In this document: positions 1-64,000 of the stretch, in pieces | Numbering within the stretch: position 1 is the stretch's first letter | How the letters are laid out: each line of letters opens with the position of its first letter | Assembly: GCF_004328705.1 (NCBI RefSeq) | Contig: NZ_CP035319.1 | Coordinates: 2,542,001-2,606,000 of the forward strand | Direction: 5' to 3' | DNA: 64,000 nt | DNA from: Rhodococcus sp. ABRD24 | GTDB lineage: Bacteria; Actinomycetota; Actinomycetes; Mycobacteriales; Mycobacteriaceae | Position numbers and translations under genes: made by a program | Notes under the pieces: model-generated | Database searches by the model: none | What the model was told of the DNA's origin: nothing | What the model saw: the letters and a program-made list of their open reading frames with translations, nothing else

Positions 1-372
1 CATGCCGCCGACGATGCTGTCGATCTGACGGTCGTGGATCGGGAGTTCACCGGTGCGGCGGCGTGCGATGCCGATGGCCGCGACGGCTGCGAGGAATGGC
101 ATCACGAAGATGTAGCCCAGCAGGTCGCCACCGCGCAGGTCCTCGGCGGTGCGCACCACCGACGGCCAGAACGCACCCAGCGAGCTGAGCCCGATCACCA
201 CCCACCGAGCCGTGATCGAGAAGCTCGTAGATCGTACGAACCCACTTGTGTCCGGACGACTCTCGAGTTCGACGGGCGTGGCTTCGGCCTGCAGGGCTGA
301 ACTGCTCGGCACCTCGTCGGCCGCCGCATCGTGGACGGATGAGGGGTCGACACCCGGAGTGGCTCGCGTCAT
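1..372 (-). CDS. Polytopic membrane protein, possibly exosortase-like (N-terminal part only)
   Basis: The first 124 residues are in the window; the gene runs off the left edge. The start is the ATG at 372, behind a GGGAAGGGA purine run. Residues 1-50 are hydrophilic and probably cytoplasmic. Two hydrophobic segments follow at about 57-75 and 83-102, then a basic loop with RRRTGELPIHDRQ. The order (soluble head, W-rich helix, Y-F-V-M-P helix, RRR loop) recalls the start of exosortase/EpsH-type proteins, but the catalytic Cys/Arg/His region would lie outside the window. It is divergent from a BcsB-like gene, which fits a cell-surface polysaccharide or sorting role. The family call is an inference from style, not from a diagnostic motif. 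Confidence 0.5.
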   Translation of the reverse strand, partial: MTRATPGVDPSSVHDAAADEVPSSSALQAEATPVELESRPDTSGFVRSTSFSITARWVVIGLSSLGAFWPSVVRTAEDLRGGDLLGYIFVMPFLAAVAAIGIARRRTGELPIHDRQIDSIVGGM

Positions 373-587
373 TTCGGATTCCCTTCCCGTCGAAGAAGTC
401 GAACAGAGAAAATATCGAACAGATGTGTGGTCGTGACGATTCCGTGACCGGCGAGCACTCTGGCCATACCGACCTGTTTCTCTCAACTATCTTGGACCAT
501 CGTCAGCGCGCGGGTACGGTCAACCGTAGCGATCCGCGATGTGTGCCGACGAACCCCACCGGAACTACACAGATGAAAGATCAATTT

Positions 588-603
588 TCAAACGTTCGTT
601 TGA
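588..603. promoter_or_regulatory. Palindrome TCAAACG-TT-CGTTTGA, possible operator
   Basis: The arms TCAAACG (588-594) and CGTTTGA (597-603) are perfect inverted repeats around TT. The size and symmetry suit a TetR-type or similar dimeric repressor. No regulator gene is adjacent in the window, so the binding protein is unknown. Confidence 0.4.
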
Positions 604-677
604 CGACTTGTCATGGTTAGATTGCGTCGAGCGAAGGTTAGCGCTGTTGCCGGTCCGGATGGACCACTGTTGCGTGC

Positions 678-697
678 AAAGGGATTCGAGTCCCTTT
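678..697 (+). promoter_or_regulatory. Hairpin in the leader of the BcsB-like gene
   Basis: AAAGGGA (678-684) pairs perfectly with TCCCTTT (691-697) around the loop TTCGAG; GC pairs on either side extend it with one bulge. It lies about 80 nt before the start codon at 780. It could be a leader structure or a weak terminator. It looks like a tRNA T-arm, but the conserved G53-C61 pair and the rest of a tRNA are missing. Confidence 0.35.
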
Positions 698-779
698 TGC
701 TTCGTTCAGCCGACCGGCGTCGATCCACTCGTCGACCGGAGGCCGGTAGCTGACGGAGAAGCACAACACGGGAGACTGC

Positions 780-2747
780 ATGGGGACCGCTGCGGAGGCG
801 CGCCGCCACACGCCACGACGACGAACAGTCGCAACGTTCGCGACAGCCACACTTGTCACGATTGCGTCACTTGTCCCAACCGCCGCGATCGCCACCGCGC
901 AGGAGACCGTGGGTCCGACAGTTGTTACCGGACAGTCAGTTACGTTGTCCGAGTTGGGGCGCAGTCCAGAGCTCGAGCTCACATCGGACTCGACGCCCGT
1001 CGTTGTCGCACTTCCCGTGCCGGACGGACTGAATGCGCAGCGCCTCACCGGAACCCTTTCGACCCCAATGGACTTCCGTGAAGGTTGGCTCGAGATCCGC
1101 TCCGACGGACGGACCGTGCAGCGTCTCGAGATCCCCGCCGCGACCGAAGCCGGCATCCCACTGCAGGTACCGCTGGACGGGCTCAGGGTGGTGGATCGCA
1201 CCGTCACACTGTCGATCGCGAGTCACTACATTCCGATAGACAACCGGTGCTATGACCGCAGTCAGTTCGCACCGATGACACTGCGTGACGCCGCCGTGAT
1301 CTACGACGGCGTCGAGAAGCAGCCGTCCTCCCCGGCGGAGTTCCTGCCGCCGATCCTGCGCAAGCTCACGATCCACGTCGCGGACGACGCGTCGCAGGCG
1401 CAGCAGAACGCCGCGCTGAAGCTCAGCACGTCGATCGCCAACCACTACGGCGCCCAGTCCACCCGCATCGAACTGACCGCGCTACCGGCCGGCGGCGTGC
1501 TACCCGACCCCGCGCCCGCGCTCTTCGAGCGCAGCATCGTCCTCGGTGACGGGGAGCCGGCGGGGATCGGCCTGCAGAACACGCCGTCGGGGATGCCGCT
1601 GCTGCGCCTCACGGGCAGTGACACGGCCCTGTCCTCGCAGGTCGACCTGTTCATTGCGAACCTCGACGGCTACGCGGCGGCGAGCCGGGCGATCGCGACA
1701 CCGGACAAAAGAGTGCCCGAAGTGGCGCAGGACGTCGTGTCGTTCGACCAGCTGAACATCGGTTCGCTCACCGCGTCGGGTCTCAATCACATCGAGGTGC
1801 CGATCGAGATCAACCAGACGCAGTTGGGCCGTCCCATCCGCGACCTGTCCGCACACCTGTTGGGCACGTATGTCCCGTTGCCGACATCGCGCAGCGGCAT
1901 CCTCACGGTCAGCCTCGGCAGCATGCAGCTCGCGAGCGCTGGGCTCGACTCGTCGGGCAAGTTCGACGTCCACGCAAACGTCCCGAACAACCTGCTCTCG
2001 CGCTACATGACCCTCACGGTGGCGCTCGATATCACCGGCGACTTCCAATGCGGCACCAGCGACGCGTCGTCTCTGACGGTCGACCCGCGCAGCACCATCT
2101 CGTCGCGGCTGGCGACGCCGCCGCTGCCAGGCGGATTCGCCTCGCTGCCGCAAACCATGCTGCCCACCGTCGACGTCGGACTCGGCGGCAACAACCTCGC
2201 CGACCTCGTGCGCGCCAACCGCCTGCTGGTCCAGATGCAGCGCGCCAGCTATCTGCCATTGCAGCCGCGGGTTCGCCCGCTCACCGAGGCGGCGACGGGC
2301 ACCCTGCCTGCCATCCTGATCGCCGCCGACGGCAACGTTCCGCCATCCGTGGACCAGCCGCTGCGATCGGCCGACCCGGCACTACTGGCGCTGCGAGGCG
2401 TCACCGGTAGCACGCCGTACGGCTCGGTCCAGGTTCTCGAGACGGGTAACCGCACGGTGGTGCTGGCGTCGTCGAACGGCGCGCCGGGCGACCTCGACGC
2501 ACTGTTGGGCTGGCTCGATGCCGACCCGGCGCGGTTCCCGAAACTCACCGGCGACGTCCTGATCGGACCGCGGGACGCCCAGCCCTTCGCGATCGGCGTT
2601 CGGGTCACCGATGTCACCGCACAGGCCGAGGACCAGAACGATTCGGGCATCGGTGCCGGGACCGTCGCAGCTATCGCAGTGGGCACCGCGGCGCTCGCCG
2701 TGCTCGTGGTCGGTGCGGCGGTGTGGTTGCGCCGACGGAGGTCGTGA
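780..2747 (+). CDS. BcsB-like exported membrane-anchored protein
   Basis: A 655-residue protein that starts at ATG 780 behind GGGAGA. Residues 1-41 form a signal peptide (basic n-region, hydrophobic core, ATA-QE end). A C-terminal helix at about 628-650 ends in the stop-transfer tail WLRRRRS, so nearly all of the protein lies outside the membrane. The section IPIDNRCYDRSQFAP near residue 155, in a beta-rich ectodomain, resembles the BcsB subunit of cellulose synthase. BcsB guides the nascent glucan out of the BcsA channel. No BcsA-type synthase is in the window. The gene overlaps the next by 4 nt (GTGA), so the two are translationally coupled. The exact polymer is unknown. Confidence 0.6.
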   Translation: MGTAAEARRHTPRRRTVATFATATLVTIASLVPTAAIATAQETVGPTVVTGQSVTLSELGRSPELELTSDSTPVVVALPVPDGLNAQRLTGTLSTPMDFREGWLEIRSDGRTVQRLEIPAATEAGIPLQVPLDGLRVVDRTVTLSIASHYIPIDNRCYDRSQFAPMTLRDAAVIYDGVEKQPSSPAEFLPPILRKLTIHVADDASQAQQNAALKLSTSIANHYGAQSTRIELTALPAGGVLPDPAPALFERSIVLGDGEPAGIGLQNTPSGMPLLRLTGSDTALSSQVDLFIANLDGYAAASRAIATPDKRVPEVAQDVVSFDQLNIGSLTASGLNHIEVPIEINQTQLGRPIRDLSAHLLGTYVPLPTSRSGILTVSLGSMQLASAGLDSSGKFDVHANVPNNLLSRYMTLTVALDITGDFQCGTSDASSLTVDPRSTISSRLATPPLPGGFASLPQTMLPTVDVGLGGNNLADLVRANRLLVQMQRASYLPLQPRVRPLTEAATGTLPAILIAADGNVPPSVDQPLRSADPALLALRGVTGSTPYGSVQVLETGNRTVVLASSNGAPGDLDALLGWLDADPARFPKLTGDVLIGPRDAQPFAIGVRVTDVTAQAEDQNDSGIGAGTVAAIAVGTAALAVLVVGAAVWLRRRRS

Positions 2748-4483
2748 CGTCCACGACGCCCCGGCGCCCAGCGGGGATTCCTCCCGCCGGGCTCCAGGGC
2801 GCAGCGCAGAGCCGGGCGCCACGTAAGCCCTGGGCACTGTTCACGGTGATCACCGCCGCCTACCTTGCTGTGGGCGTGTGGATGAACCTCGGGATCGGCT
2901 TCATCTTCACCGACTCGCTCTCTCGCGTCGCTGCCGTGTCCGGAGTGCTGCTCAGCCGCGACCCGCACCTGGCCGCGATCGGCTTCGTGTTCACCCCGCT
3001 GACCGCGTTCGCGCAGCTGCCACTCGGCTTCCTCGGACACTGGTGGCCAGAGTTGTTGCGCTGGAACCTGACCGCGGTGGCGATGTCGGCGCCGTTCATG
3101 GCAGGCACTGTGATCCAGGTCCGCGGCATCGCCCGCGACCGCGGCTGCTCGACCGTACTGGTGGTGGTGCTGACGGCGCTCTTCGCGCTCAACCCGATGA
3201 TCGTGATGTACGCGGCCAATGGCATGAGCGAGGCGCCGTTCCTGTTCTTCGTGTGCTGGGCGGTACGACGGCTGATCCGATGGATCCGCAGCGACGGCGT
3301 GCACGACCTGATCACCGCGGGGCTGGCGCTCGCCCTCGCATACCTCACCCGATACGACGCGATCGCCCCGATGTTCGTGGCCGGAGCCCTGGTGGGCCTG
3401 ATCAGCCTGCTGCGGTACCGACCGACGGCGCAGCCGGCGCGGGGCGACAGCTGGTGGGCGGCCGCCATCGACGTCGCACTCGTGGTGGCCCCGGGTGTCG
3501 CCGCGTTCGTCGCATGGTCACTCACGAGCTGGTTGATCACCGGCACGGCGTTCCAACAGTTCTCGTCGGTCTACGGCAACAGCGCGATTCTCGAACAGGC
3601 CGGGGGAAACACCACCACCGCAGTCGAGCGGGCGCTGTTCTCGCTCTCCGAGATGGCAGTTCTGGCACCGGCATTGCCGGTGCTGCTCCTCGCCGCGGCC
3701 ATCCTCGCGATCCGCCGGCGCGACGCCGAGATTCTGGTTCCGGTCGCGCTCTTCGGTTCGGTGCTGGGCACCCAATCGCTTCTGTACCTGATGGATTCGA
3801 CGTTTCCGTTCCTGCGCTTCTACATCACGATCATCCCGTTGGCGTTCGTGCTCGTCGTGCTGCTCGCCCCGAGCCGTGCGCCGGTGATCTCGCACCGACC
3901 CGGCCACGCGGCGCCGCCCCCGCGGCCTATCCCGCCGAATCCGGGACCGTCGCCGCTGGTCGCGCTCGCGGTGTCCATGCTGGTGGGTTCGACCGCGATC
4001 ACGACCGTTGCGATGGGTAACGCCCGCCTGGCTGCGCTCGAACACTCGATCGCCAGCGCAATAGTCCCCGGCAGGCAGGACCCCGCCGAACTCGCGATCC
4101 TGCGCACCTTCGGGGCCGAGCGGCGCATCGCCGAGTATCTCGACGCCCTGAATCTGCCCGACGGCTCCGTGCTGCTCGACACCGTCGAGGGGTTCGCGGT
4201 GGTGACGGCGTCGAACAATCCGAAGCAGTTCGTCATCACCTCGGACACCGACTTCACGAAGATTCTCGACGACCCGGCGGGGCACGGCGTGCAGTACATT
4301 CTCGCCGTGCCGAACACCAAGCGCGGCATCGCCGACGCGGTCAACCGGCGCTACCCGACGATGTTCGAGACCGGCTCCGGCGGCGTCGGGGCCCTGGTTC
4401 TCGAGATGCGCAACGACGGCGGCACCGAGCCGGAGATGTGGCGACTGTACCGGGTCACCGGACAGCTCACTCCGGGCGGCTGA
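2744..4483 (+). CDS. GT-C-like integral membrane protein, probable glycosyltransferase
   Basis: A 579-residue polytopic protein. I chose GTG 2744, which overlaps the upstream stop (GTGA) and has ACGGAG 4 nt before it; GTG 2723 is also in frame. A cytoplasmic Pro-rich head (about 35 residues) is followed by some ten hydrophobic helices and a soluble C-terminal domain from about residue 440. Features such as FTDSLSRV in the first loop and YLTRYDAIAP after a helix pair are typical of GT-C glycosyltransferases that use lipid-linked sugars, though no DD/DE signature is certain. Coupling to the BcsB-like gene points to assembly or decoration of a surface glycan. The function is inferred from topology and context. 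Confidence 0.55.
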   Translation: MTSTTPRRPAGIPPAGLQGAAQSRAPRKPWALFTVITAAYLAVGVWMNLGIGFIFTDSLSRVAAVSGVLLSRDPHLAAIGFVFTPLTAFAQLPLGFLGHWWPELLRWNLTAVAMSAPFMAGTVIQVRGIARDRGCSTVLVVVLTALFALNPMIVMYAANGMSEAPFLFFVCWAVRRLIRWIRSDGVHDLITAGLALALAYLTRYDAIAPMFVAGALVGLISLLRYRPTAQPARGDSWWAAAIDVALVVAPGVAAFVAWSLTSWLITGTAFQQFSSVYGNSAILEQAGGNTTTAVERALFSLSEMAVLAPALPVLLLAAAILAIRRRDAEILVPVALFGSVLGTQSLLYLMDSTFPFLRFYITIIPLAFVLVVLLAPSRAPVISHRPGHAAPPPRPIPPNPGPSPLVALAVSMLVGSTAITTVAMGNARLAALEHSIASAIVPGRQDPAELAILRTFGAERRIAEYLDALNLPDGSVLLDTVEGFAVVTASNNPKQFVITSDTDFTKILDDPAGHGVQYILAVPNTKRGIADAVNRRYPTMFETGSGGVGALVLEMRNDGGTEPEMWRLYRVTGQLTPGG

Positions 4484-4618
4484 CCAGCAGACACGCAACC
4501 TCCAACCCCCGTTGTCCGGTCGTTCATCAAGACGTCGCCGGCGCCTCGTTCCCAGCTTCTACAGTGCGTGCGATGCCGACGCCTGTCGGCGTGTCCGCAA
4601 CGATCTCGGGAGTCCACG

Positions 4619-6715
4619 GTGAGCCTCAAACCACTCGCGCTGTTCGTCAAGCACGACGGCATGTCCTCGCGCGCCTCGATCACCTGCCAGTACAAGTGCG
4701 GAAACGCCTGCGCACACGACGTTCCCAACGATTCGACCGGTGAGTACTTCGGCGACATCGTCCGCGGCGCCGTCAGCCGCCGTGGCGTCCTGCGCGGCGG
4801 CGCGGCCGCCGTCCTCGCCGTCGGGGCCGGCACCGTCTTCGCTGACAGTGCAGCCGCAGCACCCGGTTCGCTGGACTTCGGTTCCCTCGGAACAGGTTCT
4901 CTCGGAACGGGTTCTGCGAGCGGTTCGGTCATGCCCGGCACGAATTTCGCCCCGGTCGCCCCCAACAAGCAGGACGCCGTCGTGGTACCCGCCGGCTACG
5001 AGCAGGAAGTGGTAATCCGTTGGGGTGACCCGCTGTTCGCGGACGCGCCGGCCTTCGACTTCGACAACCAGACTGCGGCCGCCGCCGAAAAGCAGTTCGG
5101 CTTCAACAACGACTTCGCCGGTCTGCTACCGATCGAGGGCCAGCCGAACAGCTACCTGCTGGTGGTCAACCACGAATACTCCACCGAGCCTTTCATGTTC
5201 CGCGGCTACAACAAGGCAAACCCCACCGCCGAGCAGGTGCGCATCGGTTGGGCCAATCACGGACTTTCCGTCGTCGAGGTGCAAGGAGAGCCCGGATCGG
5301 GCCGTCTCACACCGAAATTCGGACGATACAACCGCCGCATCACGGCGCTCACCGAGTTCGCTGTCACCGGCCCCGCCGCGGGTAGCCCACTTCTGGTCAC
5401 GTCCGCCGATCCCACCGGCCGGCTCGTCAAGGGCACGCTCAACAATTGCGCCGGTGGACTGACCCCCTGGGGCACAGTGCTTTCCGGAGAGGAAAACTTC
5501 AACCAGTACTTTGCCGCAGCAGCCTGGGTCACCGATCCGACGACCGCGGCCCGGCTCGCGCGCTATGGGATCGCGGGCGACGAGTCCGAGCGTAAGTGGG
5601 AGCGTTTCGACTCCCGCTTCGACGTGGTCGCCGAACCCAACGAGGTCAACCGGTTCGGCTGGGTCGTCGAGGTCGACCCGTGGGACGCGTCGTCGACGCC
5701 GGTCAAGCACACCGCGATGGGCCGCTTCAAGCATGAGGGTGCAACCATCCACGTCACCGCGGACGGTACCGTCGTTGCGTACAGCGGCGACGACGAGCGC
5801 TTCGACTACATGTACAAGTTCGTCTCGTCGCGCAAGATCCAGCCGGGCAACAGCCGGGCCGCGATGCGGCACAACATGACCCTGCTCGACGCGGGAACAC
5901 TGTACGTCGCGAAGCTCACCGGCGACGCCCCCGAGGCAATCGACGGCTCCGGCACGCTGCCGCCATCCGGAGTGTTCGCAGGTACCGGTCAGTGGATTCC
6001 GCTGCTGCGCACCGGCGAGGACGGCCGTGGCGAGTCCCTCGTCGACGGCATGAGCGCCGACGAGGTCGCCGTCTTCACCCGTCTCGCGGGAGACAAGGTG
6101 GGTGCGACCAAGATGGACCGGCCCGAGGACTTCGAGCCCAATCCGAAGACGGGCAAGGTCTACGTTGCGCTGACCAACAACACCAAGCGAGGAGAGCCGG
6201 CCAAGGCACCCGCCGACACCGCGAACCCGCGCAACAACAACAAGAACGGCCAGGTCCTCGAGATCGACGACCAGCACGCGGGCACATCGTTCACATGGAA
6301 CCTGCTACTGGTGTGCGGCGACCCTGCCACCGCTGACACCTACTTCGGTGGCTTCGACAAGTCGCAGGTCAGCCCCATCTCGTGCCCGGACAACCTCGCC
6401 TTCGACCCGCACGGCAACCTGTGGATCTCCACTGACGGCAACGCATTGAAGTCGAACGACGGCCTGTTCTCGGTGGTACTCGACGGCGACCGCCGCGGCG
6501 AGACCAAGCAGTTCCTGACCGTCCCGATCGGTGCCGAGACGTGCGGCCCGATCATCGACGAGAAGCGTGTCGTGGTGTGCGTGCAGCATCCCGGTGAGAC
6601 CGACGGCGCGAGCATCGACGCCCCGTCGTCGCACTGGCCCGACGGCGGCACCACACAGCCCCGGCCGTCCGTCGTGGCCGTGTGGAAGTCCGGTGGGGGT
6701 CGGATCGGCTCCTGA
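4619..6715 (+). CDS. PhoX-family (DUF839) Tat-exported alkaline phosphatase
   Basis: A 698-residue secreted phosphatase of the PhoX type, which hydrolyses phosphomonoesters outside the cell using Ca/Fe cofactors. GTG 4619 follows CGGGAG by 7 nt; the in-frame ATG at 4568 lacks a ribosome site. A Tat signal with SRRGVLRGG lies near residues 50-60. A Gly-Ser tract (GSLGTGSLGTGSASGS) follows the cleavage region. PhoX landmarks follow in order: CAGGLTPWGTVLSGEEN near 280, RPEDFEPNPKTGKVY near 500 and PDNLAFDPHGNLWISTDG near 590. It stands alone between convergent genes. The family call is firm, but the substrate and phosphate control cannot be read from the sequence. Confidence 0.9.
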   Translation: MSLKPLALFVKHDGMSSRASITCQYKCGNACAHDVPNDSTGEYFGDIVRGAVSRRGVLRGGAAAVLAVGAGTVFADSAAAAPGSLDFGSLGTGSLGTGSASGSVMPGTNFAPVAPNKQDAVVVPAGYEQEVVIRWGDPLFADAPAFDFDNQTAAAAEKQFGFNNDFAGLLPIEGQPNSYLLVVNHEYSTEPFMFRGYNKANPTAEQVRIGWANHGLSVVEVQGEPGSGRLTPKFGRYNRRITALTEFAVTGPAAGSPLLVTSADPTGRLVKGTLNNCAGGLTPWGTVLSGEENFNQYFAAAAWVTDPTTAARLARYGIAGDESERKWERFDSRFDVVAEPNEVNRFGWVVEVDPWDASSTPVKHTAMGRFKHEGATIHVTADGTVVAYSGDDERFDYMYKFVSSRKIQPGNSRAAMRHNMTLLDAGTLYVAKLTGDAPEAIDGSGTLPPSGVFAGTGQWIPLLRTGEDGRGESLVDGMSADEVAVFTRLAGDKVGATKMDRPEDFEPNPKTGKVYVALTNNTKRGEPAKAPADTANPRNNNKNGQVLEIDDQHAGTSFTWNLLLVCGDPATADTYFGGFDKSQVSPISCPDNLAFDPHGNLWISTDGNALKSNDGLFSVVLDGDRRGETKQFLTVPIGAETCGPIIDEKRVVVCVQHPGETDGASIDAPSSHWPDGGTTQPRPSVVAVWKSGGGRIGS

Positions 6716-6732
6716 GACTCGACCCGCAGCGG

Positions 6733-7467
6733 TCAGCTACCGAAGAAGTTGCGGGCGTACACGTTGATGTCGCCCAACGAGCCGCTGTAGACGTTGAGAT
6801 CGACGTTGCCGTTGATGCCCGGAAGCCGGCCGCTGTCGGTGTACTGCCAGAACGCCCAGTTCTGCCAGCCACCCGGCAGCGGCCCCGGCGCGTTACGGCC
6901 GTTGTAATCGGCGATCCACAGCGGGTACCGGGTGAACTCGTTGGTGTTCGCCATCGCGGTCCGCCAGAAGTTGGGGTACGTGTAGATGATCGGCGTGCGT
7001 CCGGTGATCGCCTGAACCGCGTTGAGGTAGCGGTGCGTCCAATCGATCAGTTGCGGCGCGGCCAACCCGCCGGTGCTCTCGAGGTCGAGAACGGGAGGCA
7101 TGCCGCCGATCTGGTTGACCGCGAGCGCCGTAGCGGCAAAGAAGGCCGCCTGCGCCTCGGGGGAGGTCGAGGGATCAGCGTAGTGATACGCGCCGCGCGC
7201 CACGCCGGCGATGCGCATCGAGATCGAGTCCTGAGCAAAGTACGGGTTGGTGTAGAACAGGCCCTCGGTGGCCTTGACCATCGCGAACTCCTGACCCGCA
7301 CCCCGCACCTGGAACCAGTCGATCGGTGCGCCGTTGCCATGTTGCCAGGACGACACGTCGGGTCCCTGCGGATTCGCGATGGCGGCCGCCGGGGCAGCGA
7401 GCGTCACGGCACCGGCGAGCAGGAGCGGAGCGATGCGGGCAAGTGACCAACCTGATTTCCTCGGCAT
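6733..7467 (-). CDS. Secreted GH25 lysozyme-like muramidase
   Basis: A 244-residue exported glycoside hydrolase 25, an enzyme family that cleaves the MurNAc-GlcNAc bond of peptidoglycan. The start is ATG 7467 (MPRKSGWSL). A signal peptide covers residues 1-31. GH25 landmarks are GPDVSSWQHG (Asp37), AMVKATEG (63-69), GAYHYADP (93-99) and VLDLE with Asp128 and Glu130, the expected catalytic pair. The C-terminal WQYTDSGRLPGINGNVDLN is the family's usual last strand. There is no separate wall-binding domain, so it is a minimal form. It lies downstream of the glucosylglycerate hydrolase gene on the same strand, with 74 nt between them. Confidence 0.9.
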   Translation of the reverse strand: MPRKSGWSLARIAPLLLAGAVTLAAPAAAIANPQGPDVSSWQHGNGAPIDWFQVRGAGQEFAMVKATEGLFYTNPYFAQDSISMRIAGVARGAYHYADPSTSPEAQAAFFAATALAVNQIGGMPPVLDLESTGGLAAPQLIDWTHRYLNAVQAITGRTPIIYTYPNFWRTAMANTNEFTRYPLWIADYNGRNAPGPLPGGWQNWAFWQYTDSGRLPGINGNVDLNVYSGSLGDINVYARNFFGS

Positions 7468-7510
7468 CGGCCGAGCGTAAATGACTCGCCTTCCGCGCGC
7501 GTGACTTTCG

Positions 7511-7554
7511 CGGCCGAGGTCAGCCCAGCCAGCGGCCGAGGTCAGCCCAGCCAG
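7511..7554. repeat. 22-bp exact tandem duplication across the hydrolase stop codon
   Basis: The unit cggccgaggtcagcccagcc+ag occurs at 7511-7532 and again at 7533-7554. The right copy holds the stop codon and last codons of the glucosylglycerate hydrolase gene. The left copy sits just downstream. The duplication did not change the protein because the stop comes first. Confidence 0.85.
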
Positions 7555-8879
7555 TCGAGCACCGCGGCCGCGGTCCACGACTGTTGCATGCTGCCCAGCG
7601 GTTCGCCCGTGAACGGCTCGTAGTACTCGGCGAAAGTGCCATCCGCGGCCTGACGCAACCCCTCCGCTCGCAGCAGCAGCGACCTTTCCGCCCAGCCGCG
7701 CCGCGCGAATGCCCACGAGAACAGCCACGTCATCACCGGCCACACCGGGCCTCGCCAGTACTCGCGCGACCGGAAGTCGCGCGATACCGGGGAAGTCGAC
7801 GGCGGCAGCGCGTACCTCAGATCCGGGTGGCTGCAGTACCTCGGACCCTCGAACGTGTGCAGCAGCGTGCGCTCGGCCTGCCGATCGAGCCCGCCGCACA
7901 GCAACGGTGCGAACGTGGCCAGCGTCTCGGTGCTGATCCACCGGCCGGACCGCAGATCGAAGTCCCGGGCCGCACCGGTCCGCTCGTCCGTCGTTGCCAC
8001 GACGCCCCTGCGGAAGTGATCGGCCCAGTAGTACAGCTCGCGCACATCCGAATTGGGGCGGGAGTGCTCCTCGCCGATCACCGCGAGCACATCGCATGCC
8101 ATGGAAAAGATTGCGCTGACGAACACGTCCTCCACCGCGAAGCTCATCTTCGCGGGCAGTACGTCGTCGTCGTACCGGGCGCTCTTCATCTCCTCCAGCA
8201 GCCACAGGTACCGGTCGTACTCGCCGTTGGTCGGGCGCTGCGAGGCGTCGGTGACCACGGTGACGTCCTCGCGTCGATACGGCGGCACTGAACCGGCAAT
8301 CACGTTGTCGTACGCCGCATCCCAGCGTGGCGAATTGTCCATACCGGACTCCCAGCCGTGGTACAGCATGATCCGGCCGTTCTGGTCGCGATCCCGGGCG
8401 TGGGCGAGCCAGCGGTGCCAGCGCATCAGGTCCGGCCAGCGCCGGTCCAAGAACTCCTCCGCGACCGCTCGGGTGCTGCGGCCGTGCCGACGGGCGTGAT
8501 CGAGGATCCGCTGCACTGCGATCGCGTGCACCGGCGGCTGGGTGATGCCCGAGGTGTCGACACCGGCCGGTGCGTGTGCCGCCAGCTGCCGGCATGCCCA
8601 CCGCGCCGGACCGGGGAAGTAGCCGTCTACCCCGTTGGCGAACACGATGTGCGGGATCATTCCGTTGCTCCACTGCGCCGACAGCAGCGTGTCGAGTTCG
8701 GTCACCGCACGTTCGACGGACAGCGGCGCCAGACCCACCGCCACGAACGCAGCATCCCAGCTCCACATGTGCGGGTACAGCCGGGGCGCGGCGGTGGTCA
8801 TGGAACCCAGGTCATTGCCACGCAGGAGGTAAGCGGCACGCGCGGCGAGCTGCGTGGGCGTGAATCCGGGGTCGATCAT
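7542..8879 (-). CDS. ggH: Glucosylglycerate hydrolase-like GH63 enzyme
   Basis: A 445-residue cytoplasmic hydrolase related to mycobacterial glucosylglycerate hydrolase, which releases glucose and glycerate from the compatible solute glucosylglycerate, for example when cells recover from nitrogen limitation. The start is ATG 8879, about 15 nt after AGGAGAG, so the start is only probable. Motifs include HMWSWDAAF (38-45), GWESGMDNSPRWD with Asp181, and TFAEYYEPFTGE with Glu418. These sit one residue below the Asp/Glu pair (182/419) I recall for the Mycobacterium hassiacum enzyme. The length also matches. It is divergent from a small membrane-protein gene. A general trehalase/GH15-like glucosidase is the alternative. 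Confidence 0.8.
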   Translation of the reverse strand: MIDPGFTPTQLAARAAYLLRGNDLGSMTTAAPRLYPHMWSWDAAFVAVGLAPLSVERAVTELDTLLSAQWSNGMIPHIVFANGVDGYFPGPARWACRQLAAHAPAGVDTSGITQPPVHAIAVQRILDHARRHGRSTRAVAEEFLDRRWPDLMRWHRWLAHARDRDQNGRIMLYHGWESGMDNSPRWDAAYDNVIAGSVPPYRREDVTVVTDASQRPTNGEYDRYLWLLEEMKSARYDDDVLPAKMSFAVEDVFVSAIFSMACDVLAVIGEEHSRPNSDVRELYYWADHFRRGVVATTDERTGAARDFDLRSGRWISTETLATFAPLLCGGLDRQAERTLLHTFEGPRYCSHPDLRYALPPSTSPVSRDFRSREYWRGPVWPVMTWLFSWAFARRGWAERSLLLRAEGLRQAADGTFAEYYEPFTGEPLGSMQQSWTAAAVLDWLG

Positions 8880-9034
8880 CGTTTCATTCTGCGACTCTCC
8901 TGCCGATCGCGCGCGTCCAGGCGAGCAACCGACCCGCCGGCCCACCGGTTCTCCAAGTCCGCTATCTGCACGAGATGCGCAATGGTGCCATGCTGAAGGA
9001 GTACCCGAAGTTCTCGATGGCTCGGAGAAATGCG

Positions 9035-9415
9035 ATGAGCCCAAATGACAACATGACATCAGTTCGGCGGCACAGACACGGCCGGGTGGTCGCAGCGTTC
9101 GCCGGCGCGGCGGTGCTGGGCGCGGGGGCAATCGGCGTTCTCGCCACGGCCGAGACCACGCTCCAGACGTCCTCGCAGGCGCCATCGTCGTCTACCACCG
9201 ACACAGGGTTGCAGCAGACGAATTCGTTCGGCTACATACCCCAACACGAGACAGCGCCGCCGACCAACGGCGGACCAGGCGCGCCGGAGCCCTTCGGCGG
9301 CGGACCGTTCGGCGACGGGCCGTTCGGCAACCCGGCCCCTCCGCTACCCAACGGCGGACCCCAACTTCCCGCAGCGGCGCCCGTCGAGCCGACGCTCACG
9401 ACGCCCGCCGGATAG
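9035..9415 (+). CDS. Small Pro/Gly-rich membrane-anchored or secreted protein
   Basis: A 126-residue protein of unknown function. ATG 9035 follows CGGAG by 9 nt and is preferred over upstream in-frame ATGs at 8975 and 9017. An arginine/histidine-rich start is followed by one hydrophobic helix (about residues 16-37), then a Ser/Thr-rich linker and a low-complexity tail with GGGPFGDGPFGNP and Pro-rich repeats. It could be a signal-anchored wall-spanning protein. The SDR gene follows 22 nt later on the same strand, so the two may be co-transcribed. Confidence 0.65.
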   Translation: MSPNDNMTSVRRHRHGRVVAAFAGAAVLGAGAIGVLATAETTLQTSSQAPSSSTTDTGLQQTNSFGYIPQHETAPPTNGGPGAPEPFGGGPFGDGPFGNPAPPLPNGGPQLPAAAPVEPTLTTPAG

Positions 9416-9437
9416 TCATCGGTCTACCCTCGGAAGC

Positions 9438-10121
9438 ATGCCCTACCCGAACCCGACAGCCCTGATCACGGGTGGCAGCCGCGGTCTCGGCGCCGCGATC
9501 GCCCGCGAGCTCGCCCCCACCCACCACCTGATCCTCGGGGGCCGCAGCGCCGAGTCTCTCGAACCGATCGCGGGAGAGCTGGGCGCGGCGCCGTGGCCCG
9601 TCGACCTCACCGACCATGTCGCGGTGGCGGACGCCGTCGCCGATATCGATTTCCTCGACGTGCTGGTGCACAACGCGGGCGTCGCGGAACTGGGCACGGT
9701 CGCGGAGACACCCGCCGAAGTGTGGCGGCAGACGTTGGAGGCCAACGTCATAGCGGTAGCCGAGCTCACCCGGCTGCTGCTTCCTGCGCTGCGCGCCGCG
9801 AACGGGCATGTCGTTCTGATCAATTCCGGAGCGGGACTGCGCGCCAATGCCGGCTGGGGAGCGTACGCGGCCAGCAAGTTCGCCCTGCGAGCCTTCGGGG
9901 ATGCGCTGCGGCTCGAAGAACCCACGCTGCGGGTGACGTCGATCCACCCCGGACGGATCGACACCGACATGCAGCGGGCGATCGTCGCGGCCGAGGGCGG
10001 CGAGTACGACGCCGGCAAATTCCTCAGCCCGACGACCGTGGCGAGTGCGGTCCGGTGCGCCGTCGAGACGCCGCGGGACGGGCACCCCACCGAGATCGTC
10101 CTGCGTCCGATGCCGCACTAG
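9438..10121 (+). CDS. Short-chain dehydrogenase/reductase (classical SDR)
   Basis: A 227-residue NAD(P)-dependent oxidoreductase. The nucleotide-binding motif TGGSRGLG is at residues 10-17, the NAG motif at about 80, and the active-site YAASK has Tyr143 and Lys147 with a Ser upstream (INSGAG). The arrangement GGSRG followed by GRS favours NADPH. The length is typical of small, single-domain SDRs. It follows the small membrane protein gene at 22 nt. The substrate cannot be deduced. Confidence 0.88.
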   Translation: MPYPNPTALITGGSRGLGAAIARELAPTHHLILGGRSAESLEPIAGELGAAPWPVDLTDHVAVADAVADIDFLDVLVHNAGVAELGTVAETPAEVWRQTLEANVIAVAELTRLLLPALRAANGHVVLINSGAGLRANAGWGAYAASKFALRAFGDALRLEEPTLRVTSIHPGRIDTDMQRAIVAAEGGEYDAGKFLSPTTVASAVRCAVETPRDGHPTEIVLRPMPH

Positions 10122-10311
10122 CTTCGGCACCGTCGCCGCAACGCGGACCTCGGAACTGACCCGGATCACTGAACCCATTCTTGTGGAACGACTTTGAGCG
10201 CGAAAGCGAATCGGCTCGCGCCCCACATCGCTCGGCCCCGGCCGTTCGGACACTTCTGACAAACCACCGAAGCGACACGAGGCGGGACGCAGCGGTGCTA
10301 GCGTCCCGCGC

Positions 10312-11823
10312 ATGCCAATCCAGCATGGGGGATTCTGGGGCCGGGCATTCGTCGCCGCAGTCACGGCGACCGTCCTGGCCGGAGGCGGTGCCGCAGGCAC
10401 AGCTGTCGCACAGTCGAGCGGCAGCAGTCTGCCGAACACCAGCATCGGCGGGGTGGGGTCCACCGGTAGCGCTGCTGGACAAGGGTTCATCGGCCCCGGA
10501 TCGTTGACCGACGGTACGGGCTCGGACGGAACCGCCTCGAACGGAACGACGCCGATCACCGGCTCTTGGGGGACTGCCTCGTACGCCAGGTCGGCATTCG
10601 GTTCGTGGATGCCGGGCGTCGTCGGCTCGGTAGTTCCGGAACCGGACCTGGCTCCACCGCCCCTCGAGACCCTGCGCGCACAGATGCTGCCGTCGCCGCT
10701 GGGCGAACCCTTCTTCGACGAGTATCCACCCGGCCTGCCGGGGATGGCCAACGGCCAAGTCATCGAGACCCGCTACGTGACACCGGTCGCCCAGCAGTTC
10801 TTGCGCGGGCCGGTGCGCGAGGTACGGCAGTTCAAAGTGAAGAGCACCGATGCGACCGGCGCACCGTCGTTTGCGACCGCGACGCTCGTGGTCCCCGCAA
10901 CGCCTTGGGCCGGACCCGGAGCCCGGCCGGTGCTGGTCAACAACGTGCCGATCAATGGGCTCGGGCGCGCTTGCACCCCCTCCTACACCCTTGCCAACGG
11001 GGTCAATCCGTCGATGAACTTCATCGAATTGCTCCGGCCCGTCACGGCCAAAGCCGAGGAACGCGGCTACGCCGTACTGATACCGGACCACGAGGGCCCC
11101 CGGATGGCGTATGCGGAACCGTTCGTCGCCGGGCACTCGATACTCGACACCATCCGAGGCATGCGCAACCTGTACCCGGCGGAATTCGGCAACAGCAAGC
11201 TCGCGATGATGGGCTACTCCGGCGGGTCGATTGCCGCTAGCGGCGCGGTCAAGCTGATCGATTCGTACGCTCCCGAACTTGCCGACGACATCGTGGGCGC
11301 GGCGTTCGGCGGAGTGCCTGCCGATTTCGAGATGCTCGGACGCACCATGAACGGCAACCTCGCCGGCGGACTCTTCCTCGCGGCAGTATTCGGGATTTCA
11401 CGGGAGCGGCCTGAAATCCTTCCCCTGATCAACAGTCTCGGGCAGCAACTGGCAGTCTCTCCGGTCAAGGATCAGTGTGTGGGCACACTCGCTTTCGCCG
11501 GGATCCCCGGCATACCGGCCGAGGCGCTGGCGAATGTCCCTCGCGCCCTGAACTCTCCTGTTGCACAAGATATTTACCAGAAGATGAAGATGGCGGACCG
11601 CAAATCCGGCACGCCGCTGTACATCTACAACGGCGGGCAGGAGTTCTGGATCCCCGCGCTGGGCGCTCGCAACCTGTTCGAGGAGCAGTGTGGATACGGC
11701 GTCCGTGCCGTGTACCGGCAGGTGCCCGGTGAGCACCTGCTCGGCGAGGCCCTCGGGAACTCCGGGGCGTTCGACTGGATCGACGCCCGCCTTCGCGGGG
11801 AACCCGCACCGTCCGAGTGCTGA
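10312..11823 (+). CDS. Secreted lipase/acyl hydrolase (secretory lipase, LIP family)
   Basis: A 503-residue alpha/beta hydrolase exported through an N-terminal signal peptide (about residues 1-34, ending AQS). A long Gly/Ser-rich linker (about 36-100) precedes the catalytic domain. The nucleophile elbow is GYSGGS with Ser303. The section RYVTPVAQQF, then the vPxtPW strand and the late GEHL histidine motif, fits the actinobacterial secretory lipase family that acts on triacylglycerol or esters outside the cell. The start is ATG 10312. The gene is single and converges on leuS across a strong hairpin. The Gly-Ser tract recalls other exported proteins in this window. Confidence 0.85.
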   Translation: MPIQHGGFWGRAFVAAVTATVLAGGGAAGTAVAQSSGSSLPNTSIGGVGSTGSAAGQGFIGPGSLTDGTGSDGTASNGTTPITGSWGTASYARSAFGSWMPGVVGSVVPEPDLAPPPLETLRAQMLPSPLGEPFFDEYPPGLPGMANGQVIETRYVTPVAQQFLRGPVREVRQFKVKSTDATGAPSFATATLVVPATPWAGPGARPVLVNNVPINGLGRACTPSYTLANGVNPSMNFIELLRPVTAKAEERGYAVLIPDHEGPRMAYAEPFVAGHSILDTIRGMRNLYPAEFGNSKLAMMGYSGGSIAASGAVKLIDSYAPELADDIVGAAFGGVPADFEMLGRTMNGNLAGGLFLAAVFGISRERPEILPLINSLGQQLAVSPVKDQCVGTLAFAGIPGIPAEALANVPRALNSPVAQDIYQKMKMADRKSGTPLYIYNGGQEFWIPALGARNLFEEQCGYGVRAVYRQVPGEHLLGEALGNSGAFDWIDARLRGEPAPSEC

Positions 11824-11836
11824 GGCGGCTGCGCCG

Positions 11837-11882
11837 CCTGTGCGCGGTTCGGGTGGCTCCAGCCACCGAAAACGCGCACAGG
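11837..11882. terminator. Bidirectional hairpin between lipase and leuS
   Basis: CCTGTGCGCG (11837-11846) pairs perfectly with CGCGCACAGG (11873-11882). Inside it GGTGGCT (11852-11858) pairs with AGCCACC (11861-11867). It lies between two convergent stop codons, so it can serve both strands; there is no clear T tract. Confidence 0.7.
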
Positions 11883-11892
11883 CGCGTAGCGC

Positions 11893-14763
11893 CTACTTGA
11901 CGATGTTGACCATCTTGCCGGGGACGACGATCACCTTGCGGGGATCCTCGCCGTTCATCAGTGCCACGATCTTCTCGTCCGCGAGGGCGATCTTCTCGAT
12001 GTCCTCACGTGCGGCGTCGGCGGCGACGCTGATGCGGCTGCGGACCTTGCCGTTGACCTGGATCGGGTACTCGACGGTGTCCAGGGCCAGCCACTTCTCG
12101 TCGGCGGTCGGGAACGGACCGTGCGCCAGGGACTCGGTGTGTCCGAGCCGCGACCACAGCTCCTCGGCGAGGTGCGGGGCCACCGGGCCCATCATCAGCA
12201 CGAGCGGCTCCACCGCAGCCCGCGGGGCACCTGCCGGGTACTCCTTGGTGAGGTGGTTGGTGTACTCGATCAGCTTGGCCACCGCGGTGTTGTCGCGCAG
12301 CGCCGCGTAGTCCTCGCCGACGCCCGCGATCGCCTTGTTGAGGGCACGCAACGTGTCCTCCGACGCCTCGGCATCGGTGACGCGCAGGTCACCGGTCTCC
12401 TCGTCGACGACGACGCGCCACGCCCGCTGCAGGAAGCGGTGCGCACCGATGACGTCCTTGGTCGCCCACGGCCGCGACGTGTCCAGCGGACCCATCGACA
12501 TCTCGTAGACGCGCAGGGTATCGGCGCCGTACTCGTCACAGATCTGGTCCGGCGCAACGGAGTTCTTGAGGCTCTTGCCCATCTTTCCGTATTCGCGCTT
12601 GACCTCGGCACCCTGGTAAAAGAACTTGCCGTCCTCCTCGGTCACCTCGTCCGCGGGCACGTATACACCGCGCGCATCGGTGTAGGCATACGCCTGGATA
12701 TAGCCCTGGTTGTACAGGCGGCGGTACGGCTCGCTGGAGCTGACGTAGCCCAGGTCGAACAGCACCTTGTGCCAGAAGCGCGAGTACAGCAGGTGCAGCA
12801 CCGCGTGCTCGACACCGCCGACGTACAGGTCGACGCCGCCGGGATCGTTCGGACCGTGGATGTCCGGACGCGGACCGGTCCAGTAGGCCTCGTTCTCGGG
12901 AGCAACGAACTGCTCGGTGTTGGTGGGATCGATGTAGCGCAGCTGGTACCACGAGCTGCCGGCCCACTGCGGCATCACGTTGGTGTCGCGGCGGTAGACC
13001 TGCAACCCGTCACCGAGATCCAGCTCGACGTTGACCCAGTCGGACGCCTTCGCGAGCGGGGGAGAGGGTTCGGAGCTGGCGTCGTTCGGATCGAAGGACA
13101 CCGGAGCGTAGTCCTCCACCTCCGGAAGTTCCACCGGCAGAGCAGATTCGGGCAGCGGATGCGCGACGCCGTCGGCGCCGTACACGATCGGGAACGGCTC
13201 GCCCCAGTAACGCTGCCGCGCGAACAGCCAGTCGCGCAGCTTGTACTGGATGGTGCCCTTGCCGACGCCCTCCGCCTCGAGCCGCTCGATGACGGCCTTC
13301 TTGGCGTCTGCGACGTTCAGGCCGTTGAGGTAGTCGCTGTTCACCAGCGGACCGTCACCGGTGTACGCGGCCTCGGTGACGTCGCCACCGGAGATGACCT
13401 CGACAATGTCCAGGCCGAACGCGGTCGCGAACTCCCAGTCCCGGTGGTCGTGTCCCGGAACCGCCATGATGGCGCCGGTGCCGTACCCGGTGAGCACATA
13501 GTCGGCGGTGAACACCGGAACCTTGTTCCCGTTCACCGGGTTGACCGCGTAGGAGCCGAGGAAGACGCCGGTCTTCTCCTTGTTCTCCTGGCGCTCGAGG
13601 TCGGTCTTGGCGGCAATCGCCTTGCGGTACGCGGCCACGGCCTCGGCCGGGGTGGCCGCGCCACCGGTCCAGCGCGGGTCGACACCCTCCGGCCACTCCG
13701 CGTCGACCAACTGGTCGACCAACTCGTGCTCGGGGGCCAGCGTCACGTATGTGGCGCCGAACAGCGTGTCCGGGCGGGTGGTGAACACCTCGATGTCGTG
13801 GCCGTTGGAATCGAACTTCACCTGAGCGCCGTGCGAGCGCCCGATCCAGTTGCGCTGCATGGACTTGACCTTCTCCGGCCAGTCCAGGTACTCGAGGTCG
13901 TCGACCAGGCGGTCGGAGTACGCGGTGATGCGCATCATCCACTGCTGCAGGTGCTTACGGAACACCGGGAAGTTGCCGCGCTCGCTGCGGCCATCCGAGG
14001 TGACCTCCTCGTTGGCCAGCACGGTGCCCAGACCGGGGCACCAGTTGACCATCGAATCCGAGTGGTACACCAGGCGATACGAGTCCAGTACCGTAGCGCG
14101 TTCGACAACGTCCAGCGACGCCCAGTCGCGGCCGTCCTCGAGAGTGCGCTCGCCCGAAGCGAACTCCGCCTCGAGCTCGGAGATGCGGCGCGCCTTGCCC
14201 TGAGCCGTGTCGTACCACGCGTTGTAGATCTGCAGGAAGATCCACTGCGTCCAGTGGTAGAAGTCGACGTCCGTCGTCGCGACGGAGCGCCGCTCATCGT
14301 GGCCGAGACCCAGGCGGCGCAGCTGACGCTGCATGTTCGCGATGTTGGCCTCGGTGGTGGTACGCGGATGCGTGCCCGTCTGCACCGCGTACTGCTCGGC
14401 CGGCAAACCGAACGCGTCGTACCCGAGGGTGTGCAGGACGTTGTGGCCCTGCATGCGGTGATAGCGCGCGAAGACGTCGGTGGCGATGTAGCCGAGCGGG
14501 TGGCCTACGTGCAGACCTGCACCCGACGGATAAGGGAACATGTCCTGCACGAACAGCTTGTCGGCGGGCACTGCGGCCGCGGCGCCCGTCGCTCCGCTCG
14601 GCGCAGGCGCCAGCGGACCTACCGGATTGGGGGCGTTGAACGTCCCGCGCTCGCTCCACAGGTCCTGCCAGCGCTGCTCGATCCGCCCGGCAAGCTCCGC
14701 GGTGTAGCGGTGCTGCGGCGTCGAGTCGTCCGGGGCGGGGGCGTTCTGCACTGGCTCGGTCAC
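11893..14763 (-). CDS. leuS: Leucyl-tRNA synthetase
   Basis: A 956-residue class I aminoacyl-tRNA synthetase that charges tRNA-Leu with leucine. The start is GTG 14763. The HIGH motif appears as HVGH (residues 85-88) in [12 protein letters not shown], and the KMSKS loop as KMGKSLKNS near residue 725. The CP1 editing domain (with [11 protein letters not shown] near 330) and the anticodon-binding C-terminal domain are intact, and the C-terminal VNGKVR segment is present. Between residues 44 and 66 there is a small Ala/Pro-rich insertion. In mycobacteria this gene (Rv0041) lies near yqgE (Rv0038); here they are 14 kb apart. No tRNA-sensing leader is evident. Confidence 0.98.
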
Positions 14764-14886
14764 TGTGGTCGCTATCTACTTGGATGACGGGAATTCCGTC
14801 AACCAGGGTAAAGCGTCGGCGAACCCCGACGACAGCCAGTTGCACCCAGGAACACCTGCCAGTCCAGCCGTCCGTATCGTAGAGGC

Positions 14887-15282
14887 GTGGTCATCGTTGC
14901 GCTCGTGCTGTTCGTCGCCGCTGTCGCCCTCGCTGGACTGGGCATCGCTGCAGTAGCTGGACGCCTGCCGCGCAACCGGTGGGCCGGAGTGCGCACCCCT
15001 CAATCCCTACGCGACGACGAGACATTTGCGCTGGCCAACAAGGTCGCGGCCCCCAGCATGCTCGGCGGCGCCGGCGTGCTGGCCATCGGTGGTGTCGCCA
15101 CCCTGATCCTGCCCACCGTGGCCGGGGTCATCGCGGCGATCGTCGTGGTTGTCGCCGCCCTGTTCACCGTCGCGGCCGGAGGCACGCTCGGCTCCAAGGT
15201 TGCGGGCGCGGTGCCCGACACGAGCGGTTGCGGCACGTCCTGCGGTGCCTGCAGCCTCAAGGGCGCGTGCGAACCGGCCTGA
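14887..15282 (+). CDS. SdpI-like small membrane protein with Cys-rich tail
   Basis: A 131-residue membrane protein starting at GTG 14887. It has three hydrophobic helices (about 1-25, 56-78, 82-103). The loop RLPRNRWAGVRTP followed by FALANKVAAP is the SdpI/YhfL family signature. SdpI gives immunity to a toxin in Bacillus, but most actinobacterial members have no known role. The C-terminal tail carries four cysteines in CGTSCGACSLKGAC, which suggests metal binding or disulphides on whichever side the tail lies. It is divergent from leuS, and a DUF1648 gene follows at 17 nt, so the two are probably an operon. Confidence 0.75.
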   Translation: MVIVALVLFVAAVALAGLGIAAVAGRLPRNRWAGVRTPQSLRDDETFALANKVAAPSMLGGAGVLAIGGVATLILPTVAGVIAAIVVVVAALFTVAAGGTLGSKVAGAVPDTSGCGTSCGACSLKGACEPA

Positions 15283-15299
15283 CTGGTTGAATCCCCGGT

Positions 15300-16298
15300 G
15301 TGACCTCACCCATACCGGGCGCTTTCCCACAGCCCGCCCCGCGCATGATCGACCCGGCCGGTGTCCTCTTCGGGATCATCGTCCCCGGGCTCGTCGCGAT
15401 CGGCGGTGTAGTGCTGACGCACCTGCTCGGGCCGCGGCTACCCGCCGAGATAGCCACTCACTGGTCCGGTAACTCCCCGGACGGCTTAACCACCCCTTCT
15501 GCCAGCGCGTCGGCGTTTGCGCTCGTCACGGTCCTCGTCGGCGGCGGCAGCTGCGCGATCGCATCCCTCGCTCAGGCCCAGCTGATGATGCGCCGGGTGA
15601 TGCTCGTGGTCGGGCTCACGGTCGTGGGACTGATGTCGGCACTGCAGGTGACGATGCTGATCAGCCAGCTCGACCTGGAGTCGGTAGCGGATGTACGACT
15701 ACCGATGGAATCCCTGGCCCTCGGCGTTGTGCTGGGCGCGATCGTCGGCATGCTCGGGGCCGCGTCGCTGCAGGACTTCCGGATCCGTACCGCCGCCAGC
15801 GAACCGCCCCCTGCCGATCTGCCCCGGTGCCCCGTCGAGGCACCGATCGTCGACCAGGTGGGGGTGAGCGCGGGCGGAACGGCAGTCCTGGCGCTGATCG
15901 TCGCGGCGCCGGCAGTGGGCGTGTGTCTGTGGGCAGACAAGTGGTGGCCGCTGGCGGTATTCCTGCCCACCGCCGCGCTGCTCCTGGCGCTCCTGCGGTT
16001 CCGGGTCGTCGTGGACGACGCCGGGATCCGGGTCCAGAACATGGGAATGACGGTGCTCGACTACGGCGTCGAGGAGGTCGTCGGCGCCCGCGTGGAAGTC
16101 GTGCGCCCCTTCGACGATTTCGGCGGCTGGGGACTGCGAACGAAGAGCCGCGGCAACTACGGCGTCGTCACCCGGACGGGACCGGCGCTGGTCCTGACGA
16201 CGGCGTGCGGCCAGCGTCTGACCGTCACCAGCCCGCGGGCCGAGGAGATGGCCGGCACCCTCAATACCCTCGCCGACGCTCGGCTCCGGCACGCCTGA
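15300..16298 (+). CDS. DUF1648-containing membrane protein
   Basis: A 332-residue membrane protein starting at GTG 15300. The N-terminal part has a helix, then LPAEIATHWSGNSPDG (about residues 50-65), which is the DUF1648 signature that also occurs in SdpI-type proteins. Further helices lie at about 78-98, 104-125, 140-158, 192-213 and 217-236. The C-terminal 100 residues are soluble and look like a small PH-like beta domain (RFRVVVDDAGIRVQNMG onward). It follows the SdpI-like gene closely, so both may work together. The function is unknown. Confidence 0.75.
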   Translation: MTSPIPGAFPQPAPRMIDPAGVLFGIIVPGLVAIGGVVLTHLLGPRLPAEIATHWSGNSPDGLTTPSASASAFALVTVLVGGGSCAIASLAQAQLMMRRVMLVVGLTVVGLMSALQVTMLISQLDLESVADVRLPMESLALGVVLGAIVGMLGAASLQDFRIRTAASEPPPADLPRCPVEAPIVDQVGVSAGGTAVLALIVAAPAVGVCLWADKWWPLAVFLPTAALLLALLRFRVVVDDAGIRVQNMGMTVLDYGVEEVVGARVEVVRPFDDFGGWGLRTKSRGNYGVVTRTGPALVLTTACGQRLTVTSPRAEEMAGTLNTLADARLRHA

Positions 16299-16349
16299 AC
16301 AGTCCACGCTCGAACAGTCACGGCGCGCCCACTTCGAGGTGCCCGGATC

Positions 16350-17192
16350 TCAGAACGCAGACGCCCGGATGGCCTCCATCAATGCCGCCTCGGGTTTGTT
16401 GGGCGTACTGGCCCTGGTGAGCAGCACGAACTCGACGTAACCAGGGTCCGGCAGGCCCAGCCGCTCGCCGACCGGTCGCAGCTCGGACGGCAACAGCGCG
16501 TTGGCGTGCACTATGACACCGAGGCCCGCGACGACCGCCGCCCGCAGTCCCGCCCGGCTGTTCACCAGGCATGTGATGCGGCTGGGTAGACGGGCCCTCT
16601 CGAGTGCCCCCAGCGCACACACCCTGGTGATGCTGGGCGGGGGATAGGCCACCAAGGGCACCGGCAACGCGGGATCCCACTCCGACTCGGCCGTCCCACC
16701 CCACACCAGCCGGTCCCGCCAGACCAGGTCGCCGTGCGTCTCCCCGGCCCGACGCATCACGAAGGCGAGGTCCAGGTCACCGGCCCGCAGCTGCGCATGC
16801 ACCGTCCGGCTCAGCCCCACCGTCAGCTGCAGGTCCACCAGGGGGTGGCTGCGCCGGAACTCCCGCAGGATCTGCGGCAGCCCCTTGGCGATGAGGTCCT
16901 CCGCGGCCCCGAATCGCAGCCGCCCGGTCAGCGTCGACCCGGCGAAGTAGCGACTGGCCTGTTCCTGCGCGTCGAGGATCGATCGGGCGAACCCGACCAT
17001 CGCGGTGCCGTCGGCGGTCAGTTCCACCGTGTGAGTGTCGCGGCTGAGTAGCTCGCGCCCGGCTGCACGCTCGAGCCGGGCGATGTGCCCGCTCACCGTC
17101 GACTGGCGCAGACCTAGCCGACGGGCGGCCGCAGTGAACCCGCCTTCCTGCTCGACCGCGAGGAACGTCTTGAGCAATACCGGATCGAACAT
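16350..17192 (-). CDS. LysR-family transcriptional regulator
   Basis: A 280-residue LysR protein. The winged-helix head spans residues 1-60 (FLAVEQEGGFTAAARRLG, then QSTVSGHIARLER), and the effector-binding domain follows from about 88. ATG 17192 gives a normal LysR start (MFDPVLLKTFLAV). It is divergent from a symporter gene across only 84 bp, and a near-perfect dyad lies in that gap, so it very likely controls the symporter and itself. The inducer is unknown. Confidence 0.92.
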   Translation of the reverse strand: MFDPVLLKTFLAVEQEGGFTAAARRLGLRQSTVSGHIARLERAAGRELLSRDTHTVELTADGTAMVGFARSILDAQEQASRYFAGSTLTGRLRFGAAEDLIAKGLPQILREFRRSHPLVDLQLTVGLSRTVHAQLRAGDLDLAFVMRRAGETHGDLVWRDRLVWGGTAESEWDPALPVPLVAYPPPSITRVCALGALERARLPSRITCLVNSRAGLRAAVVAGLGVIVHANALLPSELRPVGERLGLPDPGYVEFVLLTRASTPNKPEAALMEAIRASAF

Positions 17193-17203
17193 GCTCTCTG
17201 AAT

Positions 17204-17251
17204 ATCACGAAACGTGATCACAGTTAACGCGTCGAACGACTTTCGTGATCA
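17204..17251. promoter_or_regulatory. Candidate LysR operator: ATCACG-AAA-CGTGAT plus a downstream half-site
   Basis: A perfect 6-3-6 inverted repeat lies at 17204-17218. A second half-site, TTTCGTGATCA, lies at 17241-17251, close to the symporter start at 17277. A strong site near the regulator gene and a weaker site near the target promoter is the usual LysR arrangement. Confidence 0.65.
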
Positions 17252-17276
17252 AAGTCAGGCGATATACCGTTAACCG

Positions 17277-18263
17277 GTGAAGTTTCTGAGCAGGTTCTAC
17301 ATCGACGGATTCATCCTGTCGATCATCACCGTGGCGATCCTGGGGAGCCTTTTCCCCGCCTCCGGAACTGCCCAGACGGTCCTCGACTGGACGACCAAAA
17401 TCGCGATCGGCGTGCTGTTCCTGCTGTTCGGCGCCCGGCTGTCCCCCGCGGAAGCGTTCCAGGGGCTCAAGCACTGGAGGCTGCACTCCATCGTGTTCGC
17501 GGCAACGTTCGTGCTGTTCCCACTCATCGGCCTGGCTCTACGGATCCTGGTGCCCACCGTCATCACCGACGAGATTTACACCGGCATCCTGTACCTGTGC
17601 CTGGTCCCCTCGACGGTGCAGTCGTCGATCGCGTTCACCTCGATCGCGAGGGGCAACGTCGCCGGCGCCATCGTCAGCGCATCGCTGTCCAACCTGCTCG
17701 GCGTGTTCGTCACCCCACTGCTGGTAATCCTGCTGATGAACACCCCCGGCGAGGCCACGGTCAACTTCTCGTCGGTGATCAACATCGTGCTGCAACTGCT
17801 GCTGCCGTTCATGATCGGTCAACTGATCCGGCCGCTGGTGATCGACTGGCTGACGAAGTACGCCGAGCCGACCAAGCTCGTCGACCGCAGCTCGATCCTG
17901 CTGGTGGTCTTCTCCGCGTTCAGCGAATCCATGAACGAGCACATCTGGAGCACCGTCACCGTTGTCGAGATCGCCGTGGTGGTCGCGGTGTGCTGCGGCA
18001 TCCTCGCAGCCGTCCTCGGTATCACCGCGTTCGCAGGAAAGCGGCTCGGATTCTCGCTGCCGGACCAGATCGTCATCATCTTCTGCGGTTCCAAGAAGAG
18101 CCTCGCCACCGGGCTACCGATGGCATCGGTCCTGTTCGCCGGCCAGCCGGTGGGCCTGATCGTGCTCCCGCTGATGATCTTCCATCAGATCCAGCTCATC
18201 GTGTGTGCGGCACTCGCGCAGCGGTACGCGAAACGTATTGACCCGGAATCCGTCACGAGCTGA
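17277..18263 (+). CDS. Bile acid:sodium symporter-family (BASS/SLC10A7-like) transporter
   Basis: A 328-residue protein with about ten helices, starting at GTG 17277 (VKFLSRFYIDGF). Landmarks are LLFGARLSPAEAFQGLKHWR near 50, CLVPSTVQSSIAFTSIARGN near 110 and FCGSKKSLATGLPMA near 270, all typical of the SLC10A7/YfeH branch. Members move organic anions with sodium, but the substrate of this branch is not settled. It is divergent from the LysR gene. A hairpin follows the stop codon. Confidence 0.87.
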   Translation: MKFLSRFYIDGFILSIITVAILGSLFPASGTAQTVLDWTTKIAIGVLFLLFGARLSPAEAFQGLKHWRLHSIVFAATFVLFPLIGLALRILVPTVITDEIYTGILYLCLVPSTVQSSIAFTSIARGNVAGAIVSASLSNLLGVFVTPLLVILLMNTPGEATVNFSSVINIVLQLLLPFMIGQLIRPLVIDWLTKYAEPTKLVDRSSILLVVFSAFSESMNEHIWSTVTVVEIAVVVAVCCGILAAVLGITAFAGKRLGFSLPDQIVIIFCGSKKSLATGLPMASVLFAGQPVGLIVLPLMIFHQIQLIVCAALAQRYAKRIDPESVTS

Positions 18264-18273
18264 CCGAACCTCT

Positions 18274-18291
18274 CGCTTCGCACGCGAAGCG
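18274..18291 (+). terminator. Hairpin after the symporter gene
   Basis: CGCTTCG (18274-18280) pairs perfectly with CGAAGCG (18285-18291) around CACG, 10 nt after the symporter stop. There is no T run, as is common in actinobacteria. Confidence 0.5.
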
Positions 18292-18370
18292 GCTCGCCTT
18301 CCGGTTCAATGGTGACGATCCGCTCGCCGATCCGGCCGAGTGCGTGCGATCGAAAGCTACGGAGGCGAAC

Positions 18371-19756
18371 GTGAGCAAGCACCACCATCATTCCCGCGAT
18401 GTGATCTCTCCCGCCTACACCGGACGCCTGGCCACCAACCCCATTCCCGCGCTGCGCCTGCCCAGTCATGAGATGGATCCGCAAGCCGCCTATCGGTTCA
18501 TCCACGACGAGCTCATGCTCGACGGCAGTTCGCGGCTGAATCTCGCGACGTTCGTGACGACGTGGATGGATCCCGAGGCGGGCACGCTGATGGCGGAAAC
18601 GTTCGACAAGAACCTCATCGACAAGGACGAGTACCCCGCCACCTCCGCGATCGAACAGCGCTGCGTGAACATGGTCGCGGCGTTGTTCAACGCACCCGGG
18701 CTCTCCGACACCGACCCGGCGTCGGCGACCGGCGTCTCGACGATCGGCTCGAGCGAGGCGGTGATGCTCGCCGGGCTCGCGCTCAAATGGCGCTGGCGCA
18801 AGGCCCGCGAGCGCGCGGGTTTCGACGCGACCAAGCCGAGACTGGTCATGGGAAGCAACGTTCAGGTGGTGTGGGAGAAGTTCTGCCGCTACTTCGATGT
18901 GGAACCGGTGTACCTGCCGATGGAGCCGGGCCGTTACGTGATCACGCCCGAACAGGTAGCGGCGGCGGTGGACGAGAACACCATTGGCGTCGTTGCGATC
19001 CTCGGCACCACCTACACCGGTGAGCTCGAACCGGTCGAGGAGATCGCGGAGGCTCTGGACCGGATCGCGGCCAGCGGCGGCCCCGACGTCCCGCTGCACG
19101 TGGACGCCGCCAGCGGCGGCTTCGTGGTGCCGTTTCTCGACCCGGATCTCTTGTGGGACTTCCGCATTCCACGTGTGGTGTCGATCAATGTGAGCGGCCA
19201 CAAATACGGCCTGACCTACCCCGGTATCGGGTTCGTGGTCTGGCGCGACAGTGAGCAACTACCCGAGGAACTGGTGTTCCGGGTCAACTACCTCGGCGGC
19301 GACATGCCCACCTTCACCCTCAACTTCTCGCGGCCCGGCAACCAGATCGTGGGCCAGTACTACAACTTCCTGCGCCTCGGGCACGCCGGCTACCGCAACA
19401 TCATGAAGTCGCTGCGTAGCACCGCAATGTGGTTGAGCGGCAGGCTCACCGAGGAAGGTGACTTCCGGGTGATCAGTGATGGCTCGGCCATCCCGGTGCT
19501 CGCGTTCGAACTCGTCGGCCAGCCCGGATTCACGGTCTTCGACGTATCGCACGAGCTGCGGGCCCGGGGCTGGCAGGTGCCGGCCTACACGATGCCCGAC
19601 AGCGCCAGCGCCGTCGCGGTGCTGCGGATCGTGGTCCGGGAGGGTTTCAGCGCAGACCTCGCCCGCCTGCTGTTCGACGACATCCTCGAGGTGTGCAACT
19701 ACCTGCGCCGGGACGATGTCGCAATCAGCTCTCAGGCCCAGCACTTCGCACACTAG
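18371..19756 (+). CDS. gadB: Glutamate decarboxylase (PLP-dependent)
   Basis: A 461-residue group II PLP decarboxylase that converts glutamate to GABA and CO2, consuming a proton. GTG 18371 is placed by GGAGG at 18361-18365; the in-frame ATG at 18344 lacks such a site. The PLP lysine is Lys278 in SGHKYG. Supporting segments are GSSEAVMLAGLALKWRW, VDAASGGF (the Asp that contacts PLP) and NFSRPGNQIVGQYYNFLRLG, all hallmarks of bacterial and plant GAD. The length is normal. There is no antiporter gene (gadC-like) next to it, so an acid-resistance role is uncertain. Confidence 0.95.
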   Translation: MSKHHHHSRDVISPAYTGRLATNPIPALRLPSHEMDPQAAYRFIHDELMLDGSSRLNLATFVTTWMDPEAGTLMAETFDKNLIDKDEYPATSAIEQRCVNMVAALFNAPGLSDTDPASATGVSTIGSSEAVMLAGLALKWRWRKARERAGFDATKPRLVMGSNVQVVWEKFCRYFDVEPVYLPMEPGRYVITPEQVAAAVDENTIGVVAILGTTYTGELEPVEEIAEALDRIAASGGPDVPLHVDAASGGFVVPFLDPDLLWDFRIPRVVSINVSGHKYGLTYPGIGFVVWRDSEQLPEELVFRVNYLGGDMPTFTLNFSRPGNQIVGQYYNFLRLGHAGYRNIMKSLRSTAMWLSGRLTEEGDFRVISDGSAIPVLAFELVGQPGFTVFDVSHELRARGWQVPAYTMPDSASAVAVLRIVVREGFSADLARLLFDDILEVCNYLRRDDVAISSQAQHFAH

Positions 19757-20170
19757 ACACGCAGCTCCTGCACGCCGGCGGGCATCGTCAATCTCGTCGA
19801 CCATGCCGCTGCTGTCAGGAGGGCACAGCCCGATCGATCGAAGGTCCGGCCGACGTTGTTGTCGAATCTGTCCAACCGTATGAGAGGTCTATCTGCGATC
19901 TGTCAGGCCCTGGTGCAATGTTCGGCCCAACGGGGCGGCAATCATTCGCGCTGACCTTCGTAACGGTTTTCGATGCTTTTGGACCGTCCGGACAGGAGTG
20001 CGAGGTGACAGTGGCAGGTCCCCGATAATCGGTCCATCCGGTTCTGGAGCCAGGTTGTGACTGGCACCGATCTCAGTCGATCGCACGGGCCACCGGGTGG
20101 TGCTCGTGGCTGCATCGGTCAGCTGACTCGACGGGGGCCAGGTGTAGCTGAGCGCGCGCCCTCACCAGAG
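19757..20170. other. 414-bp intergenic stretch with no recognised feature
   Basis: The stretch lies between gadB and the terminator of the next, convergent gene. Short open frames here have no recognisable domain or ribosome site. I see no tRNA, riboswitch or convincing promoter. Confidence 0.5.
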
Positions 20171-20215
20171 ATGCGGAGGCCGCGCCCACCTGGCAGGTGG
20201 GCGCGGCCTCTGCAT
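20171..20215 (-). terminator. Strong terminator hairpin of the secreted peptidase-like gene
   Basis: A perfect 16-bp stem (20176-20191 with 20195-20210) closes on a GGC loop. ATGC and GCAT extend it past one mismatch. It starts 6 nt after the stop codon of the gene at 20222-21859, and its stem is nearly all G-C. Confidence 0.85.
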
Positions 20216-20221
20216 GTGGCT

Positions 20222-21859
20222 TTACGAATTCATCGGGTAGAGCACGTCCACGCCCACGCCCAGGACTCGAACCGCCAACGGCGAGACCCCGTCCCAGACG
20301 TTGACGGGCACCGAAGCCTCCGCCCCCGCGGGCAGTGCCACCGGGCCGTTGGTCTTGACCACCCGATCCCCGACGGCGTCCGTCCGCTTGACGCCCATCA
20401 GCAACGAGCCGGACTCGGCGCCGCCGACAAGGCCGTAGACGAGGTCACCGTTCGCGTCGCGCTCGACCGACAGAGTGCTGCCCGGCTGCAGCCGCAAGCC
20501 CCGCGACTTCGTCGACACCGACCAGTCCGCCTGCTCCGCCGCGAACAACGTCTCCGGCTCGAGCACGGTGGACCCGGTCAGGCTGAGCTTGCGCTGGCTC
20601 TGATCGACGCTCACCGTGGCCGAGTCGCCGGGCCGCAACGCGATGCTGTCCATCTCGTTGAACCAGCCCTCCCCGTAGAGCGAGATGTCGAAGTCGGCGG
20701 TCGCGCCGGCGGTCGCGCCCACCAAATTGATCTCGAATGCCGTGGCCGCGGGAACGCTCAACAGCGCAGCCCTCGTGTTGTTGAGGAGCGGCCGGACCTC
20801 GAGGCCGGGGACATCGCCGCCGCCCGGCCGCTGGACCTCGAAGTCCGAGTCGACCACCGTGCCATCCGCGTTCGTGGAGTTGTCCTTGACCAGCACCAGG
20901 ACCGACGCATCACCGTCGACACAGGTGGGGCATTCCTGAACCTGCGTCGACGGCTTCAACTCGGCCAGGTCCATCCGATTCTCCGGCGAACCGACGAACA
21001 GGTACGCGGGCGTGCTCGGGTTCAGCATGGCAGTGTAGTACCACGTATTGGCACCGGGGTCCGTGACCACCATTTTCTCGACCCCGGGGAAATTGTTGTC
21101 GTAGACCACGATCCCCGTCTTGCCCTTGCCGAGATCGCGCAGCGCGATCGGCGTGAGCGCATGCCCTCCGGGCTCTCCATAGACCCCCAGCACGTAGTCA
21201 TCGCCCCGGGCCCACGCCGCCCGAAGTTTGCCGAGCGTCTCCGACACCGAGTTCTTCGTCGTGCCATCGGTAGTCGGAGAGGAGAACTGCGTGACGGCGT
21301 ACCTCGAGATCAGCCCGTCGAGCCGGTCCGTCGGGTCATTCTCGAAGACGGTGGTGCCGGGCCCCAGATAGTCACCCTTGACGACGACACCGGTGGCGAA
21401 CAGCCCCGACGCCGTGGCGAAGCCGTAGCAATGGCCGCCGGACAGGAAATCATCGAGATCGGCCTGCAGCGCCTGACCGGTCGCGGTGAGGGCGCATTCC
21501 CCGTTGACGACGCGCGCGCAGATCTCGTCTCCGTACAGCGTCTGCATGGACTGCGGCGTCAGCCCCCGGGGGTGCTCCGGGGTGGGATCGCTCCAGTTCT
21601 CGAACTTGAATCCGTCGCGGCCGACCTGGAACCCGTTGGTCGCGATGAGCGTCCCCGAGGTCGGATCCAACTCCTCGTATGTCTGGTTCTCATCGGGGGC
21701 AAGTGAGCCCCAGAACCCGGATGAGCCCAAGGAACCGCTCAGGGAACCCGAATCGAAGGATCCGCTGCCCAGCGAACCCGTCAGCGGGGCCGCCCCCGCG
21801 GTCATCGGGAATGCCAAGAAAATAGATGCAACAAATGCCGATAAGAAGCGCCTGTGCAC
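20222..21859 (-). CDS. Secreted protein with papain-like Cys/His/Asn pattern, function unknown
   Basis: A 545-residue exported protein. GTG 21859 follows AAGGAGGAATA. A signal peptide covers residues 1-24, then a Gly-Ser tract (about 28-52, GSLGSGSFDSGSLSGSLGSS) begins the mature protein. Within residues 140-260 three features are ordered as in papain-fold peptidases: GGHCYGFATA with Cys144, GGHALTPIAL with His233, and VVYDNNFPG with Asp254/Asn255/Asn256. The C-terminal 250 residues are beta-rich and include CPTCVDGDASVLV. I do not recognise a named family. Peptidase activity is inferred from the motif order. It is a single gene with its own terminator, next to a decayed insertion sequence. 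Confidence 0.6.
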   Translation of the reverse strand: MHRRFLSAFVASIFLAFPMTAGAAPLTGSLGSGSFDSGSLSGSLGSSGFWGSLAPDENQTYEELDPTSGTLIATNGFQVGRDGFKFENWSDPTPEHPRGLTPQSMQTLYGDEICARVVNGECALTATGQALQADLDDFLSGGHCYGFATASGLFATGVVVKGDYLGPGTTVFENDPTDRLDGLISRYAVTQFSSPTTDGTTKNSVSETLGKLRAAWARGDDYVLGVYGEPGGHALTPIALRDLGKGKTGIVVYDNNFPGVEKMVVTDPGANTWYYTAMLNPSTPAYLFVGSPENRMDLAELKPSTQVQECPTCVDGDASVLVLVKDNSTNADGTVVDSDFEVQRPGGGDVPGLEVRPLLNNTRAALLSVPAATAFEINLVGATAGATADFDISLYGEGWFNEMDSIALRPGDSATVSVDQSQRKLSLTGSTVLEPETLFAAEQADWSVSTKSRGLRLQPGSTLSVERDANGDLVYGLVGGAESGSLLMGVKRTDAVGDRVVKTNGPVALPAGAEASVPVNVWDGVSPLAVRVLGVGVDVLYPMNS

Positions 21860-21954
21860 TATTCCTCCTTGTCTGTCATCATTGAATTACCTGGGAATGT
21901 CCAGAGACTTACGAATTGGAGAAATTGGCGGCGGGCTGAGCAGGCCACCGAGAA

Positions 21955-22510
21955 GTGCCGGTGACTGCATCGGGCAGCGTACTCGACCGGGGTCAGGTAA
22001 CCCAGGCCCGAGTGACGGTGCGGCGTGTTGTGCTCGCGCTTGAAGTCACCGATGACGACACGTCGAGCAGGTTCGTCCAGTGGTTGCGGTTCAGGCACTC
22101 CCGTCACAGACGATTGTCGAATGACTCGGTGTGGCCGTCGTTCCACGGTCTGCCCGGAGGGATGTACGACAACCCCACCCGTCCGGAGCAGAACGATTGC
22201 AGTGCTTGGGAAATGAACTCAGGTCCGTTGTCCATCCGCAGCACCACCTGAGGACCACCCGCCGCCGCGAAACAGTCTTCCAGCTCACGGGCGAGCCGCT
22301 CGCGGTGATGACCACTCGACGATGTTCAACAGCGACTCCCGGGTGGGGGTACCGCCCTGCACGAAGTGCTTACCAGGCCCGCCGGAACCCGTGGCACGGA
22401 TTGTCCTTCGCATACGTTCGCAGCCATTTCCGTAGGCCGGCGTCCGGATCATCCGGGGTGTACGCGAGCGGGACCCGACGGTAAGTGGAACGAGCAAGCC
22501 TCAGAGCGAC
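21955..22510 (-). pseudogene. IS3-family transposase (OrfB) remnant
   Basis: Three separated pieces of one transposase are readable on the minus strand. A head piece (22370-22501) gives DPDAGLRKWLRTYAKDNPCHG. A central DDE piece (about 22104-22290) gives LRMDNGPEFISQAL and PPGRPWNDGHTESFDNRL and then an in-frame stop. A tail piece (21967-22055) gives DFKREHNTPHRHSGLGYLTP. The pieces lie in different frames, and the stretch between head and centre is deleted. No ORF A and no terminal repeats could be found, so it is an inactive relic. Confidence 0.82.
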
Positions 22511-22622
22511 GAGTGTCCCATATATGGCAGTTCCCGCACCGTCCACGCCACCCTCGGGCACTCCCGGCACTTGCTGTGGGTCCGCCCAATTACCTGCTGC
22601 AGGCGGTCCTCTCGTCGTTCTA

Positions 22623-23249
22623 TCAGTCGTCGGAGCGTCCCGGCGCCACCCGGTCGGGACGTCGAATCGACACCGTGAGTTCGGGTTTGTCGTCGGCGGG
22701 TGCATTCGGGCCGGACAGCCGATCCCAGATCACGTCGACCATGGGCTGCAGGAAGAGTTGTCCGAGCTGTCGCACCATGATCTCGATGACCTGCGTGGAC
22801 TCCGGCCGGTGCGTGGAAGCGAGACCGGACTCCCGCGCTTTGACGATCTCGCTGCGGCTGAGATCGGTGAGCCGGGCGAAAAGTCGACCGTTGTCACTCG
22901 CCGGATCCAGCATCGCTCGTCGTACGTAATTCACCACCGCCGGATGGGTCTCGAACATGTGTCGTACGGACCGGTCGCGGGCGGCCGCGATGTGCGCCGG
23001 GCTCCCTTCGTCCGGAGCCTGCGCGATTGCCTGCGCGTGGTAGTCGACGATGAGTTGGTCGACCGCGTTCCGCAGGCCCTCCTTTGTCTTGAAGTGATGC
23101 TGCACGAGCCCGACGGTGACACCTGCCGCCGCCGCGACGGCACGCATGGAGACCCGATCTGCCCCCTGCTCCGCAAACAGCTCGAGTGCCGCGTTCCGGA
23201 TCCGCGCCTTCGCGGTCAGATCCTCGTCACTCACGCGTAGATCGTCCAT
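22623..23249 (-). CDS. TetR-family repressor
   Basis: A 208-residue TetR protein with a helix-turn-helix at about 25-70 (MRAVAAAAGVTVGLVQHHFKTK) and a ligand-binding C-terminal domain. Two ATGs compete; AGGAGG at 23258-23263 is 8 nt before ATG 23249 but only 2 nt before ATG 23255, so I chose 23249. It is divergent from a CoA-metabolism operon and probably represses it in response to an acyl-CoA or related ligand. Confidence 0.9.
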   Translation of the reverse strand: MDDLRVSDEDLTAKARIRNAALELFAEQGADRVSMRAVAAAAGVTVGLVQHHFKTKEGLRNAVDQLIVDYHAQAIAQAPDEGSPAHIAAARDRSVRHMFETHPAVVNYVRRAMLDPASDNGRLFARLTDLSRSEIVKARESGLASTHRPESTQVIEIMVRQLGQLFLQPMVDVIWDRLSGPNAPADDKPELTVSIRRPDRVAPGRSDD

Positions 23250-23257
23250 GGACATCC

Positions 23258-23263
23258 CCTCCT
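23258..23263 (-). promoter_or_regulatory. Ribosome binding site deciding the TetR start
   Basis: A perfect AGGAGG on the minus strand. The spacing is 8 nt to the second ATG (23249) and 2 nt to the first (23255), which favours the shorter protein. Confidence 0.7.
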
Positions 23264-23296
23264 ATCAGCGGAAATCATACAAGTCGCTCGCAGCCC

Positions 23297-23330
23297 TTTA
23301 CATATGCATAGTTGGCGGTACATTTGTATA
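23297..23330. promoter_or_regulatory. Candidate TetR operator with two TACAT-type elements
   Basis: TTTACATATGCATA (23297-23310) and TACATTTGTATA (23319-23330) are two AT-rich imperfect dyads in an otherwise GC-rich gap. TACA-TT-TGTA is a self-complementary core. They sit between the tetR start and the operon start at 23350, as expected for a repressor acting on both. Confidence 0.5.
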
Positions 23331-23349
23331 GCGACGGAGGGAGTTATCC

Positions 23350-24201
23350 ATGTCACAGTCCGAACCTCTCGCGGGCGTGCGTGTCGTCACGCTCGCCATC
23401 AACCTGCCCGGTCCACTCGCCGTGGCACGGCTGTGCGCTTTGGGCGCCTCGGTGGTGAAGGTCGAGCCGCCGGCCGGAGATCCACTGCGGTTCGCGACAC
23501 CGCAGTGGTACGACGAGCTCGCGAAGGGTCAGCGGATCGTGGCACTCGACCTCAAGGACCCGGCCGACCGGGCACAGTTCGACGCCGAGCTTGCCGACGC
23601 CCACCTGCTGGTCACCTCGATGCGCCCATCGGCGCTGCGCAATCTCGGGCTTGCCGAACTCGCGAAGACACATCCGCACCTGTCGCACGTGGAAATCGTC
23701 GGACACGACGGGCCACAGGCAGAACTGCCCGGCCACGACCTGACGTATCAGGCTGCTCACGGAACACTCGTGCCACCGACCATGCCGACTGTGCCGATCG
23801 TCGACTTCCTCGGAGCCGAGAGAGCCGTCTCTGCTGCGTTGCTCGGACTGATGACGTCCACGAATTCCGCTACGGGAAGCCATCATCGGGTCGTGCTCGA
23901 GGACGCAGCCGAGCACGCGGGTGCCGCAGTCCGGTACGGGTTGATGGGCGCAGACGCTCCACTCAGCGGTGCCAACCCGGCGTACGGCATCTACGCCACG
24001 GCCGACGGTCACGTTGCCCTGGCGGCCATAGAGCCGCATTTCTGGACCCGGACTCGTGCGGCGTTGGGGGTGAACGGTACCCACGAGGAGATCGCGAACG
24101 TCCTGGCCACACGTACGACGAACGAGTGGGAGGAAATCGCCCAACGCATGGACATTCCTCTGGCCGGAATCCGTGAATCTCCTCGAGCAGAGACGAATTG
24201 A
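23350..24201 (+). CDS. Family III CoA transferase / alpha-methylacyl-CoA racemase-like, short form
   Basis: A 283-residue member of the CaiB/BaiF group. ATG 23350 follows GGAGGGA. The Rossmann-like start (GVRVVTLAINLPGPLAVARL, then GASVVKVEPP) is clear. PGHDLTY (His129, Asp130) matches the catalytic His region of alpha-methylacyl-CoA racemase, and Asp152 in PIVDFLGA may match the second catalytic residue. Usual members have 360-400 residues, so about 80-100 residues of the C-terminal swapped domain are missing. It heads an operon with acyl-CoA genes. It is either a racemase of branched acyl-CoA or a CoA transferase. Confidence 0.78.
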   Translation: MSQSEPLAGVRVVTLAINLPGPLAVARLCALGASVVKVEPPAGDPLRFATPQWYDELAKGQRIVALDLKDPADRAQFDAELADAHLLVTSMRPSALRNLGLAELAKTHPHLSHVEIVGHDGPQAELPGHDLTYQAAHGTLVPPTMPTVPIVDFLGAERAVSAALLGLMTSTNSATGSHHRVVLEDAAEHAGAAVRYGLMGADAPLSGANPAYGIYATADGHVALAAIEPHFWTRTRAALGVNGTHEEIANVLATRTTNEWEEIAQRMDIPLAGIRESPRAETN

Positions 24202-24305
24202 CAGAGGCGCAACATCCCCGTCGCGATCCGATCCGCGGGCAGCCATGAGGGCAGGAAAGCGGTCCGCATGAAGCGCACAACCGAGTTCACCGGAAGGTAG
24301 AGACC

Positions 24306-25466
24306 ATGCCCCAACTCTTTCCCGATTACCACTCCCCGTGGGAGACCGAGGACCAGTCGGCGCTACGCAAGCACGCGGCCGAGTTCCTCCGCAAGGAAGC
24401 CACCCCGAACCAGGAGCGCTGGGCGGCCCAGCACGAGGTCGACCGGGACTTCTGGAACCGGGCCGGCGCAGCGGGCCTGCTGTGCCTGGACATACCGGAG
24501 CAGTACGGCGGCGGTGGCGGCAATTTCGGCCACGAGGCGATCGTGCAACAGGAGATCGCTCTCGCCCACGACACCGCTTTCGGGTACGCGGTCCACTCGA
24601 CGATCGTCGCGCACTACATCGCTGCCTACGCCACCGAGGAACAGAAGCGGCGGTGGCTACCGAAGACCACAACCGGCGAGAGTGTTCTGGCGATCGCAAT
24701 GACCGAGCCGGGGACCGGATCCGACCTGCAGTCGGTTCGTACCACCGCGGTCCGTGAGGGCAACGAGTACGTGATCAACGGATCGAAGACGTTCATCTCG
24801 AACGCCTCACACTGCGATCTGCTGGTGATCGTCGCGAAGACGGACACATCCGCAGGCGCACGGGGAATCTCGCTGTTCGTCGCGGAAACCGCACAACTCG
24901 CGGGATTCGAGCGCGGTCGAGTGCTGCACAAGATCGGACAGCACGGGCAGGACACCCGGGAACTGTCGTTCACTGATATGCGGGTCCCGGCGGAGAACCT
25001 GCTGGGCGGTATCGAGGGGCAGGGCTTCTTCCAGCTGATGAACCAGCTGCATCGCGAGCGCCTGATCATCGGCGTCGGCGGCGTAGCCATGGCGGAGGCG
25101 GCCGTACTCGAGGCCATCCAGTACGCCAAGCAGCGACAGGCGTTCGGACGGCCCATTCTCGACTTCCAGAACACGAAATTCGTTCTTGCCGAATGCAAGA
25201 CCGAAGTTTTGGCGGGAAAGACGCTGATGGACTATTGCATTCAGCGGCAGATCGAGGGAACCCTCGACGCGGCCACGGCGTCGATGGCGAAGCTGTGGGG
25301 GACGGAGAAGCAGGTCGAGATCATCGACCGTTGCCTCCAGGTCTTCGGTGGGTACGGCTACATGATGGAGTACCCGATCGCGCAGATGTACGCCGCCGCC
25401 CGAGTACAGAAAATCTACGGTGGCACAAGCGAAATCATGAAGGAACTCATCAGCCGCTCGCTGTAA
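24306..25466 (+). CDS. Acyl-CoA dehydrogenase, LCAD-like
   Basis: A 386-residue flavoprotein that introduces a 2,3 double bond into an acyl-CoA and passes electrons to ETF. ATG 24306 follows GGAAGGTAG. FAD-binding signatures are AMTEPGTGSDLQS (about 131-143), the ISNASHCDLLVIVAKTD strand, and VFGGYGYMMEYPI. The C-terminal YGGTSEIMKELI lacks the usual MCAD-position glutamate. Instead Glu251 in HRERLIIG sits in the helix-G position used by long-chain and isovaleryl-CoA dehydrogenases. A long-chain or branched substrate is therefore likely. It lies in the operon starting at 23350. Confidence 0.92.
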   Translation: MPQLFPDYHSPWETEDQSALRKHAAEFLRKEATPNQERWAAQHEVDRDFWNRAGAAGLLCLDIPEQYGGGGGNFGHEAIVQQEIALAHDTAFGYAVHSTIVAHYIAAYATEEQKRRWLPKTTTGESVLAIAMTEPGTGSDLQSVRTTAVREGNEYVINGSKTFISNASHCDLLVIVAKTDTSAGARGISLFVAETAQLAGFERGRVLHKIGQHGQDTRELSFTDMRVPAENLLGGIEGQGFFQLMNQLHRERLIIGVGGVAMAEAAVLEAIQYAKQRQAFGRPILDFQNTKFVLAECKTEVLAGKTLMDYCIQRQIEGTLDAATASMAKLWGTEKQVEIIDRCLQVFGGYGYMMEYPIAQMYAAARVQKIYGGTSEIMKELISRSL

Positions 25467-25511
25467 TCCGTCCAGCCTGAACCCATCCCGCTCGACCTCG
25501 AAGGACACCAC

Positions 25512-25607
25512 ATGGATACATCGGGTTCTCCCGTCGACGTCTCCGAGAAGACGCGCGTTCCGACAGCGGCGTGTGCAGGCGATCGCACACACGAGAGGTC
25601 CGCATGA
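25512..25607 (+). CDS. Small coupled ORF of 31 codons, unknown
   Basis: ATG 25512 follows AAGGA by 8 nt, and the stop (TGA 25605-25607) overlaps the ATG of the MaoC gene in ATGA form. The peptide starts MDTSGSPVDVSEKTRVPTA and is hydrophilic, with no known domain. It may be a coupling leader peptide, a real small protein, or the remains of a deleted gene head. Confidence 0.4.
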   Translation: MDTSGSPVDVSEKTRVPTAACAGDRTHERSA

Positions 25608-26098
25608 CTTCCTCCGGAACGCGCGCCCACGACCGCACGCACACACTGCACGCCGAGCAGCTTCAGCCGGGCCGAAGCTACGAGCTCGGAACGCATCTCG
25701 TCACCACTGACGAGCTGATCGATTTCGCATCGAAGTGGGATCCTCAGTGGTTCCACGTCGACGCGGAGGCTGCCGACCACGGCCCGTTCGGTGGTCTGAT
25801 CGCGAGTGGCCTGCACACCGTCTCGATCTTCCAGAAGCTCGCGGTTGCGGCAGTGATCGGCGAATGGAACGTGATCGCTGGGCGCGCCCTACGGGACGTG
25901 CGTTTCCTCCGCCCCGTGCGGCCGGGCGACGAGCTGACCGGGGCGATCACGATCGAGAACGTTCAATTCGAAACCGAGAAGGAGCGAGCATTGGTCACCA
26001 CATCTGCACAGGTCCGCAATGTGCACGGCGCGGAGGTCCTCACCGCTGTCATGGATGCATACGTCGGATGCCGGCCGACGGCGGTGACCGGCCGATGA
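25604..26098 (+). CDS. MaoC-like (R)-enoyl-CoA hydratase/dehydratase
   Basis: A 164-residue single hot-dog domain. ATG 25604 is preferred over the in-frame ATG at 25571 because GAGAGG lies before it and it overlaps the small ORF stop. The hydratase motif is visible: ASKWDPQWFHVDAEAA, with Asp and His in the usual D-x4-H spacing, then PFGGLIASGLHT. Members add water to a trans-2-enoyl-CoA. It sits after the acyl-CoA dehydrogenase and overlaps the next gene (ATGA), so it is part of the same beta-oxidation-like pathway. Confidence 0.88.
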   Translation: MTSSGTRAHDRTHTLHAEQLQPGRSYELGTHLVTTDELIDFASKWDPQWFHVDAEAADHGPFGGLIASGLHTVSIFQKLAVAAVIGEWNVIAGRALRDVRFLRPVRPGDELTGAITIENVQFETEKERALVTTSAQVRNVHGAEVLTAVMDAYVGCRPTAVTGR

Positions 26099-26853
26099 GC
26101 GGCATCAGAACGTCCACCGACCTGGCGGGCCGCGTGTTGCGCGTGACGATCGATCGTCCGGATCGGATGAATGCGGTGGATCTTCCGACCCTGTCCGAGC
26201 TCGGCCGCGTGATCCGCACGGCCGGTGAGGACGTCCGCACGATTGTGCTCACCGGGTCTGGGCGGGCATTCTGCAGCGGCGCAGACCTTCTCTCGATGAG
26301 CGGCGCGTCCCCCGATGACGTGATGGACATCGCGAACGGCGTCATCCGCGCGATCGTCGAGTCGCCGGTACCCGTCGTGGCCGCGGTCAACGGTCCTGCG
26401 GTCGGGTTCGGCGTGGCACTGGCCTGCGCGGCCGACCTCACCTATGCGGCCGAGAACGCCTACTTCGCGCTCTCGTTCACCTCCGTCGGACTCATGCCCG
26501 ACGGAGGCTCCACCGCACTCGTCACGGCGGCGATCGGCCGGGCTCGGGTGTCGGAGATGACGTTGCTCGGTGAGCGGCTCTCGGCCGCCGACGCGGAAAG
26601 GACGGGCCTGATCGGCCGCGCCCTTCCCGCCGAGGAACTCTCGACTCACGTCGCTGCCGTGGCCGCCAGGCTCGCGACAGGGGCGCGCAGGGCGCTGGAG
26701 CTGACCAAACGCGACCTCGTCGCGGCGAGCATTCCGGGCATCGACGCGACCCTCGATCGCGAACGATCCGGCCAGATCGAACTCATGGCGACTGCGGATT
26801 TCGCAGAAGGCGCGTCCGCAGTCATGAGCAAACGTCCACCCAATTTTTCCTGA
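26095..26853 (+). CDS. Enoyl-CoA hydratase/isomerase (crotonase) family protein
   Basis: A 252-residue crotonase-fold enzyme. It starts at ATG 26095, overlapping the MaoC stop. Landmarks are GRAFCSGADL (oxyanion hole), AAVNGPAVGFGVALACAADL and GLMPDGGSTALV. The PDGGST segment has Asp where classical hydratases have Glu, which is closer to isomerase-type members such as PaaG. Together with the MaoC gene it gives the operon two hydratase-like steps, or one hydratase and one isomerase. Confidence 0.88.
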   Translation: MSGIRTSTDLAGRVLRVTIDRPDRMNAVDLPTLSELGRVIRTAGEDVRTIVLTGSGRAFCSGADLLSMSGASPDDVMDIANGVIRAIVESPVPVVAAVNGPAVGFGVALACAADLTYAAENAYFALSFTSVGLMPDGGSTALVTAAIGRARVSEMTLLGERLSAADAERTGLIGRALPAEELSTHVAAVAARLATGARRALELTKRDLVAASIPGIDATLDRERSGQIELMATADFAEGASAVMSKRPPNFS

Positions 26854-26883
26854 GCCTGCACAGAACGAGAAAGAAAGAGCGAA

Positions 26884-28413
26884 ATGGCCACTGTTGGAGC
26901 GCAACTCACACTGAACGCGCGGCGTCATCCCGACCGAACTGCACTGATCTTCGAAGGCACAGAACGTAGCTACCGGCAGCTCGACGACGAGGTCAACCGC
27001 CACGCCCACGCCCTCATCGAGCTCGGGGTGCGCAAGGGCGACCGCGTTGCGTTGATGTCGAACAACTCCGATCTTTTCATCGTCGCGATGTATGCGGCGT
27101 ACAAGATCGGCGCGATCTTCGTTCCGGTCAATCCGCGCAGCACCTCCCGCGAACTGCGATACATCCTGGACGATTCCGGCGCCAAGGTGCTTCTGTTCGG
27201 TTCCGCGGTGATCGACGCCGTCACCGGCCTCGACAAGCTCGAGCCGACGGCAGTCCCGCTCACCATCCTGGGCCTCGACAATGCCCAGAACGCGTTCCCG
27301 CACATCGGCGAGCTCGCGGCATCGATGCCGGATACGGAACCCGGTGTCGAGGTGCGCGAGGACGACGACTGCATCATCATCTACACATCCGGCACCACCG
27401 GACAGCCCAAGGGCGCGCTGTTCGATCATCACCGGATCCTCTGGGTGGGGCACTCGGTCACCACGATCGGCATGAATTCGTTCGACCGCAATCTGCATGT
27501 TGCGCCGATGTACCACTGCGCCGAACTGGTCCTCTTCGTGATTGCCGGCTTCTCCATCGGCACCACCCACGTGGTGCTGCCGGCGTTCGAGCCCACGGCC
27601 GTGCTGGACGCCATCACGAAGCATCGGATCACCGTGTTCCTCGGCGTGCCCACCATGTATCAGCTGATGCTGACCGTCCCCGACCTGGCGGAGCGGGATC
27701 TCTCGTCCTGGCGTCTCGGCTTCTTCGGTGCGGCTCCGATGCCGCCGAGTGCGGTGGCAAAGCTCGTCGCAACCCTGCCCGACGTCGCCTTCTACCAGCT
27801 GTGCGGCCAGACCGAGGGCGGCCCCACCGGCATCTACCTGACGCCCGAAGAGGTCGAGGCACGCCCGGACGCAACCGGGCGGTCGGCCATCAGCAACGCC
27901 GAAGTCCGGCTGGTGGACGCCGACGGCAACGACGTCGCCACGGGTGAGACCGGCGAGATGATCGTCCGCGGAGAGACCGTCATGAAGTGCTACTGGAACA
28001 ATCCCGAGGCCACCGCGGACACCATTCGCGACGGCTGGCTGCACAGCGGAGACCTCGCGGTGCGTGATGCGGACGGCTTCATCACAATCGTCGATCGCAT
28101 CAAGGACATGATCATCACCGGTGGACGGAACGTCTACTCCGTTGAGGTCGAAAATGCGATGGCCAGTCACCCGGATGTTCAGGATGTGGCCGTCGTGAGC
28201 CGTATCGACGACACGTTCGGCGAAACCATCGTCGCCGTCGCGACGCCGATGCCGGGCCGCGAGATCTCACTCGACGGGCTGCGCGCCCACGCTGCCGAGT
28301 TCATCGCCGACTACAAGCTGCCCCGAGATCTGGTCATTGGCGAAATCCCACGGAACCAGTCCGGAAAGATCCTCAAGCACGTCCTCCGCGCGAAGGTCCG
28401 CGAATCCGACTGA
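26884..28413 (+). CDS. Fatty-acyl/aryl-CoA ligase (AMP-binding)
   Basis: A 509-residue acyl-CoA synthetase that activates a carboxylic acid with ATP and CoA. ATG 26884 follows GAAAGAAAGAG. The P-loop motif IIYTSGTTGQPKG is at about 160-173, YQLCGQTEGG is the A5 region, and GGRNVYSVEVENAM and NQSGKILKHVL (the C-terminal catalytic lysine) complete the adenylation domain. It is the last gene of the operon starting at 23350, which has its own dehydrogenase and hydratases but no thiolase. Confidence 0.93.
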   Translation: MATVGAQLTLNARRHPDRTALIFEGTERSYRQLDDEVNRHAHALIELGVRKGDRVALMSNNSDLFIVAMYAAYKIGAIFVPVNPRSTSRELRYILDDSGAKVLLFGSAVIDAVTGLDKLEPTAVPLTILGLDNAQNAFPHIGELAASMPDTEPGVEVREDDDCIIIYTSGTTGQPKGALFDHHRILWVGHSVTTIGMNSFDRNLHVAPMYHCAELVLFVIAGFSIGTTHVVLPAFEPTAVLDAITKHRITVFLGVPTMYQLMLTVPDLAERDLSSWRLGFFGAAPMPPSAVAKLVATLPDVAFYQLCGQTEGGPTGIYLTPEEVEARPDATGRSAISNAEVRLVDADGNDVATGETGEMIVRGETVMKCYWNNPEATADTIRDGWLHSGDLAVRDADGFITIVDRIKDMIITGGRNVYSVEVENAMASHPDVQDVAVVSRIDDTFGETIVAVATPMPGREISLDGLRAHAAEFIADYKLPRDLVIGEIPRNQSGKILKHVLRAKVRESD

Positions 28414-28470
28414 CGGAACCGACAATCCTGAGCAGACGATCCGCAGGAGGTGGCCCGAAGTAGCGACGCT

Positions 28471-29076
28471 TCAGTTCAGCTCGATGTCGATCGGGTGCGT
28501 CGCAAGAAGTGCGAGGGGGAGCGGCTGTCGACGCAGCACCTGACCCCAGACATCGGTACGCGCCGGGCTGGTCACATCGGAAGCCAACGCCGACAACACG
28601 ATCCAATCATCGTGTTCGATCTCGGCGTCGAGCTGGCCGAGTGTCCACCCGGCGTAGCCGACAAAGATCCGCAGCCCCTCGATCACCGATGCGATGGGCT
28701 CGGGATCGGCATCGAGGTCCACCATGACCACCCGGCCGTCGATCCGGCGCAGTCCCGGAATACCGGCGATGTCGGCACCCGTGCGCAGCGTCGCCAGGCA
28801 CAGCGCAGCGTCACGGGTGACGGGTCCGCCGACGAACAGCGCCTGCGGCCGGGCGGCCAGGGTGGCCCACTGCGGGAGCACCTCCTGCACGGAGGTTTCG
28901 CTGGGCCGGTTGAGGACGACGCCGAGACTGCCGGCGTCGTTGTGTTCGATCACGTAGACGACCGTCCGACGGAACGTCGGCTCGGTCAGATCCGTCGACG
29001 ACACCAGCAGGCTGCCCGGCCGCACCGTCGGCTGTGCCGGGGCAGTGCGGTCCTCAGGTTCCTCCGAGTGCGCCAC
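28471..29076 (-). CDS. yqgE: YqgE/AlgH family protein (UPF0301)
   Basis: A 201-residue cytoplasmic protein of the YqgE/AlgH family, start GTG 29076. Family segments are PGSLLVSSTDLTEPTFRRTV (about 20-40), GVVLNRPSE, LFVGGPV, and the C-terminal GYAGWTLGQLDAEI. The biochemical function is unproven. The M. tuberculosis homologue (Rv0038) lies close to leuS and the MFS gene Rv0037c, both also present in this window, so this is the conserved core here. Confidence 0.92.
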   Translation of the reverse strand: MAHSEEPEDRTAPAQPTVRPGSLLVSSTDLTEPTFRRTVVYVIEHNDAGSLGVVLNRPSETSVQEVLPQWATLAARPQALFVGGPVTRDAALCLATLRTGADIAGIPGLRRIDGRVVMVDLDADPEPIASVIEGLRIFVGYAGWTLGQLDAEIEHDDWIVLSALASDVTSPARTDVWGQVLRRQPLPLALLATHPIDIELN

Positions 29077-29129
29077 CGGGCCATCATCTCATCGACGGGC
29101 CCCGGACGGGAGATGCGAACGCGAACGGA

Positions 29130-29414
29130 TTACACCGAATCGCTCTCGCCGCCGCTCTCGGGCAATGCGACCGTCCCGGACGCGGGCACCCTGCAGGACC
29201 CGGTACGCGGCACCCCGAGCTTGTGCAACACCAGGCTCATCGGACACCAGCCGACGACGCCGTAGAGAACCAGATTTGCGGACGCGAAGGCCGTCAGCGC
29301 ACGCCACTTCGGCGAGTGTGCGCGGCCGAGTAGCAGGCTCGTGCCGACCACGGATCCGCCGAGCAGCGGAACGATGCGCTCGACGGTCCAACCGGAATGC
29401 TTCGGCAATGCCAT
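29130..29414 (-). CDS. DUF2892-type small membrane protein
   Basis: A 94-residue membrane protein with two helices. ATG 29414 follows AGAAGGAG. The motif WCPMSLVLHKLGV near residue 58 is the DUF2892 (YgaP C-terminal-like) signature with its conserved Cys. It ends in a Ser/Glu-rich tail. It lies 23 nt after the rhodanese gene, in the same pairing that YgaP has within one chain (rhodanese plus membrane anchor). It may bring sulfur transfer to the membrane. Confidence 0.85.
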   Translation of the reverse strand: MALPKHSGWTVERIVPLLGGSVVGTSLLLGRAHSPKWRALTAFASANLVLYGVVGWCPMSLVLHKLGVPRTGSCRVPASGTVALPESGGESDSV

Positions 29415-29437
29415 TGTCACGACTCCTTCTGGGACGT

Positions 29438-29827
29438 TCAGTGCGGTGGGGTGATTTCCAGTCCTGCTCGACGCCACGCACCCATCCCGCCGCGCACCGA
29501 ATAGCTCTCGACACCCTGGCGGGACAGCATGCGAGCCGCGCTGGCCGAGCGCCCACCCGAGCGACAGATCGCGACGACCGGTCGGCCGGCCGCAACATCG
29601 AGACCGCTCTCGAGGACCTCGTGCAGCGGCAGGTGGTAGGCATCGGACGCGTGGCCCGAGTCCCATTCGGGCAGCGAGCGCACGTCGAGCAGGACGGCAC
29701 CCTTCCCGACGAGCTCTCTCGCCGCGTGGACATCGACGATGCCGTACGACCTGCGGAAGATGCCGGTGAACTTCGCCAGTAGAGCCACCCTGCTCGCTTT
29801 CTCCAGACCCCTGTGGGGTCGTTTCAT
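29438..29827 (-). CDS. Rhodanese-like sulfurtransferase
   Basis: A single rhodanese domain of about 116-129 residues. The catalytic loop is CRSGGRSA, with the Cys that carries the persulfide, and the domain opens with LVGKGAVLLDVRSLPEWDSG. I chose ATG 29827, but GTG 29788 (before ALLAKFTG) with GGAG upstream is a real alternative, because the operator lies only 10 nt above ATG 29827. The gene forms a pair with the DUF2892 gene. Rhodaneses under CsoR/CstR-type control typically handle sulfide, persulfide or polysulfide stress. Confidence 0.88.
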   Translation of the reverse strand: MKRPHRGLEKASRVALLAKFTGIFRRSYGIVDVHAARELVGKGAVLLDVRSLPEWDSGHASDAYHLPLHEVLESGLDVAAGRPVVAICRSGGRSASAARMLSRQGVESYSVRGGMGAWRRAGLEITPPH

Positions 29828-29836
29828 CCTCACCGT

Positions 29837-29852
29837 ATACCCCAATGGGTAT
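29837..29852 (-). promoter_or_regulatory. CsoR/CstR-type operator ATACCC-CAAT-GGGTAT
   Basis: A perfect 6-4-6 inverted repeat immediately upstream of the rhodanese gene. The G/C tracts with ATA/TAT ends match the operator style of CsoR-family repressors, including the persulfide sensor CstR, which controls rhodanese operons in other bacteria. It overlaps a likely -10 (TATAC). No csoR-like gene is in the window. Confidence 0.7.
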
Positions 29853-29887
29853 GTGGTCGACGTGTTGTCGACCACGGTCCGACACCG

Positions 29888-30580
29888 CTACGCCAGCCCG
29901 AGGAGCTGGTCGAGCACCGCCAGATGATGTTCGAACAGCACCGCGGGATCGGCGAAAGTACCGGCGCCATACTGCCCGAACACCTCGAAGTTCACCGCAC
30001 CGAACAGCGCCGCCCAGGCCATGACGCCACGGGCGAGCACCTCGTCGGGCACCGTCAGCTCCATCTCGGCGCGAATTCGATCGAGGTCGGCGGACAGACT
30101 CGGGTCGATCGGCGTCCGCGGCACCGCGAGCGCCCCCGCCGCGTATGCGGCCTCGACGATACTCACGAGCGCGACGATCACGCGTGTACCCGGACCGGTC
30201 GTCCGGTCGGCCGGCGCGTGATACCCGGGCACCGGGCTGCCGAACAGCAGCGCGTACCGGGCGGGTTCGCGGAGCGCCCACGCGCGCACCGCGCAGGCAA
30301 GGGCATGCAGGCGACCGCGGTGGTCGGCGGCAGGGAGCGCAGCGACGGCAGCAGCCACCTCCGCACCGAGTTCCGTGTACCCGTCGATCACGAGGAGCGT
30401 GAGCAGCTCGTCGCGGCTCGCGACGTACCGGTACACCGCCGACGAGACGACGCCGAGATCGCGCGCGACCGCGCGCAGCGACAAGGCTGCCGCACCGCCC
30501 GTGGCCAGGTGCTCGCGTCCGATCCGGGTGATCTCGGCGAGCGTCTGCTCGCGGGCGCGTTCGCGGGGGGTACCGGTCAT
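29888..30580 (-). CDS. TetR-family repressor with WHG-type C-terminal domain
   Basis: A 230-residue TetR protein. ATG 30580 gives MTGTPRERAREQTLAEITR; the longer in-frame starts would read through the operator region. The helix-turn-helix is SLRAVARDLGVVSSAVYRYVASRDEL (about 35-62). The C-terminal domain contains AWALREPARYALLFGSPVPGY, as in WHG-domain regulators. It is divergent from an epimerase gene, with repeated AGAGCA dyads in the gap, so autoregulation and control of the epimerase-MFS pair are likely. Confidence 0.9.
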   Translation of the reverse strand: MTGTPRERAREQTLAEITRIGREHLATGGAAALSLRAVARDLGVVSSAVYRYVASRDELLTLLVIDGYTELGAEVAAAVAALPAADHRGRLHALACAVRAWALREPARYALLFGSPVPGYHAPADRTTGPGTRVIVALVSIVEAAYAAGALAVPRTPIDPSLSADLDRIRAEMELTVPDEVLARGVMAWAALFGAVNFEVFGQYGAGTFADPAVLFEHHLAVLDQLLGLA

Positions 30581-30622
30581 ATGCCCACCCTGCCCGAGAA
30601 ATGAGAGCGCTGTCAACAAAAG

Positions 30623-30635
30623 AGAGCACTGCTCT
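30623..30635. promoter_or_regulatory. TetR operator 1: AGAGCA-C-TGCTCT
   Basis: A perfect 6-1-6 dyad in the tetR-epimerase gap. A related half-site GAGAGCGCT precedes it at 30603-30611. A TTGACAG, which also looks like a -35 box, follows at 30635-30641. Confidence 0.6.
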
Positions 30636-30671
30636 TGACAGGAGTGGATGGACCCATGCATCTTTGAAAAA

Positions 30672-30686
30672 GAGAGCGGTGCTCTC
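30672..30686. promoter_or_regulatory. TetR operator 2: GAGAGC-GGT-GCTCTC
   Basis: A second perfect dyad sharing the GAGAGC half-site with operator 1, 49 bp further on and 34 bp before the epimerase start. Two such dyads beside a divergent tetR gene make a strong operator case. Confidence 0.6.
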
Positions 30687-30720
30687 GAATCTGAAATCCC
30701 TTCGAGAAAGCGGGCACGTC

Positions 30721-31668
30721 ATGTCGAATCTGCAGGTAGTGACCGGCGCGGGACCCGTCGGCTGGACCGTCACCGAGCAACTGGCCGCTGCGGGCCACAA
30801 CGTCCGGGTGCTGACCCGCTCGGGCAGTGGGCCGGACCATCCGCGGATCAACCGCCGGAGAGTGGACGTCTCCGATCCCGCGGCACTCGCGAACGCGCTC
30901 GATGGCGCCGCGGCCGTCTTCCATTGCATCCACGGCTCCAAGTACGACGCCGCAACGTGGGAACGTGAACTCCCGACAGCCGAACAAACGGTGCTCGCCG
31001 CCGCGCAGCAGATCGGCGCCGTCGTGGTGTTCCCGGAGAGTCTGTATTCCTACGGCCGCCCGGACGGGCCGATGACCGAGGACAACCCCCGCACCGCGAC
31101 CACCGGCAAACTCGGGGTCCGGGCGCGCCTGCTCGCGGCCCGTGCGGCGCACCCGACACCAACGGTCAGTGTGGTCGCGTCCGACTTCTTCGGACCGCAC
31201 GTTCGTCACGCACACGCCGGTGAACGAATGGTGCCCGCGGTCCTCAACGGCAAGACGATCCGGGTGATGGGCCGCGCCGACGTCGCCCACTCGTTCACCT
31301 ACGTGCCCGACCTCGCGGCGGCGATGATCACCGCCGCTCACCACCCGGCGCTGTGGAACACGGTGCTGCACGCGCCGACCACGCCCGCGATGACGCAGCG
31401 GCAGCTGGTGGAGGCCTTCGCGCAGGCCGCGCGGGTGCCCGCACCGAAGGTAGGCACCTTGCCCGGATGGCTGCTGCGCACCGTCGGGTCGGTGCACCGA
31501 CCGACCCGAGAGCTGGCCGAAACGCTGTACCAATTCGAGGCGCCGTTCGTGATGGACTCCCGCCGCAGCGAGAACCTGCTCCGACTGGCACCGACCCCGT
31601 TGGAGCAAGCTGCGGAGGCGACGGTCCGGTGGTGGCAGAGCGAGTCGAACACGGTGGCCGCCCGATAG
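30721..31668 (+). CDS. NAD-dependent epimerase/dehydratase family protein (atypical SDR)
   Basis: A 315-residue extended or atypical SDR. ATG 30721 (MSNLQVVTGAGPVGW) opens with the nucleotide motif TGAGPVG in a form close to GxxGxxG. The position of the usual YxxxK is unclear: SLYSYGRPDG near 113 lacks a canonical Lys at +4, so catalytic activity may differ. The C-terminal half has VAHSFTYVPDLAAAM, typical of nucleoside-sugar or NmrA-like epimerases. It is divergent from tetR, and the MFS gene follows at 9 nt. Confidence 0.82.
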   Translation: MSNLQVVTGAGPVGWTVTEQLAAAGHNVRVLTRSGSGPDHPRINRRRVDVSDPAALANALDGAAAVFHCIHGSKYDAATWERELPTAEQTVLAAAQQIGAVVVFPESLYSYGRPDGPMTEDNPRTATTGKLGVRARLLAARAAHPTPTVSVVASDFFGPHVRHAHAGERMVPAVLNGKTIRVMGRADVAHSFTYVPDLAAAMITAAHHPALWNTVLHAPTTPAMTQRQLVEAFAQAARVPAPKVGTLPGWLLRTVGSVHRPTRELAETLYQFEAPFVMDSRRSENLLRLAPTPLEQAAEATVRWWQSESNTVAAR

Positions 31669-31677
31669 GGTCACCGT

Positions 31678-33000
31678 GTGCGCAAATGGAATCCATCGTC
31701 TGTCCGGCAGACGTGCGAGGCCGCCGTCACCACGCTGCGCCACTCGCCGGGCCTCGGGCGGCTCACCACCGTTCGGTTCGCGAGCCAGTTCGGCGACGGG
31801 CTGTTCCAAGCCGCCCTGGGCGGGGCCATCCTGTTCAACCCCGAACGTGAGCCCGAGCCGATCGCAATCGCGGCGGGATTCGCGGTATTGCTGCTTCCGT
31901 ATTCAGTGATCGGACCGTTCGCCGGCGCACTGCTGGACCGCTGGGATCGCCGTGCCGTCCTGCTGTGGGCGAATCTGCTGCGCGGCAGTCTGATCCTCGT
32001 CACCGCGGCATTGCTGTTCGCGGGTGCGAGCGAGACACCACTGCTGTTGCTGGCACTCGCCGCAATCGGCGTCAGCCGCTTCGTGCTGGCTGGCGTCTCG
32101 GCGTCCCTTCCTCACGTTGTCCGCCAAAGCTGGCTTGTGCCAACAAATTCGGTGCTCGCGACCGTGGGTTCGGCGTTTTCCGCGATCGGCGCGGGTACAG
32201 CGGTCGCGGTCATCGAAGTAGTTGGCGAGGGCGATGTCGGCTCCGGCACCGCAGTGGCGGTCGGGGCTCTCGGGTCGGTGATCGCGGCGTGGGCGGTAAG
32301 CAAGTTCGGCCGGCGCGCCCTCGGGCCGGTAGTCGACGATGACGCCGGGTCCACTGCCACACTCGGCACCATCAGCGCCGTCCTCGGCGGGTTGCGTACC
32401 GGCGGCATCGCAGTGTGGCAGTCGCCCGGCGTCACCACCGCGATGATCGGAATCGGTACCCACCGCATCGTCTTCGGCGTGAACACACTCGTGATGGTGC
32501 TGATCCTGCGTGGACCCGATTCCGGGACGGCACTGCCCGGCGGCCTCGCCGGATTCGGTGTCGCGGTGGGGGCCACCGCATCCGGCATGCTGCTGGCCGC
32601 ACTCGCGACGCCATGGATCATTCCGCGTCTCGGCCGACCGCGGACTGTCACCCTCGGGCTGGTCTTCGCGACGGCCGTGCAGCTGACGTTGATCACCACA
32701 CTGTGGCAACCGCTGCTGCTCGTGGGCGCGTTCCTCCTCGGGTTCGCCGGCCAGTCCATCAAACTCACCGGCGACGCCGCCATGCAGATCGAGATCGACG
32801 ACGACCGCCGCGGTCAGGTGTTCGCCTTGCAGGACACGGTTTTCAACATCGCATTCTGTGCGGCTCTGGCCGCGGCGGCCACCGTCATCGAACCCGACGG
32901 ACACTCGCTCGGACTGGTGCTCGCGGCCGGTGGGGTCTACGTGCTGGGCCTGGTTGCCATCGGCGTGAACTCACGACGCCCGATCCCGGAGTCGGGCTAG
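31678..33000 (+). CDS. MFS transporter (Rv0037c-like)
   Basis: A 440-residue transporter with about 12 helices, starting at GTG 31678. PYSVIGPFAGALLDRWDRRAV is the conserved MFS loop 2-3 motif, and a second Asp/Arg-rich loop occurs in the C-terminal half (DDDRRGQVF). The substrate is unknown. In M. tuberculosis a similar gene lies next to yqgE, so this is probably the conserved partner although the tetR-epimerase pair lies between. It converges on the decarboxylase gene with 13 nt between stops. Confidence 0.88.
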   Translation: MRKWNPSSVRQTCEAAVTTLRHSPGLGRLTTVRFASQFGDGLFQAALGGAILFNPEREPEPIAIAAGFAVLLLPYSVIGPFAGALLDRWDRRAVLLWANLLRGSLILVTAALLFAGASETPLLLLALAAIGVSRFVLAGVSASLPHVVRQSWLVPTNSVLATVGSAFSAIGAGTAVAVIEVVGEGDVGSGTAVAVGALGSVIAAWAVSKFGRRALGPVVDDDAGSTATLGTISAVLGGLRTGGIAVWQSPGVTTAMIGIGTHRIVFGVNTLVMVLILRGPDSGTALPGGLAGFGVAVGATASGMLLAALATPWIIPRLGRPRTVTLGLVFATAVQLTLITTLWQPLLLVGAFLLGFAGQSIKLTGDAAMQIEIDDDRRGQVFALQDTVFNIAFCAALAAAATVIEPDGHSLGLVLAAGGVYVLGLVAIGVNSRRPIPESG

Positions 33001-33013
33001 GCGACGACCAACG

Positions 33014-33808
33014 TCATTCGCCTACGACGGTGACGGAACCGAGGTTGGTGAACTCCGCGACGATCGGATGACCCGGTTCGACGAAGACGGCATCCGTCAT
33101 GCCTCCGGTGAGGATGATCCACCCCGCCTCCAGAGCGAGCCCACGCTCAGCGAGAGAGTTTGCGGCGAGAGCCAGCGCCTCGGCGGGATGTCCCTGTACG
33201 GCTGCGCCGGTGGCGCGGTCGACCTCAGCGCCGTCGATCTTGAGAACACACTCCTCGATCACCAGGTCGAGTTCGCTCGGGTCCCGCTCGACATCGCCCA
33301 AGAAGAATCGCGACGAGGACGCGTTGTCGGCGACGACGTCGGGGAGGGTGAACTTGAAGTCGATGTACCGGCTGTCGATGACCTCGATCCCGGCGCGCAC
33401 GGACCGGACGGCAGCCAACGCCGTCTCCGCCGTTACACCGGGACCCTCGAGACGTTCGCCGAGCACGAATACGATCTCGGGCTCGACCCGCGGATGGATC
33501 AACTCGGCCATCGGGATCGGGCTTCCCTCCTCGAGAACCATCCGGTCGGTGAGAACGGCGGTCAGCGGCGAGTTGACGCCCATCCGCTGCTGCTTCGCCA
33601 CCGAGGTCAATCCGAGCTTGACGCCTATCACCTTTTCGCCCTGCGCCACCTTGCGGGCAATCAGTTCGTCCTGAACGAGGTAGGCGGTGGTCAGATCGAG
33701 TCCGGGCCAGTCCTCCGTGACGGGGTGGCGATCGCAGCGAGTTTCCTCGGCGTTCAGCAGCACCTCGGCGGCGGATTCGATAGTCCAGGTCGTGGGGGCA
33801 ACACTCAT
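33014..33808 (-). CDS. amnE: 4-oxalocrotonate decarboxylase
   Basis: A 264-residue enzyme of the hydratase/decarboxylase family that converts 4-oxalocrotonate to 2-oxopent-4-enoate and CO2, using Mg. The segments KLGLTSVAKQQRMGV, LIHPRVEPEIVFV (Glu ligands), EVIDSRYIDFKFTLPD and ADNASSSRF follow the decarboxylase (DmpH type) pattern more closely than the hydratase (DmpE) pattern, and the length is the same as DmpH. It is separated from the other aminophenol genes by the IclR, RpiR and ligase genes. Its start overlaps the stop of a truncated ORF (ATGA). Confidence 0.87.
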   Translation of the reverse strand: MSVAPTTWTIESAAEVLLNAEETRCDRHPVTEDWPGLDLTTAYLVQDELIARKVAQGEKVIGVKLGLTSVAKQQRMGVNSPLTAVLTDRMVLEEGSPIPMAELIHPRVEPEIVFVLGERLEGPGVTAETALAAVRSVRAGIEVIDSRYIDFKFTLPDVVADNASSSRFFLGDVERDPSELDLVIEECVLKIDGAEVDRATGAAVQGHPAEALALAANSLAERGLALEAGWIILTGGMTDAVFVEPGHPIVAEFTNLGSVTVVGE

Positions 33809-33951
33809 GGGATGGCTACTTCCTTACTGGTGGGTCGCGGTGCCACGAGGCCGATCGCGACATCGATCATCAGGTCTTCCCGCTCACCGGACGAGGCAAT
33901 CGGCTCGCGTGAATCATATGCGGCAAGAAGAGCTTTCGCTGTGAGTTCAGT
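33805..33951 (-). pseudogene. Fragment like the N terminus of a 2-oxopent-4-enoate hydratase
   Basis: About 48 codons upstream of the decarboxylase read ELTAKALLAAYDSREPIA, then EREDLMIDVAIGLV, and end at a TGA that overlaps the decarboxylase ATG. The first part fits the usual N terminus of hydratase-family proteins (ALL-AAY-x-RxPI, then DL-xI-xxA). The rest of the gene is missing and there is no clear start codon. It looks like a deletion relic of the next enzyme of the pathway, still coupled to amnE. Confidence 0.5.
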
Positions 33952-34058
33952 ATCGGGGCGCGCCGCGTTCCGTGGGCCCCGTCGAACGGTTGAATCGGCC
34001 GGCGTCGTTATCCGACTGCAGTTTGTACTATGCAGCGGCGCAGCGCGATAATCAATGA

Positions 34059-34838
34059 ATGAGTCCCGAAGAACGGAACAGTTCGGCTTCGCGTGACCAA
34101 CCGACATCGGTCGTTCGGCGGATGTCGGAACTTCTCACGGCATTCGGCCCATCGGACACGTATCTCGGAATCAACGAGCTCGCCCGTCGCACCGGAATAC
34201 CCAAGGCAACCGTGTCGAGACTGATCAAGGACATGGAGCGAGAGCGATTCGTCGAGCGGCGCGGCAGCCAGATCGGACTCGGGCTCAAGCTGTTCGAGCT
34301 CGGCGAACGCGCATCACGGCGCCGTTCGGTCCGCGAGATCGCGCTACCGTTCCTCGCTGATCTCCGCGAGGCCACCGGGCAGACTGTGCATTTGGCGATC
34401 CTCGACGGCACCGAGGTGGTGTACGTCGAGATCCTCCGGGGCCGGGACGCACCGTGGCTACCTTCGGGCGTCGGGGGCCGGCTGCCTGCCCACGCAACCG
34501 GAGTGGGCAAGGTGCTGCTGGCGCATTCACCACCCGAGGTGCTCGACGCCGTCCTGGCCGCGGGACTCACCCCGGTGGGCCCACGCACGGTGACGCTCCC
34601 CGCACCGTTTGTCCGACAGCTCCGCCGTATCGCCGAGACCGGCATCGCGTACGAACACGAGGAATCGGCGCCGGGCGTCGCATGTGTCGCCAGTTCCGTA
34701 CGTGTCGGCGATGATCCGCCGATTGCCGCGGTCTCCGCGTCCGGATGGATCGGCAAGGTCGACATCCGCCGTGTCGCACCCGCGGTTCACACCACCGCAC
34801 TCACGATCGCCCGCGCACTGGCCGCCATCGACGCCTGA
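34059..34838 (+). CDS. IclR-family transcriptional regulator
   Basis: A 259-residue IclR protein with a winged helix at about 15-80 (GINELARRTGIPKATVSRLIKDME) and an effector-binding domain (HLAILDGTEVVYVE, then LPAHATGVGKVLLAH). Such regulators often control aromatic catabolism. It is divergent from the decarboxylase and hydratase fragment, so it probably controls amnE and perhaps the rest of the cluster. The inducer is unknown. Confidence 0.92.
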   Translation: MSPEERNSSASRDQPTSVVRRMSELLTAFGPSDTYLGINELARRTGIPKATVSRLIKDMERERFVERRGSQIGLGLKLFELGERASRRRSVREIALPFLADLREATGQTVHLAILDGTEVVYVEILRGRDAPWLPSGVGGRLPAHATGVGKVLLAHSPPEVLDAVLAAGLTPVGPRTVTLPAPFVRQLRRIAETGIAYEHEESAPGVACVASSVRVGDDPPIAAVSASGWIGKVDIRRVAPAVHTTALTIARALAAIDA

Positions 34839-34897
34839 AGTCCCGCCGTCGAGGCACGTGTCGGTGGCGTCAGCCTGAACCAACCGGCGCGCCGGTT

Positions 34898-35794
34898 TCA
34901 CGTTGCCGAAGTCTTGCGCGGTTGCCGCGCCGATTCCTCCGCAACCTGCAGTTCCTCGAAGGCAGCCAGGCGTTTGCGCGCCGGCTCACCCAGGCGTTGT
35001 GTACACAGGGCGATCAGAATCTCGACGAGCATGAACCCGTGGGTCATCGAGTCGAACGGACCGAGCCCGACGTGACTTGTGGTCAGAACCGAATCCGCAT
35101 AGCTGGCCAGGGGCGACAGGTACGCGTCGGTGACCGTGATCAGGTGCGCTCCTCGCTCGACGGCCGCGACGCCCCAGTCGACGACGGTCTGCTGATATCG
35201 CCGATAGTCGAATACGACGACGACGGTATCCGCGTCAATGTCGATGAGCGCACTCAACTTCGCGGCCGAGGTGGGGGGCACGTAGTCGACCCCGTCGCGC
35301 AACATGTGCAGGTACTGGGCAAGGTGCGCGGCGAGCGCCGTGCTGTATCGCCCCCCGATCGTCACGACGTTGCGGTTGCGATCGGTCAGCGCGGACACCA
35401 CCCCGTCGAGTTCACGCTCGTCGATCGACTGCAGCGTGGTCCTCACTCCTTCGGTGTAGATACGTTCCGAAGTCGCGAGCGGCGAGTCTTCCCCCGACTC
35501 GGTACCGGTCGGCGGGTAGATACTGACCGGCGAGAACAACCGGGTCTGTACTTCCTGCCGCAGCGCCGCTTGAAACGCGCCATACCCATCGAAGCCCAGC
35601 TTGCCGATCAGCCGGAGCACAGTCGGCCCACTGACTCCTGCCGCAGTCGCCAACTCGGCAATCGATCCCAGACCCGCCGTCGGATAGTTGTCGACAAGTG
35701 CTGCGACTACCTTGTGCTCAGCCGGCGCCAGGGATCGGCGAACTTTGCGAATCCTCTCGGCAACAGTGGGATCCGTCGACGGTGCGTCTGCCAT
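34898..35794 (-). CDS. RpiR-type regulator (HTH plus SIS domain)
   Basis: A 298-residue protein with an N-terminal RpiR helix-turn-helix (GSIAELATAAGVSGPTVLRLIGKLGF, about 43-68) and a C-terminal SIS domain (NVVTIGGRYSTALAAHLAQYL near 137, then VVVVFDYRRYQQTVVDW) that usually binds a sugar phosphate or related ligand. ATG 35794 is the best start. It is divergent from the glutamine-synthetase-like gene across 287 bp, so it may regulate that gene. Confidence 0.88.
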   Translation of the reverse strand: MADAPSTDPTVAERIRKVRRSLAPAEHKVVAALVDNYPTAGLGSIAELATAAGVSGPTVLRLIGKLGFDGYGAFQAALRQEVQTRLFSPVSIYPPTGTESGEDSPLATSERIYTEGVRTTLQSIDERELDGVVSALTDRNRNVVTIGGRYSTALAAHLAQYLHMLRDGVDYVPPTSAAKLSALIDIDADTVVVVFDYRRYQQTVVDWGVAAVERGAHLITVTDAYLSPLASYADSVLTTSHVGLGPFDSMTHGFMLVEILIALCTQRLGEPARKRLAAFEELQVAEESARQPRKTSAT

Positions 35795-35813
35795 GGACGC
35801 CCATCTTACCGTC

Positions 35814-35837
35814 AGGTAGCACCTTTCCTTGCTACCT
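35814..35837. promoter_or_regulatory. Inverted repeat AGGTAGC-N10-GCTACCT near the RpiR start
   Basis: A perfect 7-bp dyad (35814-35820 with 35831-35837) with a 10-nt spacer, 19 bp before the RpiR start codon. The spacing of one helical turn fits a dimeric regulator, possibly RpiR itself. Confidence 0.45.
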
Positions 35838-36081
35838 CGTACGCACCCGATTCCGCGCCGATCCGTCCCGTCCGCCGGGCTCGACACCGGCGACGGAACA
35901 CAGTTGGCCCGGCAGGTGCAATCCACCACCGAATTACTCTGGGCTACTGCAACAATGGCAGCCCAACCGTCCTTGTGGCTACCGAACCGGCGAGATAGAG
36001 TCCCTGACAATTACCGGCACGAACGGACCTCAGCGACACTGATATCACCCGACGGCCCGGCGTGCAGGAGGAGTTACCGAA

Positions 36082-37575
36082 GTGGAGATGCCGAGTCGGG
36101 GTTTCATCGAGAATCATGGCCTGTGGAACGAGAACCAGCGCGACGAAGCCAGGAACATCCTCGCCCGAGTTCAGGCGGACGGCATCCGGACGGTACGGGT
36201 CAGCACTGCCGATCCGCAGGGCAAGCTGCGTACCAAGGCGGTGACACCCGCGGTCTTTCCATCCGTCCTCACCGACGGCCTCGACTTCAGTTCTGCCCAG
36301 TTCAACTTCGATTCCGGCGAACGATTCGTTCGCGACCCCTTCGAACCCGCGAGCACGGCATCTCCACATGAGACGACCGGGCTACCCGGTGTGATTCTCG
36401 TGCCCGATCCACGCACCTTCCGGGAACTGCCCTGGTCACCCGGAACCGCGTGGATCCTCGGCGACATGTACTCGGCCGACGGCAGGCCCGTCCCCTTCGA
36501 CGCTCGACACAAACTCGAGGAGCTCCTCGCACGAATGCGGGGAGAGGGCCTCGAATACGTGGCAGGCCTCGAAATCGAGTTCTACGTGACACGCGTCCTC
36601 GATCAAAAGCTTGCTCCCGAGGAACTCGGCGGCCAGGGCCGGCCACCGACACCGCCGATCGTCGAAGCCGTCACACGCGGATACGCCTACCAGAGCGAGG
36701 AAGACCACGACAGGCTGGACGGCTTCCTGGCCGCGGTCGTGGACTACGGCCAGCGCCTGAAAATGCCCATCCGTACGGTCGAGATCGAGCTCGGACCCGG
36801 ACAGATCGAGGTCACATTCGAGACGATGGACGGCTTGGCGGCAGCCGATACCGCGGTTCTCTTTCGCTCCATGGTCAAACAGGTCAGTGCACGGATGGGA
36901 CTGCATGCGACCTTCATGGCCGCGCCCGGGCTACCCGGGTTCTGCGCGAGTGGTTGGCACCTGCACCAGAGCATCAGCGATCACACGGGACGTAACCTCT
37001 TCGCCGCCCCACCGGGATCGAATCAGCACCTCGCACCGATGGGCTTGCATTTCCTCGGCGGAATACTCGAGCACGCGCGAGCAGCCTCCGTATTCACCAC
37101 ACCCACGGTCAACGGCTATCGCCGCCGACGCGCCTACTCGCTAGCGCCCGACCGGGCCACCTGGGGTCACGACAACCGGGCCGCAATGTGCCGGGTGATC
37201 GGATCCCCAGGAGATTCCAGCTCGCGCATAGAAAATCGCGTCGGGGAACCGGCGGCGAACCCGTATCTCTACATCGGTAGCCAGATCGCGGCCGGTCTGG
37301 ACGGTATCCGGAACCGCACCGATCCGGGCCCCCGCGAGAACGCACCCTACAGCGCAACGTCTCGACCCCGGCTTCCGACGACACTCATGGAAGCGGTCGA
37401 CGAACTACGGGACAGCAAGTTCTTCCGGCGGGAATTCGGCGACGACTACATCGAGTGGCTTCTCACCGTCAAGGATTCCGAGATCGAACGCTTCCTCGAG
37501 GCCGAACCCCAGTGGGAGCAGCACCCCGACGAAGTGACCGATTGGGAACACCGCGAGTACTTCACACGATACTGA
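36082..37575 (+). CDS. Glutamine synthetase-like gamma-glutamyl ligase
   Basis: A 497-residue GS-family enzyme that would join the gamma-carboxyl of glutamate to an amine with ATP. GTG 36082 follows AGGAGG by 10 nt. GS landmarks are LEIEFYVTRVL (metal-binding Glu), EIELGPGQIEVTF, ASGWHLHQSI and SSRIENRVGEPAANPYLYI. The N-terminal and Asp loops differ from housekeeping GlnA, as in the ligases that act on polyamines, ethanolamine or aniline. Its place beside aminophenol genes suggests an arylamine substrate, as with gamma-glutamylanilide synthase. This is an inference. Confidence 0.8.
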   Translation: MEMPSRGFIENHGLWNENQRDEARNILARVQADGIRTVRVSTADPQGKLRTKAVTPAVFPSVLTDGLDFSSAQFNFDSGERFVRDPFEPASTASPHETTGLPGVILVPDPRTFRELPWSPGTAWILGDMYSADGRPVPFDARHKLEELLARMRGEGLEYVAGLEIEFYVTRVLDQKLAPEELGGQGRPPTPPIVEAVTRGYAYQSEEDHDRLDGFLAAVVDYGQRLKMPIRTVEIELGPGQIEVTFETMDGLAAADTAVLFRSMVKQVSARMGLHATFMAAPGLPGFCASGWHLHQSISDHTGRNLFAAPPGSNQHLAPMGLHFLGGILEHARAASVFTTPTVNGYRRRRAYSLAPDRATWGHDNRAAMCRVIGSPGDSSSRIENRVGEPAANPYLYIGSQIAAGLDGIRNRTDPGPRENAPYSATSRPRLPTTLMEAVDELRDSKFFRREFGDDYIEWLLTVKDSEIERFLEAEPQWEQHPDEVTDWEHREYFTRY

Positions 37576-37655
37576 TGACTGCGAACCTGTCGCGAAACTC
37601 TCTGACAAGCAGTCGATTTCATGCCGATCAGGACGAGGACCATCGCGGGTGAGGA

Positions 37656-37687
37656 GCATGGCCGGCCTGCCGGAGACCCTGCCATGC
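37656..37687. terminator. Weak hairpin between convergent ligase and amnA genes
   Basis: GCATGGC (37656-37662) pairs with GCCATGC (37681-37687), with a small inner CGGC/GCCG stem. It lies between two convergent stops and may end both transcripts. There is no T tract. Confidence 0.35.
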
Positions 37688-37704
37688 CCTCGCCACGATC
37701 GCGA

Positions 37705-39928
<2,224 letters not shown>

Positions 39929-39980
39929 TTCGTCATCCTTCGAATTGCGATGTTCTGATCGGCGTGCACGGATCGGCCGT

Positions 39981-41450
39981 TCACAGCTGGACGCAGACGT
40001 TGGTCGGTTCGGTGTAGAAGTGGAGCGAGGCCTCGCCGCCCTCGCGACCGACACCGGAAAGGCCGGCACCACCGAACGGGGAGCGGAGTTCACGGGTGAA
40101 CCACGTATTGACCCAAGAGATACCGACATTCATTCGTCCGGCCACCCGGTGGCCTCGACGGAGGTCATTGGTCCACACCGCTGCCGCGAGCCCGTACTCG
40201 GTGTCGTTCGCCAGCGCGATCGCCTCTTCTTCGGTGTCGAACGGGATCAGTGCTGCTACGGGGCCGAAGATCTCTTCACGGACCGCGCGGTCGGTGTTGG
40301 TGAGCCCGGTCCACAGCGTGGGCTCGATCCACGAACCACCGCGGAGGTCGGCGCCGACGTCGGGCACACCGCCACCGGTGAGGACCTTGGCGCCCGCTTC
40401 CTCGGCGAGCGCAAAATAGTCGAGAACCTTGCGCCGATGGGCGTGGGAGATCAAGGGCCCGGTTGTCGTTGCCGGATCCTGCGGGTTGCCGAGCTTCAGT
40501 TGCTCGGCACTCGCCACCAGACCGGAAGCGATGTCGTCAAAGATTGCGCGCTGGATGTACACGCGTTCGGTGCAGAGGCACACCTGCCCGGTGTTGGCGA
40601 ACACCGATCGGGTCAGACCCGCGATGGCCTCGTCGAGGTCGACATCGTCGAACACCACGGCCGCGTTCTTTCCGCCGAGTTCGAAGGACACCGGACGCAC
40701 CCGCGGAGCGACGGCCTGCATGACGCGCGATCCGGTAGCCGAGGACCCGGTGAAGGTGACGCCGTCGATTCCGGGGTGAGCGGTCAGGAACTCGCCGGCC
40801 GAGTTCCCGCCGAACCCGTGCACAACATTGTACGCACCTGCCGGCAACCCCACTTCGTCCAGAATCTCCGCGAGAAGCGTAGCAGTGGAGGGTGTTTCCT
40901 CACTCGGCTTCACCACGACGGCATTTCCGCACGCGAGTGCAGGAGCAACCTTCCAGGTCAACAGGAGCAACGGGAGGTTCCACGGGACAATCACCGCGAC
41001 CACACCGAGCGGCTTGCGGATGGCGTAGTTCAGTGCCTGACGACCGCCCGGCAGGTCGGTCATGAACGATTCCTGACCGGCTGCGGCAACGATGTCGGCG
41101 AATGCACGGAAGTTCGCCACAGCGCGAGCCACATCGAGTTCCCGGGCCTGGGTGATGGGTTTTCCCGTGTCGGCGACTTCCGCCGCCACGAACTCCTCGA
41201 ACCGTTCTTCGATCCGATCGGCGGCCCTCCTCAACAGTGCCGCCCGCTCACGCACCGGGCTGTCTGCCCACCCGCCGTCCAATGCCCGGCGGGCGGCCTG
41301 TACCGCACGATCGACGAGAGCCTCGTCCGCCTCGTGTACCGAGGCGTGTGCCCGACCCGTGGCGGGATCGATACATTCGAAGCTGGACCCAGATTCCGGG
41401 TCGACGAATGCGCCGTCGACGAAGTTTCGAATCCATTTATCGGAGTTCAT
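39981..41450 (-). CDS. amnC: 2-aminomuconic 6-semialdehyde dehydrogenase
   Basis: A 489-residue NAD-dependent aldehyde dehydrogenase. Catalytic residues are Cys291 ([12 protein letters not shown]), Glu257 (FELGGKN) and Asn158 (VPWNLPLL). The cofactor motif is [12 protein letters not shown]. It resembles the 2-hydroxymuconic/2-aminomuconic semialdehyde group, which fits its place between the hydrolase and amnD genes. It oxidises the unstable ring-cleavage product before it can close to picolinate. The start is ATG 41450, without a strong ribosome site. Confidence 0.9.
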
Positions 41451-41517
41451 ATTTCAATTGCCGTTCTTCGATGGGAGTTACTCCGAGAGCATGCGGAGCT
41501 GCTTGTGACAGCGACTG

Positions 41518-42417
41518 CTAGTTCGACTGCTCTACGACACTCTCGACGCCCGCAAAGCGAGCGACGATCTCGGCGAGCACACCGTTCGGGTTCGCAAGCT
41601 GGTCGAGGATGTCGAAGTGATTGGCCTCGATCTCCAGCACCTCGAAGGACTGCCCGGATCTCGCGGCGAGCGTCGCAGCAAAATCTACTGTCTGCCTCTG
41701 GAATTCACTGGGCTCCTGACTGCCGTAGGCAAATGCGACGGCGGGCAGCCGAACTGGCGGATCGAGCTCCGGCGACAACCTCGCTGCCGTGTCCGGATCG
41801 AGTTGTAGCAGCGGGCCCAGGAAGCTGTGCGGTAGGGGTCGCAGATCATAGACGCCGCTCACGCCGATGGCACCGGCATACGGGATTGCGGGCAGACCGT
41901 AGTCGGCGGCCCAGTCGGTCTGGAGCAGTGCTGCAACGCCATGGCCGCCGGCAGAGTGACCAGCCAGGACGATTCGGTCACCGTCGGCCCCATAGTCGTC
42001 GAGGTGGTTCCAGAAGTGGGCGAAGCCCTCCCGATGCTGCTGAACGATGTCATCGATGGTCACTCGCGGGCACAGGGCATAGTTCTCCACCACGACGACG
42101 AACCCGCGGCTGCACAATCCCTCTGCGATGTAGCTCCAGACCTTGCTGGTGGTCGCCTTCCAGTAGCCGCCGTGCACGAAGTACAGCGTCGGTCGGGGGC
42201 CCTCGAAAGAGGACGGGGGCAGGAACACGTCATAGTTCGCGTCGATGTCACTTCCGTACCGGATATCGAGCAGCACTCGCCCTTCGCTTCGTACCCTCTC
42301 GCTTCTTTGAACGAAATCCCCTGCATACAAAGAGAAGTCCGGAACTGTCGCCTCTATGTCGTATTCGGCATCCAGCTCTGCCTGGGTTCGGAACTGTCGA
42401 TACAGAGGTGTCGTCAT
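41518..42417 (-). CDS. Alpha/beta hydrolase, arylformamidase-like
   Basis: A 299-residue cytoplasmic hydrolase. ATG 42417 follows AAGGAG. It has the HGGYW oxyanion motif (82-86), typical of kynurenine formamidase and related amidases, the nucleophile elbow GHSAGGH with Ser155, and a late histidine in EANHFDILDQL. It is the first gene of the aminophenol operon, so it may free an aminophenol from an N-formyl, N-acyl or carbamate precursor. The natural substrate is unknown. An esterase is also possible. Confidence 0.8.
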   Translation of the reverse strand: MTTPLYRQFRTQAELDAEYDIEATVPDFSLYAGDFVQRSERVRSEGRVLLDIRYGSDIDANYDVFLPPSSFEGPRPTLYFVHGGYWKATTSKVWSYIAEGLCSRGFVVVVENYALCPRVTIDDIVQQHREGFAHFWNHLDDYGADGDRIVLAGHSAGGHGVAALLQTDWAADYGLPAIPYAGAIGVSGVYDLRPLPHSFLGPLLQLDPDTAARLSPELDPPVRLPAVAFAYGSQEPSEFQRQTVDFAATLAARSGQSFEVLEIEANHFDILDQLANPNGVLAEIVARFAGVESVVEQSN

Positions 42418-42964
42418 GAGTTGGCTCCTTCGAGTGGGGCTGTGTACGTGGGACCAAGGCGTGGAGATCTGGGCGCGCCTCAGCGCAAGGAGCGGCGAGT
42501 GGCTCGTGCCGAAACTCGAACATCCGTCGGCAGGCACCCGAGCTTCTTCGGACCATGTGCCTGACGAAAGTCGCTTGCGCCAGAACGGCACTCACGACGC
42601 GCAGGAGATCGAAGTCTTTGTGGCACTGTCCATTCCACCCGAATAGTGCATACCCGGATGACGCGAAGGCAGTGTGCGCGGTTCGACGTTGGCCGAGAGC
42701 CGGGCAGCCCCCGGCGACTTCGCCGCCCGGCTCCGCAAAGCGGGGCCGACATACAAGCTGGGTGCTCCAGCGACCCCACTTCTCACCTCCCGTCGGACCG
42801 TGAACGTAACGTACGTTACATGATCTGACACAGAACGGAATAGATATTACGAAAGAATTCTGCCGCCGCCCGAGGTGCGCACCGATCAGTACGGGCTTGC
42901 GCGATCGCCGAACCAGTACCGAACCAGGACACATGTGCGACGGACCCGAACGCAGTTCCTTGCC
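42418..42964. other. 547-bp intergenic region upstream of the aminophenol operon
   Basis: No gene is seen. The region holds the operon promoter on the minus strand and a perfect 14-bp palindrome listed separately. A short open frame (42480-42779, minus) has no recognisable sequence. The AT-rich stretch at 42820-42865 contrasts with its surroundings. Confidence 0.5.
42806..42819. promoter_or_regulatory. Perfect palindrome GTAACGTACGTTAC
   Basis: The 14-bp sequence is fully self-complementary. It resembles TetR-type operators, but no tetR gene is adjacent. It lies 390 bp upstream of the aminophenol operon start and about 140 bp from the end of the next gene. Confidence 0.45.
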
Positions 42965-43531
42965 CTACGGCTGGACACCCCGGCGCACCGTCTCGAGACG
43001 CCCGTCGCCGTCGGTGTCGCTCAGCCGTACGGTCATTCGCCCCTGCTCTTCCTCCGCGACCAGCACCGTGTCGTGCCGGAGTCGATCCCGGATGGACAGG
43101 AGCACGACGTCGTGCGTGCCGTTTCCGTCCAGATCGGCGGACGCGTCGTCCACCGCGCCGTCACCGTCGTAGTCGAGGCTCATCCATCGAACCGATCCGG
43201 GCTTCGGCTGGTCCGGGTGAGCGAACCGCTCACCGATCTGCGGTTGCGTCCGCTCAGCGGGGCTGTCACGGGCGACCTCACGGCCCCACACACCATCGCG
43301 GGCCGGGTCCGCGAAGTATCGGACGGCCGGATCGCCCAAGTCCAGTACCGCGCGGTCCGCCGCACCGTCACCATCGCAGTCCCACATCGCGTCGTCCGTG
43401 AGTCCGTCCCCATCGAAGTCCAGTCGCACCGCGTCGAACCCGCCGACTCCGTCCACGTCGACATCGGCAGCCGAGGACCACACCGTCGGCGGACAGTCGC
43501 CGGTGCCGAACCAGTACTCGAGAGATCCCAT
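42965..43531 (-). CDS. Aspartate-rich DxDGDG-repeat protein, probable calcium binder
   Basis: A 188-residue acidic protein. ATG 43531 (MGSLEYWFGTG) is placed by AGGTAGG. It holds at least five DxDGDGxxD-type loops (for example DFDGDGLTDDAMWDCDGDG, DYDGDGAVDDAS, DTDGDGRLET), like the calcium loops of EF-hand, dockerin or FG-GAP-like repeats. No signal peptide is evident, so export is unclear. It stands alone. The function is unknown. Confidence 0.65.
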   Translation of the reverse strand: MGSLEYWFGTGDCPPTVWSSAADVDVDGVGGFDAVRLDFDGDGLTDDAMWDCDGDGAADRAVLDLGDPAVRYFADPARDGVWGREVARDSPAERTQPQIGERFAHPDQPKPGSVRWMSLDYDGDGAVDDASADLDGNGTHDVVLLSIRDRLRHDTVLVAEEEQGRMTVRLSDTDGDGRLETVRRGVQP

Positions 43532-43718
43532 ACCTACCTGGACGTAACCGGTACCGACACGGTTCCGCCGCAACCGAACGGAGTTGGGGGCCGGGCGCTG
43601 ACTGATTCCCCGCGGGCAAGTAGCGCTCGAAGTACGGCAGCGTCACGTACTTCTGCGGCAACGGTCAGAATCGGAGCGGGGCAGGCCGAAGATTCGATGG
43701 GCTCGACTCCAGCGCGAA

Positions 43719-43756
43719 CCAGTCCTGGGTGGCGGGAACGTGCGCCCCAGGACTGG
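43719..43756. repeat. 11-bp perfect inverted repeat
   Basis: CCAGTCCTGGG (43719-43729) pairs with CCCAGGACTGG (43746-43756) around a 16-nt loop. It is next to a longer hairpin. Confidence 0.75.
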
Positions 43757-43775
43757 GGAATCTGGCGAGCCCCAA

Positions 43776-43828
43776 CGGCCGAATGCCACATACGTCCGGT
43801 TCGAGTAGACGTATGTGGCATTCGGCCG
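43776..43828 (-). repeat. 21-bp perfect inverted repeat, hairpin element
   Basis: Arms at 43776-43796 and 43808-43828 pair without mismatch around an 11-nt loop. It lies 35 nt beyond the phosphodiesterase stop (43863), so it can end that transcript. A perfect 21-bp stem is longer than needed for termination, so a dispersed palindromic repeat is possible. Confidence 0.8.
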
Positions 43829-43862
43829 AGGTCAGGGCCCGGCGCGGGGCCGAAGCGGGGGA

Positions 43863-44594
43863 CTACTGGACGGCGTCGAGCCACCCGCCCAGACGGTCCG
43901 GGCGGTCGGTGATCACACCGTCCACGCCCGCGTCCACGAGCAGACGCCACTGCTCCGGTTCGTTTGCCGTCCACACGAAGGTCTGCAGCCCCGCCGCGTG
44001 CAGGTCGGCGATGACACCGATATTCTCCCGCACGAACCCGACGTACGGATTACATGCCGTCACACCGAGATCCGCGCACAACGCCATCACGGCCTCGTCG
44101 ATTCCCAGCACGAGCAGACCACGCGGTGCATCGGGTGCGACCTCGCCGAGCGCACGCACGGTAGCCACGTAGAAACTCTGGGGCAGCACACGGGGAAGGA
44201 CGGGCTCGAGGACGCCGAGTAATTGCTTCACCTGGTCCGGCTCCCAGTCGCCCTTGAGTTCGAGGAGCAATCGCAGGTGCGGATGCACGACCATCAGGTC
44301 GACGACATCCGTGAGCAGCGGCACCCGCTGACCCGCGGTATCCACGGCGAACCCGGCACCCGCGTCGAGACGACGAATGTCTTCAGTGCTGAGGGCCTGG
44401 ACAGCACCGGTTCCATCGGTGGTCCGGTCGACGGTGTCGTCGTGGATCACGACGAAGGTGCCATCACCGTCGACGTGGACGTCGATCTCGATCATGTCGG
44501 CACCGGCTCGAACGGCCGAACCGAAGGCGAGCATCGTATTCTCCGGAGCCACCGAGGAATTGCCCCGGTGCGCGACGATCAACGGCCGGGTCAC
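43863..44594 (-). CDS. Glycerophosphodiester phosphodiesterase, cytoplasmic type
   Basis: A 243-residue GDPD that splits glycerophosphodiesters into glycerol-3-phosphate and an alcohol. GTG 44594 overlaps the binding-protein stop (GTGA). Motifs are VAHRGNSSVAPENT (catalytic His-Arg and Glu), EIDVHVDGDGTFVVIHDD (metal Glu/Asp and second catalytic His), and LLLELKGD. There is no signal peptide, so it acts inside the cell on imported diesters. It is the last gene of the uptake operon. Confidence 0.93.
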   Translation of the reverse strand: MTRPLIVAHRGNSSVAPENTMLAFGSAVRAGADMIEIDVHVDGDGTFVVIHDDTVDRTTDGTGAVQALSTEDIRRLDAGAGFAVDTAGQRVPLLTDVVDLMVVHPHLRLLLELKGDWEPDQVKQLLGVLEPVLPRVLPQSFYVATVRALGEVAPDAPRGLLVLGIDEAVMALCADLGVTACNPYVGFVRENIGVIADLHAAGLQTFVWTANEPEQWRLLVDAGVDGVITDRPDRLGGWLDAVQ

Positions 44595-45976
44595 AGGTAC
44601 GGCTCCACATTCTCCTTGAACGCCGTCTGTAGGCGCGGGGTGACGGAGGGCCACACGGTCTCGGCCGACGCACCCTCGAGAGCGAACCGCTCGATGCCGT
44701 CGGTGAGGATCTGGTCGCCGCCGGGGACGAAGACGCGCACGTAATCCTGCGAGCGTGTCTTCTCCTGCAACTGGTCGACGGAGATCCGGTACTGCGGCTT
44801 CTTGGCGTAGACCGCATTCATCGCCGCACCGTTGATGGCGGAGGTACGCACCGGCATGTAGCCCGTTCCGACTGAGAACTTCGCAGTGTTCTCTGCGTTC
44901 GTCATGAACTTCAGGAACATCGCCGCAGCAAGCTGCTGTTCCGGCGTGCGGGACGCCGTGATAGCCAGACCAGTGCCGCCGGTCGGCACATTGCGGCCCG
45001 GAACCGGACCGTCGGGCAGGTACGCCGCACCCAGGTCGAACTTGGCCGCCGAGAGCAGACCGGACAGGTTGCCCGTGGAGCCGATGACCGCGCCGTACAG
45101 TCCGGCCGAGAAGTCGGCGGTCAGGTTCGCCGACGCGACGGACGCGAACGCCTTCGGCCCCTTGTACATGTCGCGAACGAAGTTGCCGGCCGACATAGCC
45201 TCGGGCGTCGCCAAGGAGACATCCCACTCGTTGCTGTAGGCGCCACCCCGGCCCCACAAGATGTTCGAGAACCACCATGCCGACCAGGATGGCCCCAGGC
45301 TCAGCCCCAGCGGCGCGCCGTCGGCAGGCACGACCTTGCGCAACGCGGTCGACCATTCGGCCATTTCGTCCCATGTGGCCGGTCCGCGGTCCGGCAGCCC
45401 GGCAGCGGCCCAGTGTGCCTTGTTGTAGTAGAACAGCGGCGTCGAGCGGGCATAGGGCGCGGCCCAGTGCGAACCCTGGTACGCATAGTCCTCGTAGAGA
45501 GTGCTCACGAAGTCCCCGGTATCTGCCTCGAGGTACTCGAAGACGTCGTCGAGCGGCATGACCTGCCCGTTGATGAAGTACCGGAACCAGTACACGTCGG
45601 AAGCGATCACCAGATCGGGCAGATCCTGGGTGCCCGCCGCTGCCTGGTAGCGCTGCGCGACCTCGTCATAGCTGGCGCCCGCAGTCACCAGGTTTACCCG
45701 GATCTCGGGATGCTCACTGTTGAAGGCCGCGATGAATCCCTCCTCCATCTCCTTCGACTTACCCGGATGGTTGCTCCACCAGGTGATCTCGGAGGCGGGT
45801 GTGATCTTGGACCAGTCGGTACCGCTTGCTGCGGCGGGACCACCGCCGTCACCGCCCACACTCGGGCCGCCGCAGGCCGCAGCCATGAGGCCGAGCGCGC
45901 TCACCCCGCCGATGCGCAGGAAGTCTCTGCGCGAGGGGGTCCAGAGGGGGGAGTCGGAGCGTCGATTCCACGACAT
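44591..45976 (-). CDS. ABC transporter glycerol-3-phosphate/sugar-binding lipoprotein (UgpB-like)
   Basis: A 461-residue solute-binding protein. ATG 45976 follows AAGGAA. The N terminus joins a Tat motif (SRRDFLRIGG) and a lipobox (LMAAAC), so it folds in the cytoplasm and is then anchored outside. The body follows the family 1 pattern (ITWWSNHPGKSKEMEEGF, then VASANLTADFSAGLYG, MFLKFMTNAENTAKFSVGTGYMP). Linkage to a phosphodiesterase points to glycerophosphodiesters or glycerol-3-phosphate as ligand. Confidence 0.88.
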   Translation of the reverse strand: MSWNRRSDSPLWTPSRRDFLRIGGVSALGLMAAACGGPSVGGDGGGPAAASGTDWSKITPASEITWWSNHPGKSKEMEEGFIAAFNSEHPEIRVNLVTAGASYDEVAQRYQAAAGTQDLPDLVIASDVYWFRYFINGQVMPLDDVFEYLEADTGDFVSTLYEDYAYQGSHWAAPYARSTPLFYYNKAHWAAAGLPDRGPATWDEMAEWSTALRKVVPADGAPLGLSLGPSWSAWWFSNILWGRGGAYSNEWDVSLATPEAMSAGNFVRDMYKGPKAFASVASANLTADFSAGLYGAVIGSTGNLSGLLSAAKFDLGAAYLPDGPVPGRNVPTGGTGLAITASRTPEQQLAAAMFLKFMTNAENTAKFSVGTGYMPVRTSAINGAAMNAVYAKKPQYRISVDQLQEKTRSQDYVRVFVPGGDQILTDGIERFALEGASAETVWPSVTPRLQTAFKENVEPYL

Positions 45977-46049
45977 CGTTTGATTCCTTGTCGATTTCGT
46001 ATGCGTACAGATGGGCATAGTTGTGTCGGTCGAGGGAAGAGCGGGGGCG

Positions 46050-46958
46050 TCAGCCCGTGGTGGCGCCGGCGGTGAAGCCTGCGACGAGGCGCCTTTGCAG
46101 GATCAGGAAGCCCACCACGATCGGCATCGTGACGATCACCGTGGCGGCCATGAGCACGCCCCAGCTGTTCATCCCGTCGATGTCCTGCAGCAGCGTCAAC
46201 CCGACGGGCAGCGGCATCGTGTCCGTGCTGTCGGTGACCAGGCGAGGCCACAGGTACTCGTTCCACTCGCCGACCAACGAGACGAGCGATACCGCAACGA
46301 CAGTGGGGATCGACATCGGCACGACGAACCGCCACAGGCGCCGCCAGTGTCCGGCACCGTCCATCTCGGCGGCCTCGAGTACTGCGGCGGGCAGGGTGAG
46401 GAAGTGCTGACGGAACAGGAAGGTGCCGAAAGCACTCGCCAGTCCAGGAACCAGGATGCCCTGGTAGGTATTGAGCCAGCCCAGCGACGCGACCAGCGTG
46501 TAGTTCGGGATGATCGTGATCTGGGCGGGAATCAACAGCGTGAAGAGGACCAGCGCGAACATGAACTTTTTGAACGGAATATCCAGGAACACAAGCGCAT
46601 AGGCACAGCACAGGCCCAACATCACCTTCAAACCTGAACCGAGGACGGTCAGCAGAACGCTGTTGAGGAACATCCGCCCGAGGGGGATGGTGGTAGCCGC
46701 CTGGCGGTAGTTGTCGAGGTTGAAAGCCTCCGGAAGCCACTGCAGCGGAAGGGTACTCAGCTCTGCCTCGGTCTTGAAGCTGGCCAGCACCATCCAGATC
46801 ATCGGAATCGACATGACCAGAACCGTCAGGACCACTGCTATGTAGAGCCCGGAGCGACCGACACTGTGGACCGGCGACCTCCGGACCCTGCGGGCCGGTG
46901 GGGGAGCCGGAACCGGCTCCCGAACCACGGGTCGCGGCCGTTCGAGGATAGTACTCAC
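46050..46958 (-). CDS. ABC transporter permease (UgpE/MalG-type)
   Basis: A 302-residue permease with six helices, starting at GTG 46958, which overlaps the upstream permease stop (GTGA). The EAA loop is EAAEMDGAGHWRRLWRFVVP (about residues 201-220), where the ATPase docks. The N-terminal Pro/Arg-rich tail of 30 residues is cytoplasmic. It pairs with the next permease to form the membrane channel. Confidence 0.92.
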   Translation of the reverse strand: MSTILERPRPVVREPVPAPPPARRVRRSPVHSVGRSGLYIAVVLTVLVMSIPMIWMVLASFKTEAELSTLPLQWLPEAFNLDNYRQAATTIPLGRMFLNSVLLTVLGSGLKVMLGLCCAYALVFLDIPFKKFMFALVLFTLLIPAQITIIPNYTLVASLGWLNTYQGILVPGLASAFGTFLFRQHFLTLPAAVLEAAEMDGAGHWRRLWRFVVPMSIPTVVAVSLVSLVGEWNEYLWPRLVTDSTDTMPLPVGLTLLQDIDGMNSWGVLMAATVIVTMPIVVGFLILQRRLVAGFTAGATTG

Positions 46959-47896
46959 GAGTAGTGCACCTTCCGATCCATAACCCTCAGTTGGAATGCC
47001 GTGATAACCAGGAGCAGGACGAACAGGATCGTGGCGGTGGCAGAGGCGTACCCGGCGCGGCCGGTCTGGAAGCCGTCGACATAGATCTGGTACATCAACG
47101 TCGTCGTGCTGCCGAGTGGTCCGCCCTGCGTCATTGCCTGGATCAGATCGAAGGACTGGAGCGAGCTCAACGCCATCGTGATCACCAGGAACGAGGAGAC
47201 CGGGCCCAGCAGTGGCAGAATCACCGACCTCAAGGTCCGCAACCGGCCGGCACCGTCCAGTGCGGCGGCGTCGCGCATGTCCTGTGGAATCGACTGCAGC
47301 CCAGCGAGATAGATGATCGCGACGTAGCCTACGTGCTTCCATAGGTAGACGATGATCAGCATGACCAAAGCCCAGGGCGACTCCGTGTACCACTGTGGCG
47401 AGGTGAGGCCGACGGCTTCCAGCAGCGTGGAGAGCAGCCCGTACCGTGGGTCGAAGATGTAGAGCCACAGCATGCCGACCGCGATCCCCGACAGGCCGTA
47501 GGGGATGAAGGCCAGCATCCGAGCCATCCCACGACCGGCCAGCTTCTGGTTCAGGAGCAGCGCGAGCAACAGGCCCAGCACCAGCGAGCCGCCAACGGTA
47601 GCCACCGTGAATATGGCGGTGACGCCGAGGGTGGTGCTCGACGAGGGATCCGAGAACCAGGCTATGTAGTTGTCCAGGCCGACGAATCTCGCTGCAGCAG
47701 AACCCATGTTCCACTGCAGAGTCGAGTAGTAGAAGCTCAGGATGAGCGGCCGGTAGACGAACACGAGCAGGAGCGCGATGTTGGGCCCCGCGAGCAGCAG
47801 GAACCACAGCAGGTTCTTCCGCTGTCGACGGCGTCGACTCTCACTGGTAGGCGGCGAGCTCCGCGGCTCGACTCTGGGAACACTGACCGAAGTCAC
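46955..47896 (-). CDS. ABC transporter permease (UgpA/MalF-type)
   Basis: A 313-residue permease with six helices. GTG 47896 is the likely start, with AAGG about 12 nt before it. The EAA-like loop is DMRDAAALDGAGRLRTLRSV (about residues 204-223). It is the first gene of the four-gene operon (permease, permease, binding protein, phosphodiesterase). No ATP-binding gene is in this operon. Confidence 0.92.
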   Translation of the reverse strand: MTSVSVPRVEPRSSPPTSESRRRRQRKNLLWFLLLAGPNIALLLVFVYRPLILSFYYSTLQWNMGSAAARFVGLDNYIAWFSDPSSSTTLGVTAIFTVATVGGSLVLGLLLALLLNQKLAGRGMARMLAFIPYGLSGIAVGMLWLYIFDPRYGLLSTLLEAVGLTSPQWYTESPWALVMLIIVYLWKHVGYVAIIYLAGLQSIPQDMRDAAALDGAGRLRTLRSVILPLLGPVSSFLVITMALSSLQSFDLIQAMTQGGPLGSTTTLMYQIYVDGFQTGRAGYASATATILFVLLLVITAFQLRVMDRKVHYS

Positions 47897-48031
47897 CGGA
47901 CATCGACCTTCCAATTGGCATTCACGTTGAATTCGTAATGATCCCGAGAGGTGGCGTCTCACCGGACCCAGCTCGCGTCTCGGAGCATCGTCGCGCGACT
48001 CTTCCCGCAACGAGCGATGCCGTGAAAGTTA

Positions 48032-48041
48032 TTGGCGCCAA
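48032..48041. promoter_or_regulatory. Palindrome TTGGCGCCAA upstream of the uptake operon
   Basis: A perfect 10-bp dyad, extended to ATTGGCGCCAAAT, in the 231-bp gap between the operon start (47896) and modC. A partial copy TGCGCCAAAC lies at 48071-48080. It is a candidate operator of an unknown regulator. Confidence 0.4.
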
Positions 48042-48127
48042 ATGACGCGATGCACGAGTACCGATGAATCTGCGCCAAACTCGGGATGAAGAACTGTCGA
48101 TCTCGCGAACAGCACGGAACCGACGTG

Positions 48128-49222
48128 TTACGCGATGGGGAGGGGACCGCTCCCACCTGGATACATCGCCACCTCGGTCGCCTTGACGGCGAACCAGACG
48201 TCGACGCCGGGCACCAGGTCGAGTGCGGCGACCGCGACGGCCGTGACATCGGCGATCAGCCCCGCTGTGCCGTCATGATGGTCGTCGGCGCGGACGCGGA
48301 CCACATTCCCGCGACTTTCGATCTCGGCGATTCGAACACGGAAGTTGTTTCGCGGACTTCCCTCCGGAGGCTCCCTGTGCACCGCGACTGCGGTCGGGGC
48401 GAACACCGCGACAGCGTGTTCACCGTCACCGAAGCCGTCCTCGGTGATGCCGCACACCCTGCCGGCGACGGTGTCGAGGCTGCCCTGACGCACCGTGCCC
48501 GACAGCAGGTTGATGCCCGCGATCCGTGCCGCGAAACCACTGCGCGGACGGGCCAGGACCCGCGCCACCGGCCCCTGTTCGACCACTCGCCCGCACTCGA
48601 TCACGGCTACCCGGTCGGCCAGCGAAAGCGCATCGAGCACATCGTGAGTCACCAGGATCGCGGTCCGGTTCCCGGCGCGCAGGACGCGGCGTAGCAGGGC
48701 ACGCACCGCCGGAGCGGCGCCGACGTCGAGCGCCGACATCGGCTCGTCGAGCAACAGCAGCTCGGGCTCGGCGGCCAGTGCGCGCGCCACCGCGACCCGC
48801 TGCGCCTGTCCGCCGGACAGCTGCCGCGGGCGCCGGCCGGCGAGGTCTGCCGCGTCCACCTCGCCGAGCCACCGGGCTGCCACGGCGTGTGCGGCGTAAC
48901 GGCTCGTACCCGCGCTGCGCGGTGCGAACGCGACGTTCTCGCGGACAGTCAGGTGCGGGAACAGCAGTGCCTCCTGCGCGAGGAGCGCCACGGATCTCCG
49001 ATGCGGCTGTACTACAACACCTTCCACGGTATCGGTCAGCACACGTCCGCCCAGTTCGACCCGGCCCTCATCGGGGTGCAGCAGCCCCGCAACAACGTCG
49101 AGCAACGTGGACTTGCCGGCCCCGTTGGGGCCGAGAACGGCCAGTACCTCACCCGGCGCCACCACGAGGTCGACGTCGAGCCCACGAGCGGCGACCCGTG
49201 CCCGGACGGTCAGTCCGCTCAC
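48128..49222 (-). CDS. modC: Molybdate ABC transporter ATP-binding protein
   Basis: A 364-residue ATPase. GTG 49222 overlaps the modB stop (GTGA). Walker A is GPNGAGKST near 33, the signature is [15 protein letters not shown] near 136, and Walker B is [12 protein letters not shown]. The C-terminal 120 residues hold a TOBE/Mop-like domain (ISGTVRQ-type start and a final strand with [14 protein letters not shown]), which is usual for ModC and binds oxyanion or regulates transport. It completes the regulator-modA-modB-modC operon. Confidence 0.95.
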
Positions 49223-50028
49223 AGCGCACCTACCGCGCGCCGGGTACGAACCCCCAGAACGATTGCGACGGCCACCAGCACCAGCAGCAGCGATAGCGCG
49301 ATCGCGGCCTCCGGGTCGGTCTCGCGTAGCAGGTAGATCTCCAACGGCAGTGTCCGAGTGACGCCCTGCAGACTGCCGGCGAACGTGAGCGTCGCCCCGA
49401 ACTCACCGAGTGCACGTGCAAAGGCGAGCACCGCACCGGAGATCAGACCCGGCAGGACCAGCGGCAGCGTCACCCGGCGCAGCACGGTGGTGGGCGGGGC
49501 GCCGAGCGTCGCCGCGACCGACTCGTATCGCCGCCCCGCGGTACGCAGCGCGCCCTCCAGGCTGATCACCAGGAAGGGCAGCGCGACGAAGGTCTGCGCC
49601 AGTACCACCGCAGTGGTCGAGAATGCGATCTGGATGCCCAGCACCTCGAGGTGCTGTCCGATGAGCCCACGCCGGCCGAACGTGTAGAGCAGCGCGAGAC
49701 CCCCGACCACCGGCGGCAGCACCAGTGGGAGCAGCACCAACGCGCGCAGCGCCGCGAGGCCCGGGAAGGAACAGCGAGCCGACACCATCGCCATCGGAAC
49801 GCCCAGCAGCACGCACAGCACCGTACTGATCGACGCCGTCTTCACGCTGAGAAACAGAGCGGCCAAGGATGATTCGGACGTCACCAGGTTCAAGAAGTTG
49901 GGCCAGTCCACTCCTGCCAGCATCGCGATCAGCGGCAGCACCACCAGCAGGCTCCCCGCGGCCGCAGGTATGTAGATCCACGCCGGCAGGCCCGCGGGGA
50001 CGCTACGTACCTGCGGCCGCCCGATCAC
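49219..50028 (-). CDS. modB: Molybdate ABC transporter permease
   Basis: A 269-residue permease with six helices, starting at GTG 50028, which overlaps the modA stop (GTGA). The family loop [22 protein letters not shown] (about 170-191) docks the ATPase, and [16 protein letters not shown] is a strong ModB/CysT signature. It forms the channel with ModA and ModC. Confidence 0.95.
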
Positions 50029-50798
50029 GGTGTGCCGAATCCGGCTTCGGCCAGGACCGCCCGTCCCTCCGGGCCGGTGACGAGCGCCGCGAACTGCGCC
50101 GCCGATCCCGGATCGCCGGAGTCCTTCAGCACGGCGAGGGGGTAGGTGTTGACCGCACGAGCGGACTCCGGGAAGTCGACTGAGGCAACCTTGCCGACCG
50201 CACCGGCGGCATCGGTGACGTAGACCAGACCGGCATCTGCCTGGCCGGTGACGACCTTGCCGAGCACGTCGGTGACCGAGGATTCCTCGCTGACCGGGGA
50301 CAAGCGCACCCCGGTCGCGTCCTCGATCTTGCGGGTCGCGGTGCCGCACGGGACCTGCGGCGCACAGACGACGACCTCGACGTCCGGCCGGGCCAGATCG
50401 GCGAAGGATCGAATGCTCGCCGGATTGTCCGGCGGCACAACGATGGTCAGCAGATTGGTCGCGAAGTTCACCGGATCCGACGACGTCAGTCCCGCCCGGA
50501 CCGCCTTGGTCATGTTCGCGGTGTCCGCGGACGCGAACACGTCACCGTGCGCGCCCTGGTCGAGCTGGGCTACCAGATCGGACGAGCCCGCGAAGTTGAA
50601 CAGCACCCGGGTACCCGGGTGCTGTTCCTCGAAGCGGCGGCCCAGTTCGGTGAACGTGGACCGCAGCGACGCGGCGGCGAACACCGTGATCGAGTCGGCG
50701 TCCGGACCCGCCCCAGCCTGTGTCGACCCGCTGCAGCCGGCGAGCACCGTCGTGATGGCCGCCGCGGCCGCAGCGATCACGATCCGCGCGCGTCTCAC
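50025..50798 (-). CDS. modA: Molybdate-binding lipoprotein
   Basis: A 257-residue periplasmic-type binding protein. GTG 50798 overlaps the regulator stop (GTGA). A lipobox (TTVLAGC) ends the signal peptide, so it is membrane-anchored. ModA features are [43 protein letters not shown] and GLVYVTDA. The Ser residues in AAASL and AGSS are the expected oxyanion contacts. Tungstate can be a ligand of such proteins. Confidence 0.95.
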
Positions 50799-51202
50799 GA
50801 CACCACTCCCGGCGTCTCGACGATGACGGTCGTCGCCTTCACCACAGCCACCGCGACGCTTCCGGGCTCGAGCTTCAGCTCGGCCGCCGACTCCGCGCTC
50901 ATCAGCGAGACGACGGCGAACGGTCCACACTGCATCTCGACCTGGGCCATCACGCCGTCGGCGACAACCCGGGTAACCAGGCCGACAAATCGGTTCCGGG
51001 CCGAGCTGCCCACCCCGAGCGGGTTCTCGGGCGTCGGCGCCGCGTTGGCCCGCGCGTACTCGGCGAGCTGCTTACCGTCGACCACCATGCGGCCTGCGCC
51101 GTCCCGGTGCGCGGAAAGTGTGCCGACGTCCACCCAGCGGCGAACGGTGTCGTCACTGACGCCGAGCAACTGGGCGGCGTCACGTATCCGGATGTCTGGC
51201 AT
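50795..51202 (-). CDS. HTH-Mop transcriptional regulator of molybdate uptake
   Basis: A 135-residue protein with a MerR-like helix-turn-helix at residues 3-50 (IRIRDAAQLLGVSDDTVRRWVDVG) and one Mop/TOBE domain at about 65-133 (SSARNRFVGLVTRVVADGVMAQVEM). This HTH-Mop layout is short compared with ModE. It probably senses molybdate directly. It is the first gene of the operon and overlaps modA by 4 nt, so it likely controls its own operon. Confidence 0.85.
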   Translation of the reverse strand: MPDIRIRDAAQLLGVSDDTVRRWVDVGTLSAHRDGAGRMVVDGKQLAEYARANAAPTPENPLGVGSSARNRFVGLVTRVVADGVMAQVEMQCGPFAVVSLMSAESAAELKLEPGSVAVAVVKATTVIVETPGVVS

Positions 51203-51216
51203 TCCGGGATTCTAAG

Positions 51217-51230
51217 TCCGCAGAAGCGGA
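51217..51230 (-). promoter_or_regulatory. Dyad TCCGC-AGAA-GCGGA upstream of the mod operon
   Basis: A perfect 5-4-5 inverted repeat 15 nt upstream of the regulator's start codon. It is a candidate site for the HTH-Mop regulator or a leader hairpin. Confidence 0.4.
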
Positions 51231-51280
51231 ACATTCAATCGATTCTACCCGCGCATGCGTCGCGCCCGGTTGTGGCCGGG

Positions 51281-51310
51281 AGTAGCCGGGAGTAGCCGGG
51301 AGTAGCCGGG
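51281..51310. repeat. Three tandem copies of a 10-bp unit
   Basis: agtagccggg is repeated exactly three times, with degenerate copies on both sides (tgtggccggg at 51271, aacggctggc at 51311). The unit equals one helical turn. It lies between the mod operon and the secreted repeat-protein gene. Confidence 0.85.
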
Positions 51311-51326
51311 AACGGCTGGCAGACGC

Positions 51327-51374
51327 GACTCGACCGGGTGACCACCCCGTCGAGTCTGGGACGTCACCCGGTCG
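51327..51374 (-). terminator. Hairpin with two exclusive forms after the secreted repeat-protein gene
   Basis: CGACCGGGTGAC (51331-51342) pairs with GTCACCCGGTCG (51363-51374), 12 bp without mismatch. A rival 8-bp stem, GACTCGAC (51327-51334) with GTCGAGTC (51349-51356), shares four bases with it. It starts 42 nt beyond the stop at 51416. Confidence 0.6.
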
Positions 51375-51415
51375 GGCGTATCAGCAGTCAGTGGCGGATG
51401 CCCGGGGGGCAGGAC

Positions 51416-53557
51416 TCACCGGCCCGTGGAACCCGAGAGGGATCCGAACGAACCGGAACCCCACCCGACACTCCCCGGACCGTCCTCGGGAGCGACCTCG
51501 ACCGTCACGATCTGGGTTGCCCGGCCGACGCCGTTGTCCGCAGCGACCGTGAACGTGGTCCGGCCGGCCTCGCGCGGCGTGCCGGACAGGATGCCGGTCT
51601 TGTCGTCCAGATCGAGGCCCTCGGGCACCGATCCGGCAGCGATCGAGAACGTTGCCGCGGGAAACGCCGACGCGGTGAAGGTGTGCGTGTATGCCGCGCC
51701 GACCTGCCCGCCGGGCGCTGTCGCCGAGGTGATCACGGGTTCCCGGTGAAGTTCACTCTCACTGTTCACCAGCGCGAACGGCGCCGAGGCGTCACCGGTC
51801 CACCGGTAGAGAGTGATGTCTGCGGTCTGCATCCCGCCGGCGGAACGGTTACGCGCGAGGTAGAAGAGCCCGTCGCCGAGTGACTCCATGCCGACGTCCG
51901 CCTTCTGGATCCAACCGCGGATACCGGTTGCCTCGTGTGTCCGGCCGTCCGGTGCGAGCGCGATCAGCATCCCCTGGTCACCCCCGGTACCGACGAGTTC
52001 ACCGCGGACGGGCGCCGTGGCCGCGTCCACCGCGAACAGGGTGTAGTTCGGGAATCCGGGCTTGGCGCCCGCATATACGCCCATGAACCAGCGCCCGAGG
52101 AGATCGTCGTACGCAAGGTTCTGGACCCCGTACGTGGTGTTTCCGGTGCGGACGAAGTACTTACCCGCGACACCCTCCGGGCCGCTTCGGTGCGGGTCCG
52201 CCTCGACGAGCGGCTTCGCATACGCGTCCCAGTTGCTGGTGTCGTACTGGAGAAGCACCTGATGATCATTGTCGGTCCGGTCGAGGTTCGAGTAGATGCC
52301 GTAGGCCACGGTCAGGAACTGCGGGCCGCCGGTGGAGCCGAACTGCGGTCCGAAGCTCACCCCATCGATGCCACTGCTGCCGTACCGGTGATCCGGCGTC
52401 TTCCCGGTGTTGCCGTCGAAGACACCATTGCCGTCCATGTCGGCGGTGTAGTCGGCCACCACCTCGTCGAGGTGGACGGTCCTGACGATGCCGGAGTTCT
52501 GCGCCTCCATGCCGACGCGGTCGACGGCGTCCACGTCGATCACGGCGATGTAGAACGCCTTCTGATCCTTGTACTCCAACGACCCGTATACGCGGCCGTC
52601 CGACTCATTGAAGTCCAGATCACCGAGGTGACCGGTGAAGCCCCCGACGGTACCGATGACATTGCCCGCGAGATCGGTCTTCACCAGCAGCGTCGTGAAC
52701 GAGTAGTAGATGCGGCCCTTCTCCCGGTCCACCGCTATGCCCTGTACATGGCCGGCGTCCCAGGACCCCCCGTTGAGATTCTTTGCGAAGCCCTTGATCG
52801 TGGACTCGCCCGGCGAGGTCTCCTCGGGAGCGAGCTGCGTGACCTTGATGTCGTCGAAGGCGACGGTCGCATTGTTGACGACGAGGCCGAGGGTCCCGTC
52901 GGCACGGAACATGTCGTTCGTCGTCAGGTACTCGGTTCCGTCGATGGACAGGACCGCGTGGCCGCCGCGCACCTCGAGTGACAGCGCGTGCGTCTCGCCC
53001 GTGCCCAGCGAGACGCCGGCGGGGCCGGTGACGGGTGACGAGTACGCCGCACCCGGTGCCTCGCTCACGGCGTATTCGAGACCGTTGCTCGCCTTGGTGT
53101 TGCTGCGCACCACGAAGACCGAGCCGTAGTCCTCGGCGCCGTGGTAGTCGGCGGCCAGGTTGAGCCAGCGCGAGTCGTTCGCGACCTGCAGGAAGTTGGC
53201 GGTTGCTTCCAACCGATAGTTCTCGTAACTGCTACCGAAGGAGACCCGCGCACGCTCGCCACCCACCGAGGTGCCGACCAGGCGCCCGTCCTCGACTTTC
53301 CAGGCACCGCGATGACTGGTCCATCCGCCGGGGAGAGTCCCCGCGGAGAAGTCCTCGGCGAGCACCACCTTGTCGGTGGGGTCACCATCGGCCGCCGCGG
53401 CCGGTGGGGCGTCGAGGGCGAGTGCACCGGCAAAGACGATCGACGCCGTCAGCACCGCGGCTCCTCTCGGACTCGGAAAGCGGTCGCCGATTCTTTGTCT
53501 GCACGGGATCTCCGGTCGTCGATCCGTGGGGTTCTCGAACAAGGTTCGCTCCTCCAT
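51416..53557 (-). CDS. Large secreted protein: concanavalin-like head, propeller-like middle, Ig-like tail
   Basis: A 713-residue exported protein. ATG 53557 follows GGGAGG by 8 nt; the open frame continues upstream but without a better start. The signal peptide has a long n-region (about 1-33), then VLTASIVFAGALALDAPPAAAA. Residues 60-220 look like a concanavalin/LamG sandwich (SAGTLPGGWTSHRGAWKVEDG). The middle section has calcium-style DMDGNGVFDGNTG and repeated beta motifs. A putative Ig-like unit (GLDLDDKTGILSGTP) is near 650-690. It ends in GSGSFGSLSGSTG, a Gly-Ser tract. The role is unknown, perhaps carbohydrate or surface binding. Confidence 0.72.
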   Translation of the reverse strand: MEERTLFENPTDRRPEIPCRQRIGDRFPSPRGAAVLTASIVFAGALALDAPPAAAADGDPTDKVVLAEDFSAGTLPGGWTSHRGAWKVEDGRLVGTSVGGERARVSFGSSYENYRLEATANFLQVANDSRWLNLAADYHGAEDYGSVFVVRSNTKASNGLEYAVSEAPGAAYSSPVTGPAGVSLGTGETHALSLEVRGGHAVLSIDGTEYLTTNDMFRADGTLGLVVNNATVAFDDIKVTQLAPEETSPGESTIKGFAKNLNGGSWDAGHVQGIAVDREKGRIYYSFTTLLVKTDLAGNVIGTVGGFTGHLGDLDFNESDGRVYGSLEYKDQKAFYIAVIDVDAVDRVGMEAQNSGIVRTVHLDEVVADYTADMDGNGVFDGNTGKTPDHRYGSSGIDGVSFGPQFGSTGGPQFLTVAYGIYSNLDRTDNDHQVLLQYDTSNWDAYAKPLVEADPHRSGPEGVAGKYFVRTGNTTYGVQNLAYDDLLGRWFMGVYAGAKPGFPNYTLFAVDAATAPVRGELVGTGGDQGMLIALAPDGRTHEATGIRGWIQKADVGMESLGDGLFYLARNRSAGGMQTADITLYRWTGDASAPFALVNSESELHREPVITSATAPGGQVGAAYTHTFTASAFPAATFSIAAGSVPEGLDLDDKTGILSGTPREAGRTTFTVAADNGVGRATQIVTVEVAPEDGPGSVGWGSGSFGSLSGSTGR

Positions 53558-53718
53558 GAGGCTGGCCTCCCGGCCTGCCCGGCCGGGTACGGGTGATCTC
53601 CCGCCCGCCACAGGCTGCCCCGGCCATCTGAATGCGAACCGACCCGAAGACGACATCCGGTCGAAAAGCGACAGAACCCCCATGGAGCGCAACGCCTTCG
53701 CGTCGCGCCCAGCGAGCG

Positions 53719-55188
53719 TCAGCTCGTCGGCTGCGGGTTTTCCGGTTGCTCCGCCCACCACTTCAGCAGCTCCGCCTCGGCCTCGTCCCGCTCGAGCGGA
53801 CCGCGATCCAGGCGCAGTTCCTTGAGGAACTTCCATGCCTTGCCCACCTGCGGGCCGGCCGGAATCCCGAGAAGTTCCATGATCGCGTTGCCGTCGAGGT
53901 CCGGCCGCACCCGGGCCAGATCCTCCTGCTCGGCGATCCGTGCGATCCGCTGTTCGAGATCGTCGTACGTGCCCTGCAGCGCCGCGGCCCGCCGCTTGTT
54001 CCGAGTGGTGCAGTCGGCGCGCACCAGCTTGTGCAACCGCGGCAGCAGATCGCCGGCATCGGTGACGTACCGACGCACCGCCGAATCCGTCCACTGCCCC
54101 TTGCCGTAGCCGTGGAAACGCAGGTGCAGGAATACCAGCTGGCCCACCTCGTCGACCATCTGTTTGGAGTACTTCAGCGCCCGCATCCGCTTCCGGACCA
54201 GCTTGGCGCCCACGACCTCGTGGTGGTGAAAGCTGACGCCGCCGCCGGGCTCGTTGCGCTTGGTGTCCGGCTTGCCGATGTCGTGGAGCAACGCCGCCCA
54301 GCGCAACACCAGGTCCGGGTCGCCGTCCTCGAGGTCGATCGCTTGTTTGAGCACCGTCAGCGAATGCCAGTACACATCCTTGTGCTGGTGATGCTCGTCG
54401 ATCTCGAGCTTCATCGCCGGTAGTTCCGGCAGGATGCGCTCGGCCAGCCCGGCCTCGCACATGACGTTGATGCCGTCGATCGGATACTCGCCGAGGATCA
54501 ACTTGTCGAGTTCGGTGTGCACCCGCTCCACGGTGATCCGGTCGATCTGCCCGGCCATGTCGACGATCGCCTGATGCACCCGCGGCGCGAGGGTGAACCC
54601 GAGTTGGGAGACGAAGCGGCAAGCGCGCAGCATCCGCAGCGGATCGTCATTGAAGGAGATCTCCGGCGCGGCCGGGGTGTCGAGGACGCCGCCGAGCAGC
54701 GCGTCCATGCCGCCGAGGGGGTCGACGAATTCGAGGGTGCCATCGCCCGCAACCCGCACCGCCATCGCGTTGACGGTGAAGTCACGGCGCACCAGATCCT
54801 CGTCGAGGGTGGTGCCGTACTGCACCTCCGGGTTCCGGGTGACGCCGTCGTAGGTGTCGGTGCGGTAGGTGGTGATCTCGATCTGCTCCGCACCCTTGGC
54901 GGCGCTGATCGTCCCGAACGCGATTCCGGTGTCCCACTGATTGTCGGCCCAGCCGCGCAGCAGCGCCTGCACCTGCTCCGGGTGGGCATCGGTGGTGAAG
55001 TCGAGATCGGTGCCGAGGCGGCCGAGCACCGCGTCGCGGACACTTCCGCCCACCAGGTACAGCTCATGGCCCGCGTCCGCGAACCGGCGCCCGAGCGGGG
55101 TCAAGACGTCCGACAGGCTGCTCAGCGTCTCATGCGCACCGCGCATCAGTCGGGCGCGCCGGTCAGCATCGGGGATGGGGGCATTCAC
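53719..55188 (-). CDS. pcnA: CCA tRNA nucleotidyltransferase
   Basis: A 489-residue enzyme that adds or repairs the CCA end of tRNA. The start is GTG 55188. The class II nucleotidyltransferase motif GGSVRDAVLG and the DLDFTTDA acidic pair are near residues 48-65, and RRDFTVNAMAV follows. The C-terminal half carries an HD domain (LLHDIGKPDTK, then FHHHEVVGAKL). It is the Rv3907c position of the conserved pcnA-sigM block, divergent from the NUDIX gene. Confidence 0.95.
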   Translation of the reverse strand: MNAPIPDADRRARLMRGAHETLSSLSDVLTPLGRRFADAGHELYLVGGSVRDAVLGRLGTDLDFTTDAHPEQVQALLRGWADNQWDTGIAFGTISAAKGAEQIEITTYRTDTYDGVTRNPEVQYGTTLDEDLVRRDFTVNAMAVRVAGDGTLEFVDPLGGMDALLGGVLDTPAAPEISFNDDPLRMLRACRFVSQLGFTLAPRVHQAIVDMAGQIDRITVERVHTELDKLILGEYPIDGINVMCEAGLAERILPELPAMKLEIDEHHQHKDVYWHSLTVLKQAIDLEDGDPDLVLRWAALLHDIGKPDTKRNEPGGGVSFHHHEVVGAKLVRKRMRALKYSKQMVDEVGQLVFLHLRFHGYGKGQWTDSAVRRYVTDAGDLLPRLHKLVRADCTTRNKRRAAALQGTYDDLEQRIARIAEQEDLARVRPDLDGNAIMELLGIPAGPQVGKAWKFLKELRLDRGPLERDEAEAELLKWWAEQPENPQPTS

Positions 55189-55300
55189 GTCAGCAAACCT
55201 TACCGAGGTCGACAAATAGCCGAGTGCGCATGCAGCAAGCCCGCACGCGCGCTGGCGTGGGAGTCCGGGCCCGCACGGTGCGTCAACTACGATCAATGAG

Positions 55301-55855
55301 GTGTCAGCCGCCGAACGTGCCAACCGCAACCGCCGCTCCTCGCGGCGGCGGGGCCGAGGCGGCGATTCCGGCACTCCTCACATGCGCACCGTCCGCGAAA
55401 CCTCCGCCGGAGGCCTGGTCGTCAACGGTCTGGGAGGCCCGCAGGACAAGCTGTGCGCGGCACTGATCGGGCGCACCGACCGCCGGGGCCGGCTGCTGTG
55501 GTCGCTACCGAAAGGTCATATCGAGCAGGGCGAGACCGCGGAACAGACCGCGACGCGTGAGGTCGCCGAAGAGACCGGCATTCAGGGGTCCGTCGTCGCA
55601 TCGCTCGGCAGCATCGACTACTGGTTCGTCACCGAGGGCCGACGCGTCCACAAAACCGTCCACCACTATCTGATGCGTTCGCTGGGCGGCGAGCTGTCGG
55701 ACGCCGACATCGAGGTCACCGAGGTGGCCTGGGTTCCGTTGTCCGAACTGGACTCCCGCCTCGCCTATGCCGACGAACGCAAGCTCGCGGAGATCGCCGG
55801 GCAACTCATCGCCGAGATGGAACCCTCGCGCGCCAGGGGGACCGACGCGGAATGA
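55301..55855 (+). CDS. NUDIX hydrolase (Rv3908-like)
   Basis: A 184-residue NUDIX enzyme, start GTG 55301. A basic, low-complexity head (about 28 residues) precedes the domain. The NUDIX box [22 protein letters not shown] is intact, with all metal-binding Glu residues. Substrates of this branch are uncertain; mutagenic nucleotides have been proposed. It overlaps the next gene by 4 nt (ATGA) and is divergent from pcnA. Confidence 0.93.
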
Positions 55856-58311
55856 CATTGGCATCGCGTCCGGCCTGGCGTCGATACGGTGCCGCGGTCC
55901 TGACGACGCTGACGCTCGTCCTGATGTCGGCAGGCACCGTGGCGGCGCCGGCATCCGCCCAGACGACAACGGCCGAGTCGGCCACCAGCCAGGAGCGGAC
56001 ACCGTCCTCGACGAGATCGTCGCTGACGAAATCCCGCACCCAACCCGAGTTCCTCGAACTGCGGATCGACGCCGTCACCCCCGCTACCGTCACCACCAGC
56101 AGCGAGCCGACGGTCACCGTGTCCGGCACAGTCGCGAACGTCGGCGACCGGCCGGTGACCGATATCGGTGTCCGGCTACAGCGCGCCGCGCCCGTCGACT
56201 CGAGCGACGAGTTGCGTACCTCGCTGGACCTCGACCAGGGCGCATTCGACGTCGTCGGGCCGTTCGTGCAAGTGGCACCCGCGCTCGACGAGGGTGAGCA
56301 GAGCCAGTTCACGCTGTCACTGCCGCTGCGATCGCTCACCGGGCCGGCCCTCGGCATCGACGCTCCCGGCGTGTATCCGCTCCTGGTCAACGTCAACGGC
56401 ACCCCCGAGTACGGGGGACAGGCACGCCTCGACGACGCCCGGTTCCTGCTCCCGGTGCTCGGCCTCCCACGCATGCCCGACACCACCGACACCGAACTGC
56501 AGGGCTCCGACACCGCCGGATCACCCACCGCACCCGTTCCCCCTGACACCACCGATCCACTCGCAGTCACGATGCTGTGGCCGCTGGCCGACGCACCGCG
56601 GCTCGCGGCCGGCGTTCCCGGCTCGATGACCGAGAAGGTCCGGCTGGTCGACGACGAGCTCGCCGGTTCCCTCGCCAAAGGGGGGCGGCTGGACCAACTA
56701 CTCGGCGCCGCCGAATTCGCAACCGGTCCGGATGTGGACCGCGATCGCCGGCTCGCCGACAGCATGTGTCTGGCCGTAGACCCGGACCTGCTGATCACGG
56801 TCAGCAATATGACGCGGGGCTATCTCGTCGTCGACGATTCCGCACGTCCCGAGGGCCCGGCACACGAAGGCGGTGGGAGGGACGCCGCCGCCGCGTGGCT
56901 CGACCGCCTCGAAACGCTCGCCCGCGGCATGTGCGTCACAGCAGTCCCGTTCGCGCAGGCCGACATCGCCGCACTGAGCCGAGTCGCCGATCCCATCCTC
57001 ACCACGACCGCGCTGAAGGCGCCGGCCGACATTGTCGACTCGATCCTCGGAGTCACCTCACTGCGAGGTTTGACCTGGCCAGATGCCGGCGTCCTCGACA
57101 ACTCCGCAGCCCAGATGCTGCACCAGCTCGGGCCTACCACCACATTGCTCGCGGCGAACGCCGTCGACTCCACTGCACCACCGGGCAACGCGGTCACTAT
57201 CGCCGGAGCGGGCGCTGACACCGTGAATGCTGCCCTGTTCGACGTCTCCACCGCCGCCGCACTGGCCGCAGTGGGGGCGAACCCGCAGACGCCGTCGTAT
57301 GTGCCCGAGCGCGCTCGCTACAACCTGGACCGGGACTCGCGCACCGCCCGACTCCAGGACGCCCTGGGCGCGGTGACCTGGTCGTCTCTGCAGAAGTCCG
57401 GTAAGCCGTCCGGTGCCGCCGACCGAACGACCGACCGTTCGATGCTGATCGTGCCGCCACAGCAGTGGTCAGTCGACGGTGACGAGGCCGGAACGGTGCT
57501 TTCCACCGTCTCGACGCTGCTGAGATCCGGTCTCGCGACGCCGCGCCCCCTCGCTAAGGTCGCCGAGCAACGGCCCTCCTCCCCGGAGATCGCATCGCTC
57601 GCATACCCCCAACGAGCGATCCTCGACGGCACCCCGGAATCGATCGAATGGGCGGTTGCGGCGCAGGCGCCCCGAATCTTCAACCTGATGCAGGCGCTGG
57701 TCGAGGATCCCCAGGTGCCATTGACGCCTACCCGGTTCTTGGCGCCGCTGCGGGAGGACCTGGTTCGGGCGATGAGTCTGTCCGGCCGACGCGATCAGGA
57801 CGTCGCGGCGACGACCGAAGCCGACGACGCCGCCCACACTCGCGTCGACGCCGTCACCACCACGATCGACGGCATGTACGCGTCGGTTACGGTGCTCGCG
57901 CCTGGCGGGGTGTACACACTCGCGTCGGAGCAGAGCCCGCTACTGCTTGTGGCGCGCAACGACCTGCCGGTGGCGATCACCGTGCAACTGCGGGTGGATG
58001 CGCCGGACGAGATGCACATCACCGACATCGGCCCGCAGCAGCTGCCGCCGAGGGGCAGTCGGTCGCTGCAGGTCCCGGCCGAGGTGGCCGACTCGCGCAC
58101 CATGGTCGTCAGTTTCTCCCTGGCCACCGAAAACGGCCAGACCCTGGGCGAACAGACCTCTGTCACGGTGCGGTCGAACGCGTACGGTCAGGCATTGGCG
58201 ATAATTACCGCGAGTGCTGGTGCACTCCTGCTGTTCCTCGCCGGGCGACGTCTCTGGCACCGGTTCCGGGGCCAGCCGGATCGAGCCGACGAAGGGTATG
58301 AACGTCCATGA
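55852..58311 (+). CDS. Large exported membrane-anchored protein (Rv3909-like)
   Basis: An 819-residue protein with an N-terminal signal peptide (residues 1-38) and one C-terminal helix (about 783-804) before a basic tail, so most lies outside the membrane. It starts at ATG 55852 overlapping the NUDIX stop and overlaps murJ by 4 nt. The region at 60-180 looks like a CARDB/Ig-type beta domain ([19 protein letters not shown]). Its place in the block with murJ suggests a role in peptidoglycan export. The function is not established. Confidence 0.85.
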
Positions 58312-61300
58312 CCGAGAACTCTCCCGGCGAGGGCGATCGGTCGTCTGCACGTCCCGCCCCGTGGGAGCGCGGCCCCCAGGGTCCCCCGCCGATGCGACCC
58401 GGCGCGCAGCGCCCCATGCCACCCGGCGCGCAGCGCCCCATGCCACCCGGCGGCCCCCGCCCCATGCCACCCGGTGGCCCCCGCCCCATGCCACCCGGCG
58501 CGCAGCGACCGGTCCCGCAACGAGGTGTGCCGCGCCAATTCCCGCCCGGCGCGCCCCGGCCCATGCCACCCCGAACGGTCCCGGCCCGCCCGGCACCGTC
58601 CGTACCCGCACCGGTGCCGGCGGCCACGAACCCGGAACCGCCACGGAAGAACCCCGGACTGCTCGCATCCACCGGCTCGATCGCGTTCGCGACGCTGATC
58701 AGCCGCATGACCGGCTTTCTCAAGCAGCTGCTGCTGCTGACTGCGCTGGGCCCGGCCGTGGCCAGTGCCTTCACCGTCGCAAGCCAGATCCCGAACATGA
58801 TCTCCGAGCTGGTGCTCGGCGCGGTACTCACCGCAATCGTGGTCCCGGTACTGGTCCGGGCGGAGAAAGAGGACTCCGACCAGGGTGCGGCGTTCGTCCG
58901 AAGACTCTTCACCGCGGCTATCGCGCTACTGGGTACCGCCGCGCTACTCGCGACGGCGGCAGCACCGATCCTCACGACATATGTCTTCCTGCCCGAAGAC
59001 GGCCAGGTCAACACAGCGCTCACCACGGCGCTGTGCTTCCTGCTGCTGCCGGCGATTCTGTTCTACGGAACGTCGGCGCTGCTCACCGCGATCCTCAACA
59101 CCCGGCAGGAGTTCAAACCCGGCGCTTGGGCGCCGGTCCTGAACAATTTGGTGGTGCTCGCGATCCTCGCGGGGTACTGGCTGCTACCGGGTGAGATCTC
59201 GCTCGACCCGGTCCGGATCACCGATCCGCACCTGCTGCTCCTGGGCCTCGGCGTCACCGCCGGCGTCATCGTCCAGGCCACCAGTCTGCTCCCCGCGATT
59301 CGCCGCCAGGGCATCTCACTGCGTCCCTTGTGGGGCATCGACGATCGTCTCAAGATGTTCGGCGGGATGGCGGTCGCGATCGTCCTCTACGTGTTGATCA
59401 GCCAGGCCGGCATGGTGTTCGCGACGCGCGTCTCGGCTCACGCGGACGAGGCCGGGCCGGCGATCTACACCAACGCCTGGCTGCTGCTACAGCTGCCGTA
59501 CGGCGTCCTGGGCGTCACCGTGCTGACGGCGATCATGCCGCGCCTCAGCCGCAACGCGGCCGACGACAACACGCCCGCCGTGGTCGACGACCTGTCGGTC
59601 GCGACCCGCCTGACCATGATCGCGCTCATTCCGGTCATCACGTTCCTCACGTTCGCCGGACCGCAGATCGGGCATGCACTGTACGGCTACGGCAACTTCG
59701 GGGCCGGTAACGCCGAACGCCTCGGCGAGGCCGTCAGCTGGTCGGCGTTCACGCTCATCCCGTACTCGCTGGTACTGATCCACCTGCGCGTGTTCTACGC
59801 GCGAGAACAGGCCTGGACGCCGACCTGGATCATCCTCGGCATCACCGGTGTGAAGATCGCGCTGTCCGCCCTCACCCCGCTGGTTGCGTCCAACAATCAG
59901 CAGGTGGTGATCCTGCTCGGCGCAGCGAACGGACTCGCCTTCGTCGCCGGTGCATTCATCGGCGGATACCTGCTGCACCGCAGTCTCGGCAATCTGCAGA
60001 TGGCCAACGTCGGCAAGACGATATGGATGGTGGTGCTCGCGTCGGCGGCCGGTGCGGTCGCGATGTTCGCAGCCGACAAACTACTGGGGCTCGAGCGGTT
60101 GTCCGAGTCGTTCGACGGCCCCGGGGCGATGATCAGGGTCGCGATCACAGGCGCACTGATGCTGATCGTCACCTTCATTCTGATGTGGCTGGCAAAGGTG
60201 CCGGAGGTCGTCGCCATCACCGTCGCGGTCCGACGGCGGATTCCGGGGCTCCGCGGGGGTGGCGCGGCAGCAGGGGAGACACCCGCGACGGTCGCCATCA
60301 CCTCGCCGTACGAGGCTGATACCGAATTGATTCCGGTAATCCGGGACCTCCCACGGTCGCTCGATAGACCGGATGGTCTCCCGTACCCTGGACGCAGCGA
60401 GGCATACGTCGGTGGCGACTTCATTCCCGACGAGTTCATTGAAGGAGCAAGTGTGAGCGACGACGACGGTGCCGACAAGGGAACTGGCACGTCTACTGAC
60501 GTCGAGGGCGGGAGCACCAAGGTGGTCGACACGGCCGCATCGGAAAGCACACCGTCCAACTCGGCTTCCTCCGAAAACCGTTCTACAACAGACACTTCCG
60601 AGAATCCTGACACTTCCCAGCCGCGACGCCGCGACCTGGACATGGACACCGGTGTCTTCCCGATCGGGTCACCGCAGCTTCCGCCGCTTCGCGTAGCCGG
60701 CGCGGGCCCGCAGCCCCGTCGGCCGCTACGCGGGCCGCAGCTGATGCCCGGCGCATCCGTGGCCGGTGGCCGATACCGGCTACTCGCACCGCACGGCTCT
60801 GCCCGCGGCCTCGAGTTCTGGCAGGCACTCGACACCAAGCTCGACCGCGAGGTCGCGCTCACCTTCGTCGATGCCGAGCAGCAGGCCGACGGACCCGCAG
60901 CCTCCGGCCCGGACGGTCCGCAGGCCATCCTGTCCCGCACGCTGCGACTCGGTCGCATCAATACAGCTGGACTCGCGCGCGTGCTCGACGTGGTGCGGGG
61001 CAGCTCCGGCGGCATCGTCGTCGCCGAGTGGACGCCGGGCCGCTCGTTGCGCGAAATGGCGGACACCGAACCGTCCCCGATCGGTGCGGCCCGGGCTGTC
61101 CGGGCGCTGGCTGCAGCAGCCGAGGCGGCGCACCGCGGCGGCAGTGCGCTCTCGATCGACCACCCGGACCGCATCCGGATCAGCACTGCAGGCGACGCCG
61201 TGCTGGCGTTCCCCGCAACCCTGTCGGACGCCGATCCGGCGTCCGACGTCCGTGGACTCGGCGCGATGCTCTACGCGCTGATCACTGCCCGGTGGCCGCT

Positions 61301-62267
61301 CGGCGAGCCGGGATCCGGTCCGGCCGGAGCCACACCCATCGAGCTGGGCGGCATGCGGCCCGCCGAGGTCGACGCGGCCGGCCGGCCCGTCGAACCCCGT
61401 GTGATCCGTCCCGAGGTGCCTTTCGAAATCTCGGCCGTCGCGGTCCGCGCACTCGGCGGCGACAGCGGTATCCGGGCGGCTGCCACGGTCCAGCACATCC
61501 TCGATCAAGCGTCGGTAGTCGACCAGAAGACCGACCTCATGCCGGCGCTGCGCCTCGGCCAGCGCGTCCCCGGCAGCGACAGCCACGCACTGGCTGATCC
61601 GGAAGCCGTGGCCGCCGAAAAGCTCAAGTCCAACCGCACGCTCATCGCGCTCGTCACGCTCGGCGCCGTCACCGTGTTGGTGCTGGCGTTGATCGGCTGG
61701 TGGCTCGCGAACCTGTTGGCCGGCGGTAACTCCGACGAGCCACTCACCAACCAGAATCTCGGGCTTACGACAAGCGCGGAGGCCCCGGCCTCGTCGGCCG
61801 CTCCCTCACCGATGGCGCCGCCCGTGGCCAGGCCGATTCAGCCGACCGGTGTCACAGTCTTCTCACCGCAGGGGACCCCGGACGCGGCCGCGACCGCCGG
61901 GCTCGCGATCGACGGCGACCCGGCAACGGTATGGAGCACGGACGCTTACTTCCAGCCGTTCCCGGCGCTGAAGAACGGGGTCGGCCTGATGTTGACCCTG
62001 CCGGAGGCCGAAAATCTGTCGAAGGTGCAGATCACCTCACCCAGCCCCGGAACAAGGGTCGAGATCCGCACCGCACCGTCGCCGAACACCACGCTCGACC
62101 AGACACAGGTGATCGGCCGCCAAGAGCTGAAAAGCGGCGTGACGGACATCCCTCTGACCTCGGAGGGTGCCACCAAGAACGTCCTCGTGTGGATCACCGG
62201 ACTCAGCTCGGCAGACGGACAGAATCAGACCTCGATCGCCGAGGTGTCGTTCACCGGCGCTCCCTGA
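58308..62267 (+). CDS. murJ: MurJ lipid II flippase fused to pseudokinase and extracellular domain (MviN)
   Basis: A 1319-residue protein that starts at ATG 58308, overlapping the previous stop. Residues 1-115 are Pro-rich with 8-residue repeats. The MurJ core (about 119-640) has 14 helices and opens TGSIAFATLISRMTGF; it flips lipid II for wall synthesis. A linker leads to a kinase-like domain at about 812-1075 with no VAIK lysine, HRD or DFG, so it is a pseudokinase. One helix (about 1110-1135) then leads to an extracellular beta domain (1170-1319). In mycobacteria PknB phosphorylates this pseudokinase to recruit FhaA. It is longer than Rv3910 (1184). Confidence 0.96.
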   Translation: MTENSPGEGDRSSARPAPWERGPQGPPPMRPGAQRPMPPGAQRPMPPGGPRPMPPGGPRPMPPGAQRPVPQRGVPRQFPPGAPRPMPPRTVPARPAPSVPAPVPAATNPEPPRKNPGLLASTGSIAFATLISRMTGFLKQLLLLTALGPAVASAFTVASQIPNMISELVLGAVLTAIVVPVLVRAEKEDSDQGAAFVRRLFTAAIALLGTAALLATAAAPILTTYVFLPEDGQVNTALTTALCFLLLPAILFYGTSALLTAILNTRQEFKPGAWAPVLNNLVVLAILAGYWLLPGEISLDPVRITDPHLLLLGLGVTAGVIVQATSLLPAIRRQGISLRPLWGIDDRLKMFGGMAVAIVLYVLISQAGMVFATRVSAHADEAGPAIYTNAWLLLQLPYGVLGVTVLTAIMPRLSRNAADDNTPAVVDDLSVATRLTMIALIPVITFLTFAGPQIGHALYGYGNFGAGNAERLGEAVSWSAFTLIPYSLVLIHLRVFYAREQAWTPTWIILGITGVKIALSALTPLVASNNQQVVILLGAANGLAFVAGAFIGGYLLHRSLGNLQMANVGKTIWMVVLASAAGAVAMFAADKLLGLERLSESFDGPGAMIRVAITGALMLIVTFILMWLAKVPEVVAITVAVRRRIPGLRGGGAAAGETPATVAITSPYEADTELIPVIRDLPRSLDRPDGLPYPGRSEAYVGGDFIPDEFIEGASVSDDDGADKGTGTSTDVEGGSTKVVDTAASESTPSNSASSENRSTTDTSENPDTSQPRRRDLDMDTGVFPIGSPQLPPLRVAGAGPQPRRPLRGPQLMPGASVAGGRYRLLAPHGSARGLEFWQALDTKLDREVALTFVDAEQQADGPAASGPDGPQAILSRTLRLGRINTAGLARVLDVVRGSSGGIVVAEWTPGRSLREMADTEPSPIGAARAVRALAAAAEAAHRGGSALSIDHPDRIRISTAGDAVLAFPATLSDADPASDVRGLGAMLYALITARWPLGEPGSGPAGATPIELGGMRPAEVDAAGRPVEPRVIRPEVPFEISAVAVRALGGDSGIRAAATVQHILDQASVVDQKTDLMPALRLGQRVPGSDSHALADPEAVAAEKLKSNRTLIALVTLGAVTVLVLALIGWWLANLLAGGNSDEPLTNQNLGLTTSAEAPASSAAPSPMAPPVARPIQPTGVTVFSPQGTPDAAATAGLAIDGDPATVWSTDAYFQPFPALKNGVGLMLTLPEAENLSKVQITSPSPGTRVEIRTAPSPNTTLDQTQVIGRQELKSGVTDIPLTSEGATKNVLVWITGLSSADGQNQTSIAEVSFTGAP
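58401..58496 (+). repeat. Four tandem 24-bp units in the murJ head
   Basis: Two exact copies of ggcgcgcagcgccccatgcc+accc (58401-58448) are followed by two near-identical variants (58449-58496). They encode GAQRPMPP twice and GGPRPMPP twice. Such in-frame repeats can vary by slippage. Confidence 0.9.
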
Positions 62268-62275
62268 GCGCTCCT

Positions 62276-62303
62276 CCCGCAGTGCCCAGGTCTGCACTGC
62301 GGG
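62276..62303 (+). terminator. Hairpin between murJ and sigM
   Basis: CCCGCAGTGC (62276-62285) pairs perfectly with GCACTGCGGG (62294-62303) around an 8-nt loop, 8 nt after the murJ stop. It suggests that sigM has its own promoter. Confidence 0.75.
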
Positions 62304-62315
62304 CAATTGATCGGT

Positions 62316-62327
62316 TAACATCCGCCC
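62316..62327 (+). promoter_or_regulatory. Candidate -10 element for leaderless sigM transcript
   Basis: TAACAT (62316-62321) fits the actinobacterial TANNNT -10 form and lies 6 nt before GTG 62328. Transcription would then begin at the start codon itself, giving a leaderless mRNA. No clear -35 is seen, which is common for such promoters. Confidence 0.4.
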
Positions 62328-62909
62328 GTGCGAATCTTCAGGGGGGTCGCCAAGGCTGGAATGTCCGATGCCGAATTGCTGGCAGCACACGCGTCAGGTG
62401 ACGAAGGGGCCTTCGCGGAGCTGTTGAGCAGGCATTACGACCACCTTTGGCATGTTGCGAGAAGAACGAGCTACACCGTCGACGATGCCGCGGATGCGCT
62501 GCAGGAGGCTTTGCTCTCCGCGCACCGCACGGCGGGATCGTTCCGGGCGGATGCCGCCGTGCGGAGCTGGCTACACACGATCGTGGTGAACGCATGCCTG
62601 GACCGGATCCGGCGCAACCGTGTGCGGCCCACGGTGTCGCTGTCCGCGGACGAGACCGAGGACCCACGTGAGGACCGCGACCACATTGCCGAGCGGGAGC
62701 TGTCACTGCTCGTCGACGGTGCACTGATGCGGCTGTCGGCGGAACAGCGGGCCGCAATCGTCGCCGTCGACCTCGAGGGTTACTCGGTGGCCGAGGCGGC
62801 CGCCCGGCTCGGGGTGCCCGAGGGCACCGTGAAGAGCCGCTGTGCCCGAGCACGGGTGAAGCTTGCATCCCATTTGGAATACTTGCGGGATGTAGGGAAC
62901 CGAACGTGA
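62328..62909 (+). CDS. sigM: ECF sigma factor SigM
   Basis: A 193-residue ECF sigma factor. Region 2 contains DAADALQEALLSAHRTAGSF and region 4 contains EGYSVAEAAARLGVPEGTVKSRCARARVKL. GTG 62328 follows a -10-like box directly; ATG 62361 is an internal alternative (182 residues). It sits between murJ and its anti-sigma gene, as in mycobacteria, where SigM responds to late-phase signals and controls secreted-protein genes. Confidence 0.93.
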   Translation: MRIFRGVAKAGMSDAELLAAHASGDEGAFAELLSRHYDHLWHVARRTSYTVDDAADALQEALLSAHRTAGSFRADAAVRSWLHTIVVNACLDRIRRNRVRPTVSLSADETEDPREDRDHIAERELSLLVDGALMRLSAEQRAAIVAVDLEGYSVAEAAARLGVPEGTVKSRCARARVKLASHLEYLRDVGNRT

Positions 62910-62943
62910 TCTCGCGGCGTCTGAACCAATTGAAGGCACAATC

Positions 62944-63732
62944 GTGCCCCGGAATGTGCGGGTAGAAGGTGGGATGACGGTCTACGACGGCGAAGAACTG
63001 CTCGGCCCCCCGTTCTCGGCGGAACTCCTTGCCGATCTGCATGCGGGTGTCCTGTCCGAGTCCGTCAGCAGCCGCCTCTGGCCGCTCGTCCGCCAGGATC
63101 CGGCCGCGGTCGAGGTTCTGGCGGCACTCGACGCAGTTTCCTGCCGACTCGGCGAACTCGGCCGTGATCTCAGCGTCGAGTCCCCGATCCCATCCGAAGT
63201 CGCCGCACGGATCGATGCGGCGCTGGGTCTGCAGCATCCCGCACCCGCTACGGCGACCCCCCTCGCAGACGCATTCGGCAGGCGTCGCGCCCTCACCTGG
63301 ATCAGCGTCGCCGCTGCATCCATGGCCGCGGCTGTCGGGGTTGTCTTCGCACTCACCACACTCGACGGGGCCGACCCGAAGTCACCAGCCATCGCGGCAC
63401 CATCGACCACCGTGCCCACGCCGTCCCTTGCCAACCTCAGCGCTGATCTCGACGACGATCAGGTACTGGCGCTGATCGGCGACAAGGCCGCCGCGGAGAA
63501 CGAGGACCTCGGCGAGTTGGAGAAGGCCGATGTCCGCACTGCGTGCCTGCAGGCCAACGGCATCGAGCGAACCCGTCCGGTGCTGGGCTCGCGGCAGGTC
63601 CGCTTCCAGGGCGAAGGAGCCGTGCTCATCCTCGTCGCTGGCCCCCGGCCCCCGGCATTGACCGCGGTGGTCGTCGGCCTCGGATGCTCCGCCGCCGAGC
63701 CGCAGTTGTTCGCGCGCACCGAGATCGACTGA
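62944..63732 (+). CDS. Membrane anti-sigma factor of SigM
   Basis: A 262-residue protein. GTG 62944 has GAAGG 7 nt before it and is preferred to ATG 62974. The cytoplasmic head (about 1-115) would bind SigM; I see no HxxxCxxC zinc motif. One helix at about 118-138 (WISVAAASMAAAVGVVFALTT) is followed by an extracytoplasmic domain with Cys residues. It begins 35 nt after sigM and is the Rv3912 position. The family call rests mostly on position and topology. Confidence 0.82.
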   Translation: MPRNVRVEGGMTVYDGEELLGPPFSAELLADLHAGVLSESVSSRLWPLVRQDPAAVEVLAALDAVSCRLGELGRDLSVESPIPSEVAARIDAALGLQHPAPATATPLADAFGRRRALTWISVAAASMAAAVGVVFALTTLDGADPKSPAIAAPSTTVPTPSLANLSADLDDDQVLALIGDKAAAENEDLGELEKADVRTACLQANGIERTRPVLGSRQVRFQGEGAVLILVAGPRPPALTAVVVGLGCSAAEPQLFARTEID

Positions 63733-63738
63733 GCCGGC

Positions 63739-64000
63739 TCAGTCGTCCGCACTCGTACCAGCCGAGACCGGCATGAGCAGCTCCCGAACCCGCGCCCGCA
63801 ATTCGGGCGTATCGTCCTCACGCGCAATCAAGCTCGAGAACAGGGCGGCGCCGGCCGCGAGCACCAGGACGGCCTTGGCGTCGAGCAGATCCCGCTCCCG
63901 CTCCTGCTCCGTCGCCGCCTCACTGCCGTGAGCGACGAACAACGCGGTGGCCGGCCCGCTGAACCCCCGCCACAGCGCGTTGCGCAGGTCTTCGTGGTCG
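63739..64000 (-). CDS. C-terminal part of a TetR-like regulator (cut by right edge)
   Basis: The frame is open from 64000 to the stop at 63739 (87 residues visible). The segment DHEDLRNALWRGFSGPATAL, then EQERERDLLDAKAVLVLAAG and a final LRARVRELLMP, resembles the ligand-binding C-terminal domain of TetR regulators. The HTH lies outside the window. It converges on the anti-sigma gene with 6 nt between stops. Confidence 0.5.
   Translation of the reverse strand, partial: DHEDLRNALWRGFSGPATALFVAHGSEAATEQERERDLLDAKAVLVLAAGAALFSSLIAREDDTPELRARVRELLMPVSAGTSADD

Follow-up and report, generated by a model that had tools for sequence, protein, structure and literature searches.

A hydrolase-led 2-aminophenol cleavage cluster without adjacent microcompartment genes in an actinobacterium

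In the window, the whole stretch of 64,000 nucleotides, we found an actinobacterial amn cluster that has no microcompartment genes next to it, a finding that is supported by sequence and runs contrary to the inference in the available text of PMC10470539. We read it, with a probability of about 0.5, as part of an amide-fed, two-locus pathway of 2-aminophenol meta-cleavage, beside which a GS-like ligase (GS) was captured with a side or protective role. Here, Hyd, an aryl-acylamidase-type serine hydrolase, would release 2-aminophenol, or a ring-substituted form of it, from a small N-acyl derivative, the candidates being N-formyl-, N-acetyl- or N-malonyl-2-aminophenol. AmnBA would then open the ring, AmnC would oxidize the semialdehyde, AmnD would carry out the deamination, and decarboxylation by AmnE would yield 2-oxopent-4-enoate, which AmnF-H-G of a satellite locus would convert to pyruvate and acetyl-CoA. 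The RpiR/GS pair is intact and would be half of an aniline-dioxygenase-like module of the Gordonia type, captured at this locus, with GS probably glutamylating arylamines in a side or protective reaction. We infer the substrate, likely an amide, as well as the role of GS and the regulation.

All the genes named in the preliminary description (amnB/amnA, amnC, amnD, a decarboxylase, a hydrolase and a GS-like ligase) are present in the window. On the minus strand, the HGGYW alpha/beta hydrolase Hyd (41518..42417, 299 aa) is followed by AmnC, a 2-aminomuconate (2-hydroxymuconate) semialdehyde dehydrogenase (39981..41450), AmnD, a Rid-family 2-aminomuconate deaminase of 143 aa (39497..39928), and the beta and alpha subunits of 2-aminophenol 1,6-dioxygenase, AmnB (38520..39440) and AmnA (37705..38523). 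Since these genes share one strand and are separated by gaps of only 67, 52 and 56 bases and then a 4-base overlap, they look like a single operon with Hyd as its first gene. The 4-oxalocrotonate (2-oxo-3-hexenedioate) decarboxylase AmnE (33014..33808, minus strand), previously counted as an operon member, lies outside it; together with the divergent gene of an IclR-family regulator (34059..34838, plus strand) it is found 3.9 kb from the operon, past the RpiR/GS pair, such that GS, RpiR and IclR separate amnA from amnE. GS (36088..37575, plus strand, 495 aa) had been described as divergent, yet it stands tail to tail with the amn operon, with 129 bases between them, and its divergent partner is the gene of the RpiR-family regulator (34898..35794, minus strand, likely start 35794). 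Among the 30 ORFs covered by the Pfam scan, about 15.3 to 48.0 kb of the window, there is no monooxygenase or nitroreductase, as previously described. The GC content of the operon is only slightly lower and gave no lead, repeats tested as island borders added nothing, and promoter and terminator scans showed no excess over shuffled sequences.

The amn enzymes were assigned by comparison with solved structures and curated models. AmnB matched the beta subunit of 2-amino-5-chlorophenol 1,6-dioxygenase (3vsg_B) at 515 bits, AmnA the 3vsg alpha subunit at 276 bits, and AmnD the 2-aminomuconate deaminase 6izh at 184 bits, while AmnC scored 773.7 bits on TIGR03216 (curated cut-off 693.25). The best-scoring model for AmnE was the decarboxylase model TIGR03218 at 256.5 bits, below the cut-off of 350.55; a Pseudomonas AmnE homologue from an amn cluster scored 239.6 bits on the same model. 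The earlier claim that the metal-site residues of AmnB/AmnA are in place agrees with the alignment of 18 AmnB sequences, the window's own included, in which H14, H63 and E252, which we take to be the iron ligands, are invariant. Searching the window's own genome with an AmnG revealed two strong places. One of them, the satellite locus about 267 kb away (L132), carries amnF-H-G and a divergent IclR gene whose product is 43.7% identical to the window IclR; AmnH and AmnG exceed their curated cut-offs, and AmnF was assigned by best score as a hydratase. The other (L133) contains an AmnG match at 49%, the neighbors of which look like a steroid-degradation set. These comparisons identify the amn enzymes and the satellite genes at the level of sequence, with ring cleavage of 2-aminophenol by AmnBA as a predicted activity. 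With AmnBA, AmnC, AmnD and AmnE in the window and AmnF-H-G at the satellite, the 2-aminophenol pathway is therefore complete on paper and split over two loci.

Hyd had been described as an arylformamidase-like first gene, and we found its HGGYW and GHSAGGH motifs at residues 82-86 and 153-159. Sequence and model comparison further placed the HGGYW stretch, nucleophile elbow, Ser, acid and His in register with those of the arylformamidase/aryl-acylamidase hydrolases, which assigns Hyd to this family with the putative triad S155/E235/H267. In a scan of genome contigs, 80 amnB loci (the best 80 of 100 confirmed) were retained, with AmnB 70-79% identical to that of the window. Among these best 80 of 100, a Hyd relative (at least 190 bits) was found in 19 loci of other bacteria, in all 19 on the amnB strand. 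The other 61 of the best 80 had no such Hyd; contig ends cut 38 of the 80 loci short, and 42 span 10 kb in full on either side. At L012, L018 and L034, the transporter and flotillin genes that accompany Hyd elsewhere are present, and the contig ends ahead of the Hyd place. The linkage counts were made by tblastn, with the 190-bit threshold for Hyd relatives, because the ORF caller missed some Hyd genes. These observations support Hyd as a recurrent companion of amn clusters and no oddity. Among the titles and abstract openings that the literature searches listed, none described a hydrolase-led amn operon. Since Hyd recurs on the same strand in amn loci and its model matches kynurenine formamidase, ranking that match above most other esterases, the hydrolytic release of 2-aminophenol proposed in the preliminary description stands as the leading reading, and its amide substrate is the part that we infer. 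Our best guess for the role of Hyd is that of an aryl-acylamidase.

Other roles of Hyd were weighed against this one. We consider it unlikely that Hyd acts as an esterase, or as a hydrolase further down the pathway, and takes no part in making 2-aminophenol; its closest solved structure, 9n8r, is called a lipase and another close one is a putative esterase/thioesterase, and its Pfam matches, BD-FAE and Abhydrolase_3, are both general, in keeping with a broad family. However, the recurring same-strand link to amnB (19 of the best 80 of 100 loci) argues against an unrelated esterase, and the known downstream steps are already covered by AmnE-H. It is less probable still that 2-aminophenol arises from 2-benzoxazolinone or its carbamate through opening by Hyd, acting on its own or following an unlinked lactonase. 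In support of this route, a 305-aa metallo-beta-lactamase-fold protein occurs in 4 of the 80 amn loci (best 80 of 100), adjoining Hyd in two, and the lactonase BxdA (about 34 kDa) converts MBOA according to the available text of PMC11297187. Yet the 305-aa protein found no match in the window's own genome, in a search run without a positive control, and matched no NCBIfam model at E 1e-20. The phylogeny also counts against our main reading of an amide-cleaving Hyd, as the amn-linked Hyd copies do not form one clade but require 13 changes, at least 8 of them forced, in a tree with 31 amn-labelled rows that include 9 weak-kin rows, two of those genes being entered twice.

GS was assigned by sequence comparison as a predicted ATP-dependent arylamine glutamyl ligase. 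Its identity is 45% with NpaA1, 49% with the GS of Comamonas plasmid pI2, presumably a chloroaniline plasmid, and 56-66% with proteins of the Gordonia type and from Shinella and Rhizobium. GS keeps the amine-site Glu pair E232/E234 of NpaA1 and the tunnel Phe residues F74 and F85, and agrees with the pI2 protein at F80, Y201 and L235. Given the roles of the NpaA1 pocket residues in the available text of PMC11335346, these residues mark the GS pocket as arylamine-type. GS deviates at 6 of the 117 columns that are invariant in 11 relatives, the corresponding counts being 11 of 122 in NpaA1 and 7 of 118 in the Dietzia protein; with so few deviations, fewer than in NpaA1, it shows no sign of decay. 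A housekeeping glutamine synthetase was ruled out, as GS reached only 209 bits on TIGR00653, whose cut-off is 429.15. We likewise rejected an aniline dioxygenase here, there being no Rieske dioxygenase alpha or beta gene beside GS.

The gene neighborhoods of GS relatives bear on its role. Every one of the five clade mates examined (L083, L084, L112, L113 and L121) has RHD alpha and beta genes next to GS, and four have a divergent RpiR gene beside it, the GS of L121 being read in pieces. Searching the window with the Shinella RHD, reductase and PuuD-like proteins gave no match, and the whole genome holds one PF00848 match, 35% identical to the Shinella RHD alpha. GS was found in none of the 80 amn loci (best 80 of 100), 42 of which extend the full 10 kb in each direction. 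A Stutzerimonas plasmid combines GS-like, Hyd-like and RHD genes within 7 kb and a Shinella plasmid does so within 9 kb, and the stretches read were free of amn genes. The preliminary description would have been contradicted by homologous clusters that never link its two additional genes; the clusters do link the hydrolase (19 of 80) and never the ligase (0 of 80; both among the best 80 of 100). Its notion of glutamylation as entry or detoxification accords with the arylamine-type pocket, but the kin of GS adjoin a Rieske dioxygenase that is absent here, so that glutamylation is no more than a putative step of this pathway.

A possible regulatory link between the two gene groups was seen in promoter sequences. 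The product of the window RpiR gene is 57-60% identical to RpiR proteins encoded beside GS/RHD genes in related genomes, and their helix-turn-helix stretches are nearly identical. In six promoter regions beside these related RpiR genes, CGTTAC was the most repeated of all 6-mers, with two or more copies in five of the six. Eight 6-mers occur in at least five of the six regions, and seven of them are also present upstream of Hyd, where positions 42801-42920 (120 bases) form the window's richest stretch in the shared 6-mers; the RpiR/GS intergenic region of the window holds none of the eight. Upstream of Hyd, and not of GS, CGTTAC makes up a perfect palindrome, the 14-base GTAACGTACGTTAC (42806..42819, no strand). 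This is a candidate RpiR site and a lead only; the motif test was post hoc, since the palindrome was already known when the test was run. A first-order random model predicts 0.135 GTAACG pairs per 64 kb, and 24 of 200 random sequences had at least one; such a pair is also held by L133, an unrelated stretch of the same genome, and the half-sites upstream of Hyd are not arranged as they are in the related loci. RpiR may thus control the hyd-amn operon, which we regard as a lead. A search for an operator common to three regions (amnE/IclR, the satellite and the stretch upstream of Hyd) yielded no two 18-mers that agree at 15 or more positions.

These data allow three further views of GS. There is a close to even chance that the RpiR/GS pair is a remnant of an aniline-dioxygenase-like module, alongside which the amn genes arrived, and has no role in the pathway. 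The RHD genes adjoining GS in 5/5 clade mates and lacking in the window, together with the single PF00848 match of the genome, point this way, whereas the absence of decay in GS and the CGTTAC hint speak against it; as this view concerns GS only, it fits our main reading of Hyd and amn. Considerably more doubtful is a shunt in which GS makes the gamma-glutamyl amide of 2-aminophenol and Hyd, or another hydrolase, frees it for AmnBA, with GS, Hyd and amn run by RpiR as one system. The intact, arylamine-type GS, the RpiR-promoter word upstream of Hyd and the joint occurrence of GS-like and Hyd-like genes without amn on the Stutzerimonas and Shinella plasmids would favor it. However, GS is absent from all 80 amn loci (best 80 of 100), both plasmid loci have the Rieske dioxygenase that the window lacks, and we know of no Hyd kin that cleave glutamyl amides. 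Most speculative, and highly improbable, is that chemical caging replaces the shell. GS would then store toxic, self-oxidizing 2-aminophenol as gamma-glutamyl-2-aminophenol, Hyd would free it for AmnBA, and the hyd-amn operon would be under the control of RpiR, acting as a sensor of the caged compound.

The locus is uncommon within its lineage and was probably acquired. Among the genomes searched, AmnB was confined to the window's own genome, be it among 14 of the genus, 401 of a family sample or 394 of a class sample, these sets overlapping and each counting the own genome. No actinobacterial title appeared among the 80 amnB loci (best 80 of 100), in a scan that may omit records near the own genome, and a protein search revealed two Streptomyces with AmnB at 81-82%. 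GS relatives at E 1e-60 or better were absent from 13 sister species.

Hyd, with relatives at 19 of the best 80 of 100 amnB loci, is a concrete candidate entry enzyme, and an arylamine glutamyl ligase without its dioxygenase makes testable whether such ligases act outside the aniline dioxygenase route. In comparison with the arylamine ligases NpaA1, AtdA1 and TdnQ/DcaQ (GoaS; available text of PMC11335346), GS shares the fold and arylamine pocket residues at 45-49% identity, but adjoins no glutamine-amidotransferase-like, Rieske dioxygenase or reductase gene. Hyd shares HGGYW, GHSAGGH and the fold with the Drosophila kynurenine formamidase (4e11), to which it is 22-24% identical in structure alignment, and with Amq of Arthrobacter Rue61a, which we take to be of the same HGGYW arylformamidase/aryl-acylamidase type. 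Amq falls on a different tree branch from the window Hyd. The pAL1 protein has a Glu acid residue like Hyd, with 34% identity and a place on another branch; the term 'amq' is absent from the main text of the Rue61a genome paper, as available.

The closest actinobacterial counterpart is the ARO microcompartment locus, which combines 2-aminophenol cleavage genes with an IclR gene, and a late-step satellite with a second IclR, as here. The available text of PMC10470539 describes such loci in Actinobacteria, with satellite loci adjoining an IclR gene, and reports no actinobacterial hits outside ARO loci; the present locus is a counterexample to that inference. No shell-protein genes adjoin the window's dioxygenase genes, and the genome's two PF00936 matches map about 170 kb from the locus, where their neighbors encode an aminotransferase and an acetylating aldehyde dehydrogenase. 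AmnB also lacks the 30-35-residue N-terminal extension of the ARO beta subunit, its residue 5 aligning with residue 33 of 7txy_B, and is nearer to the proteobacterial enzyme than to the ARO one (515 vs 392 bits). An ARO microcompartment was ruled out by the absence of adjacent shell genes and of the extension. Finally, the proteobacterial amn clusters, exemplified by amnRJBACDFEHG of Burkholderia xenovorans LB400 (available text of PMC3790839) and cnb of Comamonas CNB-1, have AmnBA, C, D and E in common with the window, and F, G and H with its genome. In contrast to those clusters, the window has no match to the MarR-type AmnR or to AmnJ and carries IclR and RpiR instead, its genes are divided between two loci, Hyd heads the operon and GS lies nearby.

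A metallo-beta-lactamase-fold protein of ~305 aa was found to be encoded in four (L005, L072, L077, and L078) of the 80 amn loci examined in other bacteria, which were the best 80 of 100 confirmed amnB matches. In L072 and L078, its gene adjoins that of Hyd, the HGGYW alpha/beta hydrolase, and the protein of all four loci may be a benzoxazolinone opener. Furthermore, a flotillin gene was identified 5′ of amnB on the opposite strand in 15 of the 80 loci (e.g. L051:6142-7851), where it is accompanied by a branched-chain-type ABC transporter. In public records, the label "tRNA U-34 5-methylaminomethyl-2-thiouridine biosynthesis protein" is attached to several homologs of the dioxygenase subunits AmnB and AmnA, apparently through the spread of an annotation error.

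In the window, an ORF displaying repeated D-x-D-G-D-G-like motifs (42965-43573) is located between Hyd and ABC transporter genes, and a Pfam search of this ORF returned zero matches. A perfect inverted repeat with 21-base arms and an 11-base loop (43776-43828) lies close to the 3′ end of a glycerophosphodiester phosphodiesterase ORF. The plus-strand run at 23350-28413, comprising a CoA-transferase (a probable identity, judged from its N-terminus), an acyl-CoA dehydrogenase, an enoyl-CoA hydratase, and an AMP-binding ligase, is unrelated to amn.

Elsewhere in the strain's own genome, another GS-like ligase, sharing 47% identity with the window's arylamine-type ligase, was identified in a module (L099, C1:2921001-2941000) that also includes two amidases and proteins that we named glutamine-amidotransferase-like and AmiS/UreI-like. 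A closely similar counterpart of this module (84-93% identity) was observed in the genomes of two other genera (L115 and L116). A microcompartment locus (C1:2744001-2764000), containing shell genes together with an aminotransferase and an acetylating aldehyde dehydrogenase but no amn genes, is also present in this genome and resembles the RMM type.
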